Virus record (IMG/VR): IMGVR_UViG_3300013093_000225
Coordinates: 1 to 26,869 of that record
Length of the DNA: 26,869 nt
Strand: one strand, 5' to 3'
From: a virus
The notes beneath the pieces are model-generated. The model had not been told where the DNA came from, made no database searches, and saw nothing but the letters and a program-made list of their open reading frames with translations. Below are positions 1 through 26,869 of the stretch, in pieces. A program made the position numbers and the translations under genes. How positions within the stretch are numbered: the first letter of the stretch is position 1; each line of letters starts with the position of its first letter.

Positions 1-1
1 A

Positions 2-58
2 AAGCTTAAGTATTGTTACAGTCAAGCTTGCAATAGCTAAGCTTTAATAGTGAAGCTT
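2..58 (-). repeat. Four-copy AAGCTT array downstream of terS
   Basis: Four AAGCTT palindromes start at 2, 24, 39 and 53, spaced 22, 15 and 14 bp. Read on the minus strand, three of them continue as AAGCTTGACTGTA, AAGCTTAGCTATT and AAGCTTCACTATT, so the directional part points the same way as terS transcription, leftward out of the window. The array begins at the terS stop codon and fills the remaining non-coding bases. Short iterated sites beside a small terminase gene resemble terminase-binding sites in known pac and cos phages, but that is inference. Confidence 0.8.
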
Positions 59-554
59 ATAGGTCCTCTGTAGATCCTTCGCCTGTTTCCGGCGCTGGTA
101 AGGCAAGCTGCTCTAACATACCCGCAAGCTGCTCGCGCTGGTCATAGTCAAGCTGACCAACATTAATCGGTTGAACGTCAAGCTTACCCGTCACTTCAAT
201 CTGTTGCTTGTCGCTATAGTACTGATTCCATTTACCGATCAGCCTAAGCCTAGTGTCAATCATGGTTCGCTTGTGAGCTGGATCAATAGTCATGTCATCA
301 GCAATACGAATGCAGTCATCAGCAAGATAATGCGTGCCTATTCTTTGCGCATGCGCGAGATCGTCAGCAAAATCAGGCATTCGCTTTCGCCAGGTCCAAA
401 TCGTGTCAAAACTTGGCATTCCTTCCATTGCACAAATAGCTGACAATGTGATGCCGTTACAAAGCTTTTCAATGATAGCTATTCTTATTTCATCGCTATA
501 GATCGACGGTCTACCGAGCTTAAGTCTTTCGTGTGGCTCTTTCTTTCTTGTCAT
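57..554 (-). CDS. terS: Terminase small subunit (Sf6 gp1-like)
   Basis: This 165-aa protein looks like a small terminase subunit, which recognises the packaging site on phage DNA and recruits the large ATPase subunit. An N-terminal helix-turn-helix region (residues about 14-60, GRPSIYSDE through TIWTWRKRMPDF) is followed by a helical part (YLADDCIRIADD, about residues 77-88) typical of Sf6-type small terminases. The C-terminus is acidic and Pro/Glu-rich. A Shine-Dalgarno-like AGGTGAG lies 8 bases before the ATG and directly abuts an AAGCTT at 570. The large subunit would be expected further left on the same strand, outside the window. AAGCTT arrays flank the gene on both sides. Confidence 0.85.
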   Translation of the reverse strand: MTRKKEPHERLKLGRPSIYSDEIRIAIIEKLCNGITLSAICAMEGMPSFDTIWTWRKRMPDFADDLAHAQRIGTHYLADDCIRIADDMTIDPAHKRTMIDTRLRLIGKWNQYYSDKQQIEVTGKLDVQPINVGQLDYDQREQLAGMLEQLALPAPETGEGSTEDL

Positions 555-569
555 GCTTCAAACTCACCT

Positions 570-608
570 AAGCTTAGCTATGTTGCAAGCCAAGCTTAGG
601 CAAAGCTT
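570..608 (+). repeat. Three-copy AAGCTT array upstream of terS
   Basis: AAGCTT starts at 570, 592 and 603, spaced 22 and 11 bp, in the gap between two minus-strand genes. The copies at 570 and 603 continue on the plus strand as AAGCTTAGCTATG and AAGCTTGACTGTA. The second is identical to the minus-strand reading of the copy at 24. The directional halves here therefore face right, opposite to the array at 2-58, so terS sits between diverging arrays. The 570 copy also abuts the terS ribosome-binding site. Confidence 0.8.
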
Positions 609-615
609 GACTGTA

Positions 616-867
616 TTATACGTTATCTGTTTCTTCTTCTTCGTCGCCATCGCTTTCGTCATTGCTTTCGTCGTCTTCTTCTTCCATTGCTTGTTCAACG
701 TAGTCTAGCGCTGCTTCGAGCTGCTCGATTGCTTCATGGATGAATGCTAGCTGCGTCTCATATGGTAACAAATCAAAGTCGTCATTCCATTCTGCAATTG
801 TCGTGGCTTCATCATCGTTTACTAAATTAAAGCTTAACATGGCAATATCGCTGTTTAGGTCTGTCAT
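616..867 (-). CDS. Extremely acidic small protein, possible DNA mimic
   Basis: The protein has 83 residues, of which 30 are Asp or Glu; there is no Lys or Arg and one His, giving a net charge near -30. Residues about 1-60 look helical, and the last 25 residues are almost all Asp, Glu, Ser and Asn. The start at 867 is supported by an AAAGGG ribosome-binding sequence. It lies upstream of terS on the same strand and is divergent from the plus-strand block. I do not recognise the family. Small phage proteins this acidic sometimes mimic DNA (T7 Ocr, some anti-CRISPRs), so an anti-restriction or DNA-mimic role is a fair guess but only that. A packaging or scaffolding accessory is also possible. Confidence 0.7.
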   Translation of the reverse strand: MTDLNSDIAMLSFNLVNDDEATTIAEWNDDFDLLPYETQLAFIHEAIEQLEAALDYVEQAMEEEDDESNDESDGDEEEETDNV

Positions 868-1044
868 GGCTTTACCCTTTCATGGCTTGGAAACAGATTA
901 ACCCTACCAAAGGATTGTGACGCCGGAAAGACGCGACATTCCTAGTTATGCAATAAACGCATATCAGCTATGCATAAATAAGCTTGACTATAACCAAGCT
1001 TAACTATAAGGTAATTACGTTAACGCAAACCAAAGGAGCAAACC
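868..1044. promoter_or_regulatory. Divergent intergenic region with candidate promoter
   Basis: This 177-bp gap separates the divergent genes at 867 (minus) and 1045 (plus). On the plus strand TTGACT at 984-989 is followed after 15 bases by TATAAG at 1005-1010, a possible sigma70-type promoter with a short spacer. AAGCTT copies at 980 and 996 overlap it, so anything bound there would touch the promoter. A strong AAGGAG ribosome-binding site precedes the ATG at 1045. No other gene is seen. Confidence 0.45.
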
Positions 1045-1275
1045 ATGTCAATTGCGCGTTACGCTGTCTATTTTGTCGACCCTTCCGTTAATGAATATGT
1101 CTTTCATTCAAGCGGTCCTAATCGCGAAACTATGCAATCGCAAGCCGATGCAATTAATCGCAATATGCCAAGGATGAAAGCCATTGTGTTAACGTCACAT
1201 AGTCCAAACGATAGGGTCGATCCTTATCATCAAGACTTTGCTCGTAAGTCACATTTAGAAAAAGCTTTCGCTTAA
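1045..1275 (+). CDS. Hypothetical protein, 76 aa
   Basis: This is the first gene of the rightward block, starting at an ATG with a strong upstream ribosome-binding site (AAAGGAG). The 76-residue product begins MSIARYAVYFVDPSVNEYVF and is mixed alpha/beta in appearance, with no Cys motif, signal peptide or membrane segment. I do not recognise a family. The gene is followed by a hairpin and two AAGCTT copies before the next start. One AAGCTT (1262) lies inside its last codons. Its leading position suggests early expression, but no function can be assigned. Confidence 0.75.
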   Translation: MSIARYAVYFVDPSVNEYVFHSSGPNRETMQSQADAINRNMPRMKAIVLTSHSPNDRVDPYHQDFARKSHLEKAFA

Positions 1276-1286
1276 CAGTAACGACG

Positions 1287-1312
1287 ACGCAAGCTTAGCA
1301 ATAGGCTTGCGT
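1287..1312 (+). terminator. Hairpin with AAGCTT in its left arm
   Basis: ACGCAAGC at 1287-1294 and GCTTGCGT at 1305-1312 form a perfect 8-bp stem around a 10-base loop. The sequence after it is TTCTCTTGAC, without a proper T-tract, so a Rho-independent terminator is only weakly supported. An AAGCTT-RRCWATA element (1291) forms part of the left arm and loop. It may instead be a processing site or leader structure for the gene at 1357. Confidence 0.4.
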
Positions 1313-1356
1313 TCTCTTGACTGTTTAAGCTTAACAACGAAACGAAAGGGACTAAC

Positions 1357-2043
1357 ATGCTTTATAATTATCAAGTCGCTTTGACGCTTAAGTCACGAAA
1401 CACAAAAACCGGACCTATACCCGTCTCGACAACAACATATTCAACATGTCCCGACGCTTGTCCGTTACGCAAGAACGGTTGCTACGCTGGAAACGGTCCA
1501 TTATTTTTATTCTGGCAGAAAGTCACTGATCAAAATGTCGGTGGCTCATGGCAAGCTTTCGTCGATCAAATTGCTAAGCTTAAAGCTAAAACGCTATGGC
1601 GACACAATCAAGCCGGTGACTTGCCGGGTAATCGCGTGACAATCGACAAGAAAGCTTTGCTTATGTTAGTGAAAGCCAATATGGGCAAGCTTGGCTTTAC
1701 GTATACGCATTATGATGTGATCAATAACAAAACTAATCGCGATTTGGTTAACCAAGCCAATAAAGACGGATTTACTATCAATCTTTCGGCGAACAATATC
1801 GACCACGCGGACAAGCTTAAAGCTTTGAATATCGGACCCGTTGCCGTCGTGCTTCCGTCAAGCTTGCAAGGTAACCAAAAACTAACAACACCAAACGGTA
1901 ACAAAATCGTCGTTTGTCCTGCAACGTATCGTGACGACGTGTCCTGCAAGTCTTGTGGCTTGTGTGCAATGCAACGCGATGCAATCGTAGGTTTCCCCGC
2001 TCATGGCGTACAGGTAAAGCGTGCCGATAAAATTGCAGCATAA
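1357..2043 (+). CDS. Cysteine-rich phage protein, DUF7227/Gp88-like
   Basis: The 228-aa protein has seven cysteines in two groups: C31, C35 and C42 (CPDACPLRKNGCY) and C187, C197, C200 and C203 (CKSCGLC). Between them are WRHNQAGDLPG (81-91), FTYTHYD (114-120) and an INLSANN strand (141-147). This arrangement matches the phage DUF7227 family and resembles mycobacteriophage Gp88-type proteins, all of unknown function. Paired Cys groups on an apparent repeating beta/alpha fold suggest metal or iron-sulfur binding, which is inference. The start has a GAAAGGG ribosome-binding site and an upstream AAGCTTAACAACG element. Seven AAGCTT copies lie within the gene in all three codon phases, which is very unusual. 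Confidence 0.85.
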   Translation: MLYNYQVALTLKSRNTKTGPIPVSTTTYSTCPDACPLRKNGCYAGNGPLFLFWQKVTDQNVGGSWQAFVDQIAKLKAKTLWRHNQAGDLPGNRVTIDKKALLMLVKANMGKLGFTYTHYDVINNKTNRDLVNQANKDGFTINLSANNIDHADKLKALNIGPVAVVLPSSLQGNQKLTTPNGNKIVVCPATYRDDVSCKSCGLCAMQRDAIVGFPAHGVQVKRADKIAA

Positions 2044-2077
2044 TCAAGCTTAACAATAACAACGAAAGGACAATATC

Positions 2078-2302
2078 ATGCGACCTTTATACACAATAGC
2101 ACGCGACATTCGTAAAGATTGGCTTAAAGTAAACTACGCTGCAAAGCCTTACCTTGACGCTATGTCGAGCCTGTCATCGATTAACGACGCTTTCTATCAT
2201 GACAGTGGTAAGAGCGTTGTGCGTTATTTTTTAAGCAATGCTTCGACGTGGCGTGGCGACATAGCAAAGGCCATAAAGGCTGAGCTTAAAGCCATGCTAT
2301 AA
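2078..2302 (+). CDS. Hypothetical protein, 74 aa
   Basis: The product is a basic, probably helical 74-aa protein (MRPLYTIARDIRKDWLKVNY at the N-terminus). It is preceded by GAAAGGAC as ribosome-binding site and, further upstream, by an AAGCTTAACAATA element at 2046. Another identical element (2302) begins at the last base of its stop codon. The family is recognisable only as a recurrent small phage protein of unknown function with an IARDI-W-K-V-YAAKPYLDAM pattern. There are no Cys pairs or membrane segments. Confidence 0.75.
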   Translation: MRPLYTIARDIRKDWLKVNYAAKPYLDAMSSLSSINDAFYHDSGKSVVRYFLSNASTWRGDIAKAIKAELKAML

Positions 2303-2323
2303 AGCTTAACAATATCAAACAAC

Positions 2324-2348
2324 GATAGGCGTCTTTATGATGCCTATC
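2324..2348 (+). other. Hairpin between 2078 and 2386 genes
   Basis: GATAGGCGTC at 2324-2333 and GATGCCTATC at 2339-2348 form a 10-bp stem with one G-T wobble and a TTTAT loop. No T-tract follows, so it is not a classic terminator. It stands in an 83-bp gap between two small genes, 20 bases after an AAGCTTAACAATA element. It could be a mRNA processing or attenuation structure. Confidence 0.45.
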
Positions 2349-2385
2349 ATAACACTAAACCCATGAAACTAAAAGGAAAACCATC

Positions 2386-2580
2386 ATGCAATGGTCAGTT
2401 TACCATCGTCTAAACCTACATGTCAGCGCGTCTAATCTTGATTTGATTAGAGCAGTTTGGCGCAAAATTGATCGGACTAAAAAACAACGCGACGCTAGAA
2501 GCATGCGACATGCGCTTTACAAGCTCTTGATTGAGCATCATGAACAAGCTCGCGAGGTAGTCAAGGTGTGGCGACTATGA
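2386..2580 (+). CDS. Hypothetical protein, 64 aa
   Basis: This is a very basic 64-residue protein (MQWSVYHRLNLHVSASNLDL at the N-terminus), rich in Arg, Lys and His and predicted helical. An AAAAGGAAAACC ribosome-binding region precedes the ATG. Its stop overlaps the start of the next tiny ORF by ATGA at 2577-2580, which implies translational coupling. I do not recognise a specific family; similar short proteins occur in other proteobacterial phages. Nucleic-acid binding is conceivable from the charge but not shown. Confidence 0.7.
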   Translation: MQWSVYHRLNLHVSASNLDLIRAVWRKIDRTKKQRDARSMRHALYKLLIEHHEQAREVVKVWRL

Positions 2581-2681
2581 CTTGGCTCGATACGCTTGAC
2601 GCGCTTTATGAAGTTTCCGGGTGGTACGTTTTGTTAATGGCCACATGGGTAGCTTGCGATAAAATATTTGGTGAAAAATAA
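2577..2681 (+). CDS. 34-aa possible membrane microprotein
   Basis: This small ORF starts inside the ATGA stop overlap of the preceding gene and encodes 34 residues ending at TAA 2679-2681. Residues about 15-27 (GWYVLLMATWVAC) form a short hydrophobic segment, so a single-pass membrane peptide is possible. The stop overlaps the AAGCTTGACTATT element and the candidate promoter that follow. Support is the coupled start and the tight fit between genes; there is no homology evidence. Confidence 0.5.
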   Translation: MTWLDTLDALYEVSGWYVLLMATWVACDKIFGEK

Positions 2682-2683
2682 GC

Positions 2684-2712
2684 TTGACTATTATTTTTAA
2701 GCTTGGCAATAT
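2684..2712 (+). promoter_or_regulatory. Candidate sigma70 promoter overlapping two AAGCTT sites
   Basis: TTGACT at 2684-2689, a 17-base spacer and CAATAT at 2707-2712 give a good bacterial promoter layout 43 bases before the ATG at 2755. The -35 hexamer is made by the end of one AAGCTTGACTATT element (2680). The spacer and -10 contain the next, AAGCTTGGCAATA (2699). The repeat elements may therefore supply promoter parts here, or act as operators over them. Confidence 0.5.
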
Positions 2713-2754
2713 GGCTTTGCTTTTTTAATAGAACAGCAAAACGGAGAAAAAAAA

Positions 2755-2907
2755 ATGACACCGCAGCAAAAATTAGACAACATTGCTTTGCTTGATTTTC
2801 GGCTTGCTGGCTGGATTGTTAACAGCAAGCTTATGGGTCTAAGCGATGACGATATTCTGAAAACAGTTAAAAAAATTATAGACGTGCTTAACATCGTGAA
2901 AAAATAG
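2755..2907 (+). CDS. Hypothetical protein, 50 aa
   Basis: This short gene follows the candidate promoter at 2684-2712 and has the ribosome-binding sequence GGAG followed by an eight-to-nine base A-tract up to the ATG. The 50-aa product starts MTPQQKLDNIALLDFRLAGW and ends in a Lys/Ile/Val-rich helix (KKIIDVLNIVKK). No known domain is visible. It is coding-like, with the next gene starting 8 bases after its stop behind another A-rich leader. Confidence 0.6.
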   Translation: MTPQQKLDNIALLDFRLAGWIVNSKLMGLSDDDILKTVKKIIDVLNIVKK

Positions 2908-2915
2908 GAAAAAAA

Positions 2916-3119
2916 ATGTATATCGTGAAAGACGTAGACAACGTGTATTCATCCTCGATTATTGCTGAGGTCAATACCTTACCAGAAGCGATTCGGGCCA
3001 TTCCGGGTAAAATTTATCTTATCGAAGAGGATGAGCAGTTTCCCGGCCATCATGACGTGATCACTTGGCAATGCCGCCAATTCGTAATTGAACCTAAAAA
3101 GGCGAAAAAAAATGTATGA
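2916..3119 (+). CDS. Hypothetical protein, 67 aa
   Basis: The 67-residue product (MYIVKDVDNVYSSSIIAEVN at the N-terminus) looks like a compact alpha/beta protein and ends with a Lys-rich tail (KKAKKN). The start is preceded by AGG and an A-tract. Its stop overlaps the start of the next gene: ATG at 3112 lies inside its 3' end. No family is recognised; it belongs to the run of small coupled genes between 2386 and 5086. Confidence 0.7.
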   Translation: MYIVKDVDNVYSSSIIAEVNTLPEAIRAIPGKIYLIEEDEQFPGHHDVITWQCRQFVIEPKKAKKNV

Positions 3120-3369
3120 TATTGACGATGAAATTGACAAAATGAACCCTTTGGATCCTGCTGGCTTGGAATTCGCCTATCCTGCAGGCTCACAATATAG
3201 CAGCAGAACACGTCAATTCCGTGTTTTAGGCTTTCGTGACCTTGAACATGCGCAAAAATGGAAAGACGCCTACTATGAGCGCGCTTGGGGCTACGGTCCT
3301 ATTATTCGCATCATTGAGAATGATAAAAAAATTGAAATAACCGTCGACGAGATGACCTCTTGCGATTGA
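3112..3369 (+). CDS. Hypothetical protein, 85 aa
   Basis: I place the start at ATG 3112 rather than upstream at 3088 because 3112 follows AAAAAGGCG plus an A-tract, the same leader style as neighbouring genes. This overlaps the preceding gene by 8 bases. The 85-aa product contains RQFRVLGFRDLEHAQKW (about residues 34-50), which resembles a small ferredoxin-like alpha/beta fold, and ends acidic. Function is unknown. Two AAGCTT copies (3371 and 3380) follow immediately after the stop. Confidence 0.7.
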   Translation: MYDIDDEIDKMNPLDPAGLEFAYPAGSQYSSRTRQFRVLGFRDLEHAQKWKDAYYERAWGYGPIIRIIENDKKIEITVDEMTSCD

Positions 3370-3426
3370 CAAGCTTAGCAAGCTTTGCTACTGATTTGAC
3401 ACCAATAACACCAATGGAGAAAAAAA

Positions 3427-3756
3427 ATGTCTATTATCCCGACACTTGATATCTACTCTTTGAGCGATGCTGATCTTGTCGATGAGGCTGCGAAGCTTGA
3501 TTTGACTATCAAGGCTTTGACGAAAAAGTTTGATGAGGCCAAGTCATGGATACGTGCCCGGCAGCTGGATGAGATCTGCGGCACTAATTTTAAGGCAGTC
3601 ATCTCGACGCCTAGCATTCGGTGGACACTGGACACGGATCGCGTCAAGAAAGAAATGGGCGAGACATGGTACACAGAGCGTTGCAAGATATCGCAGCCCT
3701 CGCCTGCCGTGTCCTTCAAGCCTTACATGACCCTCGACCAGATCAAAATCGCATGA
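3427..3756 (+). CDS. Hypothetical protein, 109 aa
   Basis: The 109-residue product begins with a helical, coiled-coil-like half (SLSDADLVDEAAKLDLTIKA, about 12-31) and continues with TNFKAVISTPSIRWTLDTDR, then a C-terminal stretch with paired aromatic and Pro residues. The pattern of an N-terminal helix followed by a strand-rich part that binds along a helix recalls small phage proteins encoded near recombination genes, but I cannot name a family. The ribosome-binding site is GGAGAAAAAA. The stop overlaps the next start (ATGA, 3753-3756). Confidence 0.75.
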   Translation: MSIIPTLDIYSLSDADLVDEAAKLDLTIKALTKKFDEAKSWIRARQLDEICGTNFKAVISTPSIRWTLDTDRVKKEMGETWYTERCKISQPSPAVSFKPYMTLDQIKIA

Positions 3757-3899
3757 TCTTACCTTGGAAAAAAAAGATACCACGCGACATTACGGTGCCG
3801 CGTGTTCGCACTTGGTTAATAGCCAAGTTTAAAGTGGCACAATCCAACCCAGCAGATTTAACCTGCGTTTTTGTAAAGGATAAGAAAAATGACGGATAA
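3753..3899 (+). CDS. Hypothetical basic protein, 48 aa
   Basis: The start at ATG 3753 is chosen because it sits in an ATGA overlap with the previous stop; the longer reading from 3621 would run deep into that gene in another frame. The 48-aa product is Lys/Arg-rich (MILPWKKKIPRDITVPRVRT at the N-terminus) with no recognised domain. Its 3' end overlaps the next gene start (3889) by 11 bases, which supports a coupled, real gene. Confidence 0.55.
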   Translation: MILPWKKKIPRDITVPRVRTWLIAKFKVAQSNPADLTCVFVKDKKNDG

Positions 3900-4176
3900 A
3901 CCAGAAAAAATAAAGATGATTGACGTAAGCATAAGTGTACCAGAAAAAATTGGTAAAATTATATGGGTGCTAGGCGAAACAGGCATCTATCCGACAGATG
4001 AGTTTGATGAATTGGATCCGCCTGATCAGCTAGAAAAAATTAACAGTATTGTGGAAACATTCTCATCGTTCCGATATCGCGCTATGGTGGCTATGATGAT
4101 GGCAACAGTTGAAACACTACACGGCATCGTCGACGAGCTTTACGAAGATGAAGGCCACGGGGAGGCAATCCACTAA
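3889..4176 (+). CDS. Hypothetical protein, 95 aa
   Basis: This acidic 95-aa protein is mostly helical, with a DELDPPDQLEKINSIVETF segment (about 40-58) and a Met-rich helix (YRAMVAMMMATVETL) near the C-terminus. AAAGGATAAG serves as ribosome-binding site. The stop shares a base with the next ATG (TAATG). No known family is recognised. The Met-rich helix is amphipathic rather than a clear membrane span. Confidence 0.7.
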   Translation: MTDKPEKIKMIDVSISVPEKIGKIIWVLGETGIYPTDEFDELDPPDQLEKINSIVETFSSFRYRAMVAMMMATVETLHGIVDELYEDEGHGEAIH

Positions 4177-4469
4177 TGGCTATCCGTATCGCATCAACAG
4201 AAACAGAAAAACCTAAAGCTAAGCTTGTTAAGAAAGCAGCCCCACCAAAAGAAAAGTTACCGATTGAAACTACCCAAAACCAATCAGTAACCCCGGCTCG
4301 TGGCAAGCGTGGCTTTGGGTCTATGGACACCGAAAAACGCCGCCTAGCGCAGTCCAAGGGCGGCGCAAGCGTGGCTAGAGAAAAACGGCACTTTGCTGCG
4401 AACCCTGAGAAAGCACGAGAAGCAGGGCGTAAAGGTGGCCAAGCGAAAAAGAAAAAAGCAGAGGTATAA
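4176..4469 (+). CDS. KGG-repeat (stress-induced motif) basic protein
   Basis: The 97-aa, strongly basic protein carries two copies of the KGG-type motif: RRLAQSKGGASV (about 55-66) and KAREAGRKGGQAKKKK (about 79-94). Such motifs define the small, disordered stress-induced proteins exemplified by E. coli YciG and the conidiation-like KGG families. The N-terminal 45 residues are Lys/Pro/Glu-rich and probably disordered. In bacteria these proteins associate with stress and stationary phase; the role in a phage is not known, though DNA or RNA binding fits the charge. The start overlaps the previous stop by one base. Confidence 0.8.
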   Translation: MAIRIASTETEKPKAKLVKKAAPPKEKLPIETTQNQSVTPARGKRGFGSMDTEKRRLAQSKGGASVAREKRHFAANPEKAREAGRKGGQAKKKKAEV

Positions 4470-4472
4470 AAC

Positions 4473-4808
4473 ATGTTCAATGATGCAACAACGCGATACA
4501 TCATAGAATCGCTGCATGATCGGATTGAAACGCTTGAACGAGAAGCTGCCGAAATAAATGCTTGGATTTTTGATGATTTGCCGAAGTATTTTGAATGGCA
4601 CCCAATTGAAACTGCACCAAAAGATGGCACTAGAATTATTGTAAATGATCCAAAAAGATCAAATAAAACTTACAAAACAAAAGTGCTTGTGGTTTTTTGG
4701 CATAAAGAAAACAAAGAATGGGTAAGCACAATGAGTAATGCTAACATTCTTGCGCCTACACATTGGATGCACCTACCAGATCCACCAACAGAAGAGGAAA
4801 CAAAATGA
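4473..4808 (+). CDS. DUF551-domain protein
   Basis: The 111-aa protein has an N-terminal helix (RYIIESLHDRIETLEREAAE) followed by a DUF551 domain. The hallmark start is WHPIETAPKDGTRI (about 42-55) and the hallmark end is APTHWMHLPDPP (about 94-105). DUF551 proteins are common in temperate and lytic phages of Proteobacteria; their function is unknown. It lies 3 bases after the KGG gene and its stop overlaps the next start (ATGA at 4805). Confidence 0.85.
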   Translation: MFNDATTRYIIESLHDRIETLEREAAEINAWIFDDLPKYFEWHPIETAPKDGTRIIVNDPKRSNKTYKTKVLVVFWHKENKEWVSTMSNANILAPTHWMHLPDPPTEEETK

Positions 4809-5086
4809 CGGGATTTACCAGCAAAAAGAAAAGCGCCGAGGTTCGTTGGCTTGGACCTTATGCGCCACATGAACGCCATGCCGATGACACAACCGTAGCC
4901 GATTTAGTTCGGCTGCGGTGGGAAAATAATTACATAAAAGAAAGTCTAGACTTTTATAAAAAGCAGCATCTCGACATGATGGATCTGATCGAATCGTTAA
5001 CCCGGCAGCTTGTAGAGGCTAAAAACTGCGCATGCCGTAAGCGTGATAAAGAACTTGAGCAAATGTTCGAGGAGATGTCTAAATGA
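4805..5086 (+). CDS. Hypothetical protein, 93 aa
   Basis: The start at 4805 is placed in the ATGA overlap with the DUF551 gene instead of the upstream ATG at 4763. The 93-aa product has a conserved-looking N-terminal stretch, VRWLGPYAPHERHADD, then a long coiled-coil-like helix with a C-terminal CACRKRDKELEQMFEEM. It is coupled to the GcrA gene, whose start overlaps its stop (ATGA at 5083). Function is unknown. Confidence 0.7.
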   Translation: MTGFTSKKKSAEVRWLGPYAPHERHADDTTVADLVRLRWENNYIKESLDFYKKQHLDMMDLIESLTRQLVEAKNCACRKRDKELEQMFEEMSK

Positions 5087-5622
5087 TGCTATTACCGTGG
5101 TCGGCTCGCGATAAAGCTATTCTCATTGAGATGTGGCAGGCAGGCGCAAGCGCGGTAGCTATTGCTCATAAGCTTGGCAATGGACGAACCCGCAATTCAA
5201 TCCTTGGCTTTGTTCATAGGTTAAGGAGAAAAAATCCTGAGATACAATTACGAAATGAAAATACGCGAAGAACGCCTAACCCAGACGGAATAAAGATTGT
5301 TAGGACAAGACCCCAACCAAAGAAAAAAGAACAGCCTATCGTTCAAGTAAACCTGTTTACACCTATTGCAGAAGAACCCGCACCAGATGGCGGCGTGCCG
5401 TATTTTGAAACACGGCTATTCCAATGTAAGTACATCTTAAATACCAGCAAAGACCCCCATAATATCCGGTGTTGCGGTGGTGTGGTATATCGAACCACAT
5501 CATGGTGCCGTAAACATTATGATGAGGTATTTACAGGACGTATTTACCCCGGAACACAGGTCGGCCATTTATCATCTGGCAAAACTCAGGTGGCATCAAA
5601 ATTCCAGTTTCGTCGAATGTAA
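5083..5622 (+). CDS. gcrA: GcrA-family cell-cycle regulator
   Basis: The 179-aa protein has the two-part GcrA layout. Residues about 5-47 form the DNA-binding helix-turn-helix (WSARDKAILIEMWQAG, AIAHKLGNGRTRNSILGFVH). After a Lys/Pro-rich linker comes the Cys-rich C-terminal module with C115, C130, C131, C142 and H145, as in the sigma70-interacting domain. In Caulobacter GcrA acts with sigma70 at promoters methylated by CcrM (GANTC). A phage copy could redirect host transcription or sense cell-cycle stage, which is inference. About 28 residues extend past the core and overlap the convergent metallophosphoesterase gene by 92 bp. The family strongly suggests an alphaproteobacterial host. Confidence 0.85.
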   Translation: MMLLPWSARDKAILIEMWQAGASAVAIAHKLGNGRTRNSILGFVHRLRRKNPEIQLRNENTRRTPNPDGIKIVRTRPQPKKKEQPIVQVNLFTPIAEEPAPDGGVPYFETRLFQCKYILNTSKDPHNIRCCGGVVYRTTSWCRKHYDEVFTGRIYPGTQVGHLSSGKTQVASKFQFRRM

Positions 5623-6535
5623 GAACTGCAAAACCTTGATGGGCACGGTTTGGCGCGCCTTCACCATATTGAAAAGCTTTATGGTTAGGGTCGCCAAGCA
5701 TGCCTGTTTCTACGCCCCAATGTGATCCCCGGCGGTTTCTAACAGCTGTCAATTGCTGGGCATGGGTATGATTCGTTACTGTCGTCCAACCCGACACTTG
5801 CGCATTATTATATGCCGCATGGATGCCAGCACGAAACCGATGGCGAATCTCTACATCATCATTCAAATGAAACGCATAGCAAAATTCCCACATTGGGAAA
5901 CGATCCGCTAAGCGCCCTGCATAATCTTCCAATTCGCTGGCTTGGTTAGCAAGGTAATTATCTACCCGCATGTCGTGGTTGCCGATGGTAAAAATACGCC
6001 GTTCACATTTAGGCAGCTGATCCATCCAAGCTTTGGCAGCGTCTATTTCAGCCGATACCTTTGGTGCTGCAGATCCTAACGTAGAACCGTGCCGAGATAC
6101 TCTGGCACCGTCTATGATGTCGCCATTGAGACAAATCATTTTTGGCTTAATCTGTTTAGCTACCTTTACAAATGCCTTCATCATGATGGTATCAACGCCG
6201 GGCCAAATATGGGCGTCACCGCCTATAATGATACACCCATCAACTAGTTCGCCTGTTAAAACTTGAGGATATAACCATTGCGCTGTTATCCCATCGTTGC
6301 TTTTTTCATATAATTCCCACATCTCAGGATAACGTAATTGAATCATATCCAATCTGGCTTGAACCGTAGACGGCGGCATACTTAGTACCCGTCCTGTGGC
6401 TCTTACAACTCTATTTTGTCGATAATATTCTTTTAGTGTTTCTTCTAACACTTCTTTAGCTAATGCAGGCATCGCCATTTTGAACATCCTCATTTGACGT
6501 TGGGTGCAAAATACACGAAAAGCTTGTTTTGACAA
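5531..6535 (-). CDS. Metallophosphoesterase with N-terminal HTH
   Basis: The 334-aa protein carries the calcineurin-like metallophosphoesterase metal-binding set in order: D107-A-H109, G-D139 (NGDIIDG), G-N-H-D at 185-188, H239 (GIH) and H256-T-H258. All expected ligands are present, so it is probably active. Residues about 36-66 (NRVVRATGRVLSMPPSTVQA) form a helix-turn-helix, a pairing seen in other phage phosphoesterases. The substrate is unknown; roles in nucleotide or DNA end processing are possible. It converges on gcrA with a 92-bp overlap and diverges from the HTH gene at 6563 across a 27-bp gap that contains an inverted repeat. Confidence 0.85.
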   Translation of the reverse strand: MSKQAFRVFCTQRQMRMFKMAMPALAKEVLEETLKEYYRQNRVVRATGRVLSMPPSTVQARLDMIQLRYPEMWELYEKSNDGITAQWLYPQVLTGELVDGCIIIGGDAHIWPGVDTIMMKAFVKVAKQIKPKMICLNGDIIDGARVSRHGSTLGSAAPKVSAEIDAAKAWMDQLPKCERRIFTIGNHDMRVDNYLANQASELEDYAGRLADRFPMWEFCYAFHLNDDVEIRHRFRAGIHAAYNNAQVSGWTTVTNHTHAQQLTAVRNRRGSHWGVETGMLGDPNHKAFQYGEGAPNRAHQGFAVLTFDETGILMPPEFCQMINGRPVFRGKYVL

Positions 6536-6550
6536 CTACATCATCAAAAC
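6526..6550. promoter_or_regulatory. Inverted repeat operator candidate
   Basis: GTTTTG at 6526-6531 and CAAAAC at 6545-6550 form a perfect inverted repeat with 13 bases between, spanning the start codon of the minus-strand phosphoesterase and the leader of the plus-strand HTH gene. A TTGACA hexamer (6529-6534) overlaps its left arm. Position between a divergent regulator and its neighbour suggests an operator for the HTH protein at 6563, which is inference. Confidence 0.45.
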
Positions 6551-6562
6551 AGGGTTAAAATC

Positions 6563-6838
6563 ATGACTGCAGAAGAATTTAAAATCTTTGCTCGATACGT
6601 TAAGGAAGAGTTTGGAGCCAATGATAGCGAGCTAGGCAGGGCAATGGGCTTTGCTCGGCAAACCATAAACTTATGGAAACGCACAGGATGCCCACCCTAC
6701 GCGGATCTTGTAGCAGCAGCTATTGTTGCTGGCTTGGATCCTTGGAAGCCCGGCCCAGAACATCTGCCCAATCCTGCCCTACGACAGGCGGCATCAACAC
6801 CTGAACTTGAACATGATGTTGAAGAGTTAGGCGCTTAG
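6563..6838 (+). CDS. Helix-turn-helix regulator, 91 aa
   Basis: Residues about 5-60 look like a Cro/C1-type helix-turn-helix: NDSELGRAMGFARQTINLWK followed by a third helix region. It is the only plus-strand gene in a long minus-strand block. The SD-like AGGG lies 8 bases before ATG. The last 40 residues (from about 53) are encoded opposite the 3' end of the primase gene, a 119-bp convergent overlap, and are low in recognisable structure. The predicted DNA-binding part is mostly outside that overlap, so the gene is probably real. It may repress the phosphoesterase or itself through the 6526-6550 inverted repeat. Confidence 0.7.
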   Translation: MTAEEFKIFARYVKEEFGANDSELGRAMGFARQTINLWKRTGCPPYADLVAAAIVAGLDPWKPGPEHLPNPALRQAASTPELEHDVEELGA

Positions 6839-7637
6839 CTAAAGTATAAGCAGCAGCGTGGCCTGTGAAACTTTCGTCGTGGTCGCCAAAAACTGTAACA
6901 CTTTGTGCTATAGCTGGCGGCGTCCACTTGGCTAAGTTCTGCGCATTAATTGCTGCCCACACCGGAATGCCAAACAACACCGATGCAGCTATAGCTGTCT
7001 CGATGCCCTCAGCTATGCCCATATGTATATCAGCAGGTGATAAGCGAATTGCTGATCCATCTGGCAACGGTCCTGCCATAACGCGACGAGTCGGATTCAC
7101 GTCTGCCTTCTGCCCATCCTCGGTGATGTAAGTCAGGTGAACATTCTGGGCCGTATCGTCTGAGCCAACAATCTTACTGACCATCAACCAGTAATTAGCA
7201 CTGCGATATTCCCGTATTGATTTAGAAGCCCATACAAGCCCTAAACGGTTCTTCATGTAGGCGTGTACTGGCCCACCGATGGATGGCTGCTCAGCAAGCC
7301 CCCAAATTCGTTTAATGGCCTCTCTGCGCTTGAGATCGTCGCTTTGATCCTTGCCAGAAAGAACCGGGGCTTCTCCTAATAGCTTGGCTATCGACTCAGC
7401 GATAACCTTAAACGACTTCCCTGTGGCCAATTGGGCTAGTGTGATTCCGTCCCCGGCACCGCATGAATTGCAGATGAAAGATCCTCTGCCATCCTTGTTG
7501 TCAAACCGGAATCTATCTTTGCCACCACAGATAGGGCATGGACCATGCTTGTTAATGAGGTAGTTTGGATTGACCCCAAGCTTGGGTAGAAGTTCCAGCC
7601 ACTTGCCTTGTGCTATATCCGCTGTTGTTTTTGTCAC
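6720..7637 (-). CDS. P4-type DNA primase (Zn ribbon and Toprim)
   Basis: The 305-aa primase contains an N-terminal zinc ribbon, C34-x2-C37 (CPICGGKDRFRF) and C56-x2-C59 (CNSCG). It is followed by a Toprim domain with E210 in AEGIETA and the acidic pair at GDHDES (251-256). The C-terminal LMPPVVGQDWADVL is also typical of the family. It would make RNA primers for phage replication together with the upstream helicase. No helicase domain is fused, unlike P4 alpha. The start at 7637 keeps the conserved segment before the zinc ribbon, so the 86-bp same-strand overlap with the helicase gene appears genuine. Its 3' end overlaps a convergent HTH gene. Confidence 0.9.
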   Translation of the reverse strand: MTKTTADIAQGKWLELLPKLGVNPNYLINKHGPCPICGGKDRFRFDNKDGRGSFICNSCGAGDGITLAQLATGKSFKVIAESIAKLLGEAPVLSGKDQSDDLKRREAIKRIWGLAEQPSIGGPVHAYMKNRLGLVWASKSIREYRSANYWLMVSKIVGSDDTAQNVHLTYITEDGQKADVNPTRRVMAGPLPDGSAIRLSPADIHMGIAEGIETAIAASVLFGIPVWAAINAQNLAKWTPPAIAQSVTVFGDHDESFTGHAAAYTLAKRLTLQHHVQVQVLMPPVVGQDWADVLGRASKDPSQQQ

Positions 7638-9099
7638 GTTGTTTTGCCTTAACGATGTTACGGTGTTTAATCCAGCTCAGTGTCGCAGCCGAAGGCGCAA
7701 GAGCAATGCCTTTGAACGAATTGGACGGGCCAACCCCAAATTTATCCTTATATGCCCAATAGGCCCACCCGTCTTTGAATCCACGAGTAATCGCGTAGCC
7801 TCGCAGTTCTGAATAGAATGTTTCCTTTTCCTGCGCGGAGTAAGCTCCGATTTGTTTTTTTCCATCTCGACTAAGTTCAGCGAGTGTTCCGGTACGATGC
7901 TCAACCTTATCAACAGCCTCAGCCTTGAAACCACATGCCGGGCATAAAGCTGTGCGGGGTGGCTTGAGGAACGTGCATTTCGGGCAAGCTTTGGGAAGGG
8001 GCATGGTTTTTTCACGTTCAACGGTTCCTTTGCCTTGGCCATCATCTAACCTGTCATGAATGATATCTGTTACAAAACCTAACCGCAGCGTTGTGTCGCT
8101 GTGGTCTAACACCAAACAGTATTCTTTGCCTTCAGCCGTTCTTAAACCACGGCCAATCATTTGCGTGTACAGAATTTCTGATTTAGTCGGCCTTGCCAGA
8201 ATGATGCAATGCACATTCCAATCAATACCCGTGGTAAGCACACCAACATTGCAAACGATCTTTAGGGTGCCATCCGCAAATTGTTTTGCTATCTCTGACC
8301 GTTCTTCCAAGTCGGTATAGGCGTCCATGTATCCCGTGGGCACACCTGCATCGAGAAACAGTTTCTGAATGTTCTTGGCATGGGTACGGTTAACCGCAAA
8401 ACAAATCGTAGGGCGATATTGGCCCTTCTCTAACCACGTCGACACAATGTCGGCGACCAATGGTGCCTTGTCCATTGCGGTGCCAAGTTGTTTCTTGTTG
8501 TAGTCACCTGCGACAACAGCCACGCCAGAAAGATCTGGATGGGATGGTGCAAACACCTTGAAGTCCGATAGGTGTTTCAAATCAATCAGTTCTTGCGTTG
8601 TCGTGCCGATAATCAAATCATCGTAGATGCGCCCCATGCCCTTTGCCCAAGGCGTGGCCGTCAAACCAACGACAGGAATGTTTTTCCATTGAGGGCTATC
8701 AAACCAAGTCTCGTAGAACTTAAACATCACATGGCATTCATCCACGATAACCAGATCAGCTTCCGGCAAAGACTTTCTCCTTGCCAAGGTCTGAACTGAG
8801 CAGATTTGAATTGGTTGAGTTGGGTCGGTGCGCTCATGCAAAGCTTGGATAACACCAATTTCCCAAATGTCGTGCTTCTCAAACTTGTCTACGGTTTGAT
8901 CGATGAGGCTGATCGCAGGCACACAAAACAAAACTCGCTTGCCCTTTTCGCGAGCCATGCGAACAATCTCAGCTGCGGCGATTGTCTTGCCAGCTCCAGT
9001 TGGCATTTGCACGACGGGACGGCGATTACCCAAGCTTAGCGACTTGCGTAGCTTATCTATAGCATCTGTCTGATACTGTCTTAGCTTAGCTTTAGTCAT
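7552..9099 (-). CDS. SF2 DEAD/DEAH-type helicase
   Basis: The 515-aa protein has superfamily 2 helicase motifs in order: Walker A PTGAGKT (33-39), Walker B DECH (120-123), motif III TATP (147-150) and motif VI QMIGRGLR (313-320). A C-terminal zinc ribbon follows at C372-x2-C375 and C386-x2-C389. This ResIII/helicase_C layout is common in phage replication modules, where it likely unwinds the template or remodels the origin next to the primase. The C-terminal tail overlaps the primase start by 86 bp. Upstream lies the non-coding segment 9100-9303; no clear promoter was found there. Confidence 0.9.
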   Translation of the reverse strand: MTKAKLRQYQTDAIDKLRKSLSLGNRRPVVQMPTGAGKTIAAAEIVRMAREKGKRVLFCVPAISLIDQTVDKFEKHDIWEIGVIQALHERTDPTQPIQICSVQTLARRKSLPEADLVIVDECHVMFKFYETWFDSPQWKNIPVVGLTATPWAKGMGRIYDDLIIGTTTQELIDLKHLSDFKVFAPSHPDLSGVAVVAGDYNKKQLGTAMDKAPLVADIVSTWLEKGQYRPTICFAVNRTHAKNIQKLFLDAGVPTGYMDAYTDLEERSEIAKQFADGTLKIVCNVGVLTTGIDWNVHCIILARPTKSEILYTQMIGRGLRTAEGKEYCLVLDHSDTTLRLGFVTDIIHDRLDDGQGKGTVEREKTMPLPKACPKCTFLKPPRTALCPACGFKAEAVDKVEHRTGTLAELSRDGKKQIGAYSAQEKETFYSELRGYAITRGFKDGWAYWAYKDKFGVGPSNSFKGIALAPSAATLSWIKHRNIVKAKQRDKNNSGYSTRQVAGTSTQAWGQSKLPH

Positions 9100-9303
9100 G
9101 TTATTAACCTTAGTTATATTATTATATATATATTACTTCTTATTATTTCTTCTTGGTAAGGCTATGTATAGCTATACAAGCTTAGTATAGCTACGCGGGG
9201 AAAGAACCCGCCTCCGAGCAGGAGGCCAGACGCGGGTCAAGTCACCGTTATCAGTGACGGCTAAAAGGGAGGAATACCGTCACGATCTTACGGTTATCAG
9301 AAT
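9100..9303. other. AT-rich, hairpin-rich intergenic; candidate origin
   Basis: This 204-bp gap lies upstream of the helicase and downstream of the DnaA-like gene. Bases about 9105-9150 are nearly all A and T. Next come the perfect palindrome GTATAGCTATAC (9166-9177), an AAGCTT (9178) and a second GTATAGCTA (9185). A GC-rich part with nested stems follows: ACCCGC 9206-9211 with GCGGGT 9232-9237, enclosing GCCTCC/GGAGGC at 9210-9226. Then GTGACGG 9254-9260 pairs with CCGTCAC 9278-9284. GTTATCAG occurs twice (9247 and 9293). An unwinding element plus iterated sites beside replication genes suggests an origin; a structured RNA is the alternative. Confidence 0.5.
9206..9237. other. Nested GC-rich stem-loops
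   Basis: An outer stem ACCCGC/GCGGGT (9206-9211 and 9232-9237) and an alternative inner perfect 6-bp stem GCCTCC-GAGCA-GGAGGC (9210-9226) compete for two bases. GCGGG 9195-9199 could also pair with CCCGC 9207-9211. The mutually exclusive pairings look like a switch or attenuator, on whichever strand is transcribed. Leftward transcripts into the helicase gene would contain it. Confidence 0.45.
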
Positions 9304-9711
9304 TTACACCAGATGCAAGTCCTGCTCGTATTTTTTGCAATTGTAAATTACCGTTGAATGCCGGACATCCATGAGTCGGCCAATTTCCGAATACGGCAAA
9401 TGCAATTCATTTTTGGCGCGGTAAAACAGTTCGCGTCTTACTTTAACGACATCAGGTTTAATGTTTGAACTTCTTACGATATTCGGATCGATGCCGTGCA
9501 TAGCGGCAATCTCTCTAAGCATAGCTGTAAATCGTTTATTAGGAAGCTTAACTTGTAGGACGGGTTGGTCAGCTAAAAGTTTACTTTCTTGCGGCAATTT
9601 GACGCGCTCAGGCGGAACGACACCAGTAGGACCAGTGACGCCGCCCAACCGTTTTTTGACGGCTAAGTATCTGGCTCTTAGTTCATCAAAAGTTTGCGGC
9701 TCTCTATCCAT
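9304..9711 (-). CDS. DnaA domain IV-like DNA-binding protein
   Basis: The 135-aa protein ends in a domain like DnaA domain IV (about residues 88-132): RRELFYRAKNELHLPYSEIG, then a recognition-helix pattern DVRHSTVIYNCKKYE that matches the DnaA signature with H-S-T-V. There is no AAA+ ATPase part, so it cannot be a full initiator. It may bind origin-like sites or regulate transcription. The first 60 residues are Pro/Lys-rich and probably linker. It overlaps the RusA gene by 34 bp and is adjacent to the hairpin-rich region at 9100-9303, which could be its target. Confidence 0.8.
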   Translation of the reverse strand: MDREPQTFDELRARYLAVKKRLGGVTGPTGVVPPERVKLPQESKLLADQPVLQVKLPNKRFTAMLREIAAMHGIDPNIVRSSNIKPDVVKVRRELFYRAKNELHLPYSEIGRLMDVRHSTVIYNCKKYEQDLHLV

Positions 9712-10061
9712 GTGTCTTCCTCAATGCCATAAACGGTGACCACCATCGGTATGCCATGTTCCCCCCATTCGGCAGCTATGGCTTGGCAATCCGAATCATC
9801 ATCTACAACTTTAGTTTTAACCAATAAGTCGCTGGTAGACTTTAGTAAGTTATCCAAATCCCGACGCCTTTTGTCAGGTTTAGTGGCTGATATGTGAATG
9901 ATATACCGCCCAAGTATTTGAGCTTTGGTCTGCGCTTTGACCATCCAACCAGCTTCTTCAAGCCAAGCCATGTATTCAGGGGAACGATACATACGACCAC
10001 CTTTGCCTACCTTCCATAAACGGTTCGTGCTGGGGGCCAATGGTAACTCAAGCCGAATCAT
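9678..10061 (-). CDS. rusA: RusA-type Holliday junction resolvase
   Basis: The 127-aa protein matches the RusA family in length and motifs: an N-terminal strand (LPLAPSTNRLWK) and the catalytic acidic set in RRRDLDNLLK (D68, D70) and VVDDDSD (D87-D89). E. coli RusA uses comparable aspartates to cut four-way junctions. It would resolve recombination intermediates made by ERF-type recombination and clear branches before packaging. It overlaps the XRE gene by 14 bp and the DnaA-like gene by 34 bp, so it is co-transcribed with them. Confidence 0.9.
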   Translation of the reverse strand: MIRLELPLAPSTNRLWKVGKGGRMYRSPEYMAWLEEAGWMVKAQTKAQILGRYIIHISATKPDKRRRDLDNLLKSTSDLLVKTKVVDDDSDCQAIAAEWGEHGIPMVVTVYGIEEDTWIESRKLLMN

Positions 10062-10266
10062 TCTGTTTCCAATCCAGAAAAAAGTGGTGGAGTGTAATCT
10101 CTTTGTTGGTGGCCTGTAATATACGAACCATCAACGCTAAAGATGGGTCTTGAACTCCCCGCTCAATTCTAGAAATAGATGACGCAGTTGTCCCCGCTAT
10201 TTTAGCCAAATCAACCAAAACGACGTTATTTTTCTTACGCCATTGACGTAATGGATGCTCATTCAT
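10048..10266 (-). CDS. XRE-family HTH regulator, 72 aa
   Basis: Almost the whole 72-aa protein is a single XRE/Cro-C1 helix-turn-helix: LRQWRKKNNVVLVDLAKIAG, TTASSISRIERGVQDPSLAL and a final helix. There is no dimerisation or protease-sensitive domain, so it is Cro-like in size rather than a LexA-type repressor. It is the second gene of the leftward replication operon, behind the gene at 10507, and probably acts at the divergent region 10508-10609. A candidate operator hairpin lies at 10572-10594. Confidence 0.85.
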   Translation of the reverse strand: MNEHPLRQWRKKNNVVLVDLAKIAGTTASSISRIERGVQDPSLALMVRILQATNKEITLHHFFLDWKQNDSA

Positions 10267-10507
10267 TCGGTACTACTCTCGGCCTTTCACGCTTGACTGG
10301 TAGGGGTGAAATAACTTCAGGACGCCCCATTGTTACGTTCACCTGTCCACGAATTTCTTTATTGTTCCAAGTCCAGCATTCACCAGTTTCGTCTTGAAAC
10401 ACCACCCAAAGCAGGTCATGCTCTACGCCGTAATCAATCATGGCATGGGCTAATCCCTTGCCCTTGGGGGATATGACAGGAATTGGCGGGTTGAGTTGTA
10501 GAAGCAT
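10259..10507 (-). CDS. Hypothetical protein, 82 aa
   Basis: This is the first gene of the leftward replication block. The 82-aa product has a central strand-rich part with WVVFQDETGECWTWNNKEIR (about 34-53), a pattern found in small phage proteins next to RusA or XRE genes, with unknown function. The C-terminal 25 residues are Arg/Pro-rich. It overlaps the XRE gene by 8 bp. The start is divergent from the Gp157 gene at 10610. Confidence 0.75.
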   Translation of the reverse strand: MLLQLNPPIPVISPKGKGLAHAMIDYGVEHDLLWVVFQDETGECWTWNNKEIRGQVNVTMGRPEVISPLPVKRERPRVVPNE

Positions 10508-10609
10508 AAGATCCTCTTGACTTTGTTTGCATCATAAGTAAATGATTGAAGCGTTGAGAACAAGAACAGAACAAAATCCTAAACAGGGATTTTGCACGAA
10601 AGGTAAAAA
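10508..10609. promoter_or_regulatory. Divergent control region with palindromic operator candidate
   Basis: This 102-bp gap separates the leftward replication block and the rightward recombination block, so it should hold both promoters. CAAAATCC at 10572-10579 and GGATTTTG at 10587-10594 form a perfect 8-bp inverted repeat with a 7-base spacer, about 15 bases before the Gp157 start. TTGACT at 10517-10522 is a possible rightward -35, but no convincing -10 follows. The XRE protein encoded next door is the natural candidate to bind here. Confidence 0.5.
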
Positions 10610-11107
10610 ATGGCTACCAAATACACCGTAGATATATTGCGGCGCACCATTGAAGTGTTGCTTGAAAAATACCCAGAACTTAAAGAAGATGAAGACCTTA
10701 AAGCGGATATGCTTGAAGGATCCACCGATTTTGAAGAAACGATGGAAAAGCTATTGCGTCGCACACAAGATAACATTTACTTAGCCAAAGCGTGTCAGGA
10801 TGCTGAACGCGATATTTATGATCGCCGCAAGCGTTTTGAAAAACGGGTAGAATTTGGCCGGGAAATGATGAAGCGACTCATGGAAACCGCCGATGTGCGC
10901 AAGCTTGAGTTTCCAACAGCTACTCTGTCATTAATGAATACACCACCTCAAGTGGTAATCCTTAACGAGTATGAGATCCCCGACGATTTCATGCGAATCA
11001 AAAAAGAACCTAACAAAGTGCTATTGAAAGAAATGTTGGAGAAAATGGATGTGCGTGGCGCTACCCTCTCAAACGGGGGCACAGCCCTCGTCATCCGTGG
11101 AGCATAA
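10610..11107 (+). CDS. Siphovirus Gp157-family protein
   Basis: The 165-aa protein fits the Gp157 family (known from Streptococcus phage Sfi11, where it is linked to phage resistance). It has a long charged coiled-coil from about 15 to 110, then the characteristic strand region KLEFPTATLSLMNTPPQVVI (about 105-124), IPDDFMRIKKEPNK and a C-terminal GATLSNGGTALVIRG. Its exact role is unknown; it is typically encoded next to recombinase and SSB genes, as here. The start has AAAGG five bases upstream. It opens the rightward block that continues into ERF 4 bases downstream. Confidence 0.85.
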   Translation: MATKYTVDILRRTIEVLLEKYPELKEDEDLKADMLEGSTDFEETMEKLLRRTQDNIYLAKACQDAERDIYDRRKRFEKRVEFGREMMKRLMETADVRKLEFPTATLSLMNTPPQVVILNEYEIPDDFMRIKKEPNKVLLKEMLEKMDVRGATLSNGGTALVIRGA

Positions 11108-11111
11108 GCCA

Positions 11112-11786
11112 ATGAGTGCAAAGATTGCATTAGCTCTCCACAACGTAATGACCAAAGTTACGTATGTGCAAAAAGGCAGCGAGAATAAGTTCCACGGCTA
11201 TAAATATGTTTCCGAAGCTGATCTATTGGAAAAGCTTCGCCCTGCATTGATTGAAGAAGGGCTTATCCTTATTCCATCAGTTGAGATGGTTCGTCCTATG
11301 GATGAGCATGGCAATACCGTTGTAGATATGCGGTATGAGATTGTTCATAAGGATGGGGATATTTGGCCGCATTTGATTCGTGTTGCTGGGTGCGGAAATG
11401 ACCGCTCCAAAAACGGAACTGTAGGCGATAAGGGGCTATACAAAGCTATCACTGGTGCGAATAAGTATTTCTTATTCAAGCTATTCCAGATTGAGACGGG
11501 TGATGACCCTGAGCGGGATAGTACGCCAGTAGTTCAAGAAGCCCCACCAGCCGCGCAATCGCATTGGCCGGATTATACCAAAGATTTGTACACTTATATG
11601 AGTGCATTTCAGTTTGCCATCAATCTGTGTGTAACCGTTAAGGAAGTGCAGGACTTTTGGAAACAAGAATTGAAAGAAAATTTCTCCACCATGAAATTGG
11701 AAAAAGATGGTGAGGATTATGAGGCATTGCGTCAGTTGTGTGCTGATCGTGTAAAAGAAATTAACGCTGAAAAGAAAGGAAAGTAA
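11112..11786 (+). CDS. erf: ERF-family single-strand annealing recombinase
   Basis: I start this gene at ATG 11112, 4 bases after the Gp157 stop, because the conserved domain begins there; the longer reading from 11049 lies inside Gp157. The 224-aa protein shows ERF family features in residues about 1-145: KIALALHNVMTKVTYVQKGS, FHGYKYVSEADLLEKLRP, and GDKGLYKAITGANKYFLFKL followed by the ETGDDPE end. ERF proteins anneal single strands for phage recombination and genome circularisation. The C-terminal ~70 residues are less conserved and helical. It likely works with the SSB-tail protein downstream and RusA. Confidence 0.9.
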   Translation: MSAKIALALHNVMTKVTYVQKGSENKFHGYKYVSEADLLEKLRPALIEEGLILIPSVEMVRPMDEHGNTVVDMRYEIVHKDGDIWPHLIRVAGCGNDRSKNGTVGDKGLYKAITGANKYFLFKLFQIETGDDPERDSTPVVQEAPPAAQSHWPDYTKDLYTYMSAFQFAINLCVTVKEVQDFWKQELKENFSTMKLEKDGEDYEALRQLCADRVKEINAEKKGK

Positions 11787-11787
11787 G

Positions 11788-12087
11788 ATGGCTTACGAAC
11801 AGCGCGACAACAGTGGATCTCTATTTAAAAATACCTATAAACAGCGAGATAATCAGCCGGATTATACGGGTAATGCCGTTGTAGATGGTTCAGATTACCG
11901 TGTAAGTGCTTGGGTGAAAGATGGAAGCAAAGGTAAATTTTTCTCCCTTTCGTTTACACCTAAAGATGCAATGGGCGAAAGTGCAGCCGCCCCGACAGCG
12001 CCTTCCTCACCGAGTAAGACAACGACGAAAGCACCAGTCAAGCGTGAGGTAATTGAGGATGAAATCGACGACGAAATACCTTTCTGA
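11788..12087 (+). CDS. SSB-tail protein, probable ssDNA-binding partner
   Basis: The 99-aa product begins with a short beta-rich part (GSLFKNTYKQRDNQPDYTGN and VSAWVKDGSKGKFFSLSF), then a Pro/Ser/Thr/Lys linker, and ends DEIDDEIPF. That acidic C-terminal tip is like that of single-stranded DNA-binding proteins, which use it to recruit repair proteins. The folded part is not a normal OB fold that I can confirm, but this family commonly follows recombinase genes in phages. I infer an SSB-like or SSB-tail decoy role. It starts 1 base after ERF and overlaps the next gene. Confidence 0.75.
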   Translation: MAYEQRDNSGSLFKNTYKQRDNQPDYTGNAVVDGSDYRVSAWVKDGSKGKFFSLSFTPKDAMGESAAAPTAPSSPSKTTTKAPVKREVIEDEIDDEIPF

Positions 12088-12295
12088 GCAAAGTGGAACT
12101 GAATATATTGTTCTTTCTTATCGTACCGATAAGCATGGCCATGTGCGCAAGACAAAACTGGGCAAAGGTTTTACTGGTCGCAAAGAAGGAACAATTAACG
12201 TCAACTTTGAAGCTGTCCCATTGCCTAATCAGGATGGGGAGTGTTGGGTATCTTTAGTTCCATATGACCCTAACTTTGGTGAGCAATACGAATGA
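12059..12295 (+). CDS. Hypothetical protein, 78 aa
   Basis: Start is placed at ATG 12059, which has GTGAGG about 9 bases upstream; a TTG two codons earlier is the alternative. It overlaps the SSB-tail gene by 29 bases in another frame. The 78-aa product is basic at first and beta-rich (GTEYIVLSYRTDKHGHVRKT; INVNFEAVPLPNQDGECWVS). No family is recognised. Its stop overlaps the next start (ATGA at 12292). Confidence 0.65.
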   Translation: MKSTTKYLSEQSGTEYIVLSYRTDKHGHVRKTKLGKGFTGRKEGTINVNFEAVPLPNQDGECWVSLVPYDPNFGEQYE

Positions 12296-12630
12296 CCCAA
12301 TTTATATCCGATGAAATGATGGAAGAAGCCTTATTGTTTCTCGCCAATCATAGTTCTCTTGGTGCAGAAGCCAGAGCAAATCGGTTTAAAGCGGAGCATG
12401 CGCGCAAGAGGATCAGAGCCAATCTGATCCTCACTTCTGAAGAAAAGACATCTGCTATGAAAGAAGCATGGGCAGAACAGCATGAGCGATACGCCGAAGC
12501 TGTAAATGATGAAGCTGAAGCTATACGATTTGATGAATATTTTCGCGCTGAACGTAACCGCGCCGATTCGATTATTGAGGCTTGGAGATCTGAGCAAGCC
12601 AATCAAAGAGCCGGAACAAACTTCAAATGA
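12292..12630 (+). CDS. Hypothetical helical protein, 112 aa
   Basis: The 112-aa protein is almost wholly helical and charged, with EEALLFLANHSSLGAEARAN near the N-terminus and a second half rich in Glu, Ala and Arg (AEAIRFDEYFRAERNRADSI). This resembles small phage proteins found beside ERF and Gp157 genes, for which no function is known. ATGA overlaps occur at both ends, indicating tight translational coupling within the recombination operon. Confidence 0.75.
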   Translation: MTQFISDEMMEEALLFLANHSSLGAEARANRFKAEHARKRIRANLILTSEEKTSAMKEAWAEQHERYAEAVNDEAEAIRFDEYFRAERNRADSIIEAWRSEQANQRAGTNFK

Positions 12631-13166
12631 CCTTGAATGATATTGTGACAATTCCTTTTTCAGAAGAGGATGTTGCATATGTTAAACACATGGCAAGGCT
12701 GCGAAACGGTGGCCCCGGCAATGATGGTAAACCAGACAAAAGTTCTGCTTTTAAAGTAAGAAACCAAACGTCTGAAGAAAACCATGTTTTAGGATTGTTC
12801 GCAGAGGTTGCAGTCTCGCGGTATTTAGATGCCCCATTTGATGAATCAATCTATTTCGGCGGCGATGGCGGCAAACCTGACATTGTTTTGAAGAATTTAA
12901 AGATTGAAGTCAGGGCCACTAAATTTTACCCGCCAATTCTAAAATTCAACGATTTAGTTACATCGCAAGCTAATGTTTATATATTGTGCCGAGTTGGCCC
13001 GTTAGATTCACTACGATCATTTGTAGAAATATGGGGGTGCGTAAGTAAGAAACGATTCTTAAAAGAACATACTCAACAAGATTTTGGATATGGATCACGG
13101 TTTGTCATGCAAGCGGAACAGTTATCGCCTATGACAGCTATGAAAGAATATCTGGAGGTTTCATGA
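12627..13166 (+). CDS. PD-(D/E)XK-like nuclease fold protein (putative)
   Basis: In this 179-aa protein an alpha helix with E60 (GLFAEVAVSRYLD) precedes D85 (GKPDIVL) and IEVRAT (E94-x-R96), the order expected of a PD-(D/E)XK nuclease core with Arg in place of the usual Lys. If the substitution is real the enzyme may be weak or inactive, or use another Lys such as K99. Similar proteins annotated as hypothetical occur in phage recombination operons. The nuclease reading is inference from motif spacing. It is coupled to neighbours by ATGA overlaps at 12627 and 13163. Confidence 0.65.
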   Translation: MTLNDIVTIPFSEEDVAYVKHMARLRNGGPGNDGKPDKSSAFKVRNQTSEENHVLGLFAEVAVSRYLDAPFDESIYFGGDGGKPDIVLKNLKIEVRATKFYPPILKFNDLVTSQANVYILCRVGPLDSLRSFVEIWGCVSKKRFLKEHTQQDFGYGSRFVMQAEQLSPMTAMKEYLEVS

Positions 13167-13519
13167 CTGAAGATATGGGAACTACTGCAAGAGGTAATTT
13201 ATCTGGCAAACGAAAGCTTGCCATATGGGAACGAGAAAGAGGATGCTGCATGGAATGCGGCGTCAAGCTCATGACTGGGCAATTTATATATGAGCATGTC
13301 CGTGCCTTAGAATTAGGCGGAACTGATACAGATGACAATATCAGGCTAACATGCAAGCCTTGCGCAAAAGAAAAGACAAAAAAGGATCACAAAATGGCGG
13401 CAAAAGCAAAAAGAGTGAAACAAAATTACTTAGGTTTAAAACAGTCGCGCTCACCACTCCCATGTGGTAAGATGTCTAAATGGAAAAAGAAGATGGATGG
13501 TACCGTCGTCCCGCGTTGA
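13163..13519 (+). CDS. HNH endonuclease
   Basis: The 118-aa protein shows an HNH fold: C29-x2-C32 in the first zinc knuckle, H45 in FIYEHVRALELGG, N59 in TDDNIRLTC, and C64-x2-C67 (CKPC) with H76. Metal-binding and catalytic residues all appear present. HNH proteins of this size in phages can be free-standing nucleases or packaging-associated nickases. A packaging role needs proximity to terminase and this one lies within the recombination operon, so a DNA-processing or homing role is equally possible. The C-terminal 40 residues are very basic. Confidence 0.85.
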   Translation: MTEDMGTTARGNLSGKRKLAIWERERGCCMECGVKLMTGQFIYEHVRALELGGTDTDDNIRLTCKPCAKEKTKKDHKMAAKAKRVKQNYLGLKQSRSPLPCGKMSKWKKKMDGTVVPR

Positions 13520-13524
13520 GCGTG

Positions 13525-13944
13525 ATGAAACTATCCGCCCCACTTCTTGCTGCATTGCTTGTTACAGGGTGTGAAACAACAAGCTATTCAGCACAACCGA
13601 CCCTGCATGAAATGATTCGTGTGGCAGCGGTTTCGCATGACATCAATCCAGAGATTGCTCTTGGCTTGGTTGATGTTGAAAGCACATTCAAACCCAACAT
13701 AATTAAAGATGGTAACTACGGACTTATGCAAATACGCATAGGTACAGCTAGAGCTATGGGTTTTAGGGGGTCGTTCACTGAACTACTGATACCCGAAAAC
13801 AACCTTGAGTATGGTATGCGGTATCTACACTATTGTTATATGAAACACGGGGAAGATAGGCTTGCGCTTGGTTGTTATAATGGTTCAACCTCGCCAAAGA
13901 ACCGCTATCCTCGTCGCGTTATGCAAGCATCATCTAAATACTAA
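13525..13944 (+). CDS. Lipoprotein lytic transglycosylase (SLT fold)
   Basis: I start at ATG 13525, 5 bases after the HNH stop, because it yields a proper lipoprotein signal peptide: MKLSAPLLAALLVTGC with lipobox LVTGC and lipidated C16. The upstream ATG 13480 would add 15 charged residues. The mature part is a small SLT domain with catalytic E52 (VDVESTFKP) and GLMQI (66-70). It would cleave peptidoglycan glycan strands while anchored to a membrane. It could support lysis together with the endolysin at 24410, or local wall opening. Its 3' end overlaps the convergent virion gene by 4 bp. Confidence 0.8.
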   Translation: MKLSAPLLAALLVTGCETTSYSAQPTLHEMIRVAAVSHDINPEIALGLVDVESTFKPNIIKDGNYGLMQIRIGTARAMGFRGSFTELLIPENNLEYGMRYLHYCYMKHGEDRLALGCYNGSTSPKNRYPRRVMQASSKY

Positions 13945-16187
13945 GCAGCAACACTGCGTGCCACATGGAGCGCCTGCACAATAGCATCGTCTGGCATGCT
14001 AAGCATTTGTTCCGTGTGGTGCGCCAATAGCTTCTGATTCCGCATTGATTCGCTAACAAGCTTATCTGCCGCCTTATCAATGACAGATCCGCCACTAGCC
14101 CTTTGTTCACGAGGATTAGCATTTGCAGCATTGACACCCGTCATAGTCAAAAGGGTGTGATTTAAGAATGGCTCTAGTTTTTCAATTGTAGATCTGACCG
14201 CAGGTGTCGTTTCTGCCAACTTTGAAAGTTCAAGAATTTTATTTTTGTCACCCGAAGCAAGCGTTTCTGCAACTTGTGTAGCAATACGTTTTTGCGCCAA
14301 ACTTATTGTGCCTTGCACAGCTTTATTTGCCAACCACCCACCTATACCTACACCAGCGCCGACACCCGCTGATGTTGTGGTTAAACCTGCAAAAAGACCC
14401 GGAGTTGCGGAGGCAATATCAACTAAATATCTTCCCCAACCGGGCTTGGCGGAATCTGCTAGATTTGCGCTTAACTCAATCCGTTGCACATCATGAGTCA
14501 TATTTTCCAAATCAACCATTGTTTGAATTTGGTTGGCTTGGGTTCCATTTTTAGATGGAAAAACATCGTTTAGTTTGCCTACAGATGATGCTTTATCAAG
14601 GCCTGTCAAAAGCTTATCAACTCCGCCCCTTGCTTTGTCTTGCATGGCAGAAACGAAACCTTCTTGGAATAATCCTAAATTTCCAGCGTCGTAATTTGAT
14701 AGTGCTTTTCTAGCACCCGCAGCATCAAAAGTGTTAAAACTTGAAGCGTAATTGTATCCAGCTTGCAAAGCATTTTTGGCTTTAAAGAAACCAGACGCGC
14801 CGTTGAGAGCAACACCGTATTCAGGATTTTGAGAAATTAAATCATCTCTTAAACCATCGCGCAAATCTTCCAAACGCCCAGCAAGATTATTTTGGCCCTT
14901 TTGATATGCTTCATTCACGCTGTCATCAAGGTTTTGTTTAACTTGGTCCCAATATTTTAAATTACCATTATACCCACCAAGTTCTTTTGTGGCTTTTTTA
15001 ATTGCATCTTCTGCTAATGGGTTCCCAATAACGCTTTGGACAAATGGAGATTCCACATCCCCAGCCATTGGATCATTAAGTGCTTTTTTGTAATTGATAT
15101 CATTATCAACCTTCTGTTGCGCAGAAATGTTTTCTTTTGTTTGTCCAGCATCAATATCTTTGCCCAATATTTCATTGAGGTTTGAATTGACGCGAGTTGC
15201 CGCCTGTTCGCCGCGTTGCGTTATAAAATCATTAATTTTCTTTGCTGCTTCTCTGGCGGGGCCAGTAACATTTGGCGCGATTAACTGCTGATCTTGACCA
15301 CCAGTAACATCATAAACCGACATTGGCTTTTGCGCTGCTATAGCATCTTGAATTTCTTGATCTGTCGGCGCTCTATTGTTTTCACGCGCAAGCTTAATCG
15401 CCTGAGCAATTCTTGTATTTGCTGCTTCGTTAGGATCTAAAATATTACCAACGACTTTTTTGCCTTGAATAGCAACTTCGCCAGTTACGCCTCCGGCAAG
15501 AGATCCTAAAATACCCAAAGCAGTTCTTGTGGTAGGGTCAGTTAAACCAATCATGTCTGCGGCTTTGTCAGCACCCTCGACACCAGCTAAAGCCCCTGCA
15601 CCACGGATAGCTTTTTCGGCCAGTTTCCCCTTGCCAAACATGCCGGGGGCCATGACATCTATTGCCGTTTGAGTAAATTGACCCGGAGGGGTTTGGGATT
15701 GATATGCTGGCCCAACTGGCAAAACCTGTCTGGCATACGGATCAACTGCTTGCGCAATTTCTTGCGTAGAATAAGGTCGGCCCTGCTCATTGGTAGCGCG
15801 AGCCATATCAACGGCTTTATTTACCAAATCAATTCGGGCTTTGCCTTCGGGGGTATCTGTATCGCCGCGAGCAGCATTGTATAATTTAACCGCCCCGACT
15901 TCAGTCGCAGCCACACCATTTTCAATGGCTTTTGAAACAAAATTCAACAAATCTGCAGGTGCATTCACCACGCCAATAGGAAGACGTTCAGTGGCCGCTA
16001 ACGCACTTTTGGGAACATCATAAGTAGGACGCAAGTCTGGCCGCGCAGACAACATACCAAGATCTGCGTCAGACAAAACAGGCTTACTAGGCAATGTTGC
16101 AACCGGAACTTCTGCTGGTTTCTTAGTTGAAACCATTCCCAAGTCTTCATCACTCAAGAGATCTGGTTGCGGCGCTTGATCCGTCAT
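13941..16187 (-). CDS. Candidate internal virion/ejection protein, 748 aa
   Basis: This large protein is last in the leftward structural operon. Its N-terminus has a duplicated motif, LLSDEDLGMV and VLSDADLGML, of a kind seen at the N-termini of phage internal virion proteins. The middle is helical, with Ala/Gly-rich hydrophobic segments (ALGILGSLAGGVTGEVAI and GLTTTSAGVGAGVGIGGWLA) that could insert in membranes. Near the C-terminus, RASGGSV (696-702) precedes a conserved-looking helix ending DDAIVQALHVARSVAA. Length, position and composition fit a podoviral DNA-ejection protein, but the family is not certain. Its start overlaps the stop of the 1268-aa gene by 4 bp. Confidence 0.65.
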   Translation of the reverse strand: MTDQAPQPDLLSDEDLGMVSTKKPAEVPVATLPSKPVLSDADLGMLSARPDLRPTYDVPKSALAATERLPIGVVNAPADLLNFVSKAIENGVAATEVGAVKLYNAARGDTDTPEGKARIDLVNKAVDMARATNEQGRPYSTQEIAQAVDPYARQVLPVGPAYQSQTPPGQFTQTAIDVMAPGMFGKGKLAEKAIRGAGALAGVEGADKAADMIGLTDPTTRTALGILGSLAGGVTGEVAIQGKKVVGNILDPNEAANTRIAQAIKLARENNRAPTDQEIQDAIAAQKPMSVYDVTGGQDQQLIAPNVTGPAREAAKKINDFITQRGEQAATRVNSNLNEILGKDIDAGQTKENISAQQKVDNDINYKKALNDPMAGDVESPFVQSVIGNPLAEDAIKKATKELGGYNGNLKYWDQVKQNLDDSVNEAYQKGQNNLAGRLEDLRDGLRDDLISQNPEYGVALNGASGFFKAKNALQAGYNYASSFNTFDAAGARKALSNYDAGNLGLFQEGFVSAMQDKARGGVDKLLTGLDKASSVGKLNDVFPSKNGTQANQIQTMVDLENMTHDVQRIELSANLADSAKPGWGRYLVDIASATPGLFAGLTTTSAGVGAGVGIGGWLANKAVQGTISLAQKRIATQVAETLASGDKNKILELSKLAETTPAVRSTIEKLEPFLNHTLLTMTGVNAANANPREQRASGGSVIDKAADKLVSESMRNQKLLAHHTEQMLSMPDDAIVQALHVARSVAA

Positions 16188-19100
16188 TGTGGAGTAAATC
16201 CTTTAATTGAATTTCTGTCCCAACCTTTACCCGCCCAAGTAGCAATAACGCCATTGGGGTATTGTGCTTTCATATCGCCGCCAAGCTGTTCATTAGGAAT
16301 AACATACTGATACCCAGAACGCCGTAATCCAGAATCGGGTAGATCGCCCAACACTGGAGTGGTTGCTCTTCCATTATCTACAAATTTGCCAAAATCATTT
16401 TGGGGATCTTTTTGCCAATTTTGCAGAAATTGATTGTATTGAGCTTTTGTAGCCAACTTGCCATCTGTGGCACGCCAGTTGTTATAATCATTATAAAATT
16501 GATCTTCGTAATCCATTGCTCCCTTAGCAAATCCAATGATGTTTCGGTTTGTTTTTGGTTGCAAATCTGGATTCATATTAGCCTGTTTTTCGCCGCTTAT
16601 TGTAGTCGCCAACAAACGGCCACCCAAGTCTTTAACTCGATCAAACATGGCTTGGGCAGAATCTTTTGCAAATGTCTCATAATTAGGAGAATCGCTATCT
16701 AATTTGTATTTATCTACATTTAATCCCAATGCATCTGCGTAGGCTGGCAATTTAGCTTTAATGTCACTTAATTTACCGCTTTGCCATGCGGACAAAATTT
16801 CTGAAGCATCGTTGATACGCGCCCTAGCCTGAGGACGTGTTTCAGCTTTAGATGCAAATTCATCATCAAGCTTATTCATATCCGCAACGCTAGTTTTTAA
16901 AACTTCCGCTTCTGCAGCTCTTTTTTGTGCAGCGGCAACGGCTGTTGGAGATGGGGCATAACCAGCAGGCTCACCTGTGTCGGGGTTGATTAATTTTGTA
17001 GCGCGTTGCCCAGTAGCGATTTCATCAGCTATTTTCCGATTGGCGGCAACTTGCTCAAGAGCTTGTTTTGCTTCTGTTTCCCGCGATTTGCCGAACCCTG
17101 ACAAAAAGTTATATTCTTTCATTGCATCATCGGCAAGACTGTTAAAATATTCAGGAGTTGCATCAGGCGCTATGTCAGGAAAAGCCGCTGACTTTTGTGG
17201 AGTTCCCTTAATTTCAGCAACTTGAATTTTAGGCATAGATGTATCAACATCTCCCTCTCCCGCTCCGAGGGTGGAAGAAATTAATTTAGTAATATCTGAT
17301 TTTTGTTGGATGGCATCTGGTTCAGGCATGGAAATATCCGCACTAGCTAAACCACTTTGTTCAGTTCCACCTAAGGCAAGACCAACTCTACCTCCTTTTG
17401 CACGCGCAGGTGGTGTTCCACCAATAACAAAAGAACTTAACCCCGGAGGAAGTTTTAACATTGCAGCACTATTTTCATAAATATTTATAAATTGTTCTTT
17501 GGAAATATTTTCGTTTGTTTCAATATTTTTATAAAATCCCCCTCTTTGCGGTTCATATTTTTGTTGTAATTTGTTCAATAACTCAAAACCGTTCTTGATT
17601 TGTTCTTGATTTAATTGCTGCCCACGAAGTCCTAGTTCGCCCTGTTGATAAGCAGCAGTATTCGCATCGGCATATGCCTTAAGCGCGTCTTCTTGGAGCT
17701 TTGTTTGATAATCGCGAAGAGATTTTGTTGCGTTATAATATGTTCCCAATCCTTCTTGAGCGCCTTCACCAACTGCAACGAAAGGATTAGTAGATTTGCT
17801 GCCAAGCATACCCAAGCCAGCAGCCATAACACCAAGATTTGCTTCATCCGATAACGGATGGCCAACAATCATTTCTGCAAGCGTTCTTGGTTTGTTTGGG
17901 TCTGGTGGGGCTTGAAGATTTTGTAGCGTTTGGTTTATTTGACTCCCCATAGATGCAAGTTGGCTGCTATATCCGCCAACGCCGCCGGAGTCGCCATCAT
18001 CTCCTGCATAACCTTTGCGGCCAACTACGCCACCAGATGCAAAATTATAGTCTGCAGCGGACTGCGGAACCCAATTTGCGTATTTTGCTGTTATATCAGC
18101 AGATGTTGGGGAATATGGCGAAAACAATCCGCCAAACGCAGATTTGATATTAGCGCGTTGCCCCGGCGTGGTCGTCGCGGATTTAATGATAGATGTAAGA
18201 TCAGGACTATCATCCTTGATTGCGGATGCTCTAGGTTCAGTTGTCCAACCTGTACGTACTTTTTGTACGTTAGCAAGAGGCATAATATCAGCAAGAGTTA
18301 ATGGTGTCTGAGACCCGCCACTTGGTTGGTAAGTGTATGGAATATCGCTAAAATACGTTGATTCAACCCCGCCCCGCAAAGCGTAATTAGCCCGACCCAA
18401 TCCTTCATGGACTGCCCCACCCATAGAATCAGCCAAGCCACCGCGTGCAAAATGGCCCTTATCAGCAGCATGTTTGGTTGCATCATCGTAGTTAAGATAA
18501 CGCATGCCTTTGTCGTCTTTATGGACAGCAGAGGGATTGTGCTTTTCAACTTCCTGCGCGCTTAAGCCCATGCGCGTCGTGTCGTCGCCCTTGTAATTAT
18601 ACTTATAAATGTTTTGGCCATCGAAGGTTTTGCCAACAGGCTCCATGTTTTCCTTGAACCGTTCATCGGATCCAAGCAAACCTGTCTGTCCTAAAGCTAA
18701 GGTTCCACCAATAATAGATGAAAGCATATTGCCTGTTGGCTGAGACGTAAGAGCCGTGCCACCGGATTGGCCACCAATTCCCAATAGCAAGTTAGCAAGC
18801 AATTGCTCATTCTGATACGGGAATGCCTGAGCAGCTTGGAACTGCTGTTGATTTGCGGTATCTGTTGCTTGTTGAACGCCGCGTTGAACCGCGCCAGCAC
18901 TCATTTGAGCTTGAGCACCTTGCAATGCAGCATTTTGCGCCCCAGTTCCTAATGCGGCCAATTGCTGTGATGTTGCTTGATCGATGCCAAATGCCTGACC
19001 AGCAAGACCAGCTTGAGCCTGCGCTGCGCCAACGTCTTGAGAATATGCTTGTTGACCGATATTGGCCAATTGCTGTGCTGTCTGCGAACCAGCGCCAAAA

Positions 19101-19990
19101 TTCTGTCCGGCCAAAGCAGCTTCTTCTTGGGCCGCAGATAGTCCTTGGCCAAAACCTTGCTGGCCCAATCCTGCGATCTGGTTAGCTTGGTTGGCCAATG
19201 CTGCACGATTGGCTTGGTCAGCACTAAGATTAACGCCTTGTTGTTGTTGGAATGCGCCTAAACCTTGCGCATAACCCTGATTAAGCAAATTGCCTAACAC
19301 ATTTCCAGTAGCTATGTTCTGTTGGCCCTGCAAAGCAGCACGAGCCAAATCAGCACGCTCACCACCAAAAGCACCTTGCGTAATTTGATTGCCAATTAAA
19401 CTCTGTTGGTCCATTTGCTGCTGTTGCTGCAATGGAGCAAGTGTACCCTGAACCACTTGGTTCATATATGGGTTCATGTATTGGCTTAATGCGTTTTGGC
19501 TAAATTGCTGAGCGTATACAGGAGCGGCTGCATTGCCAGCCAAATTGGTAGCTTGAGTAAGATAATTTTGGCCCTGCCCCAATGCAGCATTTACAGCAGA
19601 TTCTTGCTGTTGAACTTGAGGAGTTAACTGCGAATACGCGGAATTTAATACATTTGTTGCATTTTGGTTGTATTGGGAGCCTAATTGCTGCCCCAAACCA
19701 ACTTGACTATATGCAGCTTGAATTTCTGGTAATGCTAAAGCTTGGCCTTGATTGATATCGGTTGTAGCTTGAGCGTAATAAGGTTGAGCTAAGCCAGCTG
19801 AAGCATTTACATCTTGAATACCGGACTGCTCAGTGGGGGATAATCCCGCCACCATTTGGCCAGTATATTGTTGGTAAGGCTGGTTATATGTATTCCAAGC
19901 CAAACTGGATAATTTATCATAATTCGCCTGTACGTCGGCAGGTGGGAGCGTTGTCGTAGTAGATGTTGCTGTACCTGTAGAACCACACAC
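16184..19990 (-). CDS. Giant virion protein with internal S74-like chaperone domain, 1268 aa
   Basis: Start is GTG 19990 with a GGAG ribosome-binding site; the product begins MCGSTGTATS. Residues about 20-410 are Gln/Ala/Gly-rich and repetitive, including three approximate 36-40-aa repeats at 245-356. Residues 440-506 match an S74-type intramolecular chaperone: SDERFKENMEPVGK, IYKYNYKGD, MGLSAQEVEKHNPSAV and the closing YLNYDDAT. The Ser441/Lys446 pair has the S-x4-K spacing of the autocleaving dyad. About 760 residues follow, with FARGGL (514), FASGGVV (650) and RAKGGRV (863), then a helical C-terminal region. It is probably a tail, fibre or internal virion component; the exact role is not clear. 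Confidence 0.75.
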   Translation of the reverse strand: MCGSTGTATSTTTTLPPADVQANYDKLSSLAWNTYNQPYQQYTGQMVAGLSPTEQSGIQDVNASAGLAQPYYAQATTDINQGQALALPEIQAAYSQVGLGQQLGSQYNQNATNVLNSAYSQLTPQVQQQESAVNAALGQGQNYLTQATNLAGNAAAPVYAQQFSQNALSQYMNPYMNQVVQGTLAPLQQQQQMDQQSLIGNQITQGAFGGERADLARAALQGQQNIATGNVLGNLLNQGYAQGLGAFQQQQGVNLSADQANRAALANQANQIAGLGQQGFGQGLSAAQEEAALAGQNFGAGSQTAQQLANIGQQAYSQDVGAAQAQAGLAGQAFGIDQATSQQLAALGTGAQNAALQGAQAQMSAGAVQRGVQQATDTANQQQFQAAQAFPYQNEQLLANLLLGIGGQSGGTALTSQPTGNMLSSIIGGTLALGQTGLLGSDERFKENMEPVGKTFDGQNIYKYNYKGDDTTRMGLSAQEVEKHNPSAVHKDDKGMRYLNYDDATKHAADKGHFARGGLADSMGGAVHEGLGRANYALRGGVESTYFSDIPYTYQPSGGSQTPLTLADIMPLANVQKVRTGWTTEPRASAIKDDSPDLTSIIKSATTTPGQRANIKSAFGGLFSPYSPTSADITAKYANWVPQSAADYNFASGGVVGRKGYAGDDGDSGGVGGYSSQLASMGSQINQTLQNLQAPPDPNKPRTLAEMIVGHPLSDEANLGVMAAGLGMLGSKSTNPFVAVGEGAQEGLGTYYNATKSLRDYQTKLQEDALKAYADANTAAYQQGELGLRGQQLNQEQIKNGFELLNKLQQKYEPQRGGFYKNIETNENISKEQFINIYENSAAMLKLPPGLSSFVIGGTPPARAKGGRVGLALGGTEQSGLASADISMPEPDAIQQKSDITKLISSTLGAGEGDVDTSMPKIQVAEIKGTPQKSAAFPDIAPDATPEYFNSLADDAMKEYNFLSGFGKSRETEAKQALEQVAANRKIADEIATGQRATKLINPDTGEPAGYAPSPTAVAAAQKRAAEAEVLKTSVADMNKLDDEFASKAETRPQARARINDASEILSAWQSGKLSDIKAKLPAYADALGLNVDKYKLDSDSPNYETFAKDSAQAMFDRVKDLGGRLLATTISGEKQANMNPDLQPKTNRNIIGFAKGAMDYEDQFYNDYNNWRATDGKLATKAQYNQFLQNWQKDPQNDFGKFVDNGRATTPVLGDLPDSGLRRSGYQYVIPNEQLGGDMKAQYPNGVIATWAGKGWDRNSIKGFTPQ
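18923..19258 (-). repeat. Three tandem 36-40-aa repeats within 1268-aa protein
   Basis: Residues 245-284, 285-320 and 321-356 align as degenerate repeats. The last two are exactly 36 residues and share AAQ-x2-A-x-LAGQ-x-FG-x5-T-x-QQLA. They encode long Gln/Ala helices, likely a coiled or fibrous stalk. At DNA level the copies have diverged, so this is an old duplication. Confidence 0.65.
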
Positions 19991-20005
19991 GGCGAAACTC
20001 CAAAC

Positions 20006-20575
20006 TTAAGTATTTACGTCAACTTCATTCGGCGAAGCATTCTTAGCCCCGTATACGAAAAAAGCACCGATAGGCGTACCAAAGTGTTTCTGGTATAGCT
20101 CCACTTTAGCATTTGTTCTGTGATTTGACAAAACCCCAATCATAAGGGGCATTTCCAATCCATCCGCTGTATTTTTGGCAAATTCTATCATCTTATGCAG
20201 CCGAGATACAGTGGCATTTCTATATTCGGGGCGGACAAATACTGCTGATTCTTCCAAAAATGGCGTATCGGAATAGAAGTTCGTGGCAATCCGTAGCGCC
20301 GTCATGGCTTCCAAATTGCCTTTTGGACCTACCACGCCAATGATCCCGCCGTGTTTGTGCAAAAGTGGGCGCACATTGTGGCGAACTTTGGCTTCGTTAA
20401 ATTCAAACATGCCAATTTCTTGATGCATCAATTTGGCTAAAGTTATAACACCATCTTCGTCTTCAGGCTGGGCAACTCTTACCAAAGGCTCGGTAGTAAC
20501 ACGTTCATACTTAGGCATTCTTTTACGCGCACTCTTAGACAAGCGAACACGTTGTTTTTTAAACATTTCGTCCAT
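20006..20575 (-). CDS. GNAT-family acetyltransferase
   Basis: The 189-aa protein fits the GNAT fold: an N-terminal basic tail, then VRVAQPEDEDGVITLAKLMH (about 32-51), the beta-4 region EESAVFVRPEYRNATVSRLH (about 118-137), which contains the acetyl-CoA-binding turn in degenerate form, and a helix after it. Acetyltransferases of this kind are frequent among structural genes of podoviruses; suggested roles include modifying host RNA polymerase or virion proteins, none proven. It sits between the 1268-aa gene and a small virion-associated gene. Confidence 0.8.
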   Translation of the reverse strand: MDEMFKKQRVRLSKSARKRMPKYERVTTEPLVRVAQPEDEDGVITLAKLMHQEIGMFEFNEAKVRHNVRPLLHKHGGIIGVVGPKGNLEAMTALRIATNFYSDTPFLEESAVFVRPEYRNATVSRLHKMIEFAKNTADGLEMPLMIGVLSNHRTNAKVELYQKHFGTPIGAFFVYGAKNASPNEVDVNT

Positions 20576-20577
20576 TT

Positions 20578-21099
20578 TTAATCCTTCTTTGGAGGGGCAA
20601 GTTTTTGGAGAGTTTTAATATGCTGCTTACGTAATTTCATTACGAATTGGTCCAATATGCGATGACCCAGATCAATATCCCCGTTACCAATACCCAATAC
20701 TGCATACGGCGGAATAACGTACTCTCCGCCAGCAGCAACAATAGGGACAGGATTACCAGTGTCGTGAGATCCATCGTCATGATATTTTGATATCATTTCT
20801 GTAATGTTTTTGAAACCGCTTAGTGTATTTCCCTCGCCAAGAAATGCCACTTCTTCTGCCGGAATGACGTATGCCCCAGCAGGAACATGCATGGGAAGAT
20901 GGTCTGTGCGACCTGCAACAGGGCTATGAATTGGCCCAACATGCACTATGTTCCCGTTTTGTTCTCCACCACCTGCTTTTCCTGATCGAGCAATATTTAA
21001 TGCCGCAGCTACGGCTTGGTCATGCGGATGTCCTGAGCGGGACATTTCGCTTATATTCTGGCTGATTGTGGCTTGGCTAGACCCGTGTTTTAATGGCAT
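20578..21099 (-). CDS. Virion-associated protein with KHGSS N-terminal motif
   Basis: ATG 21099 is used (TGATG with the previous stop); a GTG one codon earlier is the alternative. The 173-aa product starts MPLKHGSSQATISQNISEMS and continues GHPHDQAVAAALNIARS, a motif common in phage structural regions. It then has GPIHSPVAGRTDHLPMHV and two repeats of a P-A-G-A-Y-V-I-P / A-G-G-E-Y-V-I-P unit (about 78-85 and 124-131). The role is not known. Its consistent position next to the tail hub suggests a minor virion or assembly protein. Confidence 0.7.
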   Translation of the reverse strand: MPLKHGSSQATISQNISEMSRSGHPHDQAVAAALNIARSGKAGGGEQNGNIVHVGPIHSPVAGRTDHLPMHVPAGAYVIPAEEVAFLGEGNTLSGFKNITEMISKYHDDGSHDTGNPVPIVAAGGEYVIPPYAVLGIGNGDIDLGHRILDQFVMKLRKQHIKTLQKLAPPKKD

Positions 21100-21437
21100 C
21101 ACGAATATCCTACAGAAATAATGGACCCAGTGCCGGGGGAAAAGTATAAACCCGTCGCAAATGGAACTTGGATTTGATAGATACCAAGCGTATTAGGAAC
21201 GGCGTAAATGCGAGAACCTGATGCTGCCGAAGTAGCATCATAAAGATAACCCTGTGTAGAGCCTGCTACTATAACGCTTACGGTGGCCAACCAACCAGAC
21301 GAAGATTTAATTATTGCCCCGGCAGACAATTCTTTACTGTTTGACGCGCCAGCATGAAAATTTACAGCGTTTGCATATGAATTAATTGCAATAACGCCAT
21401 TTTTCTGAGTAGTCAGGATATCATCTAAACTAGCCAT
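21099..21437 (-). CDS. Hypothetical structural protein, 112 aa
   Basis: The 112-aa protein has a short N-terminal helix with MASLDDILTTQKNGVIAINS and then a beta-rich domain (GWLATVSVIVAGSTQGYLYD; YQIQVPFATGLYFSPGTGSI), typical of small proteins encoded beside phage tail genes. It shares one base with the genes on both sides (21437 and 21099), so the cluster is tightly coupled. No confident family beyond phage hypothetical. Confidence 0.7.
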   Translation of the reverse strand: MASLDDILTTQKNGVIAINSYANAVNFHAGASNSKELSAGAIIKSSSGWLATVSVIVAGSTQGYLYDATSAASGSRIYAVPNTLGIYQIQVPFATGLYFSPGTGSIISVGYS

Positions 21438-23680
21438 TAGAATTTCCCGTCTAATTGATAACGGAATTTAATGCCGCCCAATCGCCAGAATGTCCCAACA
21501 TCTTGAGACGACAATGAAAACGCCATGTAACGCGCCCTGATTCGGCAAGATATGTATTCCGTTGATTGCGTCATAGGAAATGTAATAGACGATACCTGCC
21601 CCGATGGCGAACCAGAATAGTAACTGGTTGACGGAGAAGTTGCAGTATCTGTAGCATAATTTGTATAATAAATGGTCACATACACCGTAGCGTTTTGATT
21701 GCCGCTATACGTGCCCCATTTCATATCAGGCCAAATTTGGTCCACAAATACAATATTTTCGCCTTCGGTAAGTTGAAAATAACCTGTTTGGAATGATGAA
21801 AGCATGGGTGTAGTGGTTGTTCCCACCGCAGCATCGTTACCTACTTCGTGTTGATAGATGTATGTATCGCCACCCGCAGCAATAGGAGATCCCAAGCCAG
21901 ATTGGTCAATCCATGCTGTACGGCTCAACGTACCAAAATCCCACTGCCCAATAAGGAAATTATATTTTACATATGAATCGTTTTCTGTGGAGTTTTGCGA
22001 TGGGTAGTACCAAGTTACTTCGTTAAATTGGGAATTAACGCCGCAACATACTTTATAATAATAGTTTGGATTAATGTTTTGAAAAACTACGTCAAATATT
22101 GGGCATGGCATTGGTTCCGGGCCGCTGCCTGTCATTACGAAGAAATTACGCTGAGACATCCAGTAAATGGAATTATTTACCTGACCAATGCAATGACGGG
22201 ATATCGCACCGCAATTTGATCCAATTTTATTAAACCCATAAACAAGTGGGAATCCCACATATTGCATGGCCCACAAATCAATATCTGTCCAAATAAGACC
22301 TTGTTGCGGCCCTTGGAAACCAGCTACAATTTTTGAACCTGTAGGAATACGGTAAGAACCTGCTTGATTGGTTACAGTAGCATTCCAAGTCGTGAAGTCT
22401 TGTACATCTGACCAACGGATAAGCAACGGATCCGGCGAAAGCGTAAAGCTAGATCCATAGGCTATCACTTGTCGTTCTGGCATGGCGACAAAGATGCCAC
22501 TATTAACCAATGGAGCTTGGGCGCTTAATATCTGTGCATTTAAAACTGATCCGTTAGGTTGCCAATAATAAATTGGCCCACCCGCTGGGCATGCAATTAA
22601 GTCTTGCCCAAAATTATCTAAAGTCCAATCTGTCGCTGTAATGGCTGTGCCGGGATTTGTAATGGCCGTACCAACGCCAAAGCCACCGACGCCAAATCCA
22701 CCAACACCAAACCCAGTGCCAATCGGCTGCGGCCCGACACCAATATAATAAACAGATTGGACATTCCCGCTATTAATGGCAGTAGGGCCAGCCGATGATG
22801 TAGCTAAGTTAGATGCGGCAAATGTAAATGATCCTGCACTGGGCACGCTTACAACAGTGTACAACCCAGATAATGTAATCCCGCCAATTGTAAGCGGCAC
22901 ACCTATATAGAAATTAGACCCTACATTATAGCCGTGGTTGTCAAAATACCCTGTAACAATAGAAGATGACGAGGTTGTCTGAAACGAATAAACACCAACT
23001 AATTTTGCTGTTCCCGTGCCAGCGCCAACGCCTGTGGCATTAAATATCACGCCAACCGTATTCGCCGATGCGCCAATTAACGTGTAATCCGTCGTGCCAA
23101 CGGTTACAATTTTGTACGTTTCCCCCACAACAAAAGAACCTGCTGTGGTATTTGTTGATGTATTGGCTGTCGATGTTGCTGCAGATCCGGCATTAATTGT
23201 GTAAGTTGTTCCCGCATAGGTCAATAACTGGTAGGGACCAGTAAGCACCAGCCCGCCAACAGAAACAGGTGTTACAAAGTCAACGTAGTCAAATACAGTC
23301 AATACCGTTGTATTAGAATCCGTGACTGAAACTGTACTAGATCCAGCTGTAGTTGCAAAAACAGGGGCGGTATTTGTCGTAATTGTGCGTGGCGTTATAT
23401 CCGCCAAATTTCCATTAGTTAAAACGCTTAACGAAGATTCTGAGCCAATACCAAGATGGTTAATGGCATTTAAATCTGACCACGCTTTTAATGCGCGAAT
23501 CTTGGACCCAATAGCAGAATTAAAATATGCGACCCATCCGCCCAACTTTTGAGCGAGGCCAAATCCATTACGCTCTGATAGAAACCGAACAAGCTGCGAT
23601 GACGAATACGCAGCCTCATTCAGCACTGGTGTATTGTTAGTTTCTACGCCGGGTTTGAGCTTTATGGTTCCAAAGGGCAT
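21437..23680 (-). CDS. Tail hub protein, P22 gp10-like (putative)
   Basis: The 747-aa protein begins with a segment typical of podoviral tail-hub or DNA-stabilisation proteins: LKPGVETNNTPVLNEAAYSS and LAQKLGGWV (1-50). The second half has beta-propeller-like repeats such as PDPLLIRWSDVQDFTTWNA and GLIWTDIDLWAMQYVGFPL, plus MSQRNFFVMTGSGPEPMPCP. Residues about 120-300 contain two related Ig-like modules separated by a 48-residue insert (181-228). GFGVG is repeated three times (323-337). P22 gp10 plugs the portal and forms the tail hub; assignment here rests on pattern and on the adaptor gene directly upstream. Confidence 0.75.
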   Translation of the reverse strand: MPFGTIKLKPGVETNNTPVLNEAAYSSSQLVRFLSERNGFGLAQKLGGWVAYFNSAIGSKIRALKAWSDLNAINHLGIGSESSLSVLTNGNLADITPRTITTNTAPVFATTAGSSTVSVTDSNTTVLTVFDYVDFVTPVSVGGLVLTGPYQLLTYAGTTYTINAGSAATSTANTSTNTTAGSFVVGETYKIVTVGTTDYTLIGASANTVGVIFNATGVGAGTGTAKLVGVYSFQTTSSSSIVTGYFDNHGYNVGSNFYIGVPLTIGGITLSGLYTVVSVPSAGSFTFAASNLATSSAGPTAINSGNVQSVYYIGVGPQPIGTGFGVGGFGVGGFGVGTAITNPGTAITATDWTLDNFGQDLIACPAGGPIYYWQPNGSVLNAQILSAQAPLVNSGIFVAMPERQVIAYGSSFTLSPDPLLIRWSDVQDFTTWNATVTNQAGSYRIPTGSKIVAGFQGPQQGLIWTDIDLWAMQYVGFPLVYGFNKIGSNCGAISRHCIGQVNNSIYWMSQRNFFVMTGSGPEPMPCPIFDVVFQNINPNYYYKVCCGVNSQFNEVTWYYPSQNSTENDSYVKYNFLIGQWDFGTLSRTAWIDQSGLGSPIAAGGDTYIYQHEVGNDAAVGTTTTPMLSSFQTGYFQLTEGENIVFVDQIWPDMKWGTYSGNQNATVYVTIYYTNYATDTATSPSTSYYSGSPSGQVSSITFPMTQSTEYISCRIRARYMAFSLSSQDVGTFWRLGGIKFRYQLDGKF
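22670..22714 (-). repeat. Triple GFGVG pentapeptide repeat
   Basis: Residues 323-337 are three consecutive copies of GFGVG, coded by 15-base units that differ only at synonymous positions. Silent divergence with an intact amino acid repeat suggests that the flexible glycine linker is selected. It links the N-terminal modules to the propeller-like part. Confidence 0.75.
22997..23140 (-). other. Inserted 48-aa domain in tail-hub gene
   Basis: Residues 181-228 (GSFVVGETYKIVTVGTTDYT, then LIGASANTVGVIFNATGVG) form a compact module of a type that recurs in unrelated phage structural proteins. It stands between two similar modules of the host protein, which suggests insertion by recombination. No change of frame or remnant of a mobile element is seen at its edges. 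Confidence 0.55.
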
Positions 23681-23682
23681 GA

Positions 23683-24399
23683 TTAGCCCCTAGTCGGTGA
23701 AGCAGCAGGAGCAGGCGAATAGGATGTCCATGCCGCCGCTTGGAATTTCTTGCGGTTTTCTTCTATCAAGGCGCTGGCTTTGAGTGCTTGATACTGCGAC
23801 TCATACGTTTGAGCCATCTGGGGGTCATCATTTAAGCGGCCAAAGTTGCGTTGGAACGCCGAAATATAGATCATGGATGCCATAATAAACATATCTGGCA
23901 AATAGGTAGATATGAATGTTGTGGTATTGGACGCAGAAAGAGGCGCAGAACGAATTGTCCCGGTCAATCTAACCGCATAGCTTGAACTTGGAGTTGGTCC
24001 TACGATGATATACTGGCTTGTATTACCTGTAGTATTAGTATCGCCGCCATAAACAGCAAAATACTGAGGCAGGCCAGTAGCAGATCCCGATCCGTAAACA
24101 TTTTGTATAAATTCCTTGCCAACGGGCAATAACGGCGTGGAGTTTCCTGACCCGTCTATAACTTCAAAAGTTTGAGGAACAATGAATTGAGACGTTGGCA
24201 GGGTTAAAGTATTATTTCCACCCGTAAATGTGTAAGCATTTGTGCTAATTTGCGTAGACAAAAAGTCTAAGTCTCTTTGCATACGAAGTTCTGCGTAGTC
24301 AATCATGGACGGGATAATAATTGTAAAATTAGTATCCGTGACAGGGACTACTGCCATTGTCGCTATTTGCTGCACATATGATGCGTATGTTAACGACAT
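23683..24399 (-). CDS. Phage tail adaptor (SU10 adaptor-like)
   Basis: The 238-aa protein resembles the adaptor family of podoviruses such as SU10: IIPSMIDYAELRMQRDLDFL near the N-terminus (28-47), a strand-rich middle with LPTSQFIVPQTFEVI and PQYFAVYGGDT, IIVGPTPSSSYAVRLTGTI, then TTTFISTYLPDMFIMASMIY and a C-terminal helix with FQRNFGRLNDDPQMAQTYES. The adaptor connects portal to tail. It lies directly upstream of the tail-hub gene and 10 bases downstream of the endolysin gene. A GGGG-type ribosome-binding site precedes the ATG. Confidence 0.8.
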   Translation of the reverse strand: MSLTYASYVQQIATMAVVPVTDTNFTIIIPSMIDYAELRMQRDLDFLSTQISTNAYTFTGGNNTLTLPTSQFIVPQTFEVIDGSGNSTPLLPVGKEFIQNVYGSGSATGLPQYFAVYGGDTNTTGNTSQYIIVGPTPSSSYAVRLTGTIRSAPLSASNTTTFISTYLPDMFIMASMIYISAFQRNFGRLNDDPQMAQTYESQYQALKASALIEENRKKFQAAAWTSYSPAPAASPTRG

Positions 24400-24409
24400 A
24401 ATTTAACCC

Positions 24410-24925
24410 CTACGACGCCATGTCAAAGGCAGCCTTTTCCACAGACGCAACTCGACTTGACCAACCACGTCCAAACGTACCATAAGTTGGCAAACTTTGC
24501 AAAAACGCTAATCTTTTTTCGCAGACTCCCGTAGCAATCTCACGAGGGTTAGCCGCTTCACAAGCACTAATTGTGGCTTCCCCGACTTGTCCGTCTTGAG
24601 CCACACCGAGTACCTGCTGAAGGGTTTTCGCGGCACGGCTTACCCCACTATTAACAGCCATATCAAAAGTGGCATAGTCAACGCCAAGAGGAAGTGAGTC
24701 GCCACTGATTTTATCCCAATAATTAGCTTTATACAAAGGTGCTACATCCTGCGGTCCTAAAGCCCTCATTTCGGCTTCGGTTACAGGATTTCCTACCCAA
24801 CTTTCCCAAACCGCTTTAGTGACACCTAAATTGGTCATTCCGCCGGGGTCTTTGGGGTTATTAACAAATCCGCCTTCTGACTTAAGAACAAGGGCTAAAC
24901 ATTGCTCAAAATTATCTGCACTCAC
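24410..24925 (-). CDS. Endolysin, GH108 lysozyme with PG-binding domain
   Basis: The 171-aa protein has the GH108 signature KSEGGFVNNPKDPGGMTNLG (15-34) with the catalytic glutamate at E17. It continues with NYWDKISGDSLPLGVDYATF and a C-terminal peptidoglycan-binding part including GQVGEATISACEAANPREIA. It would degrade peptidoglycan at the end of infection. No signal peptide is seen, so release depends on the holin encoded immediately upstream, with which it overlaps by ATGA (24922-24925). Confidence 0.9.
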   Translation of the reverse strand: MSADNFEQCLALVLKSEGGFVNNPKDPGGMTNLGVTKAVWESWVGNPVTEAEMRALGPQDVAPLYKANYWDKISGDSLPLGVDYATFDMAVNSGVSRAAKTLQQVLGVAQDGQVGEATISACEAANPREIATGVCEKRLAFLQSLPTYGTFGRGWSSRVASVEKAAFDMAS

Positions 24926-25296
24926 TTTGCATGCACCCCAAGTGTTTTTTCGTAAGTTCGAAGACCTGCCATGCCAAGCATAGCTGTTACCAGTTCCATG
25001 AGGGATGAATCCAAAACAGGCAGATCATGCCACCCCGCCCCGAAGGCAATTGGACGCAATAGGTATTGGTACGAGAGGCCAATAGCACCAACCCACCCAA
25101 TAGCAGGACGCCAACCACTAACAAAAATATTTGTGCTTTGTGCTTCATTCGCGTTTACCGTGTTCTGCTGTGCGTCCCAATCTTGCAAAGAGGAACGAAG
25201 AGCTGCTTCAGCTTCCTGACGCTGATTGGGATCAGGAATGAATTTGTTTACAATCTGCAGTCCTGCGCTAATTGCATCGTCAATGCCAAACGCCAT
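24922..25296 (-). CDS. Holin, 3TM/GTA type
   Basis: The 124-aa protein begins with an amphipathic N-terminal half ending in QEAEAALRSSLQDWDAQQNT. A hydrophobic segment with the family hallmark FVSGWRPAIGWVGAIGLSYQ (about 57-76) follows, then YLLRPIAFGAGW and a second membrane segment LMELVTAMLGMAGL (about 99-112). This matches the 3TM holin family also found in gene transfer agents of alphaproteobacteria. It would permeabilise the inner membrane and release the endolysin encoded just downstream. Confidence 0.85.
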   Translation of the reverse strand: MAFGIDDAISAGLQIVNKFIPDPNQRQEAEAALRSSLQDWDAQQNTVNANEAQSTNIFVSGWRPAIGWVGAIGLSYQYLLRPIAFGAGWHDLPVLDSSLMELVTAMLGMAGLRTYEKTLGVHAK

Positions 25297-25297
25297 G

Positions 25298-25765
25298 TTA
25301 CTTCACCGTCACCATAAGAAATACGCCAATTGCGCCAATACCTAATACCAGAAAACCGACAATACTGCTAACCATAATCAAATCCTTGCGGTTTTCTTCC
25401 TGCTCCTTTAACGCCGCCGCAGCTTGCCGAGCCGCCTCTTTTCGCATCTCAATAACCTGCCGTTGGATACCTTCCCACGCCGCAGGACCATATTGGCCCA
25501 CGAACATGTTCTTTACTTGAAGCTGCATATCCTGAGCTTTGGCTTTAACAGCGTAGCGTTTTACCGCCTCCGCTTCGTAGTCCGCTTGGCTTTGGAATAA
25601 TTTTTTCTTATGCGGCGTTGATGTTACCGTAACAATCTGGCCGATCTTACTGAATAAATTGCTTACCTTCTCCGCAGTCTCCATCATATCCCGACCCGAA
25701 TCAACGGCGGACTTGATGCTATTGTAGATTGCAGTCGCGCCAGCGATGAGGGTAAATGGGTCCAT
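25298..25765 (-). CDS. Unknown protein with C-terminal membrane anchor, 155 aa
   Basis: This helical, charged protein has a coiled-coil-like central part (AEAVKRYAVKAKAQDMQLQV; QRQVIEMRKEAARQAAAALK) and one hydrophobic segment at the C-terminus (LIMVSSIVGFLVLGIGAIGVFLM, about residues 129-151). It starts 1 base upstream of the holin and may be involved in lysis control, like spanin- or antiholin-type partners. The C-terminal anchor would be unusual for a spanin. The family recurs next to lysis genes in aquatic podoviruses but no function is known to me. Confidence 0.7.
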   Translation of the reverse strand: MDPFTLIAGATAIYNSIKSAVDSGRDMMETAEKVSNLFSKIGQIVTVTSTPHKKKLFQSQADYEAEAVKRYAVKAKAQDMQLQVKNMFVGQYGPAAWEGIQRQVIEMRKEAARQAAAALKEQEENRKDLIMVSSIVGFLVLGIGAIGVFLMVTVK

Positions 25766-25947
25766 TATTCTGCCGCAGGAGTTTCAGGAGGTGTTTCTGG
25801 CGCAGGAGCTTCAATCTGTGGTTTGGCTTGACCATGCAAAAGCGCAATCAAGTCAGCCACTTCGGAATAAACGCCGGCGCTTAAATGTTTAAGCACGGTA
25901 TTGATGTGAGACACCGTCAGTTTTAATTCCAATTCTAAATTGTCCAT
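25765..25947 (-). CDS. Hypothetical protein, 60 aa
   Basis: The 60-residue product has a helical N-terminal half (MDNLELELKLTVSHINTVLK, SAGVYSEVADLIALLHGQA) and a Pro/Glu/Ala-rich tail (APAPETPPETPAAE). A ribosome-binding AGGAGG lies about 5 bases upstream of the ATG. Its stop shares one base with the next start at 25765. The pattern is that of a small phage protein from the region between fibre and lysis genes; function is unknown. Confidence 0.7.
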   Translation of the reverse strand: MDNLELELKLTVSHINTVLKHLSAGVYSEVADLIALLHGQAKPQIEAPAPETPPETPAAE

Positions 25948-25956
25948 AATGTCCTC

Positions 25957-26265
25957 CTAAAAGGGTGGTGTTTGAGATTGGGAAATAGGTTTAGTCAGTT
26001 GACCAATTTGCACCGCAATTAACTCTTCAACGCCTGGCATACTAATGCACTGTGAAACCCATTGTGCCGCAAGGGACTGAGTAATGTCGTCATAGGGAAC
26101 AAATTCTGCCGGATTAGGCGTTCCTAAATTAGCAGTGCCGGATGAAGACGACGTGACAGACCCATCCGTACCCGTACACACCCAGTTAATGGCCGTAACC
26201 ACATTGGGCAGTCCGTTTGATAGTGGATTCACTATAAATTGAGGGAACGACCAAGCAAAATTCAT
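25957..26265 (-). CDS. DUF7936-like small phage protein (putative)
   Basis: The 102-aa product starts MNFAWSFPQFIVNPLSNGLP and continues NVVTAINWVCTGTDGSVTSS, then a Gly/Thr/Ser-rich stretch and FVPYDDITQSLAAQWV. The pattern is reminiscent of DUF7936 proteins from phage structural regions, which have no known function; I am only moderately sure. It is between a fibre-like gene and the small gene at 25947 on the same strand. Confidence 0.65.
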   Translation of the reverse strand: MNFAWSFPQFIVNPLSNGLPNVVTAINWVCTGTDGSVTSSSSGTANLGTPNPAEFVPYDDITQSLAAQWVSQCISMPGVEELIAVQIGQLTKPISQSQTPPF

Positions 26266-26277
26266 AACGCCCCCGCA

Positions 26278-26772
26278 TCAGAGTCCCAATATCATCGCAT
26301 AAGCAATAGACTGTGCTTGTGTAACATTTCCAACGCTTGATGAACTAGCCAAACCAACATTAGTCCCGTCGCAATACATAATAATGCTATAGGTGCTCGG
26401 AATAGCCAGCGTGCCGCCTGCTGCGGCATTGCTGCCATTATTAGATCCTATAGATACGGTGTATATGCCCGTGGTATTATTGGTAACAATCCACATCCCG
26501 CCAACGCTTTGTGGCAATAAAACCAATTGATTCGCCGCTAATGCACCCGTAAGCAGGAACCTCATGCACTGGGACGTGTTACCCGCTGCCGTGGAACTAG
26601 GGGCCGCAATATTCGTATACGTTGTACTTCCGCTGGTGCTGACCGATACGCTAGTCGTATTGCCAAACATCTGGTCAAGGATGGTGGCGTTATAGTTAAG
26701 CGGCTGATCCCACGTAGGGGATGTGCTATTATACGCTGGTTCGTTTAGGGCAAGGTTGGTGGTAATACTCAT
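26278..26772 (-). CDS. Fibre- or baseplate-like structural protein, 164 aa
   Basis: The product starts MSITTNLALNEPAYNSTSPT followed by WDQPLNYNATILDQMFGN, a known N-terminal style of phage tail-fibre or head-decoration proteins. The rest is strongly beta-rich with Ser, Thr, Asn and Gly (AANQLVLLPQSVGGMWIVTN; GGTLAIPSTYSIIMYCDGTN). It ends with a short helix (QAQSIAYAMILGL). Its start overlaps the upstream gene's stop by ATGA. Likely a virion surface or tail protein. Confidence 0.7.
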   Translation of the reverse strand: MSITTNLALNEPAYNSTSPTWDQPLNYNATILDQMFGNTTSVSVSTSGSTTYTNIAAPSSTAAGNTSQCMRFLLTGALAANQLVLLPQSVGGMWIVTNNTTGIYTVSIGSNNGSNAAAGGTLAIPSTYSIIMYCDGTNVGLASSSSVGNVTQAQSIAYAMILGL

Positions 26773-26869
26773 TTGTCAGCCTTCCCATCCAGCTTGTCGT
26801 AAATACGCTGGAACATGCTTTCAATGTGATCCATGCGTTTGTCCAAATCTTCTTTAAGGACGTATTCTT
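26769..26869 (-). CDS. Partial gene at right edge, coiled-coil protein
   Basis: Only the last 32 codons are inside the window; the gene continues to the right. The visible part (EYVLKEDLDKRMDHIESMFQ then RIYDKLDGKADK) is a charged amphipathic helix that looks like a coiled coil. Its stop overlaps the next start by ATGA (26769-26772), so it belongs to the leftward structural operon. Confidence 0.65.
   Translation of the reverse strand, partial: EYVLKEDLDKRMDHIESMFQRIYDKLDGKADK

Follow-up and report, generated by a model that had tools for sequence, protein, structure and literature searches.

Why one phage should crowd the hexamer AAGCTT at one end of its sequence is the question raised by the stretch of DNA analysed here, 26,869 nt of a podovirus-like phage that carries terS, primase, helicase, Erf, Gam and structural genes (IMG/VR record IMGVR_UViG_3300013093_000225; in the following 'the window'). 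An earlier note on this DNA had counted AAGCTT by eye as 12, 10, 5 and 3 copies in the first four kilobases and 0–3 per kb thereafter, with a final copy at 19738. Our recount reproduced these figures exactly and gave 49 copies in total, while the GC content is 44.9% and not about 43% as estimated there. Bases 1–4000 hold 30 copies compared to 1.2 expected from base composition, which places AAGCTT at the top of the 64 palindromes (the next has 4 copies and the median is 1). Markov simulations of the same 4000 bases gave means of 2.3, 9.3 and 15.9 copies for orders 1, 2 and 3 (sd 4.0 at order 3). We regard the order-1 value as the fairer null, because high-order models absorb part of the signal, AAGCT and AGCTT being enriched by the sites themselves. 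The peak is real and a composition effect is excluded. It also runs opposite to the palindrome-avoiding norm, as the note had remarked: many other palindromes stand at 0 where 6–14 copies are expected.

The left-to-right gradient described in the note is correct in its counts but resolves into three parts, namely a dense zone at 1–3.5 kb, a weak coding excess at 4.5–17 kb (16 AAGCTT versus 6.8 in synonymous shuffles) and late genes past 19.7 kb with no copy at all. Within the dense zone each intergenic gap of at least 30 bp between 1 and 3427 carries 1–4 copies (Table 1), and the one at 2302 runs across a stop codon. Over the window the density is 12.5 per kb in noncoding versus 1.25 per kb in coding DNA. 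With gene calls from a simple script, coding copies at the peak exceed synonymous shuffles in the window (15 versus 5.2) as well as in G001 (21 versus 4.8), G003 (12 versus 3.8) and L007 (15 versus 5.6), and in all four AAGCTT ranks first of the 64 palindromes in this comparison (z 5.0–8.6). G001 keeps 13 of the 16 coding copies found in 1–4464 of the window, with an any-hexamer background of 0.53, while past 4.8 kb it keeps 10 of 13, no more than the background of 0.84. Since retention exceeds the background only near the focus, selection on the in-gene sites is plausible there and unsupported further out. A neutral word bias, or the codon usage of the early region, would fit the observation that words of the GCTTGG/CCAAGC type are common genome-wide and that the excess at 4.5–17 kb is not conserved. 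It is at odds with the tenfold higher noncoding density, with the excess over synonymous shuffles and with a peak that is conserved in relatives and shifted in its core in one of them (G009, see below). We consider it extremely improbable as a general explanation, although it may explain the weak tail at 4.5–17 kb.

The note had placed the suspected focus at the window or slightly to its left, and this is what we observed in G001, a 49-kb near relative that extends past the left edge. Window base 1 corresponds to about G001 22206, and the peak starts at G001 22161 with a tandem array, ~45 bases left of the first base of the window; further left it stops abruptly and AAGCTT falls to about 1 per kb. 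The peak is also conserved in diverged relatives, being found beside terS in those at 65–73% DNA identity (G002, G003, G004, G005 and L007); relatives with a TerL identity of 58–62% show no such AAGCTT peak. In the five relatives AAGCTT is the 5′ portion of an extended site, AAGCTTNASCATR, which reads AAGCTTGACCATA or AAGCTTCAGCATR; the 3′ part is missing from most coding copies, a point against the operator explanation given below. The array consists of several AAGCTT sites (more if degenerate ones are included) just 3′ of terS, which lies at the left edge of the window as the note had it. Its sites are mostly about 22 bp apart (often 21–22 bp) in relatives and 14–22 bp apart in the window and G001. 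On its other side it adjoins a long noncoding stretch, roughly 950 bp in G001 (21311–22262). Parts of the segment G001 21311–22150 (L099:1311–2150) are strongly conserved among relatives, with up to 95% identity over 229 bp to G004. The segment contains 11-bp TTGTTCACG-like repeats as well as a hairpin rich in GC, has no Rfam match and is a candidate for an origin or a noncoding RNA; an Rfam search of the window and four relatives likewise gave no family. Between the array and the terS 3′ end, antisense to terS, sits a conserved TATAAT-like element followed by GGAAACGGAACAAAACGTGAAAACGTCA (L101:4845–4930, with homologues in L144, G003 and G009).

The note had read the focus as a packaging, replication or segregation centre. 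The focus itself stands and a replication role of the array is possible, but packaging is disfavoured. A packaging signal (pac/cos) bound by TerS, with secondary copies, would agree with the position of the array, which adjoins terS in all relatives having the peak. The site sequence, however, does not track TerS: G002, G004 and L007 have the array in common, yet TerS falls into two groups that share only about 40% identity, with G004 and L007 in one of them, and the core differs in L144 and G009. Copies embedded in promoters would moreover be left unexplained, and we judge this explanation very improbable.

A clearer picture emerged from relatives found through TerL (75–93% identical), in which the layout is kept and the core spelling is changed throughout. 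For this reason we regard AAGCTT as the operator allele of one lineage. G009 (L172; TerL 88% identical) has 0 AAGCTT in 53.5 kb and uses the core AAGCAT, with 21 copies of AAGCATGA clustered in one zone; its array occupies the homologous position, again with the hairpin and the TGTTC repeats alongside. We discarded AAGCTT avoidance as specific evidence, for G009 lacks many further palindromes too; the telling feature is that the AAGCAT form appears there in concert, zero AAGCTT alone not being special. L144 and G026 have the core TTGCTT in the form TTGCTTGACYATA, spaced 26 bp in L144, and L179 (TerL 75%) has the core ATGCTGTACCATA and repeats TTGACATATGSTACAG at several promoters. L241 and L242 were rejected as further members: their pattern matches lie in apparent coding repeats and they contain no homologue of the Cro-like protein described below. 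The palindrome as the functional unit, as the note took it, finds no support: the conserved unit is longer, and other relatives have AAGCAT, TTGCTT or ATGCTG at its core; the HindIII palindrome of AAGCTT is probably incidental. That related phages spell the core differently, and do so across all their sites, suggests a single DNA-binding protein as the reader of them all.

Many copies sit inside early promoters, which points to transcriptional control. Single copies were found in sigma70-like early promoters either over the −35 box, in the register AAGC[TTGACC]-17 bp-[TATAGT] (G003 18292, G005 16276), or inside the 17-bp spacer, as in [TTGACA]tatgctgaagcttcctc[TACAGT] (G002 6642), [TTGACA]tggcgcaagcttcagca[TATAAC] (L007 6046) and [TTGACA]tacgataagcttcagca[TACATT] (G005 15259); coordinates for G003, G005 and L007 refer to reverse-complemented records. 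Early promoters carry the site in either orientation (compare G002 6642 with G003 18292). When aligned by eye, the G002 promoter TTGACA-tatgctgaagcttcctc matches TTAACA-tatgctcatgcttttct of G009, and L179 repeats TTGACA-TATGSTACAG at several promoters. A simple −35 element was rejected, since the AAGCAT allele spoils the −35 box and many copies lie in the spacer instead. We scored promoters with an E. coli sigma70 matrix, which may not match the host of the phage, and shuffled the flanks while keeping the motif. In four relatives 7 of 13 sites reached p<0.05 (Fisher 4e-9, a guide only, as the sites are hand-chosen and partly homologous). The window itself has weak promoter matches, with 2 of 10 sites at p<0.05 (combined 0.005); in the element at 980–1020 the copies at 996 and 980 gave p 0.01 and 0.08, respectively, and the element at 2680–2711 was not significant alone.

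The explanation we consider probable from these sequence patterns is a multi-site operator system for early genes that would be read by one sequence-specific DNA-binding protein of the phage. The operators would be about 13 bp long, AAGCTTNASCATR in relatives and roughly AAGCTTRRCWATA in the lineage of the window (Table 1). Protein bound over the −35 box or to copies filling the 17-bp spacer would block (or gate) initiation at early promoters, while the array 3′ of terS and the extra copies in early gaps and genes may gather the protein and serve as additional roadblocks or for titration.

Table 1. Features of the window, with operators as proposed in the text
Feature	Position	Strand	Remarks
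Putative tandem operator array, right part (AAGCTT 2, 24, 39, 53)	2..58	+	Cut by left window edge; remainder G001 22161-22206
terS, terminase small subunit	57..554	-	PHROG 1482, E 2.4e-24
AAGCTT-bearing gaps	1-56, 555-615, 868-1044, 1276-1356, 2044-2077, 2303-2385, 2581-2754, 3370-3426		
Three putative operator copies (570, 592, 603)	570..608	.	Gap upstream of terS
Two putative operator copies	980..1020	+	In promoter-like TTGACT-17 bp-TAAGGT, upstream of gene at 1045
Putative operator copies 1291 and 1327	1291..1340	+	Upstream of DUF7227 gene
DUF7227/GP88-related protein	1357-2043	+	
Seven AAGCTT copies inside DUF7227 gene	1553..1865	.	Share of coding excess over synonymous shuffles
Putative operator AAGCTTAACAATA	2046..2058	+	Upstream of gene at 2078
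Putative operator AAGCTTAACAATA	2302..2314	+	Upstream of gene at 2386
Two putative operator copies	2680..2711	+	In promoter-like TTGACT-17 bp-CAATAT, upstream of gene at 2755
Two close AAGCTT copies	3371..3385	+	Upstream of gene at 3427
GcrA-like transcription factor, alternative candidate reader	5083..5622	+	PF07750, E 1.8e-8
Isolated putative operator copy within inverted repeat	9170..9195	-	Upstream of helicase gene (7552-9099); kept in G001
DnaA domain IV (DNA-binding) protein, alternative candidate reader or replication factor	9304..9711	-	PF08299, E 2.4e-9
Cro/XRE (HTH_3) protein, 72 aa, candidate operator reader	10048..10266	-	HTH_3, E 6e-12

The main rival is a replication origin at the array, whose sites would be iterons for an initiator, placed beside the conserved noncoding stretch, the hairpin and the TGTTC repeats, with autoregulatory copies at promoters. 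Iteron origins contain tandem direct repeats about two helical turns (about 20–22 bp) apart, beside an initiator gene and an AT-rich region, and initiator sites can also regulate promoters. Tandem direct repeats are present here as well and a spacing of about 22 bp suits iterons (in the window and G001 it is 14–22 bp); the adjoining stretch of roughly 950 bp with its parts shared with G004, the conserved GGGGGGTGCCGCCACCCCC-type hairpin and TTGTTCACG-like repeats nearby, and a phage-encoded protein with DnaA domain IV are all in favour of this reading. Unlike what an origin alone would leave, however, the sites are scattered across the early region, where they occupy numerous distinct promoters and also genes within a span of several kb. 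The GC skew within the window shows no clear switch at the site, no Rep-type initiator was recognised and no Rep-type gene adjoins the array. We think it unlikely that an origin accounts for the sites, although it could coexist with promoter control.

Regarding the protein that would read the operators, exactly one HTH_3 protein above the curated cut-off was found in each of seven genomes. In the window this is a 72-aa Cro-like protein (40.9 bits compared to a cut-off of 23) that resembles SinR and DdrO. It is our leading candidate for the reader and would then shut off the early genes, though we hesitate to call it the probable one. TASSISR is the sequence of the recognition helix in every member with a GCTT core, while G009 with its GCAT core has TAASISR, so that a change of Ser29 to Ala accompanies the change of T to A in the core; from a comparison with 434-type repressors we assume this residue to be at a base-contacting position. 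The correlation amounts to one evolutionary change, and the outer two core bases vary (AAGCTT, TTGCTT) under an identical helix, for which reason another protein may be the reader, or the Cro-like protein may leave the outer bases unspecified. In front of the operon of its own gene there is no AAGCTT. As targets of the 72-aa protein in this phage and of its counterparts in G002 and G009 we propose AAGCTTGACCATA/AAGCATGACCATA; GCTTGACCATA would pair with the proteins of this phage, G002 and G026, and GCATGACCATA with that of G009. Alternative readers are the DnaA-domain-IV protein and a GcrA-like regulator. Close to the array, the TTGTTCACG repeats look similar to a DnaA box that has diverged. 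The GcrA-like regulator hints at an alphaproteobacterial host; a literature search linking GcrA to phage early genes returned nothing. A more elaborate version, in which the early region including its genes is marked with dozens of sites for the phage's own small Cro-like protein, the tandem array beside terS nucleates spreading or bridging of this protein along early DNA, and the spelling switches in concert in sister lineages of a phage without a recognised integrase, seems to us unlikely as a whole; for the Phage_integrase family there was no match in the seven genomes, which are partly incomplete.

The reader could also come from the host, as a regulator or a nucleoid protein that varies from host to host, in which case the core would track the host. 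This would agree with G006, an apparently unrelated T7-like phage that also has an AAGCTT cluster with AAGCTTAAGCATA pairs. A scan for paired sites in 84,980 bacterial and archaeal genomes, however, returned 12 stretches of apparently unrelated repeats, and we regard a host protein as improbable. In G006 itself (L118/L119) nine AAGCTT, including two tandem AAGCTTAAGCATA, lie in about 1 kb after terL; this phage lacks a TerS homologue, and hardly any of its proteins match the family of the window phage.

A literature search on AAGCTT repeats in phages found nothing relevant among the papers listed. The stoperators of L5-type (Cluster A) mycobacteriophages consist of an asymmetric 13-bp site that recurs more than twenty times in promoters and in the short gaps between genes, with a motif that diverges between relatives (PMC9283540, PMC6550527). 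Here, too, many copies of one asymmetric ~13-bp site occur in promoters and intergenic gaps, but there is additionally a dense tandem array beside terS as well as copies within genes. L5 stoperators follow the direction of transcription, a rule that fails here given the two orientations at early promoters. In the L5 system, bound repressor blocks elongation of transcripts. The L5 repressor has 183 residues and its Cluster A family two DNA-binding domains, whereas our candidate has 72 residues and a single HTH_3 domain. By analogy, the operator system would work like L5 stoperators but probably use another protein family. With lambdoid Cro/CI and the SinR/DdrO-type HTH_3 regulators it would share a small HTH_3 protein and sites in promoter spacers; unlike the few sites of lambdoid Cro/CI there are dozens, and a divergent CI/Cro switch was not seen.

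If the operator explanation is true, the spellings of the sister lineages form a natural series of protein/DNA recognition codes, and they show how an entire set of dozens of regulatory sites can be respelled jointly in closely related phages. The exchange of Ser29 for Ala alongside T for A in the core makes coevolution directly testable in a small candidate protein, and phage operator systems in uncultured genomes can surface through palindrome counts. As a side observation, the DUF7227/GP88-related protein is very widespread in viral contigs among the matches listed.
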